Virus record (IMG/VR): IMGVR_UViG_3300021085_001452
Span: 1 to 54,642 of that record
Reading direction: 5' to 3' (one strand)
DNA length: 54,642 nucleotides
Source of the DNA: a virus
In this document: positions 1-54,642 of the stretch, one piece after another
Layout: each line of letters starts with the position of its first letter
How positions within the stretch are numbered: the first letter of the stretch is position 1
The notes under the pieces: model-generated
What the model saw: the letters and a program-made list of their open reading frames with translations, nothing else
Told to the model about the DNA's origin: nothing
Database searches by the model: none
Position numbers and translations under genes: made by a program

Positions 1-78
1 GCAGTGTGGTGTTTAGATAAAGGCGCATGGCGTTCTTTTAGAGTAAATACTGTAACTGGCTGGGAGGTAGTTAAATGA
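1..78 (+). CDS. C-terminal end of a small SH3-barrel-like phage protein (partial)
   Basis: The reading frame is open from the first base and ends in TGA at 76-78, which overlaps the ATG of the next gene. The 25 visible residues include WRSFRVNTVTGWE. This resembles the C-terminus of the small conserved T4-like phage proteins of the DUF2693 / SH3-like barrel type, which typically end in a GWRSFRxxS motif. That link is from memory of the family. The start lies outside the window and the function is unknown. Confidence 0.6.
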   Translation, partial: AVWCLDKGAWRSFRVNTVTGWEVVK

Positions 79-1013
79 ACAATGAGTTCTTATGGGTAGA
101 AAAGTATAGACCCCAAACTATACAAGACACAATCTTACCATCACAGATTAAGAAAACTTTTCAAACAATCGTTGATACTGGTGAGATTCCTAATTTACTT
201 CTTACTGGTACTGCAGGTATCGGTAAGACAACTGTTGCCAAGGCTCTATGTAAGACCCTGGGGCTAGACTATCTGATCATTAACGGATCGGAAGAAGGCA
301 ACATTGATACACTTAGAACAAAGATTAAACACTTTGCTTCTACAGTATCATTACAGGGTGGATACAAGGTGGTCATTTTAGATGAAGCAGATTATCTAAA
401 TCCCCAATCCACCCAACCTGCGTTACGTGGATTCATTGAAGAGTTCAGTAACAACTGCAGGTTTATTATGACCTGTAACTTTAAGAACAGGATTATTGAT
501 CCACTGCATTCTCGTTGTTCTGTAATAGAATTCAACATTGCAAAGAAAGATACTCCTAAACTATGTATGCAGTTCCTAGAAAGGTGCTGTAAAATTCTAA
601 CCCAAGAAGGTGTTGAATATGAAGAGGCTGTAGTTGCCGAACTCATTATGAAATACTTACCAGATTGGCGTAGAGTTCTTAATGAGTTACAAAGGTATTC
701 TGTATCTAACCACATTGACTCTGGCATACTTACTTCTTTGGGTGAAGTATCTATCAATAATCTTATGTCGGCCTTAAAAGGTAAAGACTTTAAGAAGATG
801 CGACAATGGGTTACAGATAATATTGACCAAGAACCTGCAGCTCTCTTTAGAAAGCTATATGATAATATGTATGAGTATGTGGAACCTCAAAGTATCCCAC
901 AGCTTGTACTTATTCTCGCAGACTATCAATATAAAAATAGTTTCGTTGCAGATCACGAAATCAACATGGTCGCCTGTTGCACAGAGATCATGGCTGGAGT
1001 TCAATTCAAATGA
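75..1013 (+). CDS. 44: Sliding-clamp loader large subunit (gp44)
   Basis: AAA+ ATPase that, with gp62, loads the gp45 sliding clamp at primer-template junctions. Walker A GTAGIGKT is at residues 45-52, Walker B VVILDEAD at 99-106, a sensor-1-like TCNF at 133-136 and the clamp-loader SRC motif at 146-148. The N-terminal WVEKYRPQT is typical of RFC/gp44 proteins. Length (312 aa) is close to T4 gp44 (319 aa). The ATG overlaps the stop of the preceding frame, and its own TGA overlaps the gp62 ATG, which fits translational coupling of a complex that needs fixed subunit ratios. Confidence 0.97.
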   Translation: MNNEFLWVEKYRPQTIQDTILPSQIKKTFQTIVDTGEIPNLLLTGTAGIGKTTVAKALCKTLGLDYLIINGSEEGNIDTLRTKIKHFASTVSLQGGYKVVILDEADYLNPQSTQPALRGFIEEFSNNCRFIMTCNFKNRIIDPLHSRCSVIEFNIAKKDTPKLCMQFLERCCKILTQEGVEYEEAVVAELIMKYLPDWRRVLNELQRYSVSNHIDSGILTSLGEVSINNLMSALKGKDFKKMRQWVTDNIDQEPAALFRKLYDNMYEYVEPQSIPQLVLILADYQYKNSFVADHEINMVACCTEIMAGVQFK

Positions 1014-1390
1014 ACCCCTTCGATTATATAAACGATATCACTAATAATAAGAAAGGTATAATGGTAGATGATATCGCTGAGAAAGAATATAACGCCTTTA
1101 TAGTCAATCGTGGTCTAGGTAACTTCCGCGATACTATCTTATATGCCAACGAAATGAACGTACATCACCATCTGGATGCACGGCTTCAATATGATTTTTT
1201 TATAAATATAATTAAGAAGCAGAAAAGGTGGTCCAAATGGGCCAAACCAGAATCCGTTTCTAATTTGGAAATTATCAAAGAATATTATGGATATAGTAAT
1301 GAAAAGGCTAAGTCCGTACTATCCTTACTTAATAATGAACAGTTGGAAACATTGAAAAAAAGGATGTATAAAGGTGGAAAACGAAAATAA
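1010..1390 (+). CDS. 62: Sliding-clamp loader small subunit (gp62)
   Basis: Non-ATPase subunit of the T4-type clamp loader. I place the start at ATG 1010, which overlaps the gp44 stop (ATGA), because the protein then begins MNPFDYINDI as related phage gp62 proteins do. A longer in-frame extension lies inside gp44 and has no conserved content. The product is 126 aa, shorter than T4 gp62 (187 aa) but usual for marine T4-like phages. The C-terminus is basic. The identification rests on position between gp44 and regA and on the small helical sequence. Confidence 0.9.
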   Translation: MNPFDYINDITNNKKGIMVDDIAEKEYNAFIVNRGLGNFRDTILYANEMNVHHHLDARLQYDFFINIIKKQKRWSKWAKPESVSNLEIIKEYYGYSNEKAKSVLSLLNNEQLETLKKRMYKGGKRK

Positions 1391-1817
1391 TATTGAAATT
1401 AAAAACTGGATACCAGCAGATATGCTTGAAGTATCCTTAAATGAACCAGATGATTTCTTAAAGATAAGGGAAACATTAACCAGAATAGGTGTAGCATCTC
1501 GAAAAGATCAGAAGCTATATCAGTCATGTCATATCTTACACAAACAAGGCAGATACTTTATAGTTCACTTTAAAGAACTATTTTTGCTAGATGGTAAACC
1601 ATCAAACTTAATCGAGAATGATCTACATCGCAGAAATACAATCGCAACTCTACTTGCTGATTGGGGTCTAATTAGTATACTCAATACAGAAAAGAGTAAG
1701 GATGTAGCACCATTGAGACAAATAAAAGTTATTCCCTACAAAGAAAAAGCTGAATGGCAGCTATGTCCTAAATATAACATAGGAAATAGCAATAATGAAA
1801 AAACTAATAAAGAATAA
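1374..1817 (+). CDS. regA: RegA translational repressor
   Basis: RNA-binding repressor that blocks ribosome access on early phage mRNAs. The core matches T4 RegA closely: DDFLKIRETLTRIG, YQSCHILHKQG, IVHFKEL, LLADWGL and a C-terminal PKYNIGN. The open frame starts at GTG 1374 and overlaps the gp62 end by 17 bases. T4 RegA begins at the equivalent of ATG 1422, so this frame carries a 16-residue extension (ENENNIEIKNWIPADM). Marine relatives seem to have a similar extension, so I keep GTG, with 1422 as the alternative. It follows gp62 as in T4. Confidence 0.93.
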   Translation: MENENNIEIKNWIPADMLEVSLNEPDDFLKIRETLTRIGVASRKDQKLYQSCHILHKQGRYFIVHFKELFLLDGKPSNLIENDLHRRNTIATLLADWGLISILNTEKSKDVAPLRQIKVIPYKEKAEWQLCPKYNIGNSNNEKTNKE

Positions 1818-1884
1818 ATGGAAACAGTTTCATAAATTTATGAAATGCGGCAGAATTAATAAAATCGTAAAAAAATGTTTCTAA
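1795..1884 (+). CDS. Possible 29-residue basic peptide downstream of regA
   Basis: A short frame starts at ATG 1795 inside the last codons of regA, eight bases after an AGGAAA that could serve as a ribosome binding site. It encodes a lysine-rich peptide with two cysteines. The 18-base palindrome at 1828-1845 lies inside it. Nothing identifies it, and it may be chance in AT-rich DNA. Confidence 0.25.
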   Translation: MKKLIKNKWKQFHKFMKCGRINKIVKKCF

Positions 1885-1909
1885 TTTTTTAAACTAACAA
1901 CGAAAGTTG

Positions 1910-1917
1910 TATAAATA
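1910..1917 (+). promoter_or_regulatory. T4-late-type promoter box (TATAAATA) for hsp20
   Basis: A perfect TATAAATA lies in the intergenic space 63 bases upstream of the hsp20 ATG. It directly follows a GAAA-loop hairpin (ACAAC / GTTGT, 1897-1910). Using the T4 rule (box at -13 to -6), transcription would start near 1923, at the base of a second hairpin (1920-1946). The octamer is expected several times by chance at this base composition, so intergenic placement is the main support. Confidence 0.5.
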
Positions 1918-1919
1918 TA

Positions 1920-1946
1920 TGTGGATGCCGAATAATCGGGTCCACA
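1920..1946 (+). promoter_or_regulatory. Hairpin in the hsp20 mRNA leader
   Basis: TGTGGA (1920-1925) pairs with TCCACA (1941-1946), and CCGA (1928-1931) pairs with TCGG (1936-1939), giving a two-part stem with an ATAA loop. It lies between the late box and the strong AGGAGG ribosome binding site near 1968. It does not hide that site, so a 5' stabilising element is more likely than a thermometer. Confidence 0.5.
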
Positions 1947-1980
1947 TTAATAACCTTGCTATATATAGGAGGAAACTAAA

Positions 1981-2433
1981 ATGGTAAGAAATACAATGAA
2001 CGTGCCACGTTCACTCTTTATCGGATTTGAACCGATACTTAACGAACTTGAAAGAATCCACACTGCTGGAAGAACTCAGGATAACTACCCACCTCACAAC
2101 GTTGTTAAGGTAGATGATGAAAACTTTATCATTGAATTAGCTGTTGCAGGATTCTCGGAAGAGGAAATTTCTGTTGAGGTAAAGGATGGTATTTTATCTG
2201 TTAAGGGTGAAACTGCTAAAGATGATCGTGAATATGCACATAAAGGTATATCGTCCCGTAAATTCGAAAAGAACTTCCGTCTTTCCGAGTTTGTCGTAAT
2301 AGACGGTGCTGATCTAGTGAACGGAATACTTGTGGTACATGCCAGAGTAGAAGTTCCAGAAGAGAAGCGTCCTAGGAAGATCAATATAGGGTCTGCTGGG
2401 GCATCAAAGAAGAAGGAATTTATTCAAGAATAG
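1981..2433 (+). CDS. Small heat-shock protein (Hsp20 / alpha-crystallin)
   Basis: ATP-independent holdase chaperone of the IbpA class. A full alpha-crystallin domain spans about residues 35-135, with NFIIELAVAGFSEEEISVEV, GILSVKGE, and the ending GILVVHARVEVPEE (the conserved G-I-L strand). The C-terminal tail has a PRKINIG segment near the usual I-x-I assembly motif. Length 150 aa is normal. A good AGGAGG precedes the ATG. Hsp20 genes are a shared feature of marine T4-like phages and may assist capsid assembly. It sits behind a late-type box and a leader hairpin. Confidence 0.93.
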   Translation: MVRNTMNVPRSLFIGFEPILNELERIHTAGRTQDNYPPHNVVKVDDENFIIELAVAGFSEEEISVEVKDGILSVKGETAKDDREYAHKGISSRKFEKNFRLSEFVVIDGADLVNGILVVHARVEVPEEKRPRKINIGSAGASKKKEFIQE

Positions 2434-2493
2434 ATTCCGGTGAGCAGCGAAAACTCAGTGGATATTTGCAACAATTTCTACTGGAGATATAAA

Positions 2494-2634
2494 ATGAGGA
2501 CTTTACTCAACATCGTGAAACAACATGATGATCTATCTGCGGCCCTTAAAGAAGTAGCTGAACTACTCCTTGTGATGATAGGAACAATTTTAATTGCACC
2601 ATCCATCATTTGGTTAGCTTCTACTAATCTTTAA
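2494..2634 (+). CDS. Small single-span membrane protein
   Basis: A 46-residue protein with one strong hydrophobic segment (about residues 24-43, LLLVMIGTILIAPSIIWLA) after a short charged N-terminus. I chose ATG 2494 because GGAG lies 8 bases upstream. The same frame extends back to a GTG at 2440 that has no ribosome binding site. It follows hsp20 and is closed by the terminator at 2649. The function is unknown. Confidence 0.6.
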   Translation: MRTLLNIVKQHDDLSAALKEVAELLLVMIGTILIAPSIIWLASTNL

Positions 2635-2648
2635 TGGTCATGATATAA

Positions 2649-2680
2649 GGTGGTATCCTTCTGGGTACCACCAACTTTTT
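2649..2680 (+). terminator. Rho-independent terminator after the hsp20 unit
   Basis: A 10-bp stem (GGTGGTATCC at 2649-2658 with GGGTACCACC at 2663-2672, one G-T pair), a TTCT loop and a run of five T at 2676-2680. It separates the clamp-loader/regA/hsp20 block from the DNA polymerase promoter immediately downstream. Confidence 0.85.
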
Positions 2681-2691
2681 AAAAAAACCTC

Positions 2692-2720
2692 TTTACATTT
2701 GATTTGAATTGTAGTATAAT
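2692..2720 (+). promoter_or_regulatory. Sigma70-like promoter for DNA polymerase
   Basis: TTTACA at 2692-2697, a 17-bp spacer and TATAAT at 2715-2720, preceded by TGTAG. It directly follows a terminator and precedes the gp43 start at 2748. Confidence 0.85.
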
Positions 2721-2747
2721 ATACTTATTAATTATGGATTGGACTAT

Positions 2748-5246
2748 ATGAATTTCTACACTAATGTTACAAGATACGGAAATATGCTACTTTATCGTGG
2801 CTACGAAAATGGCAAAAAAGTCCAGAAACGTATCAAATACAAACCAACACTATTCGTAAATACCCCGCAGGGAGATTGGACTTCCCTAGATGGTAATCCA
2901 TGTGCACCTATCAAGTTTGACTCTATGAGAGAGGCCAAAGATTGGATGGATGTAAACAAACATACTGCTGGTAGAGAAATCTATGGCAATGACAGATACA
3001 TATCTCAGTTTATCAATGACCAGTTCCCTGGCAATATTGAATTCAATCGTAATATTATTAACGTAACCTCAATTGATATCGAGGTTGCATCTGATGATGG
3101 ATTCCCAGAACCAGATCAAGCAGAACATCCAATTATATCAATCGCCATGAAGAACAATATTGATAATACCTATTATGTGTGGGGTCTTGGAGAATACAAT
3201 ACAGATCAGTCTATTATGAAAACACATCGTGTAATATATGAACACTGTATATCAGAAGTAGACCTTATCAATAAATTTATCAATCATTGGTCTTTACCTA
3301 GTAACTGCCCAGATATTATTACTGGCTGGAATACTATGTACTTTGATATTCCATATATTGTCAATAGAACAATTAGATTACTCGGCGATGATGCTCCTAA
3401 AAGATTATCCCCATGGGGTATGGTTGACCGAAGAACGGCCCGTAAAATGAATAGAGAACAAACTGTCTTTGATATCAAGGGTGTTGGCCATGCAGATTAC
3501 ATGGAACTATTTCAGAAGTATACTTACACAGCCCAAGAGTCCTATGCTCTTAATCATATCGCTCATGTTATTCTAGGCGAGAAGAAACTATCCTATGAAG
3601 AGTATGGTTCACTTCACAGCCTATATAAAAATGACCACCAAAAATTCATTGATTATAATATCAAAGACGTTGAGTTGGTTGACCGACTGGAAGATAAGAT
3701 GGGCCTTATTACACTTATGTTGACTATGGCTTATAAAGGTGGCGTTAACTATTCCGATACATTCGGAGTTACTGCAATCTGGGATACTATTATTTACAGA
3801 TATCTTAATGACCGAAAGATTGCCATGCCATTCTCAGAAAGTAAGATCAAGACTAATTACCCTGGCGGATATGTAAAAGATCCAGTAGTTGGTTTACATG
3901 AACACGTGGTATCATTCGACCTTAACTCACTATATCCATCCATCATCATGCAGTACAATATGTCGCCTGAAACAATAGAAAATGGTAAAGTGATACCAAT
4001 TAATATTGATAAGATACTAGATGGCTATACCTTTGATAGAAATGGTAGTGCGGTTGGCGGTAACGGCCAATGCTTTAGTACTAGTAAGAGGGGCATGATG
4101 CCTACCTTAGTAGATGATTTATATAGTGAACGTGTTGTAATCAAGAAACAGATGATCGATGCACAGAAAGAATTGCAGAATGTAGTCCCTGGTGATAAAC
4201 AAAAACTCTATGATATTGAACGTAGAATATCAGTGGCAGAAAATCAACAGATGGCAATTAAAATTCTTCTTAACTCACTTTATGGTGCTATGGGTAACAA
4301 GTACTTCCGTTTCTTTGATCAACGTATTGCAGAGGCCATTACACTCTCTGGTCAATTAACTATTAGATGGGCAGAAGTCGCTCTTAATAGATACCTAAAT
4401 AAAGTAATGAATACAGATACAGATTATATTATTGCCATCGATACAGATTCGCTCTATGTTAATCTTGGCCCTTTGGTAGAACAAGTCAACCCATCCAATC
4501 CAGTTGATTTCCTTGATAAAGTTGCTAGTGAAAAACTAGAACCAGTCCTTAGTCAGGCATATCAAGAACTGTTCTGCCAAATGGGCGGGATTGATGATCG
4601 TATGGTTATGAAGAGAGAGGCCATTGCAGATCGTGCTATATGGACAGCCAAGAAAAGATATATCCTAAACGTGCATGATAACGAGGGTGTTAGATATAAA
4701 GAACCTAAACTTAAAATTATGGGCATCGAGGCCATTAAGTCCTCAACACCTGCACCATGCCGTGATGCTCTTAAAGAACTTTTCAAAGTTATTATGAAAG
4801 GTTCCGAAAGTGATAACCAAAAGGCAATCTTACAATTCAAAGAATACTTCCAAACATTACCAGCACATGATATTGCATTCCCACGTGGGGTAAGTAATGT
4901 CACAGAATATTCAAACATGCAAACCATCTACAAGAAAGGTACTCCAATGCATGTTCGTGCTGCTCTACTTCATAACAGATTGTTAAAGAATAAAACCCTT
5001 ACAAAGAAATATCAGCCAATCAAGAATGGCGAGAAGATTAAATTTATATATCTCAAAACGCCTAACCCCATTAAAGAAAACGTAATCGGATTTATGCAGT
5101 ACCTCCCAAAAGAGTTCGAATTGGATCACTATATAGATTATGAAATACAATTTCAAAAAACATTCCTTGACCCTATTGAACCCATATTCAAGGCCATTGG
5201 ATGGACTACCGAAGAAACTTCAAATTTAGAGGACTTTTTTGGATAA
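2748..5246 (+). CDS. 43: DNA polymerase, family B (gp43)
   Basis: Replicative polymerase with 3'-5' exonuclease. Exo I (SIDIEVASDD) has its acidic pair at about 110 and 112. Exo II (NTMYFDIPYIVNR) and Exo III (YNIKDVELVDRL) follow. Polymerase motif A (FDLNSLYPSI) is near 390, motif B (KILLNSLYGAMGN) near 505, motif C (AIDTDSLY) near 564, then KKRYIL. The C-terminus LEDFFG looks like a clamp-binding peptide. I chose ATG 2748, which gives the MNFYTNVTRYGN start typical of the family. An upstream TTG (2739) adds only three residues. At 832 aa it is slightly shorter than T4 gp43 (898 aa). Confidence 0.97.
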   Translation: MNFYTNVTRYGNMLLYRGYENGKKVQKRIKYKPTLFVNTPQGDWTSLDGNPCAPIKFDSMREAKDWMDVNKHTAGREIYGNDRYISQFINDQFPGNIEFNRNIINVTSIDIEVASDDGFPEPDQAEHPIISIAMKNNIDNTYYVWGLGEYNTDQSIMKTHRVIYEHCISEVDLINKFINHWSLPSNCPDIITGWNTMYFDIPYIVNRTIRLLGDDAPKRLSPWGMVDRRTARKMNREQTVFDIKGVGHADYMELFQKYTYTAQESYALNHIAHVILGEKKLSYEEYGSLHSLYKNDHQKFIDYNIKDVELVDRLEDKMGLITLMLTMAYKGGVNYSDTFGVTAIWDTIIYRYLNDRKIAMPFSESKIKTNYPGGYVKDPVVGLHEHVVSFDLNSLYPSIIMQYNMSPETIENGKVIPINIDKILDGYTFDRNGSAVGGNGQCFSTSKRGMMPTLVDDLYSERVVIKKQMIDAQKELQNVVPGDKQKLYDIERRISVAENQQMAIKILLNSLYGAMGNKYFRFFDQRIAEAITLSGQLTIRWAEVALNRYLNKVMNTDTDYIIAIDTDSLYVNLGPLVEQVNPSNPVDFLDKVASEKLEPVLSQAYQELFCQMGGIDDRMVMKREAIADRAIWTAKKRYILNVHDNEGVRYKEPKLKIMGIEAIKSSTPAPCRDALKELFKVIMKGSESDNQKAILQFKEYFQTLPAHDIAFPRGVSNVTEYSNMQTIYKKGTPMHVRAALLHNRLLKNKTLTKKYQPIKNGEKIKFIYLKTPNPIKENVIGFMQYLPKEFELDHYIDYEIQFQKTFLDPIEPIFKAIGWTTEETSNLEDFFG

Positions 5247-5251
5247 ACCAC

Positions 5252-5280
5252 TTTACTTTTATGGGAAAGTGTAGTATAAT
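5252..5280 (+). promoter_or_regulatory. Sigma70-like promoter
   Basis: TTTACT at 5252-5257, a 17-bp spacer and TATAAT at 5275-5280 with TGTAG before it. It drives the 5306-8084 block, which includes the glycosyltransferases. Confidence 0.8.
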
Positions 5281-5305
5281 ATACAATATAAATTAAGGAA
5301 ATATT

Positions 5306-5593
5306 ATGAAACTAGTAAGAATATCATCAGGAGAAGAGGTCATAGGAGACATTACCGAAACTACTGATACAGTAACAATTAAAAAGGGGTATGTATTAAT
5401 CCCTGGCGGTGAAGGTAAGATTGCATTTATGCCATTTATGCCATACACCAAGAGCTGGAAAGAAGGCTTAGAAATTAATAAAAGTAATATTCTATTTGTG
5501 GCAGACCCAGTTGATGAGTTAATCTCACAAGTAGAATCAGTTAGAAACCCAAAGAAAATCATTACACCTAAAAAACAGGATATTATAGTCTAA
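5306..5593 (+). CDS. Conserved small phage protein, possibly Sm-like fold
   Basis: A 95-residue protein starting MKLVRISSGEEVIGDI and ending in KKIITPKKQDIIV. The first 60 residues alternate short strands and glycines, as in Sm/LSM-like barrels. Similar proteins (MKLVRLxxGEEVxGE) are widespread in marine T4-like phages, recalled from the family and not searched. It may bind RNA or assist DNA replication, but nothing here proves a function. Its stop overlaps the ATG of the MazG-like gene (TAATG). Confidence 0.7.
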   Translation: MKLVRISSGEEVIGDITETTDTVTIKKGYVLIPGGEGKIAFMPFMPYTKSWKEGLEINKSNILFVADPVDELISQVESVRNPKKIITPKKQDIIV

Positions 5594-5901
5594 TGAATAC
5601 GAGCGTAAGAACTGGAGAGTTGATACAAAAGATCGGCCAATGGCATCAAGATAGAAATCTTATTGAAGGTGCTACTGACAAAGACCAAGTATGTAAATTA
5701 ATTCAAGAAGTGGGAGAGTTATCAGATAATGTTTGTAAAGGAAATGATGTTGCCGATGATATTGGCGACTGTATCGTGGTACTTATTAATATTGCCATTC
5801 GTAATAACTTAACTATCGATAAGTGCTTAGAAGTTGCTTATAATGATATTAAAGATCGCAAGGGCAAGATGGTAGACGGAATATTTATCAAGGAGTTATA
5901 A
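5593..5901 (+). CDS. MazG-like nucleotide pyrophosphohydrolase
   Basis: All-alpha NTP pyrophosphatase type. The metal-binding pattern is KLIQEVGELSDN (about 36-47) followed by DVADDIGDCIVVL (about 52-64), the usual E-x-x-E ... E/D-x-x-D arrangement. The 102 aa length suits a single-domain MazG. Such enzymes remove non-canonical or regulatory nucleotides. Placement directly before two glycosyltransferases would suit control of the dNTP pool in a DNA-modifying phage, which is inference. A second MazG-like gene is at 42732. Confidence 0.8.
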   Translation: MNTSVRTGELIQKIGQWHQDRNLIEGATDKDQVCKLIQEVGELSDNVCKGNDVADDIGDCIVVLINIAIRNNLTIDKCLEVAYNDIKDRKGKMVDGIFIKEL

Positions 5902-6809
5902 TGGCAGGAAATCAACCAAAATATCCAATTTATATTATCTCTAAAGGTAGAGCAGACACTAGACTGACTGTTAAGACCCTAGAGGCAAATGGCACTCCTT
6001 ATACTATAGTAGTTGAACCACAAGAATATAATGATTACGCTGCAGTCATTGACCCAGCTAATATTCTGGTTACTCCATTTACTAATCTAGGGCAAGGATC
6101 AATTCCTGTGCGTAACTTTGTATGGGAACATGCATGTTCAACTGGTGCAAAAAGACATTGGATTCTTGATGATAATATACAGCATATGTATAGATTACAT
6201 AAGAATGCTAAAATAAAGATCACCGACGGAACGTGCTTTAGTGCTAGTGAAGAATTTACTGATAGATATACAGATGTTAAAATGTCAGGTTTAAACTACA
6301 GTTACTTCTTACCAGCAACTACTAAGCGCCCACCTTACTATCATAACACTAGAGTATATTCTTGTATCTTATTGGCTAATGATATTTATCCAGAGTTTGC
6401 CTGGAGAGGTAGATTCAATGAAGATACAGACTTGTCTCTAAGGATTATGAAGGCAGGATACCATACTTTCTTATTTAACAACTTTGCTTGTGGTAAGATT
6501 ACTACAATGACAATGAAAGGTGGTAACACAGAAGAGTTATATAATATCGACCAAACGGGAGATCAGAACAATCGTAAAGGAAATGAAGAATATGATAACA
6601 GACGAGAGTTTGCAGAATCATTAAGGAAGCAACATCCAGATTGTGTTAAGGTTACTTGGAAATGGGGTAGGTGGCATCACCACATTGACTATTCTATTTT
6701 CCAGAAAGAAAAACCTACTCTTAAATCGGACCTAAATATACCTAAAGGTATTGACGATAAAGGTCTAAAACTAGTCAGATTAAAACAGGAGGCATTAAAT
6801 GGCAGTTAA
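5901..6809 (+). CDS. TET-associated-type glycosyltransferase, copy 1
   Basis: Predicted GT-A-fold glycosyltransferase of the TAGT group, known in phages for adding sugars to modified DNA bases. Visible family marks are YIISKGRAD (11-19), VVEPQEYNDY (37-46), the RNF/R-x-W helix and the metal-binding HWILDDN (86-92). An acidic FNEDTDLSLRIMKAG lies in the second half. The C-terminal tail is basic and may contact DNA. AAGGAGT precedes the ATG. Copy 2 follows at 7158. The target base is not evident from this window. Confidence 0.8.
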   Translation: MAGNQPKYPIYIISKGRADTRLTVKTLEANGTPYTIVVEPQEYNDYAAVIDPANILVTPFTNLGQGSIPVRNFVWEHACSTGAKRHWILDDNIQHMYRLHKNAKIKITDGTCFSASEEFTDRYTDVKMSGLNYSYFLPATTKRPPYYHNTRVYSCILLANDIYPEFAWRGRFNEDTDLSLRIMKAGYHTFLFNNFACGKITTMTMKGGNTEELYNIDQTGDQNNRKGNEEYDNRREFAESLRKQHPDCVKVTWKWGRWHHHIDYSIFQKEKPTLKSDLNIPKGIDDKGLKLVRLKQEALNGS

Positions 6810-7158
6810 AAACAATTCAACAAAAGATAGACAAGCCAATTACGAAGGTGAAAGTCTATTTGTATTATCTGGAGAAGAAGAGATAGAAACACCACATCAG
6901 TGGGATTCTATGCCTGAATTCGATCAGAAACAAAATGAAGCATGGAAAATGTTAAAGATCAGATTTAGAAATGAAGAAGATTTAATGGCATTTGCAGAAT
7001 TAGTTGGTCAAACAGTAACACCTAAAACAAAAGGTATTTGGTATCCAGCAGCAGATAAATCTAAGAATTCACTACTTAGATGGATGCATGAAGATCAGAT
7101 AGAAGGTAATCCAGATGTGGATGCAGTTCTTAGTGATGAGGAGATTAGGGTAGAATAA
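6799..7158 (+). CDS. Conserved small protein between the two glycosyltransferases
   Basis: A 119-residue acidic protein containing HQWDSMPEFDQ and RFRNEEDLMAFAELVGQ...TPKTKGIWYP (about 54-77). The latter is a pattern I recall from many phage and nuclease-associated proteins of unknown role. It overlaps copy 1 by 11 bases and abuts copy 2 (TAATG), so all three are probably translated together. An accessory or DNA-recognition subunit of the glycosyltransferases is plausible but unproven. Confidence 0.75.
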   Translation: MAVKNNSTKDRQANYEGESLFVLSGEEEIETPHQWDSMPEFDQKQNEAWKMLKIRFRNEEDLMAFAELVGQTVTPKTKGIWYPAADKSKNSLLRWMHEDQIEGNPDVDAVLSDEEIRVE

Positions 7159-8084
7159 TGATTGATGTAAAGAAGTATTTAGAAGAAGATCAAGACTTGT
7201 TTGCTATGATGGATGGGACTCAACAGGGTTCAACATTTAATTTAGTTGCTTTAGTAGAAGATTTAATTGCAGACTATGCAAATCAAAATCTACAAAGATA
7301 CACAGTATATATCCCTTCTAAAGGAAGAGCTTCATCACATAGTACATATGACCTATGTCGAGCAGAAAATATTCCATGTAAGATAGTAGTTGAACCCCAG
7401 GATTACGAACAATACGTTGAGACTGTTCCGCATACTCATATTCTAACCTTAGATAAAAATGATCAAGGTATACAATATGCTAGATCATGGATTAAAAGAT
7501 ATTCTAATAATGAAGGCGAATCATATCACTGGCAAATGGATGATGATATGAAATACTTTACAATGAGAATGGATGATAAAAATAAGAAAGTGAATTTAGT
7601 GAATTCAATGTCAATTATTGAATCTGTATTTTCACTCTTTGAGAATGTTGCAGTTGGTGGTATGACCTCAAATGCATTTGCATTTTCTAAACCACACCCT
7701 GTAAAGCTCAATCAACTAGGGTATGGCTGTTCTATCATTAACAATGATTTTGAACAAGAATGGAGAGACAAGACTGTAGAAGATTGGGACTATACATTAA
7801 ATGCTCTAGAGGCAGGAATGTGTACAATCGCCTTCTCTCACATTAATTTCCAAACGCCGTCATCCGGCACAAACAAAGGTGGTAATAATCTTACCGATTG
7901 GGCAACTATTGAAAAAAGAAAAGAATTTTATGATTACTTTGCATCACTCTGGCCTAAAAACTTTAGGGTAGTGGAGTTAGTAGAAGGATCAAGTAAGGGC
8001 TACAAGTTAGAACATAAAAGAAGATTTTTTAACGATTATAAAAATTTAAAATTAATTTTAAAAACCTCTTTACAAACAGACTGA
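7158..8084 (+). CDS. TET-associated-type glycosyltransferase, copy 2
   Basis: Diverged paralogue of the 5901 product. It has VYIPSKGRAS (50-59), IVVEPQDYEQY (76-86), a canonical triple-aspartate HWQMDDDM (124-131), and a VEDWDYTLNALEAG acidic segment (about 212-225). Unlike copy 1 it carries about 45 extra N-terminal residues and a short basic C-terminus. The metal motif is DDD here and DDN in copy 1, so the two may use different sugars or acceptors. The promoter for the next unit begins just before its stop. Confidence 0.8.
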   Translation: MIDVKKYLEEDQDLFAMMDGTQQGSTFNLVALVEDLIADYANQNLQRYTVYIPSKGRASSHSTYDLCRAENIPCKIVVEPQDYEQYVETVPHTHILTLDKNDQGIQYARSWIKRYSNNEGESYHWQMDDDMKYFTMRMDDKNKKVNLVNSMSIIESVFSLFENVAVGGMTSNAFAFSKPHPVKLNQLGYGCSIINNDFEQEWRDKTVEDWDYTLNALEAGMCTIAFSHINFQTPSSGTNKGGNNLTDWATIEKRKEFYDYFASLWPKNFRVVELVEGSSKGYKLEHKRRFFNDYKNLKLILKTSLQTD

Positions 8085-8097
8085 ATTGTAGTATAAT
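8069..8097 (+). promoter_or_regulatory. Sigma70-like promoter overlapping the end of the second glycosyltransferase
   Basis: TTTACA at 8069-8074, a 17-bp spacer and TATAAT at 8092-8097, with TGTAG. The predicted start of transcription, near 8104, leaves only about four bases before the ATG at 8108. Confidence 0.8.
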
Positions 8098-8107
8098 ATA
8101 CAATATT

Positions 8108-9034
8108 ATGGATAAAGTTTCTGGTACACTATTTGAATCACTCTTCGATATCAAGACAGATAAGAAGTTTGTATTCCCAACATTCAAAGAGTTTGAATCT
8201 ATACTATATCGCCTATCCGAGAAACCAAGAAAAGATAAAAAGTCAGCAGAGTTAATGTCTCCTGCTTTTTATCCTGCTGGTAGTACAAGGAAAAACGATA
8301 ATGTAGAAGGCTGGGGTGGCTGGTGTGCCATAGATGTAGATGATTGCACTGAGGACTTAGAACAGTTCCTAGAGAAAAAGTGTAAAGATTATTATTATAT
8401 CTGTTACTCTACTGCTTCATCCACAAAGGACTTGCCAAAGTTTAGACTTGTCTTTCCCCTTACTGAGTTTGTTACAAAAGATAAGATTAAACATTTCTGG
8501 TTTGCACTCAACAAGGAACTTGGAGAAATGGGTGATATACAAACCAAAGATTTATCAAGAATGTATTATATACCCGGCAAGTATGCTAATGCATATAACT
8601 TCATCTTTACTAAAGAAGGTAAGGCAATATCCCCTATGGATATTATGTCAAGACACGAGTATATAGAAAGAAGTGGTAATACATTCTTTGATAAATTGCC
8701 TAAGAAGATGCAAGAAGCCATGATGGCTCATATGAAATCATCTTTAACAAATACTAAGGTTACATGGACTGGTTATAAAGACTGTCCTTTCTTTCCAAAG
8801 AAATTAGAACAAGAATATAGAACGATTACAGGCAGTGGCTGGTATCATAAAATGTATCAGATAATGGTAGCACTGGCTGGTAATGCAATAAACAATAAAT
8901 ATCCAATTACTGCTAAAGAAATTGCCTACTTATGTAGGGAATTAGATTTAGATACTGGTAATTGGTATGATAAAAGACCATTAGATAAAGAGGCTGAAAG
9001 GGCCTTAGAATTTGTACATAGGAATAGTTTATGA
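8108..9034 (+). CDS. Archaeo-eukaryotic-primase-like protein
   Basis: The N-terminal half reads like a primase-polymerase (AEP) catalytic domain. It has a D-x-D in GWCAIDVDD (D76, D78), then YSTASSTKDLPKFRLVFPL (100-118) with the conserved S-T and K-x-R, then a third acidic position and the SRMYYIPG motif (150-157). The C-terminal half is helical, like primase C-terminal domains. T4 uses the TOPRIM primase gp61, which is not in this window, so this could be an alternative or additional primase. Fold assignment is by motif reading only. There is no ribosome binding site, and the mRNA would be nearly leaderless. The stop overlaps the next ATG. Confidence 0.65.
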   Translation: MDKVSGTLFESLFDIKTDKKFVFPTFKEFESILYRLSEKPRKDKKSAELMSPAFYPAGSTRKNDNVEGWGGWCAIDVDDCTEDLEQFLEKKCKDYYYICYSTASSTKDLPKFRLVFPLTEFVTKDKIKHFWFALNKELGEMGDIQTKDLSRMYYIPGKYANAYNFIFTKEGKAISPMDIMSRHEYIERSGNTFFDKLPKKMQEAMMAHMKSSLTNTKVTWTGYKDCPFFPKKLEQEYRTITGSGWYHKMYQIMVALAGNAINNKYPITAKEIAYLCRELDLDTGNWYDKRPLDKEAERALEFVHRNSL

Positions 9035-10212
9035 GGGATATTACAGTAGTAGGTGCAGGATATGTTGGTATGGCCAATGCAACGATGTTGGGTCAACAAA
9101 ATGTTGTTAAGATATTAGAGTTAGATAAAGAAAAAGTAGAGCTAATCAATAACCAAGTATCACCAATTATAGATCCAGAAATTTCTGATATGTTAAAGAG
9201 TGTGGGATTAGTTGCCACTACATCTGCAGATGAGGCATATACAGATCAACCAGAGATCGTGTTAATTGCAACTCCAACTGATTATGATCCAGAATCAGAT
9301 TCCTTTAATACTAAGTCAGTAGAATATGTTATTGGCGATGTAGTAAGAAGAAACTTTAAACCTACTATTATAATTAAGTCAACGATACCTGTAGGCTTTG
9401 TTGATGAAATGAGAGAGAAATACCAATACGAAAATATTATATTCTCGCCAGAGTTTTTAAGAGAGGGAAGAGCACTTAGAGATGCATTAAGACCCACAAG
9501 GATTGTTATAGGTGATAAGACTGATGAGGCAGAAGAATTTGCCAATGTATTAAAAGAATGTATTATACCAAACTTTCCAGAGGCACCAGTGATATATACA
9601 GGAACTAAAGAGGCAGAGGCAATTAAATTATTTGCAAATGGATATCTTGCAATGAGAGTAGCCTTTTTTAATGAGCTGGATATGTATGCAGAAAGATTTG
9701 GACTTAGTCCCCGTGATATTATAGAAGGTGTGGGCTATGATGAAAGAATTGGCAGACACTATAATAATCCTTCATTTGGTTATGGCGGTTATTGTTTTCC
9801 CAAAGATACAAAACAATTAAAAGCACTCTACACTAAAGGTAATATACCTAACAATATTATATCATCAATAGTTGATTCTAACGATACTAGAATGGATTGG
9901 GTAACTCGAAGAGTATTATATAAACGACCTAAAACAGTAGGTATCTATAGGCTGATTATGAAGTCTGGTTCAGATAACTTTAGAAGTTCTGCAATACAAG
10001 GTGTTATAGAAAGATTAAAGAAGAGAACAAATGTAATTATTTACGAGCCAGAGTTCTGTGATTTTACCACTAAGATTATGGATTGTGATTTAGTACATAA
10101 TATCAATGAGTTTAAAAGAAAATCAGATGTGATTATTACCAATAGAATGGAATCTGAGCTCTTAGATGTTTATGATAAAGTTTATACGCGAGATGTATTT
10201 AATAATAATTAA
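9031..10212 (+). CDS. UDP-glucose 6-dehydrogenase (UDP-glucose/GDP-mannose dehydrogenase family)
   Basis: NAD-dependent four-electron oxidation of UDP-glucose to UDP-glucuronate. The Rossmann motif GAGYVG is at 8-13, IKSTIPVG at 115-122, SPEFLREGRA at 139-148 and the catalytic cysteine C255 in GYGGYCFPKDTKQL. Length 393 aa is normal for the family. The start ATG overlaps the stop of the primase-like gene. Together with the epimerase at 10274 it would make activated sugars for the glycosyltransferases upstream. Cell-surface sugar synthesis is the alternative. Confidence 0.92.
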   Translation: MRDITVVGAGYVGMANATMLGQQNVVKILELDKEKVELINNQVSPIIDPEISDMLKSVGLVATTSADEAYTDQPEIVLIATPTDYDPESDSFNTKSVEYVIGDVVRRNFKPTIIIKSTIPVGFVDEMREKYQYENIIFSPEFLREGRALRDALRPTRIVIGDKTDEAEEFANVLKECIIPNFPEAPVIYTGTKEAEAIKLFANGYLAMRVAFFNELDMYAERFGLSPRDIIEGVGYDERIGRHYNNPSFGYGGYCFPKDTKQLKALYTKGNIPNNIISSIVDSNDTRMDWVTRRVLYKRPKTVGIYRLIMKSGSDNFRSSAIQGVIERLKKRTNVIIYEPEFCDFTTKIMDCDLVHNINEFKRKSDVIITNRMESELLDVYDKVYTRDVFNNN

Positions 10213-10221
10213 CAAAAACAC

Positions 10222-10250
10222 TTTACATTTATATAAAAGTGTAGTATAAT
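10222..10250 (+). promoter_or_regulatory. Sigma70-like promoter
   Basis: TTTACA at 10222-10227, a 17-bp spacer and TATAAT at 10245-10250 after TGTAG. It lies in the 61-base gap before the epimerase gene. Confidence 0.85.
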
Positions 10251-10273
10251 ATACCTATTAGAACGAGAAGTTT

Positions 10274-11125
10274 ATGAAAGAAAATATATTAGTAACAGGT
10301 GGAGAAGGATTCATAGGCTCTAACCTCATTAAAAGATTATTAGAACAAGGCCACAAAGTGGTATCCATGGATAATCACCATTCAAATAAAAATACAAATA
10401 AACATGATGGGTGTACATACTATTATGGAGATGCATTTGATCTTTTCAGCACCCTTGGCAATCATACCCCATTTGATTATATATTTCACTTCGGTGAATA
10501 TGCAAGAGTAGAACAATCGTTTGAAGATTATGATTTAGTTATGGACTATAACTTAATGCAGTTTCCAGAAGTATTAAGATTTGCAACACACAATGATGCA
10601 AAACTTATTTACTCTGGTTCATCAACTAAGTTTGCTAATAATACATCTGCTGCAAGTCCGTATGCATATACCAAAGCACAAAACACAGAATTACTTACTA
10701 ATTATTCAGAATGGTTTGGCCTAGATCATACCATAGTATACTTCTATAACGCCTATGGTAATAACGAAATAGATAGAGGCAAATATGCCACAGTAGTAGG
10801 TAAGTTTCTAAGAATGGTAAAAGAAGGTGCAACAGAATTACCAGTAACAGGTACAGGAAAGCAGTTAAGAAACTTTACTCACGTTGATGATATTGTAGAA
10901 GGCATTCTACTTGCAGGTTTTAAAGGATATGGAGATAACTATGGTATCGGTTCAGATGAACAACATTCAATACTTGATCTAATATCTTACCTAGGTGCAA
11001 CACCTATATTTAAAGAAGACAAAGCCGGTAATAGAAAAAATGGCAAATTAGTTACAGATAGAACAAAGGCCTTAGGGTGGAAACCTAAGAGAAGTTTAAA
11101 AACATATATAGAGGAAACCTTATGA
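10274..11125 (+). CDS. NAD-dependent sugar-nucleotide epimerase/dehydratase (extended SDR)
   Basis: Rossmann-fold short-chain dehydrogenase acting on a nucleotide sugar. TGGEGFIGS (8-16) binds NAD, the SGSS motif is at 114-117, and the catalytic Y130-x3-K134 sits in SPYAYTKAQ. NFTHVDDIVEGI near 205 is the usual substrate-site segment of the GalE-like group. At 283 aa it is shorter than GalE (about 338 aa). A UDP-glucuronate epimerase or UDP-xylose/arabinose-forming role would fit the neighbouring UDP-glucose dehydrogenase. The exact reaction cannot be read from sequence. Confidence 0.88.
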   Translation: MKENILVTGGEGFIGSNLIKRLLEQGHKVVSMDNHHSNKNTNKHDGCTYYYGDAFDLFSTLGNHTPFDYIFHFGEYARVEQSFEDYDLVMDYNLMQFPEVLRFATHNDAKLIYSGSSTKFANNTSAASPYAYTKAQNTELLTNYSEWFGLDHTIVYFYNAYGNNEIDRGKYATVVGKFLRMVKEGATELPVTGTGKQLRNFTHVDDIVEGILLAGFKGYGDNYGIGSDEQHSILDLISYLGATPIFKEDKAGNRKNGKLVTDRTKALGWKPKRSLKTYIEETL

Positions 11126-11640
11126 ATAGTCCAGACTATGGAAAAATATCTTTATGGATTGCAGCACTAGTAGTTGCAGTTCTATTAATACCACAAGTTG
11201 CCGCAACACAAAATGATGATGAATACTCACAAGCAAGATTTTGTTTAGCACAGAACATTTATTTTGAATCAGCCAACCAGCCCTTTGCAGGTAGAGTTGC
11301 AGTTGCCAATGTAGTATTAAATAGGGTAGAAGATTTACAATTTCCTAACGAAGTATGTGATGTAGTATATCAAGCAAAATTAAGAGAGAATTGGAAAGGT
11401 AATATGGTTCCTATTAGAAATAAATGCCAGTTTAGTTGGTATTGTGATGGTAAGTCAGATGAACCAACCGACTCAGTTACATGGATGCAATCACTTAGAA
11501 TTGCACATTTAGTATTAGAGGGAGAAGTACCTGATTTAACCGAAGGAGCTTTGTATTATCATGCAGACTTTGTTTCACCATATTGGGCTCCATACTTAAC
11601 TAGAGTTGTTACTATTGACAACCACATTTTTTATAAATAG
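11122..11640 (+). CDS. SleB/CwlJ-type cell-wall hydrolase with membrane anchor
   Basis: An N-terminal hydrophobic segment (about 9-28) acts as signal anchor, followed by a SleB-like hydrolase domain. Features are ARFCLAQNIYFESANQPFAG with the likely catalytic E49, RVAVANVVLNRV, FPNEVCDVVYQ, FSWYCDGKSDE and a terminal ALYYHADFV...HIFYK. This family cleaves peptidoglycan glycan strands. It is one of three candidate muralytic enzymes in the window (others at 33955 and 45977). The start overlaps the epimerase stop. Confidence 0.88.
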   Translation: MNSPDYGKISLWIAALVVAVLLIPQVAATQNDDEYSQARFCLAQNIYFESANQPFAGRVAVANVVLNRVEDLQFPNEVCDVVYQAKLRENWKGNMVPIRNKCQFSWYCDGKSDEPTDSVTWMQSLRIAHLVLEGEVPDLTEGALYYHADFVSPYWAPYLTRVVTIDNHIFYK

Positions 11641-11648
11641 GATATATT

Positions 11649-11894
11649 ATGCAAAAGAAAGAATACCAAGACCAATACGAATCAGTGTGCCAAGTTACAT
11701 GCACTGATAATGGAAAATCAATGGAAGTTGATGTAGCAAACTTTAGACCAAAAGACTTATGTAAGATATTGGTTGAAGGTAAAATTGAAGTTTATCTTAG
11801 ATATAATAAGAAACACGATCAGTATGTTGGTTCAAAGGCTGGTATGGAATTTATAACCAAAGGCCCAGAATATATGGGGTCTTTTAGATATTAG
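11649..11894 (+). CDS. Small hypothetical protein
   Basis: An 81-residue protein with no motif I recognise. The middle reads VANFRPKDLCKILVEGKIEVYLRYNKKHDQY, compatible with a small alpha/beta fold. A TAGGA six bases before the ATG is the probable ribosome binding site. That sequence also forms part of a TATAAATAG, which I do not call a promoter here. It sits between the hydrolase and the SNase gene. Confidence 0.6.
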   Translation: MQKKEYQDQYESVCQVTCTDNGKSMEVDVANFRPKDLCKILVEGKIEVYLRYNKKHDQYVGSKAGMEFITKGPEYMGSFRY

Positions 11895-11902
11895 GAGGAA
11901 AT

Positions 11903-12331
11903 ATGTATCAGTATAAAGCGTATGTGGTAAGAGTAGTAGACGGAGACACAATTGATGTAGATGTTGATTTAGGTTTTGGAATGACTTATAAGAAGCAAAG
12001 AGTTAGAATGGTAGGAATAGATACACCCGAATCAAGAACAAGAGATTTAGAAGAAAAGTTTTTTGGAAAGGCTTCTAAGGCTCATCTTAAAAAACTATTA
12101 GAAGAAAATGATAATAAAGTTTATTTAACATCACATGATAAAGGTAAGTTTGGCCGTATTTTAGGTGACTTACGATTATCACCTAATGATGTAGAAACTG
12201 TTAATCAAATAATGATTAAAGATTTTCATGCTGTTGAATATTACGGCGGGAATAAAGAGCTAACTGAAAAGGCTCATTTGGAGAATAGAGTAGCACTTGG
12301 ACTTAAAGGGCTAGTTTATGGTAATGATTAA
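11903..12331 (+). CDS. Thermonuclease-like nuclease (SNase family)
   Basis: OB-fold calcium-dependent nuclease. YVVRVVDGDTIDVDVDLG (about 7-24), the catalytic R-x-x-GIDTPE segment (RMVGIDTPESR, about 34-44) and KGKFGRILGDL (about 81-91) match the staphylococcal nuclease pattern. The sequence has no signal peptide, so it acts inside the cell, perhaps in host DNA breakdown or DNA repair. AGGAGG precedes the ATG. Length 142 aa is typical for the isolated domain. Confidence 0.9.
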   Translation: MYQYKAYVVRVVDGDTIDVDVDLGFGMTYKKQRVRMVGIDTPESRTRDLEEKFFGKASKAHLKKLLEENDNKVYLTSHDKGKFGRILGDLRLSPNDVETVNQIMIKDFHAVEYYGGNKELTEKAHLENRVALGLKGLVYGND

Positions 12332-12351
12332 TTATATTATGGAGAAAAAAT

Positions 12352-13020
12352 ATGGCTTATCCTAAAGCATTTATGGAAACACTTGGTCAATATGTATACG
12401 CATATTACCCCGAAGGACTTGATAAACAACCTGAGTATGTAGGTAAAGGGGTAGATACCCGTTGTCTATCTCACGTTAAAGATAAAGATCAAGACCCGGC
12501 AAACCTTTACATCATGGGTAGAAACTTGGAAAAATATGCCAAGTCAACCCCCTCGGAAGACATTGCATCTTTTGCCGCAGAGGCAGCAATCATTGCAATT
12601 ACGAATCCTAAGTTAAATAGTGTTTCAGGCAGATATGGAAAGTTATGGAATCCTACTAGATTGGATGATCTATATACAGAATGGAAAAAAGAACAAATTA
12701 ATCCAGTAAAAGAATCAATGAGATTTTATAACGACCACCCCGAAATACAAGACCATGTTAAAGGTATGTGGGTAACTGGTAAAACATTTGTATTTACTCA
12801 ATCAACAGTCGATGGAATTGAATATTTATTATATGTTACTCCAGAAGTAGATACATTTATTCCATTGGTAAAGGTAAAGTTTAGTGCAAAGAATAGAGAC
12901 GAGCTAAGAGATCAGTGGGTACAAGATAATGAAAAAGATTATGAACTAACTGCTGACGGAGAAATGATAAACGTAAACGGATTATCTGTAGAACAAGCAA
13001 TAGAACTTTGGTTATCATGA
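12352..13020 (+). CDS. GIY-YIG-type nuclease, LEM-3-like
   Basis: The N-terminus carries YVYAY (14-18), YVGKG (29-33), R37 and H41, and an AEAAII segment near 72 supplying the metal-binding glutamate. The pattern PEGLDKQPEYVGKG matches the LEM-3/COG3680-like GIY-YIG branch better than homing enzymes. The second half (about 110-222) is unrelated and may be a DNA-binding or regulatory domain. It may serve in host DNA degradation, as DenA does in T4. The stop TGA overlaps the next ATG. Confidence 0.75.
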   Translation: MAYPKAFMETLGQYVYAYYPEGLDKQPEYVGKGVDTRCLSHVKDKDQDPANLYIMGRNLEKYAKSTPSEDIASFAAEAAIIAITNPKLNSVSGRYGKLWNPTRLDDLYTEWKKEQINPVKESMRFYNDHPEIQDHVKGMWVTGKTFVFTQSTVDGIEYLLYVTPEVDTFIPLVKVKFSAKNRDELRDQWVQDNEKDYELTADGEMINVNGLSVEQAIELWLS

Positions 13021-13439
13021 GAGTAGGAATTACAGCATCAACATTTGACTTGCTACATGCAGGTCATTGTGCTATGTTAAGAGAAGCAAAAACACAATGT
13101 GATTATCTTATCTGTGCACTACAGAATGATCCATCAGTTGATAGACTAGAGAAGAATAAACCAGTTCAGAATATAGTAGAAAGACAAGCACAACTCGCCG
13201 CTATTAAATATGTGGATGAAATCCTAGTATATAATACAGAAGAAGAGTTGCTAGATATTTTAGGAATGTATGATATTAATGTCAAGATTATGGGAGAAGA
13301 GTATAGAGACAAAGACTTCACCGGCAGAGATTTATGCAAACAAAGAGATATTGATTTCTATTTCAATAAGCGAGATCATCGCTTTTCAACTACAAATTTA
13401 CGCAAAAGAATTAAAGAAAACACTTTACATTCTAAGTGA
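13017..13439 (+). CDS. Cytidylyltransferase-like nucleotidyltransferase
   Basis: HIGH-motif nucleotidyltransferase. GITASTFDLLHAGH (4-17) is the nucleotide-binding loop, and a terminal RFSTTNLRKRI is the second ATP-phosphate motif (S-T-T-x-x-R). This matches glycerol-3-phosphate cytidylyltransferase-like proteins (TagD group) of about 130-140 aa. Start ATG 13017 overlaps the upstream stop. The frame extends back to a TTG at 13008 with no support. Its last codons contain the -35 box for the bS21 promoter. Substrate unknown. Confidence 0.85.
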   Translation: MRVGITASTFDLLHAGHCAMLREAKTQCDYLICALQNDPSVDRLEKNKPVQNIVERQAQLAAIKYVDEILVYNTEEELLDILGMYDINVKIMGEEYRDKDFTGRDLCKQRDIDFYFNKRDHRFSTTNLRKRIKENTLHSK

Positions 13440-13452
13440 TTTGTAGTATAAT
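13424..13452 (+). promoter_or_regulatory. Sigma70-like promoter for bS21-uvsX
   Basis: TTTACA at 13424-13429 lies inside the end of the upstream gene. A 17-bp spacer and TATAAT at 13447-13452 after TGTAG follow. A strong AGGAG ribosome binding site is downstream. Confidence 0.85.
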
Positions 13453-13479
13453 ATACTTAATATTTAAACAGGAGAAAAT

Positions 13480-13749
13480 ATGCCATCAATAGATTTAAGA
13501 CCTAGGAAACCAAGAAACCCTAGGGATAAACGACCACAGAAACCAATGCCGTTTGATGTAGCCCTAAGAAAATTTAGAAAGGCTGTCGAACGTGCTGGTA
13601 CTCTGCAAGATGTACGCAGAAAGGAGTTCTATGAAAAACCTACTGCAAAACGTAAACGTAAAAAGGCCGAAGCCGTCGCAAGGTGGAGAAAAAAAGAAAG
13701 GGCCATCATGCAACAATTAGGGACGGGTAGTTCCAGGAGAAAAAGATAA
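13480..13749 (+). CDS. rpsU: Ribosomal protein bS21 homologue
   Basis: The core [17 protein letters not shown] (24-40), [11 protein letters not shown] and [16 protein letters not shown] is unmistakable bS21, a small-subunit protein near the 3' end of 16S rRNA involved in initiation. At 89 aa it is longer than E. coli bS21 (71 aa), with a proline- and arginine-rich N-terminal extension and a basic C-terminal tail. Phage bS21 has been reported in pelagiphage HTVC008M. It has its own promoter and an ATG overlap (TAATG) with uvsX, so it is made early and could bias translation toward phage mRNAs. Confidence 0.93.
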
Positions 13750-14804
13750 TGTCAATAATGGATAAATTAAAAAAGAATTCGAAGATTAAGACAACATCAG
13801 TCTTATCTAAATCGATTTTCTTTACAGAAAAAGATATGGTACCAACAGAAGTACCTATGGTAAATGTCGCCTTATCGGGTGATATTGAAGGTGGTCTTAC
13901 CTCAGGCCTAACTGTATTGGCAGGGCCAAGTAAACACTTTAAGACAAGTTTTGCTTTACTTATGGCTGGTGCCTATATGAAAGAACACGAAGACGCAGTA
14001 ATGTTATTCTATGATTCCGAGTTCGGTTCACCTCAATCGTATTTCGAGGCATTTGGTATTGATACTGATAGAGTATTACATACACCAATTACAGATGTAG
14101 AACAACTCAAGTTTGATTTAGTAGGTCAGTTAGATAATATCGAGCGTGGTGATAAAGTAATCATTGTGATTGATTCTATTGGTAACCTTGCGTCTAAGAA
14201 AGAACTAGAAGATGCCTTAAATGAAAAAGGTGTTGCTGATATGTCTAGGGCTAAGGCTTTAAAAGGACTTTTCAGAATGGTTACTCCATATCTTACTATG
14301 AAAAATGTGCCATTACTTGCAGTTAATCATACTTATCAAGAGATTGGATTATTCCCTAAAGCTATCGTATCAGGTGGTACTGGTATTTACTACTCAGCTG
14401 ATAACATTTGGATTCTAGGCCGTAGACAAAATAAAACTGGCAGTGATGTTACAGGTTATGACTTTATTATTAATGTAGAGAAGTCAAGATTTGTAAAAGA
14501 GAAATCAAAGATTCCAGTATCAGTATCATGGGAAGGTGGCATCGAACAGTATTCAGGCCTACTAGAAATTGCCTTGGCTGGTAACTATGTGGTTAAACCA
14601 ACTATGGGTTGGTATGCCAGAGTAGATCAAGCAACAGGTGAAGTAGTACAACCTAAAGTAAGACAGAAAGATACACTTACTAAAGAATTCTGGGAACCTA
14701 TCTTAACAGGTACAGATTTTGCAAAGTTCATTAAGTCTTACTATCAGATCGGCCACAAACCTTTATTAGAAATTGATTTAGAAACCACTTTACAGGAAGA
14801 GTAA
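13749..14804 (+). CDS. uvsX: RecA-like recombinase (UvsX)
   Basis: Strand-exchange ATPase for recombination-dependent replication and repair. The Walker A-like GPSKHFKTS is at 59-67 (the T4 UvsX type, with H-F before K-T), Walker B VIIVIDSIG at 137-145, and LLAVNHTYQEIG corresponds to the RecA L2 start. Length 351 aa is near T4 UvsX (391 aa). It begins with ATG overlapping the bS21 stop. A second ATG lies three codons later. A promoter is embedded in its last codons. Confidence 0.95.
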   Translation: MSIMDKLKKNSKIKTTSVLSKSIFFTEKDMVPTEVPMVNVALSGDIEGGLTSGLTVLAGPSKHFKTSFALLMAGAYMKEHEDAVMLFYDSEFGSPQSYFEAFGIDTDRVLHTPITDVEQLKFDLVGQLDNIERGDKVIIVIDSIGNLASKKELEDALNEKGVADMSRAKALKGLFRMVTPYLTMKNVPLLAVNHTYQEIGLFPKAIVSGGTGIYYSADNIWILGRRQNKTGSDVTGYDFIINVEKSRFVKEKSKIPVSVSWEGGIEQYSGLLEIALAGNYVVKPTMGWYARVDQATGEVVQPKVRQKDTLTKEFWEPILTGTDFAKFIKSYYQIGHKPLLEIDLETTLQEE

Positions 14805-14817
14805 AATGGAGTATAAT
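14789..14817 (+). promoter_or_regulatory. Sigma70-like promoter across the uvsX stop and the next start codon
   Basis: TTTACA at 14789-14794 in the uvsX end, a 17-bp spacer and TATAAT at 14812-14817. The -10 box lies inside the 14806 gene, so transcripts starting near 14824 would lack its ATG and would mainly serve gp41. Confidence 0.7.
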
Positions 14818-15171
14818 ATATCTAGTATATCCGATAAAGATTATACACTAGTTGAAAATGATGCAGGAGAACTTGCTGACTTCTATGGAATAAGATTAAA
14901 AACTGGTAAATGGAAAAATGTAGTATTTGTTTACGGAAAAGTTTCCGTGAGAGAAGATAAGAATGCAGGTTCTGCAACACTTTCATTTAATTATACTATT
15001 CAAGATCCAGTTGATTATGATATAGAGAAGTTAGAAAAGGATCCTGATTTTAATAATTACTTGGGTGCTCTGTTACAACATATTATTTCAGATAACCTAG
15101 AAAATAAAGAGGCACAAATTGGACATAAAACACCAACTACCGACACACATACTGAGCAACTTACTCAATAA
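14806..15171 (+). CDS. Conserved hypothetical protein between uvsX and gp41
   Basis: A 121-residue protein with no domain I can name. The central part (GIRLKTGKWKNVVFVYGKVSV, GSATLSFNYTIQDP) looks like a small beta-rich fold, and the C-terminus is polar. Marine T4-like phages commonly have a protein of this size at this place, from memory. The start ATG overlaps a promoter. Its last 53 bases overlap the gp41 frame. Confidence 0.7.
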   Translation: MEYNISSISDKDYTLVENDAGELADFYGIRLKTGKWKNVVFVYGKVSVREDKNAGSATLSFNYTIQDPVDYDIEKLEKDPDFNNYLGALLQHIISDNLENKEAQIGHKTPTTDTHTEQLTQ

Positions 15172-16510
15172 CGAAAGTTATTGCAGACGAGTTATTCCGT
15201 ATATTAAGCCTGAATACTTTGAAGGTGAACACAGAACTGTATTCGGTCTAATTACAGCATTCGTTGGTAAACATAATAAGTTACCTACTTCAAGTATATT
15301 AGAATTGGAACTAAGAAAGATAGATGCTCATGATGATTTACTAAATAACGCATCTCAGTTGGTAAAAGTCCTACAGAAAGAAGAAGTAATAGATACTGAT
15401 TATCTTATTAAAGAATCAGAAAAATGGTGCAGAGACAGAGCAGTATATCTAGCTATCATGGATTCTATTGGTATCATTGATGGCAAAGATACTAGTAAGA
15501 CCGATGGTGCTATACCAGAGATACTATCGAATGCTCTAGGAGTTTCATTTGATCAAGCTATTGGTCATGATTATATTGATAATTCAGATGAAAGATTTGA
15601 TTTCTATAATACGAAAGAAGATAGAACTCCATTTGATTTAGATTACTTTAATAAGATCACTAAAGGTGGCTTACCAAATAAAACACTTAATATTGCCTTG
15701 GCAGGAACAGGTGTTGGTAAGTCTCTCTTTATGTGTCATTGTGCCGCATCGGTATTACAACAGGGCAAGAATGTACTTTACATCACCATGGAAATGGCTG
15801 AAGAAAGAATTGCAGAACGTATCGATGCTAATCTAATGGACTTACCAATAGAACAACTCGCCAGAATTAATAAATCAACTTTCGATAGTAAAATACAAAA
15901 GATTGCACAAGCATCTATAGGTAAACTTATTATTAAAGAATACCCTACAGGTGCAGCACATACAGGTCACTTTAGAGCATTACTTAATGAGCTAAAGATG
16001 AAAAAGAACTTTAACCCAGATATGATATACATTGACTACTTGAATATTTGTTCATCAAGTCGTATGAAAGGGCTGGGTGGAAGTATAAATAGTTACTCTT
16101 ACATCAAAGCCATTGCAGAAGAATTGCGTGGTCTTGCTGTAGAGTTTAATGTTCCGATAGTATCGGCAACTCAAACTACCAGATCAGGATTTGGTAATAC
16201 AGATGTCGGTCTTGAAGACACATCAGAATCATTCGGGCTTCCAGCCACGGCTGATCTTATGTTTGCTCTAATATCAACAGAGGAGCTAGAAGATTTAGGC
16301 CAACTTATGGTAAAACAATTGAAAAATCGTTACAATGATCCGACCAGATACAAGAGATTTGTGGTCGGTATAGATAGAAGTCGGATGAAACTTTTTGATG
16401 TAGAAGAAAGCGCACAACAGGACTTAGTCGCCGATAGTGTGCCAGATAAACCAATAGCAACGTGGGGCGACCGAGAGAACAAAGACACGTTTGCTGAATT
16501 TAAAATATAG
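15119..16510 (+). CDS. 41: Replicative DNA helicase (gp41, DnaB family)
   Basis: Hexameric 5'-3' helicase at the replication fork. Walker A AGTGVGKS is at 195-202, a DnaB-type TMEMAEERIAERIDANL follows near 224, Walker B-like PDMIYIDYLN is near 300, and VSATQTTRSGFGN carries the glutamine and arginine-finger region. The N-terminal domain (LLNNESYCRRVIPYIKPEYF) matches T4 gp41. No ATG fits. The likely start is TTG 15119, six bases after AGAGG. Length 463 aa versus 475 in T4. Confidence 0.95.
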   Translation: MDIKHQLPTHILSNLLNNESYCRRVIPYIKPEYFEGEHRTVFGLITAFVGKHNKLPTSSILELELRKIDAHDDLLNNASQLVKVLQKEEVIDTDYLIKESEKWCRDRAVYLAIMDSIGIIDGKDTSKTDGAIPEILSNALGVSFDQAIGHDYIDNSDERFDFYNTKEDRTPFDLDYFNKITKGGLPNKTLNIALAGTGVGKSLFMCHCAASVLQQGKNVLYITMEMAEERIAERIDANLMDLPIEQLARINKSTFDSKIQKIAQASIGKLIIKEYPTGAAHTGHFRALLNELKMKKNFNPDMIYIDYLNICSSSRMKGLGGSINSYSYIKAIAEELRGLAVEFNVPIVSATQTTRSGFGNTDVGLEDTSESFGLPATADLMFALISTEELEDLGQLMVKQLKNRYNDPTRYKRFVVGIDRSRMKLFDVEESAQQDLVADSVPDKPIATWGDRENKDTFAEFKI

Positions 16511-16519
16511 GAGAAATAT

Positions 16520-16699
16520 ATGAATATGTTACTAAAAGCTAAAGATTGGACACTAGCTAGACTAAAAGAAAGAACATCACTAGATGGTGTTGCACTAATT
16601 GGAGTATGTGGTTCAGTCATTTTATTTGGCGGACTTGCCAAGTTACTGGCCTGGGTTGGATTACTTTGGGGTCTATACACATTGGTAAAAAGTGACTAA
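16520..16699 (+). CDS. Small conserved membrane protein
   Basis: A 59-residue frame with TAGGAGAAA before its ATG. A charged N-terminus (LKAKDWTLARLKERTSLDG) precedes a hydrophobic stretch of about 30 residues (24-53) that could form one or two spans. It fills the gap between gp41 and thyX exactly. Similar small proteins occur in cyanophages at comparable sites, from memory. The function is unknown. Confidence 0.7.
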   Translation: MNMLLKAKDWTLARLKERTSLDGVALIGVCGSVILFGGLAKLLAWVGLLWGLYTLVKSD

Positions 16700-16704
16700 T
16701 ATAT

Positions 16705-17364
16705 ATGTTTGATGTGAAACTTATATCATATTCGCAGCCACCTGCAGAGGTTGAGTTAAATCCCGATCTCTTGCAGATGGTTGCTTATTGTGCTAGGGTA
16801 AGTAATCCTAGTAATCAAAACAATGAAGAAACTTCCGAGAAGCTCGTAAAGTATTTAATTAAACATAAACACTGGAGCCCATTAGAAATGGTAAGTGTAT
16901 GTATGGAAGTAAATACTACCAGAGATATCGCAAGACAAATTCTTCGCCACAGGTCTTTTTCTTTTCAAGAATTTTCACAACGATACGCAGATCCTACTCA
17001 GGATTTAGATTTCGTTACAAGAGAAGCAAGACTACAAGATACAAAGAATAGACAAAATTCTATTGATATACCATTAGAAGATTCAATTAATTATATTTGG
17101 GAATCATACCAAGAAGTGATTATTGAAAGATGTAAGAAAGCATATGATTGGGCAATAGAAGCAGGAATTGCAAAGGAACAGGCCAGGGCAGTATTACCTG
17201 AAGGTCTGACAATGTCCCGTATGTATGTAAATGGAACTCTTCGCTCTTGGATTCATTATATAGAATTAAGAAGCGCAAATGGCACTCAGAAAGAACATAT
17301 GGATATTGCAAAAGCAATTGGCGATATCATCTATAAAATCTTTCCAGTTGATGATGTTATATAA
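16705..17364 (+). CDS. thyX: Flavin-dependent thymidylate synthase (ThyX)
   Basis: Makes dTMP from dUMP with FAD and methylene-tetrahydrofolate. The diagnostic RHR-x2-S-x4-S-x-R motif is present (R81 H82 R83, S86, S91, R93), with LIKHKHWSPLEM upstream and ARAVLPEGLTMSRMYVNGTLRS downstream. At 219 aa it is normal for the family. It supplies dTTP beside NrdA/NrdB. In some modified-DNA phages ThyX relatives act on altered pyrimidines, but nothing here points to that. The tRNA-Ala begins at the base after its stop. Confidence 0.96.
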   Translation: MFDVKLISYSQPPAEVELNPDLLQMVAYCARVSNPSNQNNEETSEKLVKYLIKHKHWSPLEMVSVCMEVNTTRDIARQILRHRSFSFQEFSQRYADPTQDLDFVTREARLQDTKNRQNSIDIPLEDSINYIWESYQEVIIERCKKAYDWAIEAGIAKEQARAVLPEGLTMSRMYVNGTLRSWIHYIELRSANGTQKEHMDIAKAIGDIIYKIFPVDDVI

Positions 17365-17440
17365 GGGGCTGTAGCGCAGTAGGGAGAGCGTCTGGTTTGC
17401 AACCAGAAGGTCGGGGGTTCGATTCCCTCCAGCTCCACCA
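17365..17440 (+). tRNA. tRNA-Ala (anticodon TGC)
   Basis: Cloverleaf: acceptor GGGGCTG pairs with CAGCTCC (one G-T), the D arm is GTAGCGCAGTAGGGAGAGC, the anticodon stem TCTGG/CCAGA holds the loop TTTGCAA (anticodon TGC), and the T arm is GGGGGTTCGATTCCCTC. CCA is encoded at 17438-17440. It is the only tRNA I found. It starts directly after the thyX stop, so it must be cut from the thyX transcript. Confidence 0.97.
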
Positions 17441-17502
17441 TTCTTATAACTAAATGTTACAAGAATGTAACACAATTGTAACAAAAAAGTTTAAGAAACC
17501 TC

Positions 17503-17531
17503 TTTACAAGCACCATTATGCGTAGTATAAT
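17503..17531 (+). promoter_or_regulatory. Sigma70-like promoter
   Basis: TTTACA at 17503-17508, a 17-bp spacer and TATAAT at 17526-17531. GTTACA/GTAACA repeats (17453-17483) lie just upstream, and an AGAGG ribosome binding site follows. Confidence 0.85.
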
Positions 17532-17563
17532 AGTAGTATAAATTAATTAAGAGGAACTACATT

Positions 17564-17911
17564 ATGAAAAACCATCCATTTATTTCTAACAACATTCAAG
17601 AATTTGGTAATTACCTAACAAAGATCAAGGCAGATTACCACAGATGGCAAGATAGGGCTGACGGTTGTACTAAAGTTAAAGATGCAATGTTTGATGACTT
17701 TTGTGAAAACCTAAACTATAAATGTGGTAAGAAATACATGAAGGTTATGAACGGTCATTCAGTTCACTCTTTTATAGTATTGGAAGATGAAGGTAAGTTT
17801 AAGGCTGGAGACATTTTAAAACCAGCATCTTGGGCCACTCCGGCTAAAAACTTTGCGAGAGGAAACATTTTAGATCCTAATGTAAGAGTAGCGTGGACTT
17901 CAGCCCACTAA
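17564..17911 (+). CDS. Conserved hypothetical protein
   Basis: A 115-residue soluble protein. The C-terminal half (SFIVLEDEGKFKAGDILK, ASWATPAKNFARGN) resembles a conserved small protein of cyanophages and host marine bacteria, from memory, with no assigned function. It has its own promoter and a strong AGAGGAA leader, so it is probably an early monocistronic gene. The stop lies at the edge of the A-tract repeat. Confidence 0.7.
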   Translation: MKNHPFISNNIQEFGNYLTKIKADYHRWQDRADGCTKVKDAMFDDFCENLNYKCGKKYMKVMNGHSVHSFIVLEDEGKFKAGDILKPASWATPAKNFARGNILDPNVRVAWTSAH

Positions 17912-17945
17912 AAAAAATGAAAAAAAATGAAAAAAACACTTTACA
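17910..17945 (+). repeat. 36-base A-tract promoter repeat, copy 1
   Basis: Three runs of 7-8 A separated by TG, then CACTTTACA. It is identical over 36 bases to 53720-53755. Both copies end in the -35 box of a promoter and could act as an UP element. Confidence 0.85.
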
Positions 17946-17968
17946 GCCGAAGAAAAACCAGTTATAAT
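17940..17968 (+). promoter_or_regulatory. Sigma70-like promoter with A-tract upstream
   Basis: TTTACA at 17940-17945, a 17-bp spacer and TATAAT at 17963-17968. It lacks the TGTAG seen in most others (CAGT here). AAAGGAG follows before the ATG at 18001. Confidence 0.8.
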
Positions 17969-18000
17969 AGTATAGTAAATTAAATTAAAGGAGTTACATT

Positions 18001-18294
18001 ATGAAAAATTCATTTGAGAAACAAGTCATTCAGGACGTATACAACGAGGTTACTGCCCTTACAGATTCAAAAGTATTAAATATATTACACCAAGTATTTG
18101 ATGTTGATAGTCCTATTAGTGGCAAGACAGTAGGCAGTGATTGGGAAAAATTCATGGCCGAGAAAAGAGTAGTTTTATCTGGCAATCTATATGATGCTTA
18201 TATGAACGGCTTTCCTAATGCAGAGTTCTGTGAGTGTGGCTCACTTTTGGATATTTGCCCAGATGCTTATGAACACATGACCCACGGAGTATAA
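18001..18294 (+). CDS. Hypothetical protein with C-terminal cysteine pattern
   Basis: A 97-residue protein with no domain I recognise. It is mostly helical at the start. The C-terminus has AEFCECGSLLDICPD with three closely spaced cysteines that could bind metal, although the arrangement is not a standard zinc ribbon. It is the first gene of a promoter-led unit that runs through the DNA ligase. Confidence 0.6.
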   Translation: MKNSFEKQVIQDVYNEVTALTDSKVLNILHQVFDVDSPISGKTVGSDWEKFMAEKRVVLSGNLYDAYMNGFPNAEFCECGSLLDICPDAYEHMTHGV

Positions 18295-18501
18295 ATGAGA
18301 GCGTTTAAAGAAATCACACAATGGCCAGACGGAACTCTTAACCACACTTATATTCTTAACGATTACGGCCATTTAGTTGGTTATAGAAATACAGTAACCA
18401 AAGAATACAAACAATTTAAATCACCTATGAAGCAATTCTCCAAATCTAGGAGAAAGTTCATAGAACTAAAACCAGCATCTAAATATATGGAGACTATATG
18501 A
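18295..18501 (+). CDS. Small basic hypothetical protein
   Basis: A 68-residue lysine-rich protein starting at the base after the preceding stop. A short beta-like part (HTYILNDYGHLVGYRN) is followed by a basic KQFSKSRRKFIELK segment. The stop overlaps the ligase ATG. No function can be assigned. Coupling with ligase suggests a DNA-related role at most. Confidence 0.6.
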   Translation: MRAFKEITQWPDGTLNHTYILNDYGHLVGYRNTVTKEYKQFKSPMKQFSKSRRKFIELKPASKYMETI

Positions 18502-19766
18502 AACCTTGGGAAATAATTAAACACCTCGAAACCAATAACTCTAGGCTTTTTAAAGAAGAGGTAGTTTCCCAAAACATTGATGATAAAGAATTCCAAACCG
18601 GAGTTAAACTTGCCCTTAACCCTTATGATACATTCGGCGTTAAATTGATACCTATTTCTAAGAAGGATGGATCAGGGTTAGAGGCAAGTGAATTTATGAA
18701 ACTGGCCCTATCACTTTCCTGTAGATGTCTTACAGGTAATGCAGCGAAGGCAGAGATAGAAGAAACAATGAATAAGGCGACAATGGATCAGTGGAACTAT
18801 TGGTATCGCAGAATACTTCTTAAAGATTTAAAATGTGGAGTATCAGAAAAAACAATCAATAAGATGGGTAAGAAAATTGGATTTGAGATTCCAAGATTTC
18901 ATTGTATGTTGGCCACAAATGGCGAGAACAATAAACACATGAAAGGTGAATGCCTTATCGAGTACAAGTATGATGGGGTAAGAGCTATCACTATAGTAAA
19001 TAATGAAAAGGCCACTATCTATTCTAGGAATGGTAAAGTATATTCCAACTTTCCTCATATCGAAGAAGCCTTGAGTCAGCCAGAGTTCGAAGGAATGGTA
19101 TTTGATGGCGAGATTATGAGTGATAACTTTACAAGTCTTATGAAACAAGTACATAGAAAAGAAGGAGCTCAAACAGAAGATGCATATCTAGCTCTCTTTG
19201 ATATGATTACTATAGAAGAATTTAATGCAGGAGTTTCAATAGACGGCTGTTACGATAGAAAGATTGATATGGAAGAATCACTCCATGGCCTATTACCAGA
19301 TTGTATTAGATTAGTTGATTATGAAATTATCGACCTAGAACAAGAACATGATGTATTCATGCAGATTAATAAAGAAGCCATAGAAAATGGTTATGAAGGA
19401 ATTATGGTAAAACCAGTAGATGGTTTATATGAATGCAAAAGAAGTAATGCTTGGTTTAAGATCAAGCCATATATCGAAGTGACCCTTACAGTAGAAAGTA
19501 TAGAAGAAGGTCAAGGAAAATTCGAAGGAACAACAGGTGCACTAGTATGTGCGGGACACGATGAAGGCAAAGATATTAAAGTCAATGTCGGTGGTGGTCT
19601 TACAGATGTTATTAGAGATAGTATTTGGAAAGATCAAGATGCTGTATTAGGCCAGTTGATAGAGATTAGAGCAGACTCTATATCTCAAAACCAGGATGGG
19701 ACTTATTCATTAAGATTCCCAAGATTTAAAACATTTAGAGGGTTCGTCCCAGGAGAAAAATTATGA
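18498..19766 (+). CDS. 30: ATP-dependent DNA ligase (gp30)
   Basis: Seals nicks in replication and repair. The adenylated lysine is K157 in EYKYDGVRAI (motif I). IYSRNGK (motif Ia/III region), FDGEIMSD (motif III), ENGYEGIMVKP (motif IV) and WFKIKPY (motif V) follow in order. The C-terminal OB domain ends in LRFPRFKTFR. Length 422 aa is somewhat below T4 gp30 (487 aa). The start overlaps the preceding stop (ATGA), and the gene is coupled downstream the same way. Confidence 0.95.
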   Translation: MKPWEIIKHLETNNSRLFKEEVVSQNIDDKEFQTGVKLALNPYDTFGVKLIPISKKDGSGLEASEFMKLALSLSCRCLTGNAAKAEIEETMNKATMDQWNYWYRRILLKDLKCGVSEKTINKMGKKIGFEIPRFHCMLATNGENNKHMKGECLIEYKYDGVRAITIVNNEKATIYSRNGKVYSNFPHIEEALSQPEFEGMVFDGEIMSDNFTSLMKQVHRKEGAQTEDAYLALFDMITIEEFNAGVSIDGCYDRKIDMEESLHGLLPDCIRLVDYEIIDLEQEHDVFMQINKEAIENGYEGIMVKPVDGLYECKRSNAWFKIKPYIEVTLTVESIEEGQGKFEGTTGALVCAGHDEGKDIKVNVGGGLTDVIRDSIWKDQDAVLGQLIEIRADSISQNQDGTYSLRFPRFKTFRGFVPGEKL

Positions 19767-19993
19767 GTAAAAGTAAATATGACTATAAGGGAATTGATAA
19801 AGATTCTACAATCGTGTGGAAGCCAAGAGTATATGACGATCCATTTAAATTCGATTTTGATACAGTTAAGGCTAGAATTGAAAAGGCCGAATCAGAAGGT
19901 TATACTGATGATGTAGAAACTATTAAAACAAATATTAAAAGAGTTGTTAGAGATAACCCAGGAATGTTTGATGACTTCTTGGAATTAGTATAA
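19763..19993 (+). CDS. Small hypothetical protein
   Basis: A 76-residue charged, probably helical protein (FDTVKARIEKAESEG, VETIKTNIKRVVRDN) coupled to ligase by ATGA and to the next gene by TAATG. The motif content is not recognised. It may be a ligase-associated helper, which is only a positional guess. Confidence 0.6.
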   Translation: MSKSKYDYKGIDKDSTIVWKPRVYDDPFKFDFDTVKARIEKAESEGYTDDVETIKTNIKRVVRDNPGMFDDFLELV

Positions 19994-20163
19994 TGGAACC
20001 AGCAGTACCCCAAAGTTGGAAAGTCCTCGCCCAGGAAAAGGGCGGGGGTAAAGTAGTTGCAGAATATTTATTTGCTGTTGAAGAAGAGGCTAAACTTTTT
20101 CAAAAAGATATGAAATATAGAGGCTACAAAACGGAGTTGGAACATATTATATGGAATACTTAA
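19993..20163 (+). CDS. Small hypothetical protein
   Basis: A 56-residue frame starting ATG 19993 on the preceding stop. It reads as a compact alpha/beta fold (SWKVLAQEKGGGKVVAEYLF, EAKLFQKDM). It overlaps the next small gene by 13 bases. Codon use and tight coupling support it being real. Function unknown. Confidence 0.55.
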   Translation: MEPAVPQSWKVLAQEKGGGKVVAEYLFAVEEEAKLFQKDMKYRGYKTELEHIIWNT

Positions 20164-20306
20164 TATTTATTGCATGTATCATTGGTGTTGGATATTCATC
20201 TTATAAAATAGGTGTTAGAGAAGGTGCTGAACGAACAGTAGAAAAGCTAATAGAATCCCGTCTACTCAAAATAGATCACAGAGGTAATCTAACCTCAGGT
20301 AAGTAG
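20151..20306 (+). CDS. Small single-span membrane protein
   Basis: A 51-residue frame starting ATG 20151 within the end of the previous gene, with GGAG 12 bases upstream. The N-terminus is one membrane span (YLIFIACIIGVGYSSYKIGV) followed by a charged tail (REGAERTVEKLIESRLLK). The function is unknown. Confidence 0.6.
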   Translation: MEYLIFIACIIGVGYSSYKIGVREGAERTVEKLIESRLLKIDHRGNLTSGK

Positions 20307-20318
20307 GTCTCCAAATAT

Positions 20319-20326
20319 TATAAATA
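20319..20326 (+). promoter_or_regulatory. T4-late-type promoter box (TATAAATA)
   Basis: An intergenic TATAAATA about 70 bases before the first gene of the putative virion-protein cluster. It stands next to a sigma70-like promoter, so the cluster may be read both early and late. A chance match is possible at this base composition. Confidence 0.45.
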
Positions 20327-20339
20327 GTATTATAAAAAC

Positions 20340-20368
20340 TTTACAGCCAGTTGGTTTTGTAGTATAAT
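20340..20368 (+). promoter_or_regulatory. Sigma70-like promoter
   Basis: TTTACA at 20340-20345, a 17-bp spacer and TATAAT at 20363-20368 after TGTAG. The downstream leader has CGGAGA before the ATG at 20396. Confidence 0.85.
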
Positions 20369-20395
20369 AAATTATATTTAATAAACGGAGACAAT

Positions 20396-21856
20396 ATGAT
20401 AAGATTTAAAAACAGTTTTATGATAGAAGAGCTTAGTGCTCTATCAACTACTGATGATAATCTCAATGCAGTGAAGCTAGTACAAGCAATAGATGATGCA
20501 ATTGCATCCATTGATACAGAAGTAGAATTAGACCTTAGATCAGGCAAATCAAACTCAAAAAAGATTGGCATATCTCAACTGGCAGAAGATAAAAAACGAA
20601 CACTCTTTGCAGGTCTTGCAAGAGAAGTAATAGATAAAGACCCTAACCTAGACCTTATTAAGATTAGTGGTGCAAGGGCTGAGAAAGATTACTACTTTAA
20701 ACATAAAGATATGGAAAAAGCCATTTATGTAAATGTTAGACCAACAGGTGGCCGTAGCTCTCTCGGAGATGATCCACATGAACTTATGACTGCTGCGTTA
20801 TGTCTCTTCCCTAAGAAACATAATATTACCAATTCAGATGAAATGGATAAACTAATAGAATTAGTAAGAGGCCAATTAAAGAAAGTAAGAGGATATAAAC
20901 AGTCACAAGTTGATTCCCTACTCGGTAGTTACCCTAACTTAGCCCAAGCAGTATCAGCCGCAAATATTATTATAGATGCAGGATATGGTGGTGCTGATAT
21001 GGTTTATCTTACAGGCCAATCTTGGGACGATGATGTAAAACAATTTAAAATGTCCAAATATGGGATGCAAGATTTTAATAGTTCTGATTTTATTATTAAG
21101 AAAGGTAATAAGTTTCTAGGAGTATCTTTAAAGAAAAAGAAAAGAACTACAGAAGAAGATCCAACACTGATTAATAAATCATTTACAAAGCTACTTAATG
21201 AACCTAAACTTAAAAAGTTAAAACAGGCAGTAGAGGATGATGCAGGTAGATTTTACGTTCACGTAATCAATCTTGCTCAAAGATTAAGAAAAAGATATCC
21301 CGGCGTGATGTCTGATGAATTATATGATGAATTAAAAAAGAATCCAGCATCAGTAAAAAACTGGAAAAAATATATTAACAGAGTTCCTAATGATTTAATT
21401 AATAGAGTATTAAAAGGTAAGAGAACATTATTCAGAATGATGGGAGAAACAATCCTTGGTCAGTCTGATCTCTTTTCTAATATTCTGGTACAACTTATTT
21501 TTAAATCAGATCTAAAAGAACTACAGAAAGTAAACTTTGATTTTGCTCTAGTAACAGGAATAGGTGACTACGGCCCAAGAAAAGGTGTTGTGGTAGAGAA
21601 GGGCGAATATAAAGATATCGATACAGTTTCAAGTAAACTAGAAGATTTATTCTCCCAGGGCAAACCTAATATGCAATACACTCCAGGTGCAAAACAAGCA
21701 TTCGACCCTGGATCAGGAGCGGCCAATTTAAAGTTTACTCTCTTCATTGGTAAAGTGCCTATAACTAATATTATACTTAGATATAAAGGCAACTTTTCAA
21801 GTGCCCCCAATTTTAATGCTACTATGACAGATGAATTTAAGAGGTTATATAAATGA
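20396..21856 (+). CDS. Large conserved hypothetical, possibly nuclease-fold, start of packaged-protein cluster
   Basis: A 486-residue protein. The N-terminus MIRFKNSFMIEEL resembles the short leaders of its neighbours. Around 238-255, NSSDFIIKKGNKFLGVSLKKKK has the hydrophobic-D ... x-L-K-K layout of PD-(D/E)XK nucleases, with S-L-K in place of E-x-K. This is suggestive only. A helical middle and a strand-rich C-terminus (LKFTLFIGKVPITNIILRY) complete it. It leads the co-directional cluster through 29659 and ends next to the ligase-fold gene. Confidence 0.65.
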   Translation: MIRFKNSFMIEELSALSTTDDNLNAVKLVQAIDDAIASIDTEVELDLRSGKSNSKKIGISQLAEDKKRTLFAGLAREVIDKDPNLDLIKISGARAEKDYYFKHKDMEKAIYVNVRPTGGRSSLGDDPHELMTAALCLFPKKHNITNSDEMDKLIELVRGQLKKVRGYKQSQVDSLLGSYPNLAQAVSAANIIIDAGYGGADMVYLTGQSWDDDVKQFKMSKYGMQDFNSSDFIIKKGNKFLGVSLKKKKRTTEEDPTLINKSFTKLLNEPKLKKLKQAVEDDAGRFYVHVINLAQRLRKRYPGVMSDELYDELKKNPASVKNWKKYINRVPNDLINRVLKGKRTLFRMMGETILGQSDLFSNILVQLIFKSDLKELQKVNFDFALVTGIGDYGPRKGVVVEKGEYKDIDTVSSKLEDLFSQGKPNMQYTPGAKQAFDPGSGAANLKFTLFIGKVPITNIILRYKGNFSSAPNFNATMTDEFKRLYK

Positions 21857-23097
21857 AAAGATTAAGCAATTATACGCCTCTTCAAGAGGCAGCAAAAAAT
21901 ACTCACATGACACACATAGAGGATTTAATCCTTGATGGTGGAGTCAAGGGGGCTCGCCAAGCTATCCTAGCGCTTAGAAGTCTAAGGGATATGTTATCGG
22001 GAAACGCCAAAGCACCAGTGGACGTTACGGTCAAGTGGGACGGAGCCCCCGCCGTCTTTGCAGGAGAGGATCCAGAGACTGGAGAATTCTTTGTTGCCAA
22101 GAAAGGTATCTTTGCTAAAAATCCAAAAGTATACAAAAATTATGCTGACATTGATGCAGATACATCGGGTGATCTTAATAAGAAATTAAAACTAGCCTTC
22201 GATAGTCTTAAAACTCTAGGTATTAAAGGAGTTATTCAGGGCGACTTTATGTATGATAAGGCTGATCTAAAGAAAGAAAAAATCGATGGAGAACCTTATA
22301 TCGTGTTTCATCCCAATACTATTGCATATGCAGTTCCTGCAAAGAGTGCTTTAGCAAAAGAAATTACGGATAGTAAGATTGGTATTGTTTGGCACACTTC
22401 TTATAGTGGTGCTACATTTGAAACTATGAGAGCAGAGTTTGGTAGAGAGATAGTACCAAAATTAAAGAAATCAAAAGATGTATGGATGCAAGATGCTACA
22501 TTGCCCGATTTATCTGGTACAGCAACTCTTACAGCCAAAGAAACTGCAGAGTTAAATAAAAACTTATCTAGTGCTGGTAAGATATTTAAACAGATTGGTG
22601 CAACAGTACTAAAAGAAATAGAATCAAATAAAGAATTGAATTTAGTAATTAATATTTACAATAATAGAATGGTAAGAGAAGGGCAAAGAATTGGTGATAC
22701 TAAGAAACATGCCACTGGCTTAGTTATGTTTGTAAATGATAGGTATCAAAAAGAGATTGATAAAAGATCATCTGATAAAGGAAAACAGACTCAAATAGAT
22801 AAGCGAGATGCATTATTAAAGTTTTTTAGTAAGAATAATATAAAAAACTTAAAATTAATCTTCGATTTACAGAATTTTGTAATAAATAGTAAATTAATTC
22901 TTATAAATAAACTAAACAGTCTTAATAAAATTAATACTTTCGTTAAGACTAAATCCGGATTTAAAGTAACCAACCAAGAAGGTTTTGTTGCTATAGATAA
23001 AATGGAAGGTGGCGCTGTTAAGTTGGTGGATAGATTAGAATTCTCCTACAACAACTTCAGTAAAGATATAATTAAAGGTTGGGATAATCCTAACTAA
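21853..23097 (+). CDS. Ligase-fold nucleotidyltransferase-like phage protein (DUF6267 type)
   Basis: Residues 58-66 read VTVKWDGAP, a K-x-D-G signature of covalent nucleotidyltransferases (ligases, capping enzymes) with K61 as the candidate. FFVAKKGIF follows near 79, GVIQGDFMYD sits near 133, and the C-terminus has NQEGFVAID and GGAVKLVDRLEFS, like motifs IV and V. The family, which I recall as DUF6267, is common in marine T4-like phages without a known substrate. The start MKRLSNYTPLQEAAK has an L-x-E site fitting the T4 prohead protease. Bases 21961-22080 are about 55% GC, well above the surroundings. Confidence 0.75.
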   Translation: MKRLSNYTPLQEAAKNTHMTHIEDLILDGGVKGARQAILALRSLRDMLSGNAKAPVDVTVKWDGAPAVFAGEDPETGEFFVAKKGIFAKNPKVYKNYADIDADTSGDLNKKLKLAFDSLKTLGIKGVIQGDFMYDKADLKKEKIDGEPYIVFHPNTIAYAVPAKSALAKEITDSKIGIVWHTSYSGATFETMRAEFGREIVPKLKKSKDVWMQDATLPDLSGTATLTAKETAELNKNLSSAGKIFKQIGATVLKEIESNKELNLVINIYNNRMVREGQRIGDTKKHATGLVMFVNDRYQKEIDKRSSDKGKQTQIDKRDALLKFFSKNNIKNLKLIFDLQNFVINSKLILINKLNSLNKINTFVKTKSGFKVTNQEGFVAIDKMEGGAVKLVDRLEFSYNNFSKDIIKGWDNPN

Positions 23098-23113
23098 TGG
23101 GAACCAGGGATAA

Positions 23114-24418
23114 ATGAAAAACTTTAGCGACTATATAGTCGAATCGACAAAAGAAATTACAATAGTATTCGGCAGATTTAACCCGCCTACTATTGGGCAC
23201 GAAAAACTTTTTGAAGTACTTAAAAAGGCATCACGTGGAGGAGCATATAGAATATATGCATCTCAATCCCAAGACCCTAAAAAGAACCCACTCGGATTTA
23301 AAGATAAAGTAAAATTCCTTAGAAAAATGTTTCCAAGACATGCAAGAAACATCATGGCAGATAGTGATGTTCGAACAGTTATTGAAATTGCAGTTAAGTT
23401 ATATGACCAAGGGTTTACTAAAATGAATATGGTTGCTGGGTCAGATAGAATAAAAGAGTTTGAAATACTACTTAACAAATATAATGGTGTTCAGGCAAGA
23501 CATGGGTTCTATCAATTCGAAGAAAAAATTAAAGTAATATCTGCTGGAGAACGTGATCCAGATTCAGAAGGTGTTACAGGAATGTCGGCTAGTAAAATGA
23601 GAGCCGCGGCAGCAGATAAAGATTTACAACTATTCTCTACTGGTCTTCCGAAAGGTTATACAGGAGCAGCAGACTTATTCAATGCAGTAAGAAAAGGGAT
23701 GGGTCTTAAAGAAGAGAAAAGCTTTAGGTCTCACATAGAACTACCTACTGTATCAGAAACAAGAGAACAGTTTATTTTAGGTGATATCTTTAATGTTGGT
23801 GATCTAGTAAAATTAAAAGAAGATAATACAGAAGGCAATATTATTACTAAAGGTGCCAATTATCTTACAGTAGCATTTAAAACAGGTAATAAAAAAGTTT
23901 GGTTAGAACAAGTAGAGCTAGTTAAAGAAGGTGGAGAAGATCCAGATATTGGTAAAAGAAAAGGATCACAACCTGCAGGGTACTATAAAGGTTTAGGTAA
24001 ATCAACTAAATCTAAAAGAGCGGCCCACTTTAAGAAGTTCGGTAAGAAAGATGATGATAATCCAGGAGCATATAAACCAGCACCTGGTGATGCAACAGCA
24101 AAAACTAAACCATCTAAACACACTAAGAAATTTAAACAGATGTATGGTGAAATGGCCAAACATCTAACTTTTGAAGATTATATAATAACAGAACAAGATA
24201 GTAAAAAGTCATTAATGAAAAAGGCTGATAAGTCAGGAATGCCATATGCTATCTTAAAGAAAGTTTTTGATAGAGGAGTTGCAGCTTGGAGAACAGGTCA
24301 TAGGCCGGGCACTACTCCTGTACAATGGGGATTAGCACGAGTTAATTCATTCGTAACAAAGTCTGCTGGAACATGGGGTAAAGCAGATAAAGATTTGGCC
24401 GCAAAGGTTAGGGGATAA
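23114..24418 (+). CDS. Multi-domain protein: NMN-adenylyltransferase-like domain plus C-terminal phage domains
   Basis: Residues 15-190 form a HIGH-type nucleotidyltransferase: FGRFNPPTIGHEKL (19-32), MVAGSDRIKEF and GMSASKMRAAA (the S-x-x-x-x-R-like motif). This is close to NMN adenylyltransferases. About 225-270 looks like a KOW/Tudor-type barrel (GDLVKLKEDNTEGNII). A basic linker (GKRKGSQPAGYYKGL, AHFKKFGKKDDDNPG) leads to a terminal domain with FDRGVAAWRTGHRPGTTPVQW, recurring in phage and giant-virus proteins. The N-terminus MKNFSDYIVES looks like a capsid-targeting leader with I-V-E cleavage. Confidence 0.75.
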   Translation: MKNFSDYIVESTKEITIVFGRFNPPTIGHEKLFEVLKKASRGGAYRIYASQSQDPKKNPLGFKDKVKFLRKMFPRHARNIMADSDVRTVIEIAVKLYDQGFTKMNMVAGSDRIKEFEILLNKYNGVQARHGFYQFEEKIKVISAGERDPDSEGVTGMSASKMRAAAADKDLQLFSTGLPKGYTGAADLFNAVRKGMGLKEEKSFRSHIELPTVSETREQFILGDIFNVGDLVKLKEDNTEGNIITKGANYLTVAFKTGNKKVWLEQVELVKEGGEDPDIGKRKGSQPAGYYKGLGKSTKSKRAAHFKKFGKKDDDNPGAYKPAPGDATAKTKPSKHTKKFKQMYGEMAKHLTFEDYIITEQDSKKSLMKKADKSGMPYAILKKVFDRGVAAWRTGHRPGTTPVQWGLARVNSFVTKSAGTWGKADKDLAAKVRG

Positions 24419-24420
24419 CA

Positions 24421-25632
24421 ATGAAATTTAAACAACTAAGAGAAAAATATAGAAGTAAATACCCTGCGTCTTTAGTAGCCGCAGCAGTAAAAATTGCAAT
24501 TGATATGGGCGGTAATATGACCGGGGCCTATAAAAAGATCGAAGCAATGAAAAGAGGTCTTGCAGATGACCCTATTGTTGCAGATGCATTAAAACAGGCA
24601 AACGAATCTGTTAATGAAGAGTTGGGTGAAGTAAGACCTTTTAAAAAGGGCTGGTCACCAGCTGAATGGAGAATTGTAAGAAAAGATAAAAAGATTGAAA
24701 AAGATATAGAAAAATTTTATAAGTCTATGGGTGGAAAGTATGGTGACCCTAGAAAAGCCATGACAGTAAAACAAGCCGAAAAGAATATTCCATATTTATA
24801 TAAACACGTTGTTAGTAATTTTGGTGTTGTTAATAACACTTCATTGGCCAATGCTATTATGAAATTTTATGACCATTGGGATGATGGTAAGGGTGTTTAT
24901 AAATATGAATCTGTTAATGAAGACTATGCTCAAGATTTAGATCTTGCTCAAAAAAATATGGCAAGACTTGCAAAGAAAGAAAAAGGTCAGGATAAAAAAG
25001 ATTACGAAGCAGTAGCAAGAGCTCTTAATCAAGGTAACCTTGGTGCAGTTAAGAAAGTAATCAAAAGTATTAGTACAGATGAAATCAGAGCAGATATTTT
25101 AAATGTCCTTGTAGGTTATAATGATCTAATTGCTAAGATGTATCCTAAAGCAGTAGATAATAAAGGTAATCTTAAACGTGGCTTGACTGTAGGTAAGATG
25201 ATTAAAGATGATTTTAACGAAGCAGTATCTCCAGAAGAGAAAGCACAACTTGCTCTTAAACATGCAAAAGAATTAGAAACTATTAAAAAGAAGCATGAAA
25301 GAGAAAAAGAAAATATGAAAGAAGAAGAAGCTGTATCTCCTGCTCAACAAGCCGCTATTGCAATTGCAAAGAAAAAGGCTAAAAAGGTAGTAGAAAACTA
25401 TATGGCCGAAAACTATAGAACTCTTGCAAAACACGGAATGGGTGCAGAAACTAAGAAGTCAATTAAAGTTGGTACAGAAGTAGATTACTATCGTGCTGAT
25501 GGTGCTAAGTATATGGGTAAAGTTACTAAGATGACACCAACAACTTATATTGTTAAAGATACTAAGAATGGTAAGAACTATCAGTTTACATACCATGATA
25601 GAATGAAAGCAAAGGCACTATTAAAGAAATGA
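24421..25632 (+). CDS. Multi-domain conserved phage protein, probably virion-associated
   Basis: The 403-residue product begins with MKFKQLREKY, then a recurrent marine-phage domain (YPASLVAAAVKIAIDMGG, KKIEAMKRGLADDP). The middle is helical and charged, with linker segments NESVNEE, ESVNEDY and FNEAVSPEE resembling prohead-protease-sensitive linkers. The C-terminal 60 residues form a Tudor/KOW-like strand module (VGTEVDYYRADGAKYMGKV). No catalytic motif was seen. The stop overlaps the next start (ATGA). Confidence 0.65.
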   Translation: MKFKQLREKYRSKYPASLVAAAVKIAIDMGGNMTGAYKKIEAMKRGLADDPIVADALKQANESVNEELGEVRPFKKGWSPAEWRIVRKDKKIEKDIEKFYKSMGGKYGDPRKAMTVKQAEKNIPYLYKHVVSNFGVVNNTSLANAIMKFYDHWDDGKGVYKYESVNEDYAQDLDLAQKNMARLAKKEKGQDKKDYEAVARALNQGNLGAVKKVIKSISTDEIRADILNVLVGYNDLIAKMYPKAVDNKGNLKRGLTVGKMIKDDFNEAVSPEEKAQLALKHAKELETIKKKHEREKENMKEEEAVSPAQQAAIAIAKKKAKKVVENYMAENYRTLAKHGMGAETKKSIKVGTEVDYYRADGAKYMGKVTKMTPTTYIVKDTKNGKNYQFTYHDRMKAKALLKK

Positions 25633-25982
25633 GCGACTTTAAAGATTTCATAGAAGGAAATGGTCTTTGGGCCAATATCCATAAGAAAAGAAAGGAAGGC
25701 CGACCAATGAGGAAGGCAGGTTCAAAAGGAGCACCTACTAAACAAGACTTTAAAAGAGCTCGAAGTGAAGACTTAGAAGAAGCGCCATTAGTAATGAACG
25801 ATATGGATATGGTAAAAACTTTATTTAATAAGATTTCATCTGATATGAGTAAGAATAGTAGAAGTAAAAGACCAGAGAAAAATTGGCCTGTATTACAACA
25901 ACTAGCTAAGATTGCTGGTTATGGTATTACTAAATCAGGCCAAGATAAAAACAAATCATTTAGGTACGATTTAAAGAAATGA
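25629..25982 (+). CDS. Conserved small phage protein with capsid-leader-like N-terminus
   Basis: A 117-residue basic protein. After MSDFKDFIEG comes LWANIHKKRKEGRPMRKAGS and GAPTKQDFKRAR, a segment I recall as very widespread in marine phage proteins, often fused to other domains. The C-terminus has a helical PVLQQLAKIAGYGITKSGQD. The basic core would suit DNA binding inside the capsid, which is an inference. It is coupled to both neighbours by ATGA overlaps. Confidence 0.65.
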   Translation: MSDFKDFIEGNGLWANIHKKRKEGRPMRKAGSKGAPTKQDFKRARSEDLEEAPLVMNDMDMVKTLFNKISSDMSKNSRSKRPEKNWPVLQQLAKIAGYGITKSGQDKNKSFRYDLKK

Positions 25983-26647
25983 TAAACTTTAGAGAACATT
26001 CAGAAATGATGGAAGGAGTAAATGATCCTTCTATTTTTAAAGCAGTATTCCTAGCAGGAGGCCCAGGTTCTGGTAAGTCTTTTGTAGTGGGTAAAACTTC
26101 TTTAGCTTCTTTAGGTTTTAAGATTATTAATTCAGATACTAATTACGAAAATGCATTAACTAAGGCTGGTCTTACTATGGATCCTGAAGATATATTTTCA
26201 GTACAGGGTCAAGCAATTAGAGATAAAGCAAAGGCAATTACAGGTAAACAATTAGAAAGAGCACTTATAGGAAGATTAGGTGTAGTTATAGATGGTACGG
26301 GAAAAGACTATACTAAAATAAAAACTCAGGTAAATAAGTTAAGGGAAATAGGATACGCAGTTCATATGATCTTTGTTAATACAGATTTAGAAACTGCGCA
26401 ACAAAGAAATAAATCCAGACCTCGTGTGTTACCTGCGGATCAAGTAGAAAAAATGTGGAAAGATGTTCAAAAGAACATTGGTAAGTTTCAAGGGCTGTTT
26501 CGTAATAGAATGACCGTAGTAGATAATTCTACAGGTGCCAATATAGACACCTCAACATTAGAAGCGTATAAAGATATAAAAAGATGGGCATCTAAACCAC
26601 CCGAGAATTCAATAGCTCAAAAGTGGATAAAGAGTCAAAGGAAATAA
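25979..26647 (+). CDS. P-loop kinase, zeta-toxin / polynucleotide-kinase-like
   Basis: Walker A GGPGSGKS is at 27-34 after a hydrophobic strand (KAVFLAG). GRLGVVIDGTGKDY near 98 is the second strand with an acidic residue, and TAQQRNKSRPR near 139 is an arginine-rich lid as in zeta toxins and small-molecule kinases. The N-terminus MINFREHSEMMEG matches the leader pattern of its neighbours. With the ligase-like gene at 21853 it could form an end-healing and sealing pair, but the substrate cannot be read. Confidence 0.8.
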   Translation: MINFREHSEMMEGVNDPSIFKAVFLAGGPGSGKSFVVGKTSLASLGFKIINSDTNYENALTKAGLTMDPEDIFSVQGQAIRDKAKAITGKQLERALIGRLGVVIDGTGKDYTKIKTQVNKLREIGYAVHMIFVNTDLETAQQRNKSRPRVLPADQVEKMWKDVQKNIGKFQGLFRNRMTVVDNSTGANIDTSTLEAYKDIKRWASKPPENSIAQKWIKSQRK

Positions 26648-26648
26648 A

Positions 26649-27038
26649 ATGCATAGTTTCTTAGAACATATAGAAGAAAGATTCGGAATTTATGAAGGTC
26701 AGCATGTACCTTTAGATCAGCCAATGATTGAACTAACAGAATCTGAATATCAGGGTAGAGATGTAGAACTTAACTCCCCCAAAAGATCAAGCGGTAAAAA
26801 GAAATATGTGGTTTACGTTAAAAATCCTAAAACAGGAAACGTAAAGAAAATAGAATTTGGTGATGCCAAAGGCGGCCTCACTAGTAAGATTAACGATAAG
26901 GGGGCAGCTGCTTCCTTTGCAGCCAGACATAACTGTGATACAAAAACAGATAAGATGTCATCAGGTTATTGGGCATGTAGATTACCTCGTTATGCAAAAC
27001 AATTAGGATTATCAGGTGGTGGAAATTACTTTTGGTAA
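26649..27038 (+). CDS. Conserved phage protein with RHNC domain and capsid-leader-like N-terminus
   Basis: The leader MHSFLEHIEERFGIYEG contains an I-E-E site. It is followed by a compact domain: KKKYVVYVKNPKTGNVKKIE, GDAKGGLTSKIND, ASFAARHNCDTKTDK and GYWACRLPRYAKQL. The last part, with two cysteines, recurs in many T4-like and giant-virus proteins and is of unknown role. It overlaps the next frame by 23 bases. Confidence 0.7.
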   Translation: MHSFLEHIEERFGIYEGQHVPLDQPMIELTESEYQGRDVELNSPKRSSGKKKYVVYVKNPKTGNVKKIEFGDAKGGLTSKINDKGAAASFAARHNCDTKTDKMSSGYWACRLPRYAKQLGLSGGGNYFW

Positions 27039-27309
27039 ACCGTACTGGGAAGATGCGGACATAAGAGAATTTGATCCTTTAAGGGAAGATGCTGAGTTTG
27101 TTTGGCATAGAGATAAAGAAGATAGAGAGATAGAAATATTAGACGGCGAGGGTTGGCAATTTCAATTACAAGATTGTTTACCATGGTTATTAAAAAAAGG
27201 AATGGTATTTAACATTAAAAGAGAAGAGTACCATAGATTAATCAGGGGTGTTACTCCACTTAAATGCAGGGTTTATAAACATGGCAACAGCAGCAGAACA
27301 AAGAGCTGA
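27016..27309 (+). CDS. Conserved small hypothetical protein
   Basis: A 97-residue acidic protein starting at GTG 27016 (a second GTG follows directly), overlapping the preceding gene. The pattern ITFGKPYWEDADIREFDP and FVWHRDKEDREIEILDGEGW is one I recall from cyanophages, where similar proteins carry the H-R-D-x-E-D motif. It may be a cupin-like beta fold. It overlaps the next gene by 29 bases. Confidence 0.65.
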   Translation: MVEITFGKPYWEDADIREFDPLREDAEFVWHRDKEDREIEILDGEGWQFQLQDCLPWLLKKGMVFNIKREEYHRLIRGVTPLKCRVYKHGNSSRTKS

Positions 27310-27580
27310 ACAATCAGCTCGTCTGGATAGAATAGAACAAAAAATAGATCAGATGTCTGAGGCTATTATAGCTTTAGCCCGTGCAGAAGAAAAGATTATA
27401 ACTCTTACTGATTTTGGTAAACAACAAGGGCAACAGATATTAACTCTTATAAATAGAGTAGATAGATTAGAAGATTTGGTGAGGCAGAATGCTTCAACAG
27501 TAAATGTTATCAACAAGATATTCTGGGTAGTCATCGCGGCAGCAGCCACAGGGATTACAGGAATGCTTTTCATGCACTAA
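27281..27580 (+). CDS. Coiled-coil protein with C-terminal membrane span
   Basis: Ninety-nine residues from ATG 27281. The longer frame from 27248 lies inside the previous gene and lacks support. Most of the length is heptad-like (RLDRIEQKIDQMSEAIIALA, ILTLINRVDRLEDLV), and the C-terminus is a membrane helix (FWVVIAAAATGITGMLF). This layout suits holin-like or spike-anchoring phage proteins. The role is uncertain. Confidence 0.65.
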   Translation: MATAAEQRAEQSARLDRIEQKIDQMSEAIIALARAEEKIITLTDFGKQQGQQILTLINRVDRLEDLVRQNASTVNVINKIFWVVIAAAATGITGMLFMH

Positions 27581-27592
27581 CAGGAGGAAAAC

Positions 27593-28414
27593 ATGAAATT
27601 AAATGATAAAGTAACCCTGGACATTGCTGCAACTGTAAAAGATGTAGTAGAGGGTAAAGTAAAAAAAGAAGAGGCTAAATATCCTCACGATATGTTTCAT
27701 CCCGAAACTGGTGAGAAGAAAGTAGCTAAAAATGAGAAAGACCATAAAGAACTTTCTAAGAAAGGTTATACTCACGACAAGCCAAAAAATGAATCGCCTG
27801 AAGAGCCTAGAGCAAAGGGTGAGAAAGATTTTAAAGCTTTACATAAAGTTAAAGCTTCTGGCGAGAAAGATATGGATGGTACAGTAGTTAAAGAAACCAA
27901 ACATGAGGAAGAAGAATCTCAAGAAGAGGCTAAACTTTCCGAAGAAGAGAAGTATAAACTTTTCTTTGCAAAGGCTTTGAAAAAGTTTGGTGCAAAATCA
28001 CCTGCTGAATTAGATAAAGAAAAAAGAAAAGAATTCTTTAACTATGTAGACAAGAACTATAAAGCAAAAAGTGAAGATGTTCAAGAAGATGTTAGGGACA
28101 TGAAAAACTATAAAGATAAAAATCGTAGAGGACACGAAGCCAGAGCATCTATCGAAGTAGTTAAAGGTAATAGTTCTAATAAGTTTAATGATGATTTTGG
28201 ATTTACTAAAGCTGAAATGGATCAGATGGATAAACTAATTAGTAAAATTAAAAAAATGCATGTAACTAGCTTTGATGGTGGTTCTTCTGCTCCAGCATCT
28301 TTAGAATTTTACGGTGATGAAGCTTCTTTAACTAAGTTTCTTGCTGATAGAAATGTACAAAAGATTGTTAAAAAATATAAGGCTAAGGTAAACGGACCAA
28401 CTTTAAATAAGTAA
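27593..28414 (+). CDS. Lysine/glutamate-rich protein, possible prohead core component
   Basis: A 273-residue highly charged protein. An N-terminal IAATVKDVVEGKVKKEEAK is followed by a PHDMFHPETGEKKVAKNEKD segment of a type I recall from marine T4-like phages. Residues 90-115 are an E/K-rich stretch. The C-terminal third is a small folded domain (FTKAEMDQMDKLISKIKKMH, LEFYGDEASLTKFLADR). Composition and neighbours fit a scaffold-core or internal protein, without proof. GGAGG precedes the ATG. Confidence 0.6.
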   Translation: MKLNDKVTLDIAATVKDVVEGKVKKEEAKYPHDMFHPETGEKKVAKNEKDHKELSKKGYTHDKPKNESPEEPRAKGEKDFKALHKVKASGEKDMDGTVVKETKHEEEESQEEAKLSEEEKYKLFFAKALKKFGAKSPAELDKEKRKEFFNYVDKNYKAKSEDVQEDVRDMKNYKDKNRRGHEARASIEVVKGNSSNKFNDDFGFTKAEMDQMDKLISKIKKMHVTSFDGGSSAPASLEFYGDEASLTKFLADRNVQKIVKKYKAKVNGPTLNK

Positions 28415-28446
28415 CTACTGGCCTTTTTTGGAAGTATATATAATAT

Positions 28447-28818
28447 ATGATGAAAATATTTGACACACTGACTAATAAGAACTTTAAGCTCTTTGCAATG
28501 AACAACTATAACAATCCAGAATGTATTGAAGTAGAAGAATTTGAAGAGGACTTAAACAGATTTAAATATGTAAAACGATTATTAAGTCGTTATGAGTTAC
28601 ATGATGATTTACAAGAACGATTAATATTAAATCATCTTATTGTAATATATAACGTATTCGGTATTGAAAATGCTAATAAGATGATAGAATTTAAGGTAGA
28701 GCAAATTCACTACCCGTATCTAAAACCCTTTTTAGTATTTTTAAACTATTTAAGAGAAGATCAGTGGGTAGATATACCTATGGATCAATATATTATTAAA
28801 GTATTAAGGGAAATTTAA
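28447..28818 (+). CDS. Conserved small phage protein
   Basis: A 123-residue helical protein (RFKYVKRLLSRYELHDDLQE, LILNHLIVIYNVFGIENAN, HYPYLKPFLVFLNYLREDQW). I recall similar proteins in cyanophages, of unknown role. Two ATG codons stand side by side at 28447 and 28450, just after a TATAAT-like sequence without a good -35. The stop overlaps the next start. Confidence 0.65.
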   Translation: MMKIFDTLTNKNFKLFAMNNYNNPECIEVEEFEEDLNRFKYVKRLLSRYELHDDLQERLILNHLIVIYNVFGIENANKMIEFKVEQIHYPYLKPFLVFLNYLREDQWVDIPMDQYIIKVLREI

Positions 28819-29396
28819 TGGGAGTTTTATCCAGAACAGGTGATTTAGTATACGCCTTTAGATTTTTAAGGCTACTTACTACGCCGTGGGAAAAGTCCAA
28901 AGCCTTTGAGTTAGGCCTAGTTGATGAGAATGGTAAAAAGTTAAAGAAGGCAACATCACCAGAAGAAAAATCTGCCTATACTGTTTTTCATAGATTAGTA
29001 TTTAACTTAAAAAGAATACTAGGTAAACTTCCATTTGGTAAAACTAAACTTGCAAGTTATGCAGCAGCACTCTTCTTAATTAAAGAGCAGACTGGTATGT
29101 CAGAAGAGTCAATTAAAAAAGTTTTAACAAAAGTTATTGGTGACTTTGAAAATGATATATTGGAAGAGTCAACTTGGTTTCAAGAAGATAATAGATTGAG
29201 ACCAGGTGTATATACATTAACAGAGGACATAGCATCACCACAGACGGGTGAAATTATTGCGATGTCTAAAACTAAAGTAAGGGTTGATGAATTTTTAGAT
29301 CCGGTGGATAAATTCTTTAACCAAAATATATACGAAGTGCATCACGTTCAAACAGCACAGAAGATATATATAAGTAATAGGAATTTAATAAGATGA
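28818..29396 (+). CDS. Conserved phage protein of unknown function
   Basis: A 192-residue protein. The N-terminal half is helical (LVYAFRFLRLLTTPWEKSKA, LVFNLKRILGKLPFGKTKLA). The C-terminal part is strand-rich (RPGVYTLTEDIASPQTGEII, TAQKIYISNRNL). This is a protein type I recall as conserved at equivalent loci in marine T4-like myoviruses, close to head genes. No enzymatic motif was seen. The TGA overlaps the next ATG. Confidence 0.65.
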   Translation: MGVLSRTGDLVYAFRFLRLLTTPWEKSKAFELGLVDENGKKLKKATSPEEKSAYTVFHRLVFNLKRILGKLPFGKTKLASYAAALFLIKEQTGMSEESIKKVLTKVIGDFENDILEESTWFQEDNRLRPGVYTLTEDIASPQTGEIIAMSKTKVRVDEFLDPVDKFFNQNIYEVHHVQTAQKIYISNRNLIR

Positions 29397-29659
29397 AATC
29401 ATTTAAAGATATTTGGGAAGATGCCGCAGCCAATTCAGTAGGTGCTGGTGGTGTTTCAATGCCTTCAGATGCCATGTCACCTGATGCACATAAGAAACAT
29501 AAACAAAGAAATAAGAAAGAAGGCCCACGTTACGATGGTAGAACCAAAGAAGGTAGAAAATTCGTAGAAAGAATGCTTCGAAGAAAGAAAGTAAGAGAAC
29601 AAAAGAAGGAATTAATGGCCCAAAAAAGTAATCTGAAGACACTAGATACTAAGAATTAA
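29393..29659 (+). CDS. Small basic protein with capsid-leader-like N-terminus
   Basis: Eighty-eight residues beginning MKSFKDIWEDAA, matching the leader pattern of the preceding cluster. Next come NSVGAGGVSMPSDAM, then a basic core (KKHKQRNKKEGPRYDGRTKE, GRKFVERMLRRKKVREQKK). Such a basic protein may bind packaged DNA. I recall similar sequences in T4-like cyanophages. Confidence 0.65.
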   Translation: MKSFKDIWEDAAANSVGAGGVSMPSDAMSPDAHKKHKQRNKKEGPRYDGRTKEGRKFVERMLRRKKVREQKKELMAQKSNLKTLDTKN

Positions 29660-29675
29660 TTAGGAAAGGTATATT

Positions 29676-30068
29676 ATGACAAAAATATTTATGGGTATAA
29701 TTGGGGCGATGGGATTATCATTCTTTCTCTATTATACATTTGCTGTTGTCCCTATGAAGAATAAGATAGAAGAACAGACAGCAGTTATTCTGGCACAAGA
29801 TCTCCGAGATCAGGAACAAAAAGCCACCATTCAATCCATTCAAGCAAATCTAACAAGAACAACTCAAGCTATGGCTGGGTTACAAGCAAGTAACCAGCAG
29901 TATGAAATCCAGATGAATGAACACTTGGATATATTTAGACGCCATAGTATTACTAAGTTGGCCAGTGCAAAACCTGGTTTAATAGAACTTAGAGCAAATA
30001 ATAGAACTAAGGAGGTATTCGATGCAATTGAAGAAGATAGCAATCGTATTAGCAGCCTTAACGATTAG
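29676..30068 (+). CDS. Inner-membrane spanin-like protein (Rz-like)
   Basis: One N-terminal membrane span (about 5-26, IFMGIIGAMGLSFFLYYTFA) is followed by a long helical, Q/N-rich periplasmic part with coiled-coil character (DQEQKATIQSIQANLTRTTQ). The next gene, in another frame and overlapping its end by 47 bases, encodes a lipoprotein. An overlapping type II membrane protein plus outer-membrane lipoprotein is the classic i-spanin/o-spanin arrangement. A lipase follows, supporting a lysis-related locus. Assignment by architecture. Confidence 0.65.
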   Translation: MTKIFMGIIGAMGLSFFLYYTFAVVPMKNKIEEQTAVILAQDLRDQEQKATIQSIQANLTRTTQAMAGLQASNQQYEIQMNEHLDIFRRHSITKLASAKPGLIELRANNRTKEVFDAIEEDSNRISSLND

Positions 30069-30537
30069 TGGATGTGCCCTATTACAGGGGCCTCGTGAAG
30101 TAGAGATTATAACTAAACCAATACAAATAGATATTGTTCAACCTACTCTACCACGCCCTATGGACTTAAAAGAACCAAGGTGGTATGTAGTATCTGATGC
30201 TACTATTATTGAAAACTGTTTAAAGAATGAAGAAGGAAACTCAGATTGTTCTTTAGGTAGAGAAGATATATATCCAGACGGGTATACATATTTAGATAGA
30301 TTTATTGATGATATTAAAAAACAGCATGGGGGAGATATAGTTTTCTTTGCTATGACTGCGGAAGACTATGAACTAATGTCTTATAATACACAAGAAATAA
30401 AAAGATATATTAACCAACTTGGAGAAGTAATAGTATATTATAGGAACGTAACGATCAATGATGAAAATGGTGCGGCAGTTGAAATTAAAGTGGAGGAACA
30501 GAATGGCGTCAACGAGAATGAAAGTGGAAAGGAGTAA
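30022..30537 (+). CDS. Outer-membrane lipoprotein, spanin-like (Rz1-like)
   Basis: The signal peptide ends in the lipobox LTISGC, with the modified cysteine at residue 18. A proline-rich part (IVQPTLPRPMDLKEPRWYVV) follows, as in Rz1-like proteins, then a small folded domain of about 90 residues that usual o-spanins lack. A strong AAGGAGG lies upstream. It overlaps the i-spanin-like gene at its start and the lipase gene at its end. Confidence 0.65.
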   Translation: MQLKKIAIVLAALTISGCALLQGPREVEIITKPIQIDIVQPTLPRPMDLKEPRWYVVSDATIIENCLKNEEGNSDCSLGREDIYPDGYTYLDRFIDDIKKQHGGDIVFFAMTAEDYELMSYNTQEIKRYINQLGEVIVYYRNVTINDENGAAVEIKVEEQNGVNENESGKE

Positions 30538-31264
30538 ATGGGAAAGGGCAGTAATTGCAGCTAAGTTATCTGCAATTGCATATATGAATGAGAAACCAGC
30601 AATTACAGCGGCAAAGAAATTAGGATTTGCCTGGGTTAAGTTAATATCTAAAGATGGTGCAGAAGTACTAATCGCAAAAGATAGAAATGATTTATGGTTT
30701 GCATTTAGAGGAACAGAACCAAGTAAGTTAAATGATGTTATGGCAGACTTAAAAGTATTTAAGAATTCTGCGATGGCAGGTGGTAAAGTACATGGTGGTT
30801 TCCAACAAGAAGTAGATGATTTATGGATGGAAATAGTAAAAGAATTAGAGCACAATGACCAACTAAAAGTAAGAAAAGATGTTTACTTTACAGGACATTC
30901 ACTAGGTGCAGCAATGGCAACTATTAGTTCTACTAGATATCAACCACATGAACTCTTTACATTCGGTTCACCAAGAGTGGGTGGAAAAAGATTTATTAAA
31001 AATATTAAATGCCCTCATTATAGATTTATGAATAATAATGATATAGTTTGTAGAATCCCTCCAGCATGGCTAGGATTTAGACACCATGGAGAAATGATTT
31101 ACTTTAATAGAAATGGTGATAAACAACCTAAACCAACTTGGGGTGATATGTTCTATGGTATCTTTAACTCATGGAAAAGATTTAAATTCTTTGATGGAGT
31201 TGTAGATCATGGAATGCCTAACTATGTAAAAGCAATCAAAAGACTAGATAAGGTGGAGAAATAA
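30503..31264 (+). CDS. Class 3 lipase (alpha/beta hydrolase)
   Basis: The nucleophile elbow GHSLGAA is at 131-137 (S133), preceded by LWFAFRGTEPSK (the oxyanion region). FTFGSPRVGGKRF and MNNNDIVCRIPP supply D180, and VVDHGMPNYV supplies H236, completing the triad. I chose ATG 30503, which has GGAGG seven bases upstream, over the longer frame from 30458. The sequence has no signal peptide. Beside the spanin-like pair it may attack phospholipids at lysis or remodel host lipids. Bacterial triacylglycerol use is less likely in a phage. Confidence 0.88.
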   Translation: MASTRMKVERSKWERAVIAAKLSAIAYMNEKPAITAAKKLGFAWVKLISKDGAEVLIAKDRNDLWFAFRGTEPSKLNDVMADLKVFKNSAMAGGKVHGGFQQEVDDLWMEIVKELEHNDQLKVRKDVYFTGHSLGAAMATISSTRYQPHELFTFGSPRVGGKRFIKNIKCPHYRFMNNNDIVCRIPPAWLGFRHHGEMIYFNRNGDKQPKPTWGDMFYGIFNSWKRFKFFDGVVDHGMPNYVKAIKRLDKVEK

Positions 31265-31265
31265 A

Positions 31266-31583
31266 ATGCATTGGCTAATTGTTCTTTCACTAAAATCAAT
31301 ACTATCCTCGATCATTGGTAGTTCTTTCTATCAATGGTTTCAGGGTACTGCACTTGGTATTTGGTTCCAAAAACAAGTAGATAAGTTTATGGAATACTTT
31401 GCCAAAAAATATGAACTTGAAGTATTAAAGAAAGATGCTAAGTTCAGAAAACAATATCCTCTTGCCGCAGAGAGGTTAGATGCCCTTGAGGCCAATTCTC
31501 ATCCATGTAAAGAGTTACATGAATTCGAAGCTTATCCAAAGCTTATAAAAAGAATAGAGAAATTAGAAAAAAATAGTAAATAA
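31266..31583 (+). CDS. Hypothetical protein, possibly membrane-associated
   Basis: A 105-residue protein with an amphipathic to hydrophobic start (LIVLSLKSILSSIIGSSF) and a helical, charged remainder (FMEYFAKKYELEVLKKDAKF, IKRIEKLEK). It is placed directly after the lipase and before a promoter, closing that unit. No family recognised. Confidence 0.55.
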   Translation: MHWLIVLSLKSILSSIIGSSFYQWFQGTALGIWFQKQVDKFMEYFAKKYELEVLKKDAKFRKQYPLAAERLDALEANSHPCKELHEFEAYPKLIKRIEKLEKNSK

Positions 31584-31586
31584 CTA

Positions 31587-31615
31587 TTTACAAGCACGTA
31601 AAAGTGTAGTATAAT
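31587..31615 (+). promoter_or_regulatory. Sigma70-like promoter for the ribonucleotide reductase unit
   Basis: TTTACA at 31587-31592, a 17-bp spacer and TATAAT at 31610-31615 after TGTAG, about 27 bases before the nrdA ATG. Confidence 0.85.
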
Positions 31616-31641
31616 ATATACTATTAAAACCGAGAAATATA

Positions 31642-33942
31642 ATGATAGGCACTAACACTATGGCTATACAAGTCACAAAAAGAAACGGCGATAGCCAAGA
31701 TTTCGATTTAGAAAAAGTACACAAAGTTTTAGAGTGGGCAACCGAGGGGCTTACTGGCGTTTCAATGTCAGAAATAGAACTTAAGGCTAACATCCAACTC
31801 TATGATAAAATCCCAGCATATGATATTCATGAGCTACTTATTAAGTCTGCTGCAGAACTCATATCTGAACACACCCCAAATTACCAATTCGTTGCCGCAA
31901 GGTTAATTTCTTATAAACTAAGAAAAGAAGTTTATGGTGATTATAAACCATGGCCACTTGCACATCTTATCATTGAAAATATATCCCGTGGGGTATATGA
32001 TGGTGAAATAATGAAAAGTTACACCCGCGATGAAGTAGATGAATTGGACAAATATATTAAACATGATAGAGACGACCATTTCACTTATGCTGGTATGGAA
32101 CAATTTAGAGGTAAGTACTTAGTACAAGATAGAAAGACAAAAGAACATTATGAAACACCTCAGATGTTGTATATGATGGTCTCAGCTACATTATTTAGTG
32201 ATTACCCAAAAGATATAAGAACGAAATACGTAAAGGATTATTACGATGCAATTTCTCAATTTTATATATCGTTACCTACTCCGATCATGGCTGGAGTTCG
32301 TACACCAACGCGACAGTTTTCATCTTGCGTACTTATTGAATCTGGCGATAGCCTTGACTCTATTAATTCTACTGCTTCTTCTATTGTCAAGTACATAAGT
32401 AAGAAGGCCGGTATAGGAATTAATGCAGGACAGATAAGGGCAGCAGGTGCAAGAGTTGGTGATGGATCAGTAGTACATACAGGACTCATACCATTCTTAA
32501 AATACTTTCAGTCTGCAGTTAAGTCTTGTTCACAAGGTGGCGTTAGAGGTGGGGCGGCTACAGTCTATCTACCTATATGGCATTATGAGTTTGAAGATTT
32601 AGTAGTACTAAAGAATAATAAAGGCACAGAAGAAAATAGAGTCCGACATATGGACTATGCATTCCAACTCAATAAATTAATGTATGAGAGATTATTATCA
32701 GGTGGTAATATAACACTATTTGATCCTAATGATGTTCCAGGGTTATATGAAGCATTCTTTGATGATCAAGATAAATTCAAAGAACTTTATGAGAAGTATG
32801 AAAGAGCATACTCCATTCGCAAGAAAACAATACCAGCATTAGAAGTATTCCAAAAACTACTTACCGAGAGAAAAGATACGGGTAGAATATATGTGATGAA
32901 TGTAGATCATGCAAACGATCATGGTTCATTTATTGCAGAAGAAGCACCTATTAAACAATCTAATCTATGCTGTGAGATTAATCTTCCTACTAATCCTTTA
33001 GAAAGTATGAATGATGAAAACGGAGAGATATCTCTTTGTACTCTATCAGCAATTAATTGGGGTTTAATAAATGACCCTAAAGACTTTGAAAAATATTGTA
33101 ATCTATCAGTAAGGGCACTAGATCAACTCTTAGATTACCAAGACTATCCTATTCTTGCTGCAGAAAGTTCAACCATTGATAGACGGCCATTAGGTATTGG
33201 TATTATTAATCTAGCATTCTTCTTGGCCAAAAGAGGTCTTAAATATGATGAAAGTGCATTCGAAGTAGTAGATGAATACGCAGAAGCATGGAGTTACTAT
33301 CTTATTAAGGCATCTGCAGACTTGGCAAAAGAAAAAGGCAAAATACCTTTAAATAATCAGACAAAATACGCGTTTGGAGATACGCCAAATACTACATATA
33401 AGAGTGCAGTAGATAATTTAATAGAGCATAAAGAAAGGTTACCTTGGGACGAATTGAGAACTCAACTTAAAACCACTGGTATCCGAAACAGTACTCTCAT
33501 GGCATTAATGCCCGCAGAAACATCTGCACAGATTTCTAATAGTACAAATGGTATTGAACCACCACGTGCTTTAGTATCATATAAACAATCTAAGGATGGT
33601 GTTCTGGCCCAAGTAGTTCCAGGGTATCATTATCTTAGAAATAAATATGATCTACTCTGGGATCAAAAATCTCCAGATGGATATCTAAAGATATGTGCTA
33701 TCTTACAGAAGTATGTTGATCAAGGTATTAGTGTCAATACTTCTTATAATCCAGAACACTACGAGGATAATAAAATTCCTATGTCGGTGATGCTACAAGA
33801 TTTAGTTACATCTTATAAGTATGGATTAAAACAACTTTATTACTTCAATACCTATGATGGTGCTGGAGAAATGAAAGAAGAGTTACCAGAACTCGAACAG
33901 ACTATCGTTGATGAAGATGATTGCGATAGTTGTAAAATATAG
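31642..33942 (+). CDS. nrdA: Ribonucleotide reductase class I alpha subunit (NrdA)
   Basis: Reduces NDPs to dNDPs with the NrdB radical. The ATP-cone-like N-terminus (KRNGDSQDFDLEKVHKVLEW), SSCVLIESGDS with the first active cysteine near 229, KAGIGINAGQIRA, NLCCEINLP with the catalytic cysteine, and LMALMPAETSAQISNSTNG are all present. The tail DDCDSCKI carries the redox pair C761/C764, served by the glutaredoxin downstream. A second in-frame ATG at 31660 is an alternative start. Length 766 aa is full for the class. Confidence 0.96.
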   Translation: MIGTNTMAIQVTKRNGDSQDFDLEKVHKVLEWATEGLTGVSMSEIELKANIQLYDKIPAYDIHELLIKSAAELISEHTPNYQFVAARLISYKLRKEVYGDYKPWPLAHLIIENISRGVYDGEIMKSYTRDEVDELDKYIKHDRDDHFTYAGMEQFRGKYLVQDRKTKEHYETPQMLYMMVSATLFSDYPKDIRTKYVKDYYDAISQFYISLPTPIMAGVRTPTRQFSSCVLIESGDSLDSINSTASSIVKYISKKAGIGINAGQIRAAGARVGDGSVVHTGLIPFLKYFQSAVKSCSQGGVRGGAATVYLPIWHYEFEDLVVLKNNKGTEENRVRHMDYAFQLNKLMYERLLSGGNITLFDPNDVPGLYEAFFDDQDKFKELYEKYERAYSIRKKTIPALEVFQKLLTERKDTGRIYVMNVDHANDHGSFIAEEAPIKQSNLCCEINLPTNPLESMNDENGEISLCTLSAINWGLINDPKDFEKYCNLSVRALDQLLDYQDYPILAAESSTIDRRPLGIGIINLAFFLAKRGLKYDESAFEVVDEYAEAWSYYLIKASADLAKEKGKIPLNNQTKYAFGDTPNTTYKSAVDNLIEHKERLPWDELRTQLKTTGIRNSTLMALMPAETSAQISNSTNGIEPPRALVSYKQSKDGVLAQVVPGYHYLRNKYDLLWDQKSPDGYLKICAILQKYVDQGISVNTSYNPEHYEDNKIPMSVMLQDLVTSYKYGLKQLYYFNTYDGAGEMKEELPELEQTIVDEDDCDSCKI

Positions 33943-33954
33943 AAAGGAAAGATA

Positions 33955-34416
33955 ATGAGATTATCAAAAAATTTTACTCTTCAGGAGTTTACAAAGTCGC
34001 AGACTGCTACTAGATTAGGGTTAGACAATGAACCTAATAGATCACATTTAAGTAATGCGAAAGATTTATTTAAATGGGTAGTACAACCGGTGCGTGATCA
34101 CTTTGGGCCAACAGTAATTAATTCTGGGTATAGAGGCCCTGCACTTAATACGGCTGTAGGAGGTTCTAAAACATCTCAACATTGTTTAGGTGAGGCAGTA
34201 GATATAGAATGTCCAGGTGTTTCTAATGTTGAAGTTGCAGAATGGATTAGAGATAACTTAAAGTTTGATCAACTTATTTTAGAATTCCATACTAAAGGAA
34301 TTCCAGATAGTGGATGGGTTCACGTATCTTATAAGAACCCAAAAGAAAACAGGCAGAAGTCCATGACTGCCCTAAAAGAAAATGGTAAGACGGTATATAA
34401 ATTAGGAATAAATTAA
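33955..34416 (+). CDS. M15-family peptidase (endolysin-like)
   Basis: Zinc D,D-carboxypeptidase or endopeptidase fold. TVINSGYRGPALNTAVGG (53-70), SQHCLGEAVDIE with H76 and D83, and WVHVSY with H123 give the metal triad. At 153 aa it is a single catalytic domain with a short N-terminal LSKNFTLQEFTKSQTA. It cleaves peptidoglycan stem peptides. Its place between nrdA and nrdB, with AGGAAAG upstream, implies early co-expression unless it has another function. Confidence 0.88.
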   Translation: MRLSKNFTLQEFTKSQTATRLGLDNEPNRSHLSNAKDLFKWVVQPVRDHFGPTVINSGYRGPALNTAVGGSKTSQHCLGEAVDIECPGVSNVEVAEWIRDNLKFDQLILEFHTKGIPDSGWVHVSYKNPKENRQKSMTALKENGKTVYKLGIN

Positions 34417-34427
34417 AGGAAAAATTA

Positions 34428-35501
34428 ATGACAGTTTTGAGCAAGAACAAAAAATCACATCTAAATAAAAATATGTTTTTAGATGAAGCAGTAGATGTAC
34501 AACGGTTCGATATATTAAAATATCCACAATTGGATAAGATAACAGAAAAGCAATTAGGATTCTTCTGGAGACCAGAAGAGGTAGATATTTCAAAAGATAA
34601 AAAGGACTTTGAGGGGCTAACTGAGCATGAACAACATATCTTTACATCTAATCTTAAAAGGCAGATTCTACTCGATTCTGTTCAAGGCAGAGCTCCTAAT
34701 ATGGCGTTTCTACCTATCGCATCGTTACCAGAAGTTGAAAACTGGATTGAAACATGGAGTTTCTTTGAAACTATCCACTCACGATCTTATACTCATATTA
34801 TTAGGAACATATATGCTAATCCTTCTACTGTTTTCGATAATCTATTGGATGTAAAAGAAATATTGGAATGTGGTAAAGATATCGCACAATACTATGATGA
34901 CTTAATAGATGCAAATCATGGCCCTACTAATAAGATGGATCATAAAAGATCACTATACATGGCTATGTTAAGTGCCAATGCTCTAGAAGGTGTACGTTTT
35001 TATGTATCCTTTGCATGTTCATGGGCCTTTGCAGAACTTAAAAAGATGGAAGGTAATGCCAAGATCATCAAGTTTATTGCCCGTGATGAAAATGTCCACC
35101 TTGCCTCAACCACTACTATGTTAAAACAACTAGTAAAAGAAGATAAAGATATGGCAAAGATTGCAAAAGAATTAGAACCAGAAGCAATTAAATTATATCA
35201 ATCAGTTATTGAACAAGAGAAATCATGGGCAGACTATCTCTTTAAAGATGGTTCAATGATTGGCCTTAACTGTAATATTCTAAAAGACTATATAGAATGG
35301 ATAGGCTGTAAAAGAATGAGAGCAATTGGATTGCCTTGCCCTTATACAGTAAGTAAAATGAATCCTTTACCATGGACGGAAAAGTGGATCGGTGGTGGTA
35401 ATGTCCAAGTGGCACCACAAGAAACCGAAATTAGTTCATACGTTGTTGGTGGAGTAAAACAAGATGTGGATGATACCACATTAAAAGGAATGAGTTTATG
35501 A
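34428..35501 (+). CDS. nrdB: Ribonucleotide reductase class I beta subunit (NrdB)
   Basis: Di-iron/tyrosyl-radical subunit. EVENWIETWSFFETIHSRSY (about 101-120) contains metal ligands and the candidate radical tyrosine. LSANALEGVRFYVSFACSWA and FIARDENVHLAST supply the remaining carboxylates and histidine. Length 357 aa matches class Ia NrdB. The order nrdA, M15 peptidase, nrdB, membrane protein, glutaredoxin is continuous. Its stop overlaps the next ATG. Confidence 0.96.
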   Translation: MTVLSKNKKSHLNKNMFLDEAVDVQRFDILKYPQLDKITEKQLGFFWRPEEVDISKDKKDFEGLTEHEQHIFTSNLKRQILLDSVQGRAPNMAFLPIASLPEVENWIETWSFFETIHSRSYTHIIRNIYANPSTVFDNLLDVKEILECGKDIAQYYDDLIDANHGPTNKMDHKRSLYMAMLSANALEGVRFYVSFACSWAFAELKKMEGNAKIIKFIARDENVHLASTTTMLKQLVKEDKDMAKIAKELEPEAIKLYQSVIEQEKSWADYLFKDGSMIGLNCNILKDYIEWIGCKRMRAIGLPCPYTVSKMNPLPWTEKWIGGGNVQVAPQETEISSYVVGGVKQDVDDTTLKGMSL

Positions 35502-35692
35502 TACATATACCATGGTTTACTAAACCCGAAAAGGTATTACAGGTCGTAAATCTTTCCCCAAGTGAATCTTGGATTGAAAAATTAACAGAAGTACACCCAA
35601 TGAAGCAAATATTCTGGGCCGCAGTCATACAGGTTGCAGTGTTTGGTTTTATGTTGTTATCATTTTGGGTAATAAATGGAGTAGTACAATGA
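35498..35692 (+). CDS. Small membrane protein
   Basis: A 64-residue protein with a C-terminal membrane span (about 38-62, QIFWAAVIQVAVFGFMLLSF). It is coupled to nrdB by ATGA and to the glutaredoxin by a one-base-shifted overlap. No function can be assigned. Small membrane proteins next to nrdB also occur in cyanophages, as I recall. Confidence 0.6.
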   Translation: MIHIPWFTKPEKVLQVVNLSPSESWIEKLTEVHPMKQIFWAAVIQVAVFGFMLLSFWVINGVVQ

Positions 35693-35916
35693 TAGAAATA
35701 TATGGCAAACCTAATTGTCCATACTGCGTTATGGCAGTAAACCTAGTAACTGAACATAAATTAGAATATACATATAAATCCCTGGATAAAGATTTTGATA
35801 GAGATGCATTATTTAAAATCTTTCCTACAGCAAGAACATTCCCACAAATAAAAGTTAATGAAAATAATATCGGAGGATATCAAGAACTTAAGGAATGGGT
35901 TGATAGTAATGTATAA
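35689..35916 (+). CDS. Glutaredoxin
   Basis: A 75-residue thioredoxin-fold protein with active site CPYC (C10, C13) in YGKPNCPYC, the cis-proline segment RTFPQIKV and the GGYQEL end of glutaredoxins. It reduces the NrdA tail cysteines. I start at ATG 35689. The longer frame from 35665 overlaps the preceding gene and adds nothing conserved. Confidence 0.93.
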   Translation: MIEIYGKPNCPYCVMAVNLVTEHKLEYTYKSLDKDFDRDALFKIFPTARTFPQIKVNENNIGGYQELKEWVDSNV

Positions 35917-36079
35917 TAGTTCAGACCCTACTCATTGGTATACTCATAACTGCGAATATTGCTACTCAGAAACCAAGATACATTTTACTGATGAAAAACC
36001 AGATAATGTATTCTGCCCAGTTTGTGGCACAGCCACTGAACCAGATTCTGATTCAAAAGAATTAAATTTTAACTACTAA
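35909..36079 (+). CDS. Small zinc-ribbon protein
   Basis: Fifty-six residues from ATG 35909 overlapping the glutaredoxin stop. Two C-x2-C pairs (C15/C18 and C36/C39, CEYC and CPVC) form a zinc ribbon. The C-terminus is acidic. Similar tiny zinc-ribbon proteins are common in phages. The partner is unknown. Confidence 0.65.
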   Translation: MYNSSDPTHWYTHNCEYCYSETKIHFTDEKPDNVFCPVCGTATEPDSDSKELNFNY

Positions 36080-36087
36080 ATATAAGT

Positions 36088-36510
36088 ATGAATGAATGGC
36101 ATTACGAAGGCACAGAATGGTTAACTCCCGAAGGCTTCAATCCCAAAGACGCATACGGTTTTGTTTATCTGATAACGAACAAGAAAACAGACCAGAAGTA
36201 TATTGGAAAGAAGTTCTTTTGGAGTCAGAAAACTCTACCCATAACAAAGAAAAGAAAACGCCGTAAGAAACTCTTGGTCGAATCAGATTGGAGAAAGTAT
36301 TGGGGATCCAGTAAACATCTGCAAGAGGATATAGATAAGTATGGAGAAGATAACTTTACCAGAGAGATCATCCATCTATGTAAAACCAAGGGCGAATGTG
36401 CTTACTTAGAGGCCAAAGAACAGTTTGACCGCGATGTATTACTTACTGATGATTACTATAATGGTATTATTCAGATAAGATTAGGCGGTAATGCAGTAAA
36501 AAACTTATAA
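36088..36510 (+). CDS. GIY-YIG endonuclease-like protein
   Basis: The N-terminal GIY-YIG module is YGFVYLI (23-29) and KYIGKK (37-42), with an arginine-rich KKRKRRKKLLVESDWRKYWG and a helix ending in EAKEQFD that carries the metal glutamate. At 140 aa it holds the catalytic domain only. It resembles widespread phage proteins sometimes called Seg-like. It could be a free-standing homing enzyme or a DNA-repair nuclease. Confidence 0.75.
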   Translation: MNEWHYEGTEWLTPEGFNPKDAYGFVYLITNKKTDQKYIGKKFFWSQKTLPITKKRKRRKKLLVESDWRKYWGSSKHLQEDIDKYGEDNFTREIIHLCKTKGECAYLEAKEQFDRDVLLTDDYYNGIIQIRLGGNAVKNL

Positions 36511-36517
36511 AAAACAC

Positions 36518-36546
36518 TTTACAAGCAGAAGGATTTGTAGTATAAT
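36518..36546 (+). promoter_or_regulatory. Sigma70-like promoter
   Basis: TTTACA at 36518-36523, a 17-bp spacer and TATAAT at 36541-36546 after TGTAG. Transcription would begin near 36553, only three bases before the ATG at 36556. Confidence 0.8.
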
Positions 36547-36555
36547 ATATCTATT

Positions 36556-36921
36556 ATGGGAAAGTTAATACAGTTTCCGACAGGAAAAGAAATTAAACAA
36601 GATGAAAGTGGTAATCACGAGGACTTGGTAGATACTCTATCCAATGAATCTATAGAGATTGCACAACATCTAGTGCACCAAATGGCCGCAGAAATAGAAT
36701 ATATGGACTATGGCTGGTTGCAAGGATTCGATATAGAAGATGAACAGTATGGCGAGAGTAGAGATGCTTTTGTAATTGTCAATATGATATATGCCATGTT
36801 ACTTAGATATATTGAAATCCCCCATAAACTCCAAAAAGATATGGATAATACCTATATAAAAATTAAGAAAATGCAAGCCACATTGGCTAAGGAAGATACA
36901 ACAGATAATGATATTACTTGA
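36556..36921 (+). CDS. Conserved hypothetical protein upstream of RNase H
   Basis: A 121-residue acidic helical protein starting MGKLIQFPTGKEI. Its middle (SIEIAQHLVHQMAAEIEYMD, DAFVIVNMIYAMLLRYIEIP) is typical of a family I recall from marine phages. The mRNA would be almost leaderless and no ribosome binding site is visible. It overlaps the RNase H gene by 14 bases. Confidence 0.65.
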   Translation: MGKLIQFPTGKEIKQDESGNHEDLVDTLSNESIEIAQHLVHQMAAEIEYMDYGWLQGFDIEDEQYGESRDAFVIVNMIYAMLLRYIEIPHKLQKDMDNTYIKIKKMQATLAKEDTTDNDIT

Positions 36922-37783
36922 TTATAGTCAGATCGCACTATCCAACATCATAGTGCAAAAATTAAATGATGAAGATATGATAAGACACATGATACTAAAC
37001 AGTATTCGAATGTACAATAAAAAGTATCGTGGTGAATACGGCCAAATGGTGATCTGTGCTGACGGCATGAATACATGGAGAAGAGATTATTTTCCAGAGT
37101 ATAAAGCCAATAGAAGAAAAGGTAGAAGTGAAGATACTGGAACAGACTGGAACGAAATCTTTAGAATACTTAATTTAGTTAGAGAAGAGATTTCCCAAAA
37201 CTTACCTTATAAAGTATTACATATGGAAGGCTGTGAGGCAGATGATATTATCGGTACACTTGCTATGCAAACCCAAGAGTTTGGCCAACACGAACCAGTT
37301 ATGATTATATCATCAGATAAAGATTTTATTCAGTTACAAAGATATAAAAATGTAAAGCAGTTTTCACCAATTCAAAAGAAACAAGTATTAGATGAAGCTC
37401 CTATCACTTATCTTTGGAATCATATCTTTAGAGGAGATGGCGGTGATGGAATTCCCAATGTATTATCTGCAGATAACACCTTTATCACAGAAGGTGCCAA
37501 ACAAACTCCACTAAGACAAACTAGAATTGATGAGTGGATAAATAATGCAGAAGACCTTAGAAGAATTATGCCAGAAGAGCTATATAGAAATTATCAACGT
37601 AATAAAAAACTTATAGACTTAACTGAAATACCTGAGGACATTCAAAAAAGTATTATAAATAACTATAACGAGCAAAAACTTCCTATGAGGATGAAAGTGC
37701 TAAATTATCTTATAAAGAAAAGATGTAAATTATTGATTGAAGTAGTGGAGGAATTTTACAACAATGAAATTATTATTAAGTGA
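36908..37783 (+). CDS. rnh: 5'-3' exonuclease / RNase H (T4 Rnh, FEN family)
   Basis: Removes RNA primers on the lagging strand. MILLDYSQIALS holds the first metal aspartate (D5). CADGMNTWRRDYFPEYKANR is the helical-arch region, EGCEADDIIG and ISSDKDFIQLQ carry the acidic clusters, and GDGGDGIPN is the helix-hairpin segment. Length 291 aa is close to T4 RNase H (305 aa). It overlaps both neighbours, ending inside the next gene. Confidence 0.95.
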   Translation: MILLDYSQIALSNIIVQKLNDEDMIRHMILNSIRMYNKKYRGEYGQMVICADGMNTWRRDYFPEYKANRRKGRSEDTGTDWNEIFRILNLVREEISQNLPYKVLHMEGCEADDIIGTLAMQTQEFGQHEPVMIISSDKDFIQLQRYKNVKQFSPIQKKQVLDEAPITYLWNHIFRGDGGDGIPNVLSADNTFITEGAKQTPLRQTRIDEWINNAEDLRRIMPEELYRNYQRNKKLIDLTEIPEDIQKSIINNYNEQKLPMRMKVLNYLIKKRCKLLIEVVEEFYNNEIIIK

Positions 37784-38189
37784 AGTGTTTGAAAAAGCAA
37801 GTAAACTAAAAACTAAAAAAGAAAGAATTGCCTTTCTTAGGCAAAATGAAAGTCCCGCATTAAGGGATATTATAAGAATCAATTATGATGATTCTATCGT
37901 GTGTTTGTTACCTAAAGGAGCTCCTCCTTATAAAGCAGACGATGCACCTATCGGAAAAGAAATGGTCAGGTTACATAAGAAATATAGAAGTTTTAAATTT
38001 TTCTTTAATGGCCCAACCGGTAGAGGTGTTAACCCTATCAAAAGAGAATCAATGTTCATTAAGCTATTGGAGTCATTACATGCTTCAGAAGCTAAATTGT
38101 TGGTATTAGCGAAAGACAAGAAAATGAAATATACTGGCGTCACGAAGAAACTTTGTCAGGACACGTTTCCTGGTTTGATAACAAAGTAG
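37764..38189 (+). CDS. Conserved phage protein (DUF6433-like)
   Basis: A 141-residue protein starting MKLLLSEVFEKASKLKTKKE, with LPKGAPPYKADDAPIG and a helical ESMFIKLLESLHASEAKLLV, LAKDKKMKY and FPGLITK end. This matches a family I recall as DUF6433 in marine T4-like phages. Function unknown. It is coupled to the RNase H gene, so a replication link is possible. Confidence 0.75.
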   Translation: MKLLLSEVFEKASKLKTKKERIAFLRQNESPALRDIIRINYDDSIVCLLPKGAPPYKADDAPIGKEMVRLHKKYRSFKFFFNGPTGRGVNPIKRESMFIKLLESLHASEAKLLVLAKDKKMKYTGVTKKLCQDTFPGLITK

Positions 38190-38238
38190 AGTGTTCTATA
38201 TGATGGTTTTAATTTCAACTTATTTAAAGGAGCTGTTT

Positions 38239-38397
38239 ATGAGTAAAGAAATTGAACGTCTAAAGCGAGATAAGCGAGAGACATTATACTATCAGAAGAG
38301 ATTATTAAAGAAGGGTAAATCGGATCTAGCATATAAGATGCAAAAGAAAGCAGATTATATAACAGAAACAATTCGATTTATGCAGCAAGCCAGTTAA
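38239..38397 (+). CDS. Small basic helical protein
   Basis: Fifty-two residues from ATG 38239, which has AAAGGAG seven bases upstream. The longer frame from 38191 has no ribosome binding site. It is lysine-rich with coiled-coil potential (EIERLKRDKRETLYYQKRLL). Function unknown. Confidence 0.6.
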   Translation: MSKEIERLKRDKRETLYYQKRLLKKGKSDLAYKMQKKADYITETIRFMQQAS

Positions 38398-38416
38398 GTA
38401 GGAGGTTAATGAAGTG

Positions 38417-38460
38417 ACCCCCTTTGCGAAATTAATTTTAAAAAGGGGTTTACTTTTTAT
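38417..38460 (+). terminator. Probable terminator overlapping the next promoter
   Basis: CCCCTTT (38419-38425) can pair with AAAGGGG (38442-38448), followed by TTTACTTTTTAT. The 3' arm merges with the -35 box of the next promoter, so termination and initiation share the site. Confidence 0.6.
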
Positions 38461-38477
38461 CGGATATGTAGTATAAT
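38449..38477 (+). promoter_or_regulatory. Sigma70-like promoter
   Basis: TTTACT at 38449-38454, a 17-bp spacer and TATAAT at 38472-38477 after TGTAG. Confidence 0.8.
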
Positions 38478-38515
38478 AGTACTCATATAAAGAAGAAAGT
38501 AAACCAAATTATACT

Positions 38516-39073
38516 ATGAATATATTTATTTTAAACGAAGACCCTATCAAAGCAGCACAAGATCAGTGCGATAAACACGTGGTCAAGATGATTGTAGAAT
38601 CAGCACAGATGTTATCTACAGTGCACAGAATGCTTGATGGTACTATAGAAACAAGAAAGTCTAAGTCAGGTAAGACAAACGTAAAGTATTGGAAACTAGA
38701 TGGTTACCGAGAAAATCTATTGTACAAGGCAGTACATATGAACCATCCATGCACTGTTTGGACTAGAGAATCCTCTTCCAACTACAGATGGCATTACGAA
38801 CACTTTGTGGCCTTATGTAGAGAATATACTTACCGATATGGTAAGATACACAAAACAGAAGAGTTACTAGGCCTAGAGCTAGGACTACTACCAAAAAATA
38901 TTCCTATGGCAGATTATACACCATTTAAATTGGCCATGGGTTCTAATCCAGAATGTATGTTTGAAGATCCAGTAAAATCTTACCGTGCATTTTACAAAAC
39001 AAAACAAGAGAGATTCAAAATGGAATGGACTAAAAGACAAGTGCCGGGGTGGTTTAATTATGCCTCTATATGA
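38516..39073 (+). CDS. Conserved phage protein, sometimes labelled pyrimidine-dimer glycosylase-like
   Basis: A 185-residue protein with MNIFILNEDPIKAAQDQCDK followed by HVVKMIVESAQML, then HMNHPCTVWTRESSSNYRWH and YTYRYGKIHKTEELL. The conserved histidines, D-Q-C-D-K and the W-x-R-E-S block suggest an enzyme. Relatives in phage databases are, as I recall, sometimes annotated as pyrimidine-dimer DNA glycosylases. I see no clear similarity to T4 DenV, so that label is weak. The last bases overlap the next gene. Confidence 0.65.
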   Translation: MNIFILNEDPIKAAQDQCDKHVVKMIVESAQMLSTVHRMLDGTIETRKSKSGKTNVKYWKLDGYRENLLYKAVHMNHPCTVWTRESSSNYRWHYEHFVALCREYTYRYGKIHKTEELLGLELGLLPKNIPMADYTPFKLAMGSNPECMFEDPVKSYRAFYKTKQERFKMEWTKRQVPGWFNYASI

Positions 39074-39308
39074 TTTTGAAAATATAAAGACTGGAGAAGT
39101 AAAAGAACTCAATATCTCTTTATCGGAGTATGATGATTTCTTAAAAGAAAATCCAGAACTTAAAAGAGTTATCTTAACAGCACCTAAACTTGGCAGTAAG
39201 GGAACACAAGGTGCACTTTCTAAAGCAGGAGATGGCTGGAAAGAAGTACAGGATAGAATTAAATCGGGTATGCCGCCCAAAGATAAACATAGGATTCGAA
39301 CTAAATGA
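39060..39308 (+). CDS. Small FmdB-like phage protein without zinc ligands
   Basis: Eighty-two residues from ATG 39060. The start MPLYDFENIKTGEVKELNIS is like FmdB-type zinc-ribbon proteins but has no cysteines. The family occurs in many T4-like phages and may be structural. The longer frame from 38985 overlaps the previous gene. It is coupled to phoH by ATGA. Confidence 0.65.
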   Translation: MPLYDFENIKTGEVKELNISLSEYDDFLKENPELKRVILTAPKLGSKGTQGALSKAGDGWKEVQDRIKSGMPPKDKHRIRTK

Positions 39309-40000
39309 GTACACAATTTAGGCCAAATAAATTGCGACTGGAACATCTACATACAAGAGAACCTCTTACTGCAAATCAAAAAGAGGCCTTTCAATCATAT
39401 AAGTCAGGTCAACATCTGGCACTCATAGGTGCTGCAGGAACAGGTAAAACATTTATTGCATCTTATCTTGCATTAGAAGAAGTATTAGATAAATCTAATG
39501 CCTATGAAAAAATTATATATGTAAGATCAGCAGTACCTACTAGGGATATGGGCTTCTTACCTGGGACTCAGGAAGAGAAAGAAGAAGCTTATAAGGCACC
39601 ATATAAAGCTATCGTTGATGAACTCTTTGAAGAAACAGGAGCATGGGATAAGTTAATTAATAATAAAGCAATAGAATATCTTACTACATCTTATATAAGA
39701 GGCTTAACTATTCAGAATGCAATTGTTATAATTGATGAGGCTCAGAACTGTAACTACCACGAATTATGTTCCATTATTACAAGACTTGGTAACAATACAA
39801 AGTTAGTAGTATGTGGAGATCATTATCAATCAGACTTTAGAACGGAGAAAGATAAAGAAGGTTTAAATGGCTTTCTATATATTCTTAAACACATGAAATA
39901 CTTTGACATTATTGATTTTACATGGGAAGACATTGTAAGATCAGGCTTAGTTAGAGATTTCTTAATGACCAAAGATTTGGTCGATCAAGGAAAATTATGA
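39305..40000 (+). CDS. phoH: PhoH-like ATPase
   Basis: P-loop NTPase of the PhoH family. LTANQKEAFQSYKSG, Walker A GAAGTGKT (42-49), YVRSAVPTRDMGFLPG (72-87) and Walker B VIIDEAQN (141-148) are all classic. At 231 aa it is a stand-alone core. PhoH is a marker gene of marine phages. Its role is unsettled (RNA metabolism or stress have been proposed). It is coupled to the exonuclease by ATGA. Confidence 0.95.
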   Translation: MSTQFRPNKLRLEHLHTREPLTANQKEAFQSYKSGQHLALIGAAGTGKTFIASYLALEEVLDKSNAYEKIIYVRSAVPTRDMGFLPGTQEEKEEAYKAPYKAIVDELFEETGAWDKLINNKAIEYLTTSYIRGLTIQNAIVIIDEAQNCNYHELCSIITRLGNNTKLVVCGDHYQSDFRTEKDKEGLNGFLYILKHMKYFDIIDFTWEDIVRSGLVRDFLMTKDLVDQGKL

Positions 40001-40689
40001 ACTTTATACATGAACCAATTGACTTAGGTTATGAAGATTTAAAAGCGACCACTTCCGAAGGGAAAGGAAGGGTATATAAGACGCCGGACGGTAAACAGTA
40101 CCCCAGTGTTACAACTGTACTTTCTATATTAAGTAGAGAGCACATACAAGCGTGGAGAGCGCGAGTAGGTGAAGAAGAGGCAAACAAGATTAGTAGAGTT
40201 GCCTCTAGCAGAGGTACAGCCGTCCACGCAATACTTGAAAAGTATGTAGATAATGACCCGAACTATACCGAAGGTTATATGCCACATATTATCCAATCCT
40301 TTCAAGATGTAAAATCTATATTAGATAATAACCTAAATAAAGTTTATTCTCAAGAGGCACCTTTATATTCACAACACTTAGAACTAGCTGGTAGAGTAGA
40401 CTGTGTTGGTGTATGGAATGGGGTAAACTCTATCATTGATTATAAAACATCACGTAAGCCTAAAAAGAAAGAATGGATTACTGGTTACTTCTTACAATGT
40501 GCAGCGTATGCAATTATGTGGGAAGAAAGAACAGGGATGCCAATTACTCAACTTGTAATTATGATTGCAGTAGATAATGAGGACCCACAAGTTTTTATCG
40601 AGCACAGAGATAACTGGACTGATAAATTATGGGATACTATTAAACAGTATCAAAAAGAAAAACGCATGGAAAATGTATTCGGAAAATAG
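39997..40689 (+). CDS. PD-(D/E)XK exonuclease (MGME1/Cas4-like)
   Basis: The start YKTPDGKQYPSVTTVLSILS is typical of the phage family. SSRGTAVHAILEKYV has the conserved histidine. HLELAGRVDCVGVWNG supplies the aspartate, and SIIDYKTSRKPKK is the D-x-K strand. FLQCAAYAIMWEE completes motif Q-x-x-x-Y. At 230 aa it is a single-domain DNA exonuclease, likely for replication or recombination. AGGAGG of the next gene overlaps its stop region. Confidence 0.9.
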   Translation: MNFIHEPIDLGYEDLKATTSEGKGRVYKTPDGKQYPSVTTVLSILSREHIQAWRARVGEEEANKISRVASSRGTAVHAILEKYVDNDPNYTEGYMPHIIQSFQDVKSILDNNLNKVYSQEAPLYSQHLELAGRVDCVGVWNGVNSIIDYKTSRKPKKKEWITGYFLQCAAYAIMWEERTGMPITQLVIMIAVDNEDPQVFIEHRDNWTDKLWDTIKQYQKEKRMENVFGK

Positions 40690-40699
40690 GAGGAAAAAA

Positions 40700-41227
40700 A
40701 TGTATATATTAGGAGTAGGGAATGAATTCCCACCATTTAATTTACAAGGTGTAGATAAAGACAATCAGCTTGTAAATGTAAAAGTAGAAGAAAATTATCA
40801 ACCATTAAAGCATGATTGGTCAGTAATTTACTTTTATCCAAAAGACTTCACCTTTATTTGTCCCACAGAAATTGCTGGAATGGATAAATTAGTAGATGAG
40901 GCAAACGTAATTGGTATTTCAGGAGATAATGAATTCTGTAAACTAGCTTGGAAACAATCTAATGAACTCATTGGAAATATTCAACATACCCTAGCGGCAG
41001 ATTGTGGATTAGATTTATCTTCTCAGTTAGGAATTGTTAATGCAGAGGAAGGGGTTTGTTATAGGGCAACTTTTATCATGGATAAAAATAGAGTAATTCA
41101 GCATGTATCAGTTAATGCATTAGATACTGGTAGAAATGCTGATGAAGTATTAAGAACTTTACAAGCACTAAAGGCAGGTGGTCTTACTGGTTGTAGTTGG
41201 AATCCAGGGGAGGATTTTGTAGCATGA
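40700..41227 (+). CDS. Peroxiredoxin (AhpC/2-Cys type)
   Basis: Thiol peroxidase. FYPKDFTFICPTEI holds the peroxidatic C54, and GLTGCSW near the C-terminus holds the likely resolving C165, with GVCYRATFIMDKNRVIQHV between. Length 175 aa is near AhpC (187 aa). I chose ATG 40700, eight bases after AGGAGG. The longer frame lies in the exonuclease gene. It probably detoxifies peroxides during infection, an auxiliary metabolic gene. Confidence 0.92.
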   Translation: MYILGVGNEFPPFNLQGVDKDNQLVNVKVEENYQPLKHDWSVIYFYPKDFTFICPTEIAGMDKLVDEANVIGISGDNEFCKLAWKQSNELIGNIQHTLAADCGLDLSSQLGIVNAEEGVCYRATFIMDKNRVIQHVSVNALDTGRNADEVLRTLQALKAGGLTGCSWNPGEDFVA

Positions 41228-41421
41228 ATTATTTATTAGTAGCTCTTAAAGCAAAACTAGAAGGTGAAATTGAAGTAGCCAAAGCAAACGTAATGGTATA
41301 TACTAGAAATGCTGCGGGTATTGGAGAACATCCAGATGTAGTAGAAGCTATTGAAACCCAGATCTCAAAGATCGCAGAGGCAGAAGATAAGCTAGAAACA
41401 ATTAATAAACACTTTAACTAA
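41224..41421 (+). CDS. Conserved small coiled-coil protein
   Basis: Sixty-five residues from ATG 41224 overlapping the peroxiredoxin stop. NYLLVALKAKLEGEIEVAKA, GIGEHPDVVEAIETQISKIA and a helical end form a pattern I recall from cyanophages, of unknown function. Confidence 0.65.
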   Translation: MNYLLVALKAKLEGEIEVAKANVMVYTRNAAGIGEHPDVVEAIETQISKIAEAEDKLETINKHFN

Positions 41422-41426
41422 ACCTA

Positions 41427-41463
41427 TTGTTACATTTATGTTACAACTTTGTTACATTTATGT
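41427..41463 (+). repeat. Direct repeat of TTGTTACATTTATGT
   Basis: Two identical 15-base copies, 41427-41441 and 41449-41463, with a 22-base period, just before a promoter. Related GTTACA elements precede the promoters at 17503 and 53750. Confidence 0.85.
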
Positions 41464-41481
41464 AAAATTTTAAAAAAACAC

Positions 41482-41510
41482 TTTACATTTGTATAAAAGT
41501 GTATTATAAT
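41482..41510 (+). promoter_or_regulatory. Sigma70-like promoter
   Basis: TTTACA at 41482-41487, a 17-bp spacer and TATAAT at 41505-41510 (GTGTAT in place of TGTAG). AAAGGAG follows before ATG 41544. Confidence 0.85.
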
Positions 41511-41543
41511 AGTATAGTAAAATTAGTTAAAAGGAGTTAAATT

Positions 41544-41774
41544 ATGAAAAAAGTTATTATAAAAGGAAATCCAATTATTAATGGATTGGTTAAATATGAT
41601 GCTGAATGTGAAGTACCAGTACCTAGCGAGTTAGTAGAATTGGCATTATCAAAGAATGTCGGAGACTGGGATAAAATGTGTAACTCATTACCTAACTTTG
41701 GATTTATGAATCCTATAGGCAAGTTACATATCTCTTGTTTAGTAATAGATGGAAAGGAAGTGGTGTTCCATTGA
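41544..41774 (+). CDS. Small hypothetical protein
   Basis: A 76-residue protein, probably a small beta fold (KKVIIKGNPIINGLVKYDAE, GKLHISCLVIDGKEVVFH). It is the only gene directly behind its promoter before the HAD gene. No family recognised. Confidence 0.6.
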   Translation: MKKVIIKGNPIINGLVKYDAECEVPVPSELVELALSKNVGDWDKMCNSLPNFGFMNPIGKLHISCLVIDGKEVVFH

Positions 41775-41775
41775 T

Positions 41776-41783
41776 TATAAATA
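41776..41783 (+). promoter_or_regulatory. TATAAATA box giving a possible leaderless start for the HAD gene
   Basis: TATAAATAG stands so that, by the T4 rule (box -13 to -6), +1 would be 41789, the A of the next ATG. No ribosome binding site is seen at that start. A chance octamer is possible. Confidence 0.4.
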
Positions 41784-41788
41784 GTAAC

Positions 41789-42370
41789 ATGAAAGATAAT
41801 ATAGTTTTAGTAGACTGCGATGGTGTTCTCTGTGATTGGGAATATTCATTCACTCAGTGGATAAACCATAAAGGATATCCTACAAGTAAGTATAACGAGT
41901 ATAACGTAGCAAAAAGATTTAACATAACACCCGAGTTTGGTAAAAAGTGTGTTGAAGAATTTAATGAGTCTGCGGCAATTGCATTCTTACCACCTCTAAG
42001 AGATGCAGTGTATTATATGAAAAGATTAAATATGTTACACGGATATAAATTCCATTGTATTACATCTTTATCTACAAATAAATATGCTCAGAAACTAAGA
42101 ATACAAAATTTAGAATTGCTATTTGGTAAAGAAATCTGGGACGATTTTATATTTTTACCATGTGGTGCAGATAAAGATGAAGAGCTCAAAAAGTACCAAG
42201 GGTCAAATTGTTACTGGGTAGAAGATAAACCAGAAAATGCAGAAACAGGTGCAAGGTTTGGTCTTAATTCTATCCTTGTAGCTCATGACCATAATGCTTT
42301 TTATAAGGGTGATATACCAAGATATTGGAAATGGAAAGATATCTATAGACACATAGTGGGGAATGATTAA
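41789..42370 (+). CDS. HAD-family phosphatase, 5'-nucleotidase-like
   Basis: The motif I DxD is in IVLVDCDGVLCDW (D9, D11). HCITSLSTNK is motif II, and NCYWVEDKPENAETG holds the motif IV acid. At 193 aa with a helical cap insertion it resembles phage deoxyribonucleotidase-type HAD proteins. I start at ATG 41789. The frame continues back to a TTG inside the previous gene. The substrate is probably a nucleotide. Confidence 0.8.
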   Translation: MKDNIVLVDCDGVLCDWEYSFTQWINHKGYPTSKYNEYNVAKRFNITPEFGKKCVEEFNESAAIAFLPPLRDAVYYMKRLNMLHGYKFHCITSLSTNKYAQKLRIQNLELLFGKEIWDDFIFLPCGADKDEELKKYQGSNCYWVEDKPENAETGARFGLNSILVAHDHNAFYKGDIPRYWKWKDIYRHIVGND

Positions 42371-42573
42371 TGCCAGTAAAATTTAAACCATCTCAAACAG
42401 TAAGAGATAAAAAGACGGGAAAGAATAAAACAGAAAACTTCTACATGAAGACTATGCCAAAGCAAGAATTATTTGATTATATCAATAGTTCAAATGGTAA
42501 GCCAAAAGTTAAACAAAAATGCCAAAACGAATTAGTTAGGCGAGGGGTAAAAATTGTCTGGAGCGCGAAATAA
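42370..42573 (+). CDS. Small basic conserved phage protein
   Basis: A 67-residue lysine-rich protein (KFKPSQTVRDKKTGKNKTEN, FYMKTMPKQELFDYINSS, KQKCQNELVRRGVKIVW). I recall this small protein from cyanophages. It may bind nucleic acid. Its ATG overlaps the previous stop. Confidence 0.65.
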   Translation: MPVKFKPSQTVRDKKTGKNKTENFYMKTMPKQELFDYINSSNGKPKVKQKCQNELVRRGVKIVWSAK

Positions 42574-42724
42574 GTTTTGGAGAATATGGGCATTATCTTT
42601 AGGAGAAAAGTTAGGAAAAACTAATAGTGAAGCCGATAAGATTGCACTAATTAGAACAATAATAGTAGTAGTAAATTTTATAACTTGCTTTTTTATTATG
42701 GCAGGTGTGATACACAATTGGTAA
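42554..42724 (+). CDS. Small membrane protein with TTG start
   Basis: Fifty-six residues. The likely start is TTG 42554, seven bases after GAGG. The sequence SGARNKFWRIWALSLGEKLG followed by a membrane span (IIVVVNFITCFFIMAGVI) matches a conserved small cyanophage protein, as I recall. It overlaps the preceding gene. Confidence 0.6.
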   Translation: MSGARNKFWRIWALSLGEKLGKTNSEADKIALIRTIIVVVNFITCFFIMAGVIHNW

Positions 42725-42731
42725 AAATATA

Positions 42732-42983
42732 ATGGAAAGATTAGAAGAAGTATTAGTAATTACTATGGAAGAGTGCGGAGAACTTACTCAAGCCTGTAGT
42801 AAAGTAATTAGAACAGACGGATTAAAAGAAAATTTTTTAGAAAACCTTAGGGATGAAATCGGAGATCTTGCTCTAATGATAGAAGTTCTAAAACAATATG
42901 GATTTGTTACAGAAGAACAGATACAAGAAAGAATGGAAGTTAAGAGAAACAAATTAAAAAAGTGGAGTAATATCTTTGACTAA
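42732..42983 (+). CDS. MazG-like nucleotide pyrophosphohydrolase, second copy
   Basis: An 83-residue protein with EECGELTQACSKVIRTDG (about 12-29) and NLRDEIGDLALMIEVL (about 37-52), the MazG metal-binding pattern. It is shorter than the 5593 copy and not closely similar, so they are probably independent enzymes. The next gene starts within its end. Confidence 0.8.
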   Translation: MERLEEVLVITMEECGELTQACSKVIRTDGLKENFLENLRDEIGDLALMIEVLKQYGFVTEEQIQERMEVKRNKLKKWSNIFD

Positions 42984-43128
42984 ACAATGGCACGGAGGTA
43001 AAGGATCTAAAACAAGACCTACCGATCGTGATAAATATAACGATAACTGGGATAGAATCTTTAATAAAGGAAAGAAAGATGGCGAAGAAAGTAAGACGGC
43101 CACAAAAATCAAAAAGATTAAAAACTAG
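42976..43128 (+). CDS. Small conserved phage protein with TTG start
   Basis: Fifty residues from TTG 42976, eight bases after GGAG. KQWHGGKGSKTRPTDRDKYN and NWDRIFNKGKK match a tiny protein I recall as widely conserved in T4-like cyanophages. It overlaps genes on both sides. Confidence 0.65.
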   Translation: MTKQWHGGKGSKTRPTDRDKYNDNWDRIFNKGKKDGEESKTATKIKKIKN

Positions 43129-43255
43129 ATACCATAAAGTTTTATGGGATAGTAACCTGCCATTTAACCATAAAGTTATACCAAATAAAAAGAAACAAAA
43201 TAAAAGAAAAGAGAATAAAAACCTTATAAATAGTTTAATAGAGGAACAAATATGA
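43079..43255 (+). CDS. Small basic conserved phage protein
   Basis: Fifty-eight residues from ATG 43079. KKVRRPQKSKRLKTRYHKVL and WDSNLPFNHKVIPNKKK are very basic, and I recall related cyanophage proteins. The longer frame from 43028 lies in the previous gene. AAAGGAAAG precedes the ATG. Nucleic-acid binding is plausible. Confidence 0.6.
   Translation: MAKKVRRPQKSKRLKTRYHKVLWDSNLPFNHKVIPNKKKQNKRKENKNLINSLIEEQI
43225..43232 (+). promoter_or_regulatory. T4-late-type promoter box (TATAAATA)
   Basis: TATAAATA with predicted start near 43238, leaving a 14-base leader that holds the GAGG ribosome binding site of the 43252 gene. It precedes presumed structural genes, as expected for late transcription. 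Confidence 0.55.
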
Positions 43256-43518
43256 GTAATGATTTATTAGACTTTGACTTCGGGTTTACTGCAGTAGATG
43301 AAGATGAATTAGAAGCAGTACAGAGTGTAAAAACTCAGGCTTCTACTGCGTCTGCTAATGTACAGGAATTAGAAGATAAACTTAACAAATTATATAACAG
43401 CATTCTGCCACTTCTAAGCAACTTAAAGAAGAATCCAGACAAAGAATATATATTATGGCCAAATAGAGTTGAGAAGATCGAGCAGTTTGAAGATTTAATA
43501 TCGGGGATAATTAAGTAA
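43252..43518 (+). CDS. Conserved small phage protein with coiled coil
   Basis: An 88-residue acidic protein. The start LLDFDFGFTAVDEDELEAVQ is a pattern I recall in cyanophages, and the middle is coiled coil (NVQELEDKLNKLYNSILPLL). It is coupled to the fibre-like gene (TAATG), so it may belong to the virion or its assembly. Confidence 0.65.
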   Translation: MSNDLLDFDFGFTAVDEDELEAVQSVKTQASTASANVQELEDKLNKLYNSILPLLSNLKKNPDKEYILWPNRVEKIEQFEDLISGIIK

Positions 43519-44960
43519 TGGCACTAGTATCATCAGGAAGTCAAATATTACTAAAAGGTACAGGCGATACTAATCCTTCAGGCCAAACCTTTTATTTAGA
43601 CACAACAATTACGTCAGCAAGTACATCATTGCAAGTAAAAGGATTTACACGTACACAAGAAAATTCAGATGTCTTTTATACCGCGTTTAACACTTTAACA
43701 GGAACTATATACGGATATAAAACATCACAAACTACTGAGTATAATGGAACCAATAGATTGGCTAGAGGATTTGATGATACTAATCCTTCGGTAAATTTTT
43801 CAAGTGGTGCAGTCCTTGGTTCAGGATTCATGGATGATATTGGTTGGTTTGGTAATACACCTGCAGGTGGCCTCGGAGGAACATGGTGGACGGCTAAGGG
43901 TGTTGTAGGTATTAGCTTAGGTACAGATGAAAACTCATTAGGAAGTATATCAACTCAGTCATATACTGGTGGTGGATCAGTAGGGACATTAGAAGTTCAT
44001 AACTTTGGTTGGTTTAATAATAGTTCAAATACCTATCCTAATGGTACAGTATTAAATACACAAGGAGAAGGAAATTGGATAATGTTATTATTGAAAAATA
44101 CTAGTGCATCTCCACCAGATAGTAATGATTCTTTTTATAGCGTAATTATTAATGGCCAAGAATTTTTAAGAACTGATGCATCAGTTACTACATCACAAGC
44201 TTCTAATGCGGCGAATGATAGTAATGTTTCATCTGGTACACATTATTATAGAACCTGGTTATGGTCTGGAGCTGATGTTACTGATTCAGATTTATCAGCC
44301 ATAGGAACAACAGGTAGTAAAACATTTAAACTTACTCAAGGTGCTAGTTCAACACTTAATACAGGCATTTCAGAAGAAATGTCAGGCAACACAGATACTG
44401 ATCCAATTGAGTTTAGTGATTATTATAAAGCTGGTACTTTTCATAATACAACAGGTATACCTACAAGTGGAGAAATAAAATTTAGTGAGTTTTATGGAAA
44501 GACAAGAACACCATTAGTATCAGCAATTATGGGCGCGACTATCACAAATGGCCATGATTCAGGCCAATATCACTTTAGTAATGGATTTAATGGGATTAGT
44601 GCTATTGGTAGTGCCACTGGCACAAGCTTATCAGGAACAGTTGGTGGGCAGACTGGTTGTATTATGTCGAGCATTTTGAATACAAATGGAATCCTATATT
44701 TTCAATATATAAAATCTGGATTTTCAGGATCCTTTACTAATACTGGATGGACAACTTTAAAAGTATATTTAGGGCAAAGTAATAATAGTGGTAGTGCAGA
44801 TTTAACTTTGGCCAGAACAGCATTTAGTTTTACTAGTACCAATGGAATCGCATACTATAGTTACAATGGAAGTTCGCCTTCAGTAGGTTCTCCATCCTCT
44901 ACTGCCAGTGGAGCTATTTTTGGCGCATCCGGCGGTACACACTTTATAGAGATAATATAG
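43518..44960 (+). CDS. Fibre- or appendage-like structural protein
   Basis: A 480-residue S/T/G/N-rich protein with no charged core, typical of tail-fibre or neck-appendage proteins. PIEFSDYYKAGTFHN and GIPTSGEIKFSEFYGKT (about 308-330) recall a repeat-type motif (SGTIKFSDFYG) widespread in marine phage structural proteins. The C-terminal 150 residues resemble a receptor-binding or jelly-roll tip. Host recognition is inferred. It is transcribed from the late box upstream. Confidence 0.75.
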   Translation: MALVSSGSQILLKGTGDTNPSGQTFYLDTTITSASTSLQVKGFTRTQENSDVFYTAFNTLTGTIYGYKTSQTTEYNGTNRLARGFDDTNPSVNFSSGAVLGSGFMDDIGWFGNTPAGGLGGTWWTAKGVVGISLGTDENSLGSISTQSYTGGGSVGTLEVHNFGWFNNSSNTYPNGTVLNTQGEGNWIMLLLKNTSASPPDSNDSFYSVIINGQEFLRTDASVTTSQASNAANDSNVSSGTHYYRTWLWSGADVTDSDLSAIGTTGSKTFKLTQGASSTLNTGISEEMSGNTDTDPIEFSDYYKAGTFHNTTGIPTSGEIKFSEFYGKTRTPLVSAIMGATITNGHDSGQYHFSNGFNGISAIGSATGTSLSGTVGGQTGCIMSSILNTNGILYFQYIKSGFSGSFTNTGWTTLKVYLGQSNNSGSADLTLARTAFSFTSTNGIAYYSYNGSSPSVGSPSSTASGAIFGASGGTHFIEII

Positions 44961-45857
44961 ATGGCATACACATATACACATACAAAAAATCCAGAAAGCC
45001 CAAGTGGATATACTACAAAGATTACTGATAGTAATGGATTGTGGATAGAAACTTCATCTGTAATATATAATACTGAAATTTTTAAAGGTGATTATAATTG
45101 GGGTCTAGTAGGCGAAATAGATGAAATGTTGACTGAAAGGAAAGCATTAAAAGCTTATCACGAAACAATAGGTTCTGTAAACTCTCAAATGGAAAGAGTA
45201 AAGACCATTAATACTTCTCAAGTTATGGATACTACTTATATGGGTGGAAGTTCAGCAAGAGTAGATTATGCAGTAGGTACAACTCAAGGCCAGGCCATAG
45301 TAACTAAATTAGAAGCTACATGGCCAGATGAAGTAGCTTCTTATGATAATAATAATCAGAATCTAGTTTCAGAATATACTGCAGCAAGACCACCTTATGA
45401 TAACAATCCTTGTATCTCATTCTATAATTTTGATGAACCAACCAATACAATTAAAACAGCATTCAATGCAACTTACGAAGAATATAAATCTTGGTACGGC
45501 CTTAAATTTGATACAGTAACTGAAACAGTTTTGGCAAAGTTTGTAATTCCAGATGAAGAAATGAAAAATGCGGACATTGATACATGGCAGGAAATACATG
45601 ATTTATTACCTGTGTGTAGTTATACATTCTTTGCTAGAATACATGATAAAGATGAAAACATTGATGAAAATGTTGATGTTTATTTTCAAGCAGATGCAAT
45701 AGTAATGCAAGAATGGTGTACCGCAAACTCTTATACTTTCCCATATGATACCGATGATGATACTATAGAACCAATATTATTTATTTGGGGTTGTGTATAT
45801 AATACTACATCTAAGGAAATTACTCATGTTAAAGCTTACACAAGAACAACTGTTTAA
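44961..45857 (+). CDS. Probable structural or fibre-associated protein
   Basis: A 298-residue acidic protein that begins at the base after the fibre stop. The first 45 residues are beta-like (MAYTYTHTKNPESPSGYTTK). A helical middle and a C-terminal beta-rich part (LPVCSYTFFARIHD, VDVYFQADAIVMQEW) follow. No enzyme motif. Position suggests a fibre partner or attachment protein. Confidence 0.6.
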   Translation: MAYTYTHTKNPESPSGYTTKITDSNGLWIETSSVIYNTEIFKGDYNWGLVGEIDEMLTERKALKAYHETIGSVNSQMERVKTINTSQVMDTTYMGGSSARVDYAVGTTQGQAIVTKLEATWPDEVASYDNNNQNLVSEYTAARPPYDNNPCISFYNFDEPTNTIKTAFNATYEEYKSWYGLKFDTVTETVLAKFVIPDEEMKNADIDTWQEIHDLLPVCSYTFFARIHDKDENIDENVDVYFQADAIVMQEWCTANSYTFPYDTDDDTIEPILFIWGCVYNTTSKEITHVKAYTRTTV

Positions 45858-45984
45858 GGAAGTAGATAAAGTATTTTGGCAAACAGTTGAATATGAGAGA
45901 ATGTTATTTGAAAAAAATAGCAAAAAGAATGAGGAAAAAAATGGCAATATGGTTTATGAAGGAACAGGAAACAACAATGAATAG
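45826..45984 (+). CDS. Small charged protein between structural gene and lysozyme
   Basis: Fifty-two residues from ATG 45826, with AAGGAA upstream, overlapping the previous gene by 32 bases. LKLTQEQLFKEVDKVFWQTV and YERMLFEKN form a helix. The function is unknown. Confidence 0.55.
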   Translation: MLKLTQEQLFKEVDKVFWQTVEYERMLFEKNSKKNEEKNGNMVYEGTGNNNE

Positions 45985-46423
45985 AGAAAAAGTATTTGAG
46001 CAATTAAAAGAGGACGAAGGGGTCGTATATGCAATATATAAAGATCATCTGGGATATCCTACTTTTGGGGTGGGACACTTGGTACTCGACTCTGATCCGG
46101 AACACGGATCTGAAGTTGGCACTTTGGTTTCCGAAGAGCGAGTTAAAGAATGCTTCGAGCGTGATCTCGATATCGCCGTCGAAGAATGTAATCAGCTATA
46201 CGAAGGAGGGGAATTTAGTAACTTACCCGACGAAGTCCAGCAGATATTGGTCAACATGATGTTTAATATGGGTAGAACCAGATTAAGTAAATTTAAGAAA
46301 ATGCACGCGGCTATACTAAAGGGTGACTGGAAAGAGGCCGCAGTTGAGGGGAGAGATTCAAGATGGTACAAACAAGTGACAAACAGGGCGGAGAGACTCA
46401 TGTCGAGACTCGAGGCAGTGTAA
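45977..46423 (+). CDS. GH24 lysozyme (T4 lysozyme-like)
   Basis: Muramidase. The catalytic E14 is in KEDEGVVYAIY, D23 in YKDHLGYPTFGVGH, with T29, in the same spacing as T4 lysozyme E11/D20/T26. LVNMMFNMGRTRLSKF and SRWYKQVTNRAERLMSRL match the C-terminal half. Start at ATG 45977 gives 148 aa (T4: 164). It has no signal peptide, so it would need a holin. Bases 46081-46200 are about 47% GC, higher than the neighbours, hinting at separate origin. Confidence 0.93.
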   Translation: MNREKVFEQLKEDEGVVYAIYKDHLGYPTFGVGHLVLDSDPEHGSEVGTLVSEERVKECFERDLDIAVEECNQLYEGGEFSNLPDEVQQILVNMMFNMGRTRLSKFKKMHAAILKGDWKEAAVEGRDSRWYKQVTNRAERLMSRLEAV

Positions 46424-46548
46424 GATATTATCATACCAACGAAGAACAAACAAGTATGGGCTGGTATTGGTGTCATGATAAACAAGGATTTTTCAGACAC
46501 TCAGATTGGCATCTAACTAGAAAAGAAATGGAGAATAAATATGGCTGA
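46363..46548 (+). CDS. Possible small protein overlapping the lysozyme end
   Basis: Sixty-one residues in a different frame, starting in the last 61 bases of the lysozyme. TRGSVRYYHTNEEQTSMGWY and WCHDKQGFFRHSDWHL are coding-like outside the overlap. GGGGAG lies 10 bases before the ATG. An internal ATG at the M of SMGWY would remove most of the overlap. Unknown function. Confidence 0.5.
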   Translation: MVQTSDKQGGETHVETRGSVRYYHTNEEQTSMGWYWCHDKQGFFRHSDWHLTRKEMENKYG

Positions 46549-46804
46549 AACAGTTAAAGTAAAAGCAGCAGAAGTAGCATTAAGTAATACTGCTTCTAAT
46601 GTATCACGTGCTTCACTTGTTAGAGTCCTAAACACTAATGCCGCTGCACAGTTAGTAACTATTAAAGATGGTTCAAGTACAGTAGGCACTGTAACAGTTA
46701 ATACTGGAGAAGTTTTAAATATCCGTAAAGGTATAAATGAAACTCTTGAAGTAGGTAACTCAGTTACTGGTGTTAAGGCAGTTAAACTAGCACAAACACA
46801 CTAA
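46541..46804 (+). CDS. Small probable structural protein
   Basis: Eighty-seven residues rich in A, V, T and N with alternating strands (SLVRVLNTNAAAQLVTIKDG, STVGTVTVNTGEVLNIRKG). This compact beta sandwich type resembles small capsid-decorating or virion proteins seen in cyanophages, from memory. A hairpin follows its stop. Confidence 0.6.
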   Translation: MAETVKVKAAEVALSNTASNVSRASLVRVLNTNAAAQLVTIKDGSSTVGTVTVNTGEVLNIRKGINETLEVGNSVTGVKAVKLAQTH

Positions 46805-46809
46805 GCATT

Positions 46810-46832
46810 ATCCCTCCAAAAAATGGAGGGAT
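46810..46832 (+). terminator. Hairpin, probable terminator before the curli operon
   Basis: A perfect 9-bp stem ATCCCTCCA (46810-46818) / TGGAGGGAT (46824-46832) with a five-A loop. A T-tract is missing on the plus strand (ATTATAGC follows), so termination may be weak. Confidence 0.55.
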
Positions 46833-46856
46833 TATAGCATCTGAGCGCCTTAGCCT

Positions 46857-46864
46857 TATAAATA
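46857..46864 (+). promoter_or_regulatory. T4-late-type promoter box at the head of the curli operon
   Basis: TATAAATAG stands directly after the hairpin. By the T4 rule, +1 would be 46870, the A of the first ATG of the operon, so the mRNA would be leaderless. No ribosome binding site is seen there. Confidence 0.5.
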
Positions 46865-46869
46865 GATAT

Positions 46870-47166
46870 ATGGAAGATGTGTTCAAACTAATTGCAGACG
46901 TTGGAGCGCCAATAGCAGGATCACTTGTTATGGGCCTATTTATTTTTATTGTCATAAAACAAATATTGCAAGGTATAGTAGAAAAGATTAATACTCTTAC
47001 TATATTTGCAAAGAGTTTAGAGAATAGAGCACGAACAATGAGCAATGAAATGATAAAGATTGACTTACTTGTAAGTACTGCATTAGATTTACGACCAGAT
47101 ACAGAGAGAATAGCTAGGGCTGAAAACTTTATAGAAGATGGTAAATTAGATACTAGGAGAGACTAA
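46870..47166 (+). CDS. Small membrane protein, first gene of the curli operon
   Basis: Ninety-eight residues: MEDVFKLIADVGAPIAG, one membrane span (about 16-35, SLVMGLFIFIVIKQIL), then a cytoplasmic or periplasmic coiled-coil (KINTLTIFAKSLENRARTMS, NEMIKIDLLVSTALDLRPD). Its N-terminus and layout parallel the next gene, so the pair probably arose by duplication. A phage holin-like or scaffold role for the secretion pore are both possible. I recall similar pairs in cyanophages, without known function. Confidence 0.65.
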   Translation: MEDVFKLIADVGAPIAGSLVMGLFIFIVIKQILQGIVEKINTLTIFAKSLENRARTMSNEMIKIDLLVSTALDLRPDTERIARAENFIEDGKLDTRRD

Positions 47167-47438
47167 TGGATGTAGCTCAATTAGTTTCAGACTATGGGTT
47201 TCCTGCCGTGATGGCTGTAGGAATGGGGTATTTTATATACTATGTCTATAGGTTTATTAATGAACATATTGAGCCCAAATTAGATGAAATGCACATGGCA
47301 TTGATAAGGGTAATTGATCAGACTAGAATGTTAGATCAGGATTTAATAAGACTACAACAAAAAGTAAATGTAATCTTAGAAATGCGTGAAAATGAAAAGA
47401 AGAGAAAGGCTAGAGGAAAAGATGATAAAGGGAAATGA
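47166..47438 (+). CDS. Small membrane protein, paralogue of the preceding gene
   Basis: Ninety residues: MDVAQLVSDYGFPAVMAVGM, a membrane span (GYFIYYVYRFI) and a coiled coil (LDQDLIRLQQKVNVILEMRE) ending in a basic tail (KKRKARGKDDKGK). Its ATG overlaps the previous stop. It ends inside the csgF leader region, overlapping by 17 bases. The matched topology suggests the two proteins form a heteromer. Confidence 0.65.
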   Translation: MDVAQLVSDYGFPAVMAVGMGYFIYYVYRFINEHIEPKLDEMHMALIRVIDQTRMLDQDLIRLQQKVNVILEMRENEKKRKARGKDDKGK

Positions 47439-47925
47439 ACCAATTTTAATATTAGTAACAGCATGTATAATGTTCGTATTAGCACAATCTGCAATGGCAG
47501 ATGAAATAAAGTTCGGGTTTAAAAATCCTTCTTTTAGTGGAGTTGGAACAGGTAATCATTATCTTACTATTGATAATATAGAACACACTAGAAAGAAAGC
47601 TATAGAGGATGCACTTGAAGCGGCAAGAAGAGCTGCACAAAGAGAAGAAGATAATAGTGTTTTGGCAAAGTTTATAAGAAACTTAGAGAGCAGAATATAT
47701 GCTCAAATGGCAAAACAATTAGTGGAATCAATGTTTTCAAATGATGATTCGGTTAGATTCGGGTCATTTGTTTTAGAAGGTAATACTATTACTTATGAAG
47801 TAATTACTAATGCAGATGGATCAGAAGTTATTAGAATGACAATTATATCTGAGGACGGCAGTGAAACTGTTATAGAAATTCCAGTAGGTGCAGGTAATTT
47901 CGGGCAGGATCCAGACAATGGTTAG
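47422..47925 (+). CDS. csgF: CsgF-like curli assembly protein
   Basis: In bacteria CsgF caps the CsgG pore and nucleates curli outside the outer membrane. I start at ATG 47422, which follows GAGGAAAAG. This gives a signal peptide with cleavage after AQSAMA (residue 26). The mature start KFGFKNPSFSGVGTGNHYL matches the CsgF F-x-NPSFGG region that inserts into CsgG. The end (YEVITNADGSEVIRMTIISE, ETVIEIPVGAG) matches the CsgF C-terminus. Length 167 aa versus 138 in E. coli. It overlaps csgG. Confidence 0.85.
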   Translation: MIKGNEPILILVTACIMFVLAQSAMADEIKFGFKNPSFSGVGTGNHYLTIDNIEHTRKKAIEDALEAARRAAQREEDNSVLAKFIRNLESRIYAQMAKQLVESMFSNDDSVRFGSFVLEGNTITYEVITNADGSEVIRMTIISEDGSETVIEIPVGAGNFGQDPDNG

Positions 47926-48889
47926 AGCTCTTATATTATCATCAATGTTAATTATTACTGGATGTGCTTCTATACCTCAATGGAGCCCTAACCCACAAGA
48001 TTGCAATGATCTTGAAGGTAAGTATGAACAAGGATTTGATAGACATCTAGTTATGGGTATACAGAAAACCATGGCTAGAAAATATATATGTGTAGATGAA
48101 CCAACAGCTGTTAGATTACCTGCATATGTAGACTTACTAAACTTACCACCAGCAAAAGATAAACCTGTTGTTGCGGTTTATTCATTTAAAGATTTAACAG
48201 GCCAGAGAAAGTCAGTAGATAATATTGCATCTTTCTCTACAGCAGTCACCCAAGGTGGCACAGAATTACTAATAGATGCTCTTAAAACTGCCGGAGGCGG
48301 TACATGGTTTAGAGTAGTAGAAAGACAAGGTATTGATAATCTAGTTAGAGAAAGACAGATTATCAGAAGTGGTAGACAAGATGTTGCAAGACATCAAGGT
48401 AATACTGCAAAAGAATTGAGTCCACTCTTATTCGCCGGAATAATTATAGAGGGTGGTATTATTGGTTATGATACTAATACTGAAACAGGTGGCCGTGGCG
48501 CACGTACACTTGGTATAGGTTTTAGTAAGATGTATAGAAAAGATGTAGTTACTGTTTCAGTAAGAGCAGTTTCAGTCTTAACAGGTGAAGTTTTATTAAA
48601 CGTCCAATCTAAGAAATCGGTACTTTCTTATGGTGGTGGCGGCGATGTATTCAGGTTCATTGAACAAGGTACACAGCTGATTGAATATGAGGACGGAGTG
48701 GGAAATAATGAGAGTGTGACATACGCAGTACGAGCAGCAGTCGAGGCAGCAGTACTAGAACTAATATACCAGGGGCATGACCGTAACTTCTGGAACATAA
48801 CTGAGGGTCATCGCCATCCCCATCAACACGATGGAAATAACGATAGACACTCTATAATAGAGGATAACGAAAATGAAGAAATTAATTAG
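47918..48889 (+). CDS. csgG: CsgG-like outer-membrane secretion channel lipoprotein
   Basis: Curli export channel. Lipobox IITGC with C16. After it come about 60 residues not in E. coli CsgG, including two extra cysteines. Then VAVYSFKDLTGQRK, NIASFSTAVTQGGTELLIDA, FRVVERQGIDNLVRERQIIR, GIIIEGGIIGYDTNTETGG and RGARTLGIGFSKMYRKD match CsgG nearly segment by segment. The C-terminal tail is histidine-rich (HRHPHQHDGNNDRH) and also unique. I chose ATG 47918, within the csgF end. A curlin gene follows, overlapping by 17 bases. Confidence 0.93.
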   Translation: MVRALILSSMLIITGCASIPQWSPNPQDCNDLEGKYEQGFDRHLVMGIQKTMARKYICVDEPTAVRLPAYVDLLNLPPAKDKPVVAVYSFKDLTGQRKSVDNIASFSTAVTQGGTELLIDALKTAGGGTWFRVVERQGIDNLVRERQIIRSGRQDVARHQGNTAKELSPLLFAGIIIEGGIIGYDTNTETGGRGARTLGIGFSKMYRKDVVTVSVRAVSVLTGEVLLNVQSKKSVLSYGGGGDVFRFIEQGTQLIEYEDGVGNNESVTYAVRAAVEAAVLELIYQGHDRNFWNITEGHRHPHQHDGNNDRHSIIEDNENEEIN

Positions 48890-49613
48890 CTTTAGTTTAG
48901 TAACTAGCTTATTATTTGCAAATTTTTCTGTGCAAGCTGATGATGATAACGAAATTATGATCGAGCAAAGTGGTGATACTTTAACCATTTATATTGATCA
49001 AATTGGCTATGGTAATAAAATCGGCCTAGATGATTTTTCATCATCAGGTTCAAATATGACCATTGTAGGTTCTTCGTTAACATTTGATATTGATATGCTA
49101 GGTAACCAGAATTTAATTTATGGCCCTATTGAAATGGACTCTTCTGACTTAACATTTTCTTTAACTGGTGATTCCAACGAAGTAGATTGGAATATTGGTT
49201 ATACTGCAAGTTCAGATGATTCAGATTATAACTTTGATATAACAGGTGATAGTAATACCTTTAATATTGATCAAGGTTTTGTTACAAGTGCAGAAAGATT
49301 AGATGCTGACTTAGTTCTTATTGGTGATTCCAATGTCTTTGATTTAGATTTCGAAGCAGACGATTCAACTTGGGACTTTGATATTACTGGTTCAAGTAAT
49401 AATATTAATACACTACAGAATGATGGTTCACAAGAATTAACTGTTGAACTTAATGGTGATTCTGCAGACATTGATATTAATCAGATTTCTGGTACTTGTG
49501 CTAGTGGAGCAGGAGTTGGTTGTGCAACACCAAATGCAATTATAAACTTAGATATTACGTCTGATAATGCTACTATACAGATTAATCAGCAAGATACTTC
49601 AAACGACTCTTAG
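48873..49613 (+). CDS. Curlin-like secreted repeat protein, copy A
   Basis: A 246-residue secreted protein. The signal peptide ends after SVQA (residue 22). The mature start has IEQSGDTLTIYIDQIGYGN, the Q-x-G-x-x-N type of curlin repeat. Then come repeated G-(D/S)-S-N-x-F-x-(I/L)-D units (GDSNEVDWN, GDSNTFNID, GDSNVFDLD, GSSNNINTL, GDSADIDIN). It is strongly acidic. The C-terminus carries a cysteine pair (TCASGAGVGCAT). Immediate proximity to csgG identifies it as the likely export substrate. It probably forms beta-solenoid fibres. Confidence 0.8.
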   Translation: MKKLISFSLVTSLLFANFSVQADDDNEIMIEQSGDTLTIYIDQIGYGNKIGLDDFSSSGSNMTIVGSSLTFDIDMLGNQNLIYGPIEMDSSDLTFSLTGDSNEVDWNIGYTASSDDSDYNFDITGDSNTFNIDQGFVTSAERLDADLVLIGDSNVFDLDFEADDSTWDFDITGSSNNINTLQNDGSQELTVELNGDSADIDINQISGTCASGAGVGCATPNAIINLDITSDNATIQINQQDTSNDS

Positions 49614-50685
49614 TATAATACTTCTGTTACCTAGTTTTGCAATTGCAGATGAAGGTATCGGAAGTATTGTTGAGTCTACTGGTATTGGGCAGATATTAAG
49701 AAATCAAGAAAGTGTATCAATGAATGTTGATACCGAAATAGTATTAAATGATGTAGCAGAAACAGGTAAGGGAAGAATGTTAATAGAGTTTTTAGATAAG
49801 GCTCAATTGGCATTAAAAGAACACAGTGAAGTATTAATAGATGAAGTATATTATGATGCTGACCCATCCCTTTCCAAAATGACAATGAAGTTCACGATGG
49901 GTACGGCAAGGTTTGCTTCGGGTAGATTAGGTTTAGTAAATAAAGCCAATATAGATATATCTACCCCTACGGCAAGTATAGCAATAAGAGGCACAGACTT
50001 TACCACAACTGTTGATGAATTGGGTAGGTCTTTAGTGATTTTATTACCAGATGAATATGGAAATCCATCTGGAGAAATAGAAATAGAAAATTTAGGTGGA
50101 ACAGTAACTCTTACTGAAGCATATCAAGCCACAATGGTAAGTAGTTTAGATACGCCACCAACAAGAGCAGTAAAATTAACTGGAATTACTCCAGCAGTAA
50201 TAGACAATATGTTTATTGTTGCACCACCTCCAGAAGTATCTGATAGAATACAAGAAGAACTAGCTGACGATCAGAATGATGACCAAGGTTTATTAGATAT
50301 AGATTTTTTGGAGTTTAATGAATTAGAAAAAGATGCACTGGAAGAATCAGAGGCTGAATTAGATTTTAGTGAATTAGATATTGATGAATTAGATGTTGAA
50401 TATTTAGTTGATGTGTTAGATATTATAGACTCGTCGGATTTATTTGATACACTAGGTGAGTTTGATATTAAAGGTGCAGCAAGAGGATTCAATGAAGAAT
50501 CTCAATATAATGTATATTTGGAAGATGGCAGTTTAGTACTATATAGAAAAGTAAACGGAACTATAAAGGTTAAAATAGGAACCGGAAATAACTTTACACT
50601 AGAAACTAATACTCCAACATGGGAAGGAAATATAACTGGAAACGACGGCGAAGATGTTTTCATTTATATCAATCAGGTAAATTAA
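49567..50685 (+). CDS. Secreted FecR-domain protein with acidic C-terminus
   Basis: A 372-residue protein. The signal peptide MLLYRLISKILQTTLSIILL ends in SFAIA (residue 27). A FecR domain covers about 30-190, with the hallmark TPTASIAIRGTDF (133-145). FecR proteins are periplasmic sensors or regulators. Residues 225-310 are very acidic (DDQNDDQGLLDIDFLEFNEL), and the C-terminal 60 residues are beta-rich. It overlaps curlin A by 47 bases, so the start could be debated, but only this ATG gives a signal peptide. In bacteria FecR genes often stand beside CHASE2 cyclases. Confidence 0.85.
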   Translation: MLLYRLISKILQTTLSIILLLPSFAIADEGIGSIVESTGIGQILRNQESVSMNVDTEIVLNDVAETGKGRMLIEFLDKAQLALKEHSEVLIDEVYYDADPSLSKMTMKFTMGTARFASGRLGLVNKANIDISTPTASIAIRGTDFTTTVDELGRSLVILLPDEYGNPSGEIEIENLGGTVTLTEAYQATMVSSLDTPPTRAVKLTGITPAVIDNMFIVAPPPEVSDRIQEELADDQNDDQGLLDIDFLEFNELEKDALEESEAELDFSELDIDELDVEYLVDVLDIIDSSDLFDTLGEFDIKGAARGFNEESQYNVYLEDGSLVLYRKVNGTIKVKIGTGNNFTLETNTPTWEGNITGNDGEDVFIYINQVN

Positions 50686-51393
50686 ATGAAAGAATTAATA
50701 TTTGTTTTAAGTATGTTAGTATTACCACTAATGTGTTTTGCTGATGATAATATTATCAGTATAGAACAGTCAGGTGATAATTTACAATTAGGCATTGATC
50801 AGGTAGGTTATAATAATAGAGTTGAAATGAAAGATGGCAATTCATATATTAACTCATCAAGTCTATCAATGTATTTAGTACAAGTCAATGATAGTGATGG
50901 TGTTAATAAAATAATCTTTGATGAAGTAAGTGGTACCGATAATAAAATAAAATTAGCACAAGGAGTTGCATGGAATACTCTTGATTCTGATACGGACTTA
51001 ACTTGGTGGGCAGACGGATATGAAGGTGGCGGCCATGAAATAGATATTACACTCTATGGTGATAATAATGAGATGGCAGTTCAACAAACAAACCAAGGGT
51101 CTACTACAGGCCATAGCTTTGATCTACACTTAGCAGGTGATGATAATAAAGTTCAAGTTAAACAACAAAGCGATGGTGATAAGAATCTAAACTTAACAAT
51201 CTATAATGATTATAATGATGTATTTGTTCGCCAAAAAGGTAATAATACAAGTCATAATGCAAACATAACGCTTGACGGATTATACGGAACAGATTTAATC
51301 TTAAAACAAATGAGTACTACAAGTCAAGCATATACTATATCAGTAGATTGTATAACAGTAGGCGGTTGTGCAGTTAATGTATTACAAGAATAA
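50686..51393 (+). CDS. Curlin-like secreted repeat protein, copy B
   Basis: A 235-residue secreted protein. The signal peptide ends near MCFA (residue 19). The mature start IEQSGDNLQLGIDQVGYNN repeats the pattern of copy A. Later units are YGDNNEMAVQQTNQG, AGDDNKVQVKQQSDG and YNDYNDVFVRQKGNN, closer to the curlin Q-x-G-x-x-N rule than copy A. The end has a cysteine pair (DCITVGGCAVNVLQE) matching copy A in place. Copies A and B flank the FecR gene and may be major and minor fibre subunits. Confidence 0.8.
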   Translation: MKELIFVLSMLVLPLMCFADDNIISIEQSGDNLQLGIDQVGYNNRVEMKDGNSYINSSSLSMYLVQVNDSDGVNKIIFDEVSGTDNKIKLAQGVAWNTLDSDTDLTWWADGYEGGGHEIDITLYGDNNEMAVQQTNQGSTTGHSFDLHLAGDDNKVQVKQQSDGDKNLNLTIYNDYNDVFVRQKGNNTSHNANITLDGLYGTDLILKQMSTTSQAYTISVDCITVGGCAVNVLQE

Positions 51394-51451
51394 TTACCAC
51401 AGATTTATTTGGTATAAGTATGGATCACCCAATCTAGGTAAAGGAATTTAT

Positions 51452-51469
51452 ATGGATATATGCATATGA
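51452..51469 (+). CDS. Possible five-codon leader frame coupled to the cyclase start
   Basis: ATG 51452 opens a five-codon frame whose TGA (51467-51469) overlaps ATG 51466, the third codon of the cyclase frame. AAAGGA sits six bases before ATG 51452, so ribosomes may reach the cyclase by coupling. Weak, positional evidence only. Confidence 0.3.
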   Translation: MDICI

Positions 51470-53295
51470 AATATCTAACTTCTATATGGGCTACTCTAGC
51501 ACTTACATTCGTTTTAGTTTTAGTTAGACTATCTGATCCTTCTTGGTTACAAGAATTTAGACTTACTGTATTCGATCAATATACAACATCAATTAAAGAA
51601 ACCACATCTGATAATATAATACTTTTAAATATATCAGAAGAAACATTAGGCGTTCACGGCCAATATCCATTTCCTAGACAAACTTATGCACAGATGATCT
51701 CAGACTTGCGTAATGCAAATGCAGGTATGATTGTGTTTACAATTATGTTTCCAGAAGCAGATAGATTCGGTGGCGATGAAGTATTCGCCTCTTGGATAAA
51801 AGATAATGGTATTATATTATCACAAGATGCTGACCCTAGTGGAAGAAGTAAACAGGCTCCTTATGTTGGCTCTGCAGTATTTGGAACTGGAGACCCTTTA
51901 GATTGGTTAATAAAATATGATGGTTTAGTTACTAACATACCACAGCTAGAGTCAGGAGCGTGGGGTCACGGACTTGTAAACGCAATGCCAGAAGTAGATG
52001 GAGTAGTAAGAAGAATGCCACTCCTATCACAAATCAATGAACAAGTATACCCATCACTTGCACTAGAAACTATTAGAATATTACAAGAGAGACCATCTTA
52101 CACTATAAAGGTAAATGATGTAGGTATTGAAGAAATTATTTTAAGACCGTTTAGAATTACAACTGATGTAAATGGTTCTATATGGCTAAATCCTAATATT
52201 AACTTTACTCAAATAAACTACGGGTCCAATGAGTTACCGAACTTGAAAGGGAAGACTGTTGTGGTTGGTCTAACTGCTTCTGGTTTGGCGTCTCAGATTC
52301 CAACTCCATCTGGTATGAAACCTGCGCATTTAATTCACGCAGCTGCCATTGAGACCATCGTTTCTGGTACTCAGATATCCAGGCCTCTGTGGGCTGATAT
52401 GTTGGAACTTCTAATAGTAATTCTTGGTTCTGGCCTTCTTGTATTTGCTGTGTATAGATTACCGATTTGGATTTCTGGTCTGACATTTATATTACTCTCT
52501 TCTAGTGTTATAGGTGGATTTATTTATATTTGGCAAACTTATAATATATTATTATCACCTTTAAGTGTCTTACTCATTTATATAGTATCTTTCACATCAT
52601 CAAGTTTTAATAATTTCTATAAACAGTTTGTACTCCGACAGCAAATTAAGAAACAGTTTGAAACTTACTTAGACCCAAGACAAGTTATGTTGTTACAAAA
52701 AGATCCTTCTCTATTAAAACTTGGAGGAGAGCGAAAAGAAATGTCCTTCTTATTCATGGATATAGTAGGGTTTACTCCTATATCAGAACACTATAAGAAC
52801 AATGATGATCCAGAAGGGTTAGTAAAGATTATAAATAGTTATTTAGATACAATGACAAAAATCATTCTAAAAAATGGCGGCACAATTGATAAGTATATGG
52901 GAGATTGTATTATGGCGTTTTGGAACGCTCCTTTATCTTGTGAAGATCATGCCGATATGGCAATAAAAACTGGATTAGAAATATTAAAGGCGGCAGATGA
53001 ACTTATTAAAGAGTTGGAAGAACAAGGTTTACCTAGGATTGATGTGGGGATTGGTATTAATACCGGCGACTGCATCGTCGGAAACATGGGATCGGAATCC
53101 CGATTTGACTATTCCGTCATTGGAGATGCCGTCAACCTTGCCGCTAGACTTGAAGGACAGACACGCAATTATGATGGGGTACGAATGTTGTTGGGCCCAA
53201 TCAGTGCGGGACAGAGTAAAAATGGATTACTCAAACACGTTGATACAATCAAGGTTAAAGGAAAAGAAGAGCGCGTACGAATCTATACAGTTTGA
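51460..53295 (+). CDS. CHASE2-domain membrane class III adenylate/guanylate cyclase
   Basis: 611 residues. One membrane span (about 4-22), a periplasmic CHASE2 sensor (about 30-305, with DNIILLNISEETLGVHGQYP, FPRQTYAQMISDL and NLKGKTVVVGLTASGL), three spans (about 314-380), then a cyclase domain (about 424-611). Catalytic positions are present: metal aspartates D434 (FMDIVGFT) and D482 (KYMGDCIMAFW), base-pocket K478 and S552 (FDYSVIGD), and transition-state N559 and R563 (VNLAARLE). The K/S pair resembles K/T adenylate cyclases. It likely makes cAMP in response to a periplasmic cue. ATG 51466 is an alternative start. Confidence 0.92.
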   Translation: MHMKYLTSIWATLALTFVLVLVRLSDPSWLQEFRLTVFDQYTTSIKETTSDNIILLNISEETLGVHGQYPFPRQTYAQMISDLRNANAGMIVFTIMFPEADRFGGDEVFASWIKDNGIILSQDADPSGRSKQAPYVGSAVFGTGDPLDWLIKYDGLVTNIPQLESGAWGHGLVNAMPEVDGVVRRMPLLSQINEQVYPSLALETIRILQERPSYTIKVNDVGIEEIILRPFRITTDVNGSIWLNPNINFTQINYGSNELPNLKGKTVVVGLTASGLASQIPTPSGMKPAHLIHAAAIETIVSGTQISRPLWADMLELLIVILGSGLLVFAVYRLPIWISGLTFILLSSSVIGGFIYIWQTYNILLSPLSVLLIYIVSFTSSSFNNFYKQFVLRQQIKKQFETYLDPRQVMLLQKDPSLLKLGGERKEMSFLFMDIVGFTPISEHYKNNDDPEGLVKIINSYLDTMTKIILKNGGTIDKYMGDCIMAFWNAPLSCEDHADMAIKTGLEILKAADELIKELEEQGLPRIDVGIGINTGDCIVGNMGSESRFDYSVIGDAVNLAARLEGQTRNYDGVRMLLGPISAGQSKNGLLKHVDTIKVKGKEERVRIYTV

Positions 53296-53626
53296 ATATG
53301 CACCATCAGCTGATTGGGAATACTGGGCTTTATTTTTAATAGTACAATATCACGATATAAACTCCACCGCAAAAGCAATGAAGTATGAATGTGTATATGA
53401 AGTTAATCCATTTTTACCTAAAAGACCTTCCAAAGCAAGATTGTTTCAACATAAAATACTTACACTTTATCCTGTCTTACACCCTGACTTTAATAAACAT
53501 CCGATTACTAATGAAGACCTTCTTGCCGTAAGCATGATGACAGGCCTTGTAGTTAACCATAATTACAATGTATTAAATAAAATCAAAAAATACCCAGACA
53601 GGTGCCCTAGAATAGGAACACTCTAA
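53222..53626 (+). CDS. Small ExNP-motif protein, probably membrane or envelope associated
   Basis: The conserved part follows the cyclase stop: WALFLIVQYHDINSTAKAMK, EVNPFLPKRPSKARLFQHK and LLAVSMMTGLVVNHNYNVL. D-x-x-x-T and E-x-N-P are typical of a family of short membrane proteins (DUF5658-like) found in phages and bacteria. I place the start at ATG 53222, inside the last 74 bases of the cyclase. The same frame stays open back to ATG 52997, where it would begin with a signal-peptide-like sequence (see findings). Function unknown. Confidence 0.6.
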   Translation: MDYSNTLIQSRLKEKKSAYESIQFEYAPSADWEYWALFLIVQYHDINSTAKAMKYECVYEVNPFLPKRPSKARLFQHKILTLYPVLHPDFNKHPITNEDLLAVSMMTGLVVNHNYNVLNKIKKYPDRCPRIGTL

Positions 53627-53644
53627 AAAAGTTGGTTAAACCTC

Positions 53645-53673
53645 TTTACAAGCAATCTGACTTGTAGTATAAT
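53645..53673 (+). promoter_or_regulatory. Sigma70-like promoter
   Basis: TTTACA at 53645-53650, a 17-bp spacer and TATAAT at 53668-53673 after TGTAG. It is 105 bases upstream of a second such promoter, giving a tandem pair for the 53814 gene. Confidence 0.8.
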
Positions 53674-53719
53674 AACCTCATAATCAAAGAAAGAAGTGTT
53701 GTATTTATGTTACACATTC

Positions 53720-53755
53720 AAAAAAAATGAAAAAAAATGAAAAAAACACTTTACA
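53720..53755 (+). repeat. 36-base A-tract promoter repeat, copy 2
   Basis: Identical over 36 bases to 17910-17945: A-runs separated by TG, then CACTTTACA. Confidence 0.85.
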
Positions 53756-53778
53756 AGCACATAAAAGTGTAGTATAAT
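53750..53778 (+). promoter_or_regulatory. Sigma70-like promoter with A-tract upstream
   Basis: TTTACA at 53750-53755, a 17-bp spacer and TATAAT at 53773-53778 after TGTAG. CGGAG precedes ATG 53814. Confidence 0.85.
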
Positions 53779-53813
53779 ATACCAGTAAATTAAAAAGAAC
53801 TCGGAGAATCATT

Positions 53814-54380
53814 ATGAAAATATTAATCAACACCCAATACAAAGAAAATTATGGAGCCCATGATTGGGACGGCAAAGGACATTGCCCTCAATACTGGAAG
53901 TTCAAGGGTGGCAGTACTTATGTCGTAGAGAACATAAGTGATAATTTTGCTGGAACTGATTTATATGGTGCCGCAGTTGAGGGGTGGGACGTGTTACACG
54001 AAAACTTCCCTAAGGTTGTAGAAGCCATTACAGTGAATGACTATTCACAACAAGAGTATATTCTTGATGTTCAATTACTTGCAGATGATACTGACCTAGA
54101 TATAGAAGCATGGGATGTGCCTTACTATCTTAATATTGATTCTAATGGCGATGTCACGTGCGAAAAAACTGTGGCCAACGGAGAGTATGGTTGGATGAGG
54201 AAAGAAATTCTTTCTAAACATGAACAGTGGGAAATGGGACCTAATCAGAAGAGGGAGAACTATAGATGTTCTTATATTATGGATGATGGTTCCCAACTTC
54301 TGGGTAACCAAGAACTACAAAAATACTTAACGAGATGCGACTTGCAAATGGAGCAAGAAGTTACAGGAGTTGCAGTATAG
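53814..54380 (+). CDS. Conserved phage protein of unknown function
   Basis: A 188-residue acidic protein. The start MKILINTQYKENYGAHDWDG followed by KGHCPQYWKFKGGSTY is a pattern I recall in many phage proteins, where N-Y-G-A-H-D-W is strictly kept. The rest is a helical/strand mix with VANGEYGWMRKE. Its tandem promoters suggest strong early expression, which would suit a host-takeover protein, an inference. It shares one base with the next start. Confidence 0.65.
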   Translation: MKILINTQYKENYGAHDWDGKGHCPQYWKFKGGSTYVVENISDNFAGTDLYGAAVEGWDVLHENFPKVVEAITVNDYSQQEYILDVQLLADDTDLDIEAWDVPYYLNIDSNGDVTCEKTVANGEYGWMRKEILSKHEQWEMGPNQKRENYRCSYIMDDGSQLLGNQELQKYLTRCDLQMEQEVTGVAV

Positions 54381-54642
54381 TGGCAAGAACTAAGGGTAAA
54401 TCACTTGATTGGTATGTCAAGTGGTTGGCCTCAATAATAGTATTATGTGCAATGTCAGTTCGTGGCATTCCAGAATTTCAATTAATAGACCTTATGCTTT
54501 CTATAGTTGGTATCTCATTATGGTTATGGGTATCAATCTTATGGGAAGATAGGGCACTTATCCTACTCAACGGAGCAGGATTAATACTTCTTATTAACAA
54601 CCTAGCAAAGTATATAATAGTACAGGGCCAACTTGAACAACT
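54380..54642 (+). CDS. Membrane protein, partial at window end
   Basis: The likely start is GTG 54380, whose G is the last base of the previous stop. The 87 visible residues have a basic start (ARTKGKSLDWYVKWL) and three hydrophobic segments (ASIIVLCAMSV, LMLSIVGISLWLWVSI, LILLNGAGLILLI). They resemble the small DUF6552-like membrane proteins of cyanophages, from memory. The end lies beyond the window. Confidence 0.55.
   Translation, partial: MARTKGKSLDWYVKWLASIIVLCAMSVRGIPEFQLIDLMLSIVGISLWLWVSILWEDRALILLNGAGLILLINNLAKYIIVQGQLEQ

Follow-up and report, generated by a model that had tools for sequence, protein, structure and literature searches.

Why would a marine phage carry a curli-type secretion system together with a periplasmic FecR protein and a nucleotide cyclase, and at what stage of infection would it use them? 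The window, that is, the whole stretch of 54,642 nucleotides analyzed here, is a fragment of a marine T4-like phage, and nine of its genes raise this question. Marine phages carry the curli module very commonly, with at least 592 IMG/VR stretches encoding a CsgG relative. The reading that we favor, with moderate confidence, joins several claims: the genes would form a phage type VIII (curli) secretion cassette with a FecR-CHASE2 export-sensor pair, transcribed as one late unit and producing fibers that act late. What was a list of annotations becomes a set of testable statements, among them that the genes are a late set and that the FecR-CHASE2 pair is tied to outer membrane export genes.

A curli cassette behind a late promoter

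The nine genes all lie on the plus strand, overlapping or narrowly spaced, in the order TM1, TM2, CsgF, CsgG, curlin A (CurA), FecR, curlin B (CurB), a CHASE2 class III cyclase, and ExNP (Table 1). An earlier note, made from the sequence, had proposed a nine-gene codirectional operon behind a late-type box, and all nine genes are indeed present, the families of the first eight being matched by Pfam/PHROGs. To the same note they looked like a complete functional unit (pore, cap, two substrates, periplasmic sensor, and second-messenger enzyme), and it suggested a search for the same order in marine phage and SAR11 genomes. Comparison with relatives supported a conserved unit: TM-TM-CsgF precedes CsgG in 84 of 84 testable loci, CurA-FecR-CurB-cyclase follows it in 36 of 36, and cassette genes were never scattered in the tested loci. 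Such conservation of gene order is far above chance expectation. The order is invariant in myoviruses, and podovirus contigs carry a shorter version. Purifying selection acts on the cassette genes (dN/dS mostly 0.05 to 0.25), CsgF and both secreted curlin-like genes included. No Rfam elements were found near the cassette. In some relatives, Fe-S cluster genes (IscU-like and IscA-like) are inserted within it.

Table 1. Features of the curli cassette (positions in the window)
Feature	Position	Strand	Evidence and remarks
T4-type late promoter box TATAAATA	46857..46864	+	Begins 13 nt upstream of the first ATG of the cassette
TM1, 98 aa	46870..47166	+	phrog_18771, 3.5e-23; hydropathy: one N-terminal membrane segment, then charged helix
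TM2, 90 aa, TM1 paralogue	47166..47438	+	phrog_18771, 3.2e-29; weak similarity to YvrJ (0.05), N terminus only
CsgF, predicted secreted plug of pore	47422..47925	+	PF10614, 2.6e-14; N-terminal motif FGFKNPSFSG
CsgG, lipoprotein outer membrane secretion pore	47918..48889	+	PF03783, 2e-54; ITGCAS lipobox
CurA, secreted curlin-like beta-solenoid	48873..49613	+	Curlin_rpt, 7.2e-5
FecR-domain periplasmic protein	49567..50685	+	PF04773, 1e-7, above cutoff
CurB, second secreted curlin-like protein	50686..51393	+	Curlin_rpt, 2.5e-5
CHASE2-sensor class III adenylate/guanylate cyclase	51466..53295	+	CHASE2, 6.4e-39; Guanylate_cyc, 7.5e-19; start probably 51466 (MKYLTS...)
ExNP, own signal peptide	52997..53626	+	First ~300 nt within cyclase gene, in another frame; start most likely 52997, inside that gene

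In 67 of 88 loci, an exact TATAAATA box stands upstream of the first gene, and for 42 of these its start falls between -12 and -14; of the background ORFs, 18 of 823 have such a box. Before the internal cassette genes it is almost never found (1/91, 0/93, 0/78, and 0/60). The window as a whole shows no excess of the motif (15 observed versus 12.5 expected), so only the position of the box is informative. Because the first gene has kept the box in most loci and the internal ones hardly ever have it, we read the cassette as one late operon, the transcript of which, judging from the position of the box, is probably leaderless or almost so.

Pore, candidate substrates, putative sensor, and cyclase

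The identification of CsgG and CsgF, on which the interpretation of the earlier note depended, was confirmed for both proteins by sequence models. The phage CsgF covers the PF10614 profile in full, and the phage CsgG aligns (3.6e-46) to its E. coli counterpart, for which structures have been solved. No solved homologue of the phage FecR or CsgF was found by sequence. CsgE, CsgD, and CsgC are absent among the nine proteins, as the note had stated; for CsgE, this holds for Pfam, PHROGs, and NCBIfam. CsgE is described as raising secretion yet being dispensable (PMC7029224).

The two candidate substrates are CurA and CurB, in each of which one curlin repeat is recognized by a Pfam match that exceeds the curated cutoff. 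The AlphaFold model of CurA is all-beta and solenoid-like (pLDDT 79, pTM 0.75), a fold search with it returned beta-helix-like proteins alone, none of them significant, and an alignment shows a Cys pair conserved across most relatives. CurB has been swapped between otherwise near-identical cassettes in three independent cases; that is, one secreted subunit is exchanged in the manner of a surface antigen, and the exchanged protein may determine specificity. Both curlins would be exported via CsgG-CsgF and could assemble into amyloid-like fibers on the infected cell.

Between the curlin genes lies FecR, with a signal peptide (the N-terminal helix resembles one), a FecR beta domain, an acidic helical linker, a C-terminal beta domain, and a curlin-like tail, IYINQVN. 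A hydrophobic-x-hydrophobic-x-Q pattern occurs in the last residues of 67 of 69 phage FecR proteins and 58 of 62 CurB proteins but in only 2 of 624 other ORFs, and no Q-type curlin-like tail was seen among 16 bacterial FecR proteins inspected. The tail has no Pfam Curlin_rpt match, its likeness to curlin strands being one of motif only, and is unstructured in the predicted model. The best Foldseek match of this model is the PupR signaling domain (6ovk, E 5.6e-4). An anti-sigma factor role was rejected because the anti-sigma domain is missing: in 42 members, the FecR domain was the only one found consistently, and no sigma gene was found in the cassette. The histidine kinase label given to the first two genes in PMC9599517 was likewise rejected, as these paralogues of 90 to 98 aa have neither HisKA nor HATPase_c in Pfam or NCBIfam. 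Both the kinase and the iron regulator labels are probably wrong. We propose instead that FecR, with its curlin-like C-terminal strand, is a periplasmic sensor of curlin or of the state of export and may control the cyclase through CHASE2.

The phage cyclase has the complete class III catalytic set, i.e., two metal-binding Asp residues, the substrate Lys, and the transition-state Asn and Arg (D434, D482, K478, N559, and R563, with the ATG at 51460 as residue 1). The D/K/D/R residues are conserved in 48 of 48 relatives and the N in 46 of 48. In 21 of 36 loci, ExNP comes after the cyclase; the two genes overlap by 290 to 371 nt (24 loci), and synonymous variation in the cyclase is suppressed where the two overlap; by this signature, ExNP appears to be overprinted on the cyclase gene. 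Proteins with the cAMP-binding domain PF00027 were detected in 4 of 79 genomes of the Pelagibacter family, which may not be the host clade of this phage, and no phage-borne receptor of this type was found in 12 phage records. As PF00027 is missing from almost all sampled genomes of that family and from the phage records, the signal would be a second messenger without a known or obvious reader in SAR11.

A proposed export sensor and possible roles of the fibers

FecR and CHASE2 genes are also linked in alphaproteobacterial chromosomes. A CHASE2 gene lies within 8 kb of FecR for 18 of 65 strong FecR matches, where roughly half a case would be expected, and these linkages are commonly found alongside Slam-like TPR/outer membrane or type I secretion genes. 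Given this linkage to outer membrane export genes, the best interpretation of the pair is a sensor of export or of the surface and not an iron regulator. A 705-kb contig of a Hyphomonas MAG carries csgF-csgG-curlin-FecR-cyclase as one operon. Several apparently bacterial matches (L085-L090, L092-L095, L100, L244, L269, and L270) resemble phage contigs in MAG bins, the TM pair or other phage-like genes being present in most of them; they were left out of the bacterial operon count. Genomic linkage of this kind suggests that FecR and the cyclase are an ancient pair of bacterial origin, one that monitors what is exported through the outer membrane.

A broader version can be offered only tentatively, and we consider it rather unlikely as a whole: FecR plus a CHASE2 enzyme would be a general bacterial sensor of outer membrane protein export, captured by marine phages with the curli exporter, and the FecR tail, drawn on by curlin in CsgG transit, would set late cyclase activity. 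In hosts lacking the ordinary cAMP receptor, the nucleotide would hit an unknown target or be itself the effect.

As for the fibers, their effect would most likely come late and consist in rendering infected or lysing cells sticky, or in masking them. It is unlikely that their role is superinfection exclusion or surface masking in which they would cover the infected cell and block rival phages, as proposed in PMC9599517. The fast exchange of CurB alleles is typical of arms-race surface proteins and would fit such a role, but a late promoter would bring the fibers when exclusion is least useful, and PADLOC gave no match of note apart from the generic cyclase domain.

Quite unlikely, in our view, is a function in lysis timing, with CsgG-CsgF as an outer membrane pore or secretin-like channel and the TM pair as holin-like partners (Buchholz et al. 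2022, PMC9004378, for Melnitz). The late box agrees with it, the N terminus of TM2 (and only this part) has weak similarity to the holin family phrog_4898 (E 0.0025, 19 residues), and in the podovirus contig L269 the cassette is followed by spanin-pair-like and lysozyme-like genes. A T4-type lysozyme gene precedes the cassette in the clade of the window (10 of 56 loci), but the other 46 lack an upstream lysozyme, and its linkage as a general cassette feature was therefore rejected. Lysis timing also leaves unexplained FecR, CHASE2, the fast CurB exchange, and two conserved curlin-like substrates found in every testable myovirus locus. Very unlikely is nutrient or siderophore import, with an ungated CsgG pore widening outer membrane uptake and FecR as an iron-dependent regulator (PMC9599517): the missing CsgE gate, the PupR-like fold, and the Fe-S genes of some relatives fit it, but the phage protein begins with a signal peptide and lacks an anti-sigma domain, the cassette has no sigma gene, bacterial FecR is often paired with CHASE2, and selection maintains CsgF and two secreted curlin-like proteins.

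Comparison with known systems

The earlier note held the combination with FecR and the cyclase to be undescribed, which was mistaken. Wittmers et al. (2022) had already reported CsgF-CsgG-CsgA/B-FecR-CsgA/B-cyclase in pelagiphage podoviruses and myoviruses, expressed in metatranscriptomes and detected at all 65 ocean stations, with superinfection defense, aggregation, and import via the pore as proposed roles (PMC9599517); "sibling capture" and nutrient uptake had been proposed in PMC7029224. The type VIII module of PMC9599517 has the same set and order, HK(s)-CsgF-CsgG-CsgA/B-FecR-CsgA/B-AC, and like ours lacks CsgE, CsgD, and CsgC, but here a kinase domain is missing from the short proteins that take the place of the HK(s), and FecR differs from the anti-sigma type. 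The ExNP gene, the late box, the FecR tail, and the curlin B exchange were not found in the passages of that paper compared here.

Among isolates, HTVC008M (KC465899) and Melnitz EXVC044M (MZ577097) share eight cassette genes in identical order. Their CsgG proteins (47% and 41% identical to that of the window phage, respectively) fall in a different clade, no ExNP is annotated behind their cyclases, and in Melnitz an S replaces the transition-state N. The text of PMC9004378 gives csgA and csgB as absent, yet two curlin repeat proteins are annotated in the Melnitz record. In the same paper, neither cytometry nor TEM revealed clumping of cultures infected with Melnitz.

With the curli system of E. 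coli and Alphaproteobacteria, the phage cassette has in common the CsgG pore, the CsgF plug, and curlin-repeat substrates, but it lacks CsgE, CsgC, and CsgD and has FecR and a CHASE2 cyclase in the operon, and its substrates carry just one Pfam-recognized repeat plus Cys pairs. The operon of Hyphomonas sp. TMED17 (NHBW01000006) resembles that of the phage in uniting csgF, csgG, curlin, FecR, and CHASE2 cyclase, with a CsgG 57% identical to the phage protein. It differs in having no TM pair, no second curlin, a longer curlin of 504 aa, and a FecR without the Q-N tail; it sits on a long branch in the CsgG tree, and a similar cyclase was found in none of 105 other genomes of its family. The closest parallels for the sensor are BiofilmReg of Burkholderia, a FecR-CHASE2 kinase operon that governs biofilm (PMC5192318), and NsrA-CyaK of S. 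meliloti, where CHASE2 cyclases work with the outer membrane barrel NsrA (PMC7529298, PMC13001267). As in the phage, a periplasmic FecR-domain protein or an outer membrane barrel is coupled to a CHASE2 enzyme, here in control of biofilm or surface signaling, but these systems have no curli genes, and their output is either a kinase with a response regulator or cAMP, for which Clr is the reader.

Gene content and order of the cassette

All nine genes that the earlier note had assigned to a phage operon for curli-like secretion and signalling are present: two small paralogous membrane proteins (TM1 and TM2), CsgF, CsgG, the curlin-like CurA, FecR, the curlin-like CurB, a CHASE2 cyclase, and ExNP. 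Seven are supported by curated or phage models and ExNP by its relatives, and CsgG matches E. coli CsgG, whose structure has been solved, across 231 residues. The window, a fragment of 54,642 bases from an IMG/VR virus record, also codes for a T4-type clamp loader, DNA polymerase, UvsX, a DnaB-type helicase, NrdA, NrdB, PhoH, and lysozyme, and these genes identify it as a T4-like marine phage. The T4-type lysozyme upstream of the cassette was found only in the window's own clade (10/56 loci). Elsewhere, a possible surface sugar island comprises a gene similar to UDP-glucose dehydrogenase and two similar to glycosyltransferases (phrog_842), and two tandem near-consensus sigma-70 promoters (TTTACA-17-TATAAT) separate the cassette from the following gene at 53814.

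We retrieved 80 viral loci via their CsgG, among the matches listed, and annotated them with profiles made from the window genes. The common gene order for which the earlier note had suggested searching is indeed shared by phage relatives: TM-TM-CsgF precedes CsgG in 84/84 loci with enough sequence, and CurA-FecR-CurB-cyclase follows it in 36/36. dN/dS among relatives is mostly 0.05 to 0.25 in most cassette genes. The cassette is shorter and lacks CurB in two podovirus-like contigs that had been binned with Pelagibacter MAGs. Downstream of the cassette in L269, which is podovirus-like and comes from a Pelagibacter MAG bin, lie genes resembling those for a spanin pair, a nuclease, and a lysozyme. 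Genes that by eye resemble those for IscU- and IscA-type Fe-S cluster proteins lie inside or beside the cassette in some relatives, around the exchangeable CurB. Cassette-bearing phage-like contigs (L085-L090, L092-L095, L100) were binned as Rhodobacteraceae, Synechococcus, Sphingobacteriales, Flavobacteriales, Saprospirales, Pirellulales, and Pelagibacter MAGs; several are probably contamination. The CsgG encoded by OR851715.1, a 1.5-kb "Salmonella phage" record that is unverified and unannotated, shares 41% identity with the window protein; the record is probably not of phage origin.

Coordinates of features in the window and in other loci
Feature	Locus	Position	Remark
T4-type lysozyme gene	window	45887-46423	447 nt upstream of cassette
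Overprinted stretch	window	52997-53295	ExNP signal peptide and first ~100 codons inside cyclase 3' end, another frame
ExNP gene	window	52997-53626	
Glycosyltransferase-like and UDP-glucose dehydrogenase-like genes	window	5901-10212	
Sigma-70 promoters	window	53645-53673, 53750-53778	
Genes after the cassette	L269	12147-13670	
IscU/IscA-like genes	L014	7987-8502	
IscU/IscA-like genes	L018	12986-13390	
IscU/IscA-like genes	L059	10583-11339	
IscU/IscA-like genes	L060	12461-12916	
IscU/IscA-like genes	L066	11734-12482	
IscU/IscA-like genes	L270	8510-9539	
Divergent cyclases	L003	15526-17577	
Divergent cyclases	L093	6672-8708	
CurB-swapped pairs	L039/L044, L007/L014, L028/L052		

Late promoter box and ExNP overprinting

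The box TATAAATA precedes the first cassette gene in 67/88 loci versus 18/823 other ORFs, a C/GATAAATA variant occupies this place in 11 further loci, and the box is practically absent before csgF, csgG, fecR, and the cyclase; its enrichment across the whole window was not found. This pattern suggests that the cassette is one late transcript. In 42 loci, 12 to 14 nt separate the start of the box from the ATG; if the box acts as in T4, transcription would start near this codon and the mRNA would be leaderless.

At the other end of the cassette, 24 loci whose cyclase gene is complete contain an ORF that encodes a signal peptide, begins 290-371 nt ahead of the cyclase stop in a different reading frame, and runs into ExNP. 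Within cyclase codons 550-600, synonymous variation is 0.24 in these loci and 0.57 where ExNP is missing, against 0.33-0.49 for the remainder of the gene; these two observations together define the window ExNP gene. By a stricter count ExNP occurs in 21/36 loci, and podovirus contig L270 carries a relative within its cassette.

Curlin, FecR, and the cyclase

CurB is only ~40% identical in three independent pairs of loci whose FecR is at least 90% identical and whose flanking genes are 83-100% identical; both ends remain partly similar and the middle diverges. Such a pattern characterizes surface components undergoing diversifying exchange and argues for a surface contact function.

The phage FecR is an exported protein with a FecR beta domain, whose structural match is the PupR signalling domain, an acidic linker modelled at low confidence, and a C-terminal beta domain. 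A role as anti-sigma regulator was rejected, there being no anti-sigma domain and no sigma partner within the cassette. Nearly all cassette FecR proteins (67/69) have hydrophobic-x-hydrophobic-x-Q at their C-terminus, followed by no more than three residues (typically GDxxxIxIxINQSN). The same ending is found in 58/62 CurB, ~8 residues further inward in CurA, in 2/624 other ORFs, and in 0/16 bacterial FecR tails inspected. The tail is unstructured in the predicted model and is not detected by the Pfam curlin model; the resemblance, at motif level, suggests curlin contact and is not proof of homology.

The window cyclase has the full set of catalytic residues. In two loci (L003 and L093), the catalytic domain is unlike the rest, with D at the S position and S replacing the transition-state N, and looks like a replacement output domain. 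Genes for cNMP-binding proteins occur in 4/79 Pelagibacter-family genomes and in 0/12 phage records, complete HTVC008M and Melnitz among them; class III cyclase matches occur in 3/79, one of them below the cut-off and the other two on contigs that bear the phage cassette. This rarity bears on SAR11-infecting relatives, in which an intact cyclase alongside near-absent cNMP-binding proteins is the main puzzle of the cassette; the window phage may have another host.

Beyond the gene families, gene order, promoter position, conserved active site, and constraint that the comparison establishes, CsgG-CsgF would export curlin, the exported curlin would form fibers, and FecR may be the export sensor acting on CHASE2, with the cassette presumably acting late, at the cell surface. 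Its purpose may be aggregation, masking, or capture. Early superinfection exclusion is a further candidate role, against which late timing is a mild argument.

Comparison with known systems

The genes csgF and csgG, which the earlier note mentions for pelagimyophages, were reported in 2020 (PMC7029224). The view in the earlier note that the combination with FecR and a cyclase was undescribed does not hold. Wittmers et al. 2022 (PMC9599517) report pelagiphage podoviruses and myoviruses with "HK, sometimes two," CsgF, CsgG, CsgA/B, FecR, in many cases another CsgA/B, and adenylate cyclase. They find the module expressed in metatranscriptomes and consider superinfection defence, sibling capture, uptake, and recombination. 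Judging by position and number, TM1 and TM2 appear to be the genes labelled "HK" in that paper; we rejected this label, since each protein is 90-98 residues long with a single clear or borderline membrane segment and lacks a kinase domain. Another study proposed that the module helps to time lysis and observed no clumping (PMC9004378). In the public records of HTVC008M (KC465899) and Melnitz EXVC044M (MZ577097), eight of the cassette genes are arranged as in the window.

A statement in PMC9599517 also speaks against FecR and cyclase occurring in bacterial curli operons. However, a chromosomal Hyphomonas MAG contig of 705 kb (L091) carries csgF-csgG-curlin-FecR-cyclase amid ordinary bacterial genes, so they do occur in one. 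Its CsgG forms a long branch within the phage-module clade, and a similar cyclase was found in 0/105 genomes of the Hyphomonas family.

In draft alphaproteobacterial assemblies, we compared 65 strong FecR matches with 76 CHASE2 matches, among the matches listed. FecR and CHASE2 occur as a linked pair: a CHASE2 gene lies within 8 kb of the FecR gene in 18/65 of these listed matches, versus roughly half a case expected by a rough estimate from 1-2 CHASE2 genes per ~4 Mb. The FecR of these neighbourhoods is often a large surface protein, and in most of those inspected the pair is accompanied by type I secretion genes or by a gene for a TPR protein with an outer-membrane barrel, Slam-like or other. 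CHASE2 cyclases of S. meliloti function together with the outer-membrane barrel NsrA (PMC7529298, PMC13001267), and a FecR-CHASE2 kinase operon controls biofilm in Burkholderia (PMC5192318).
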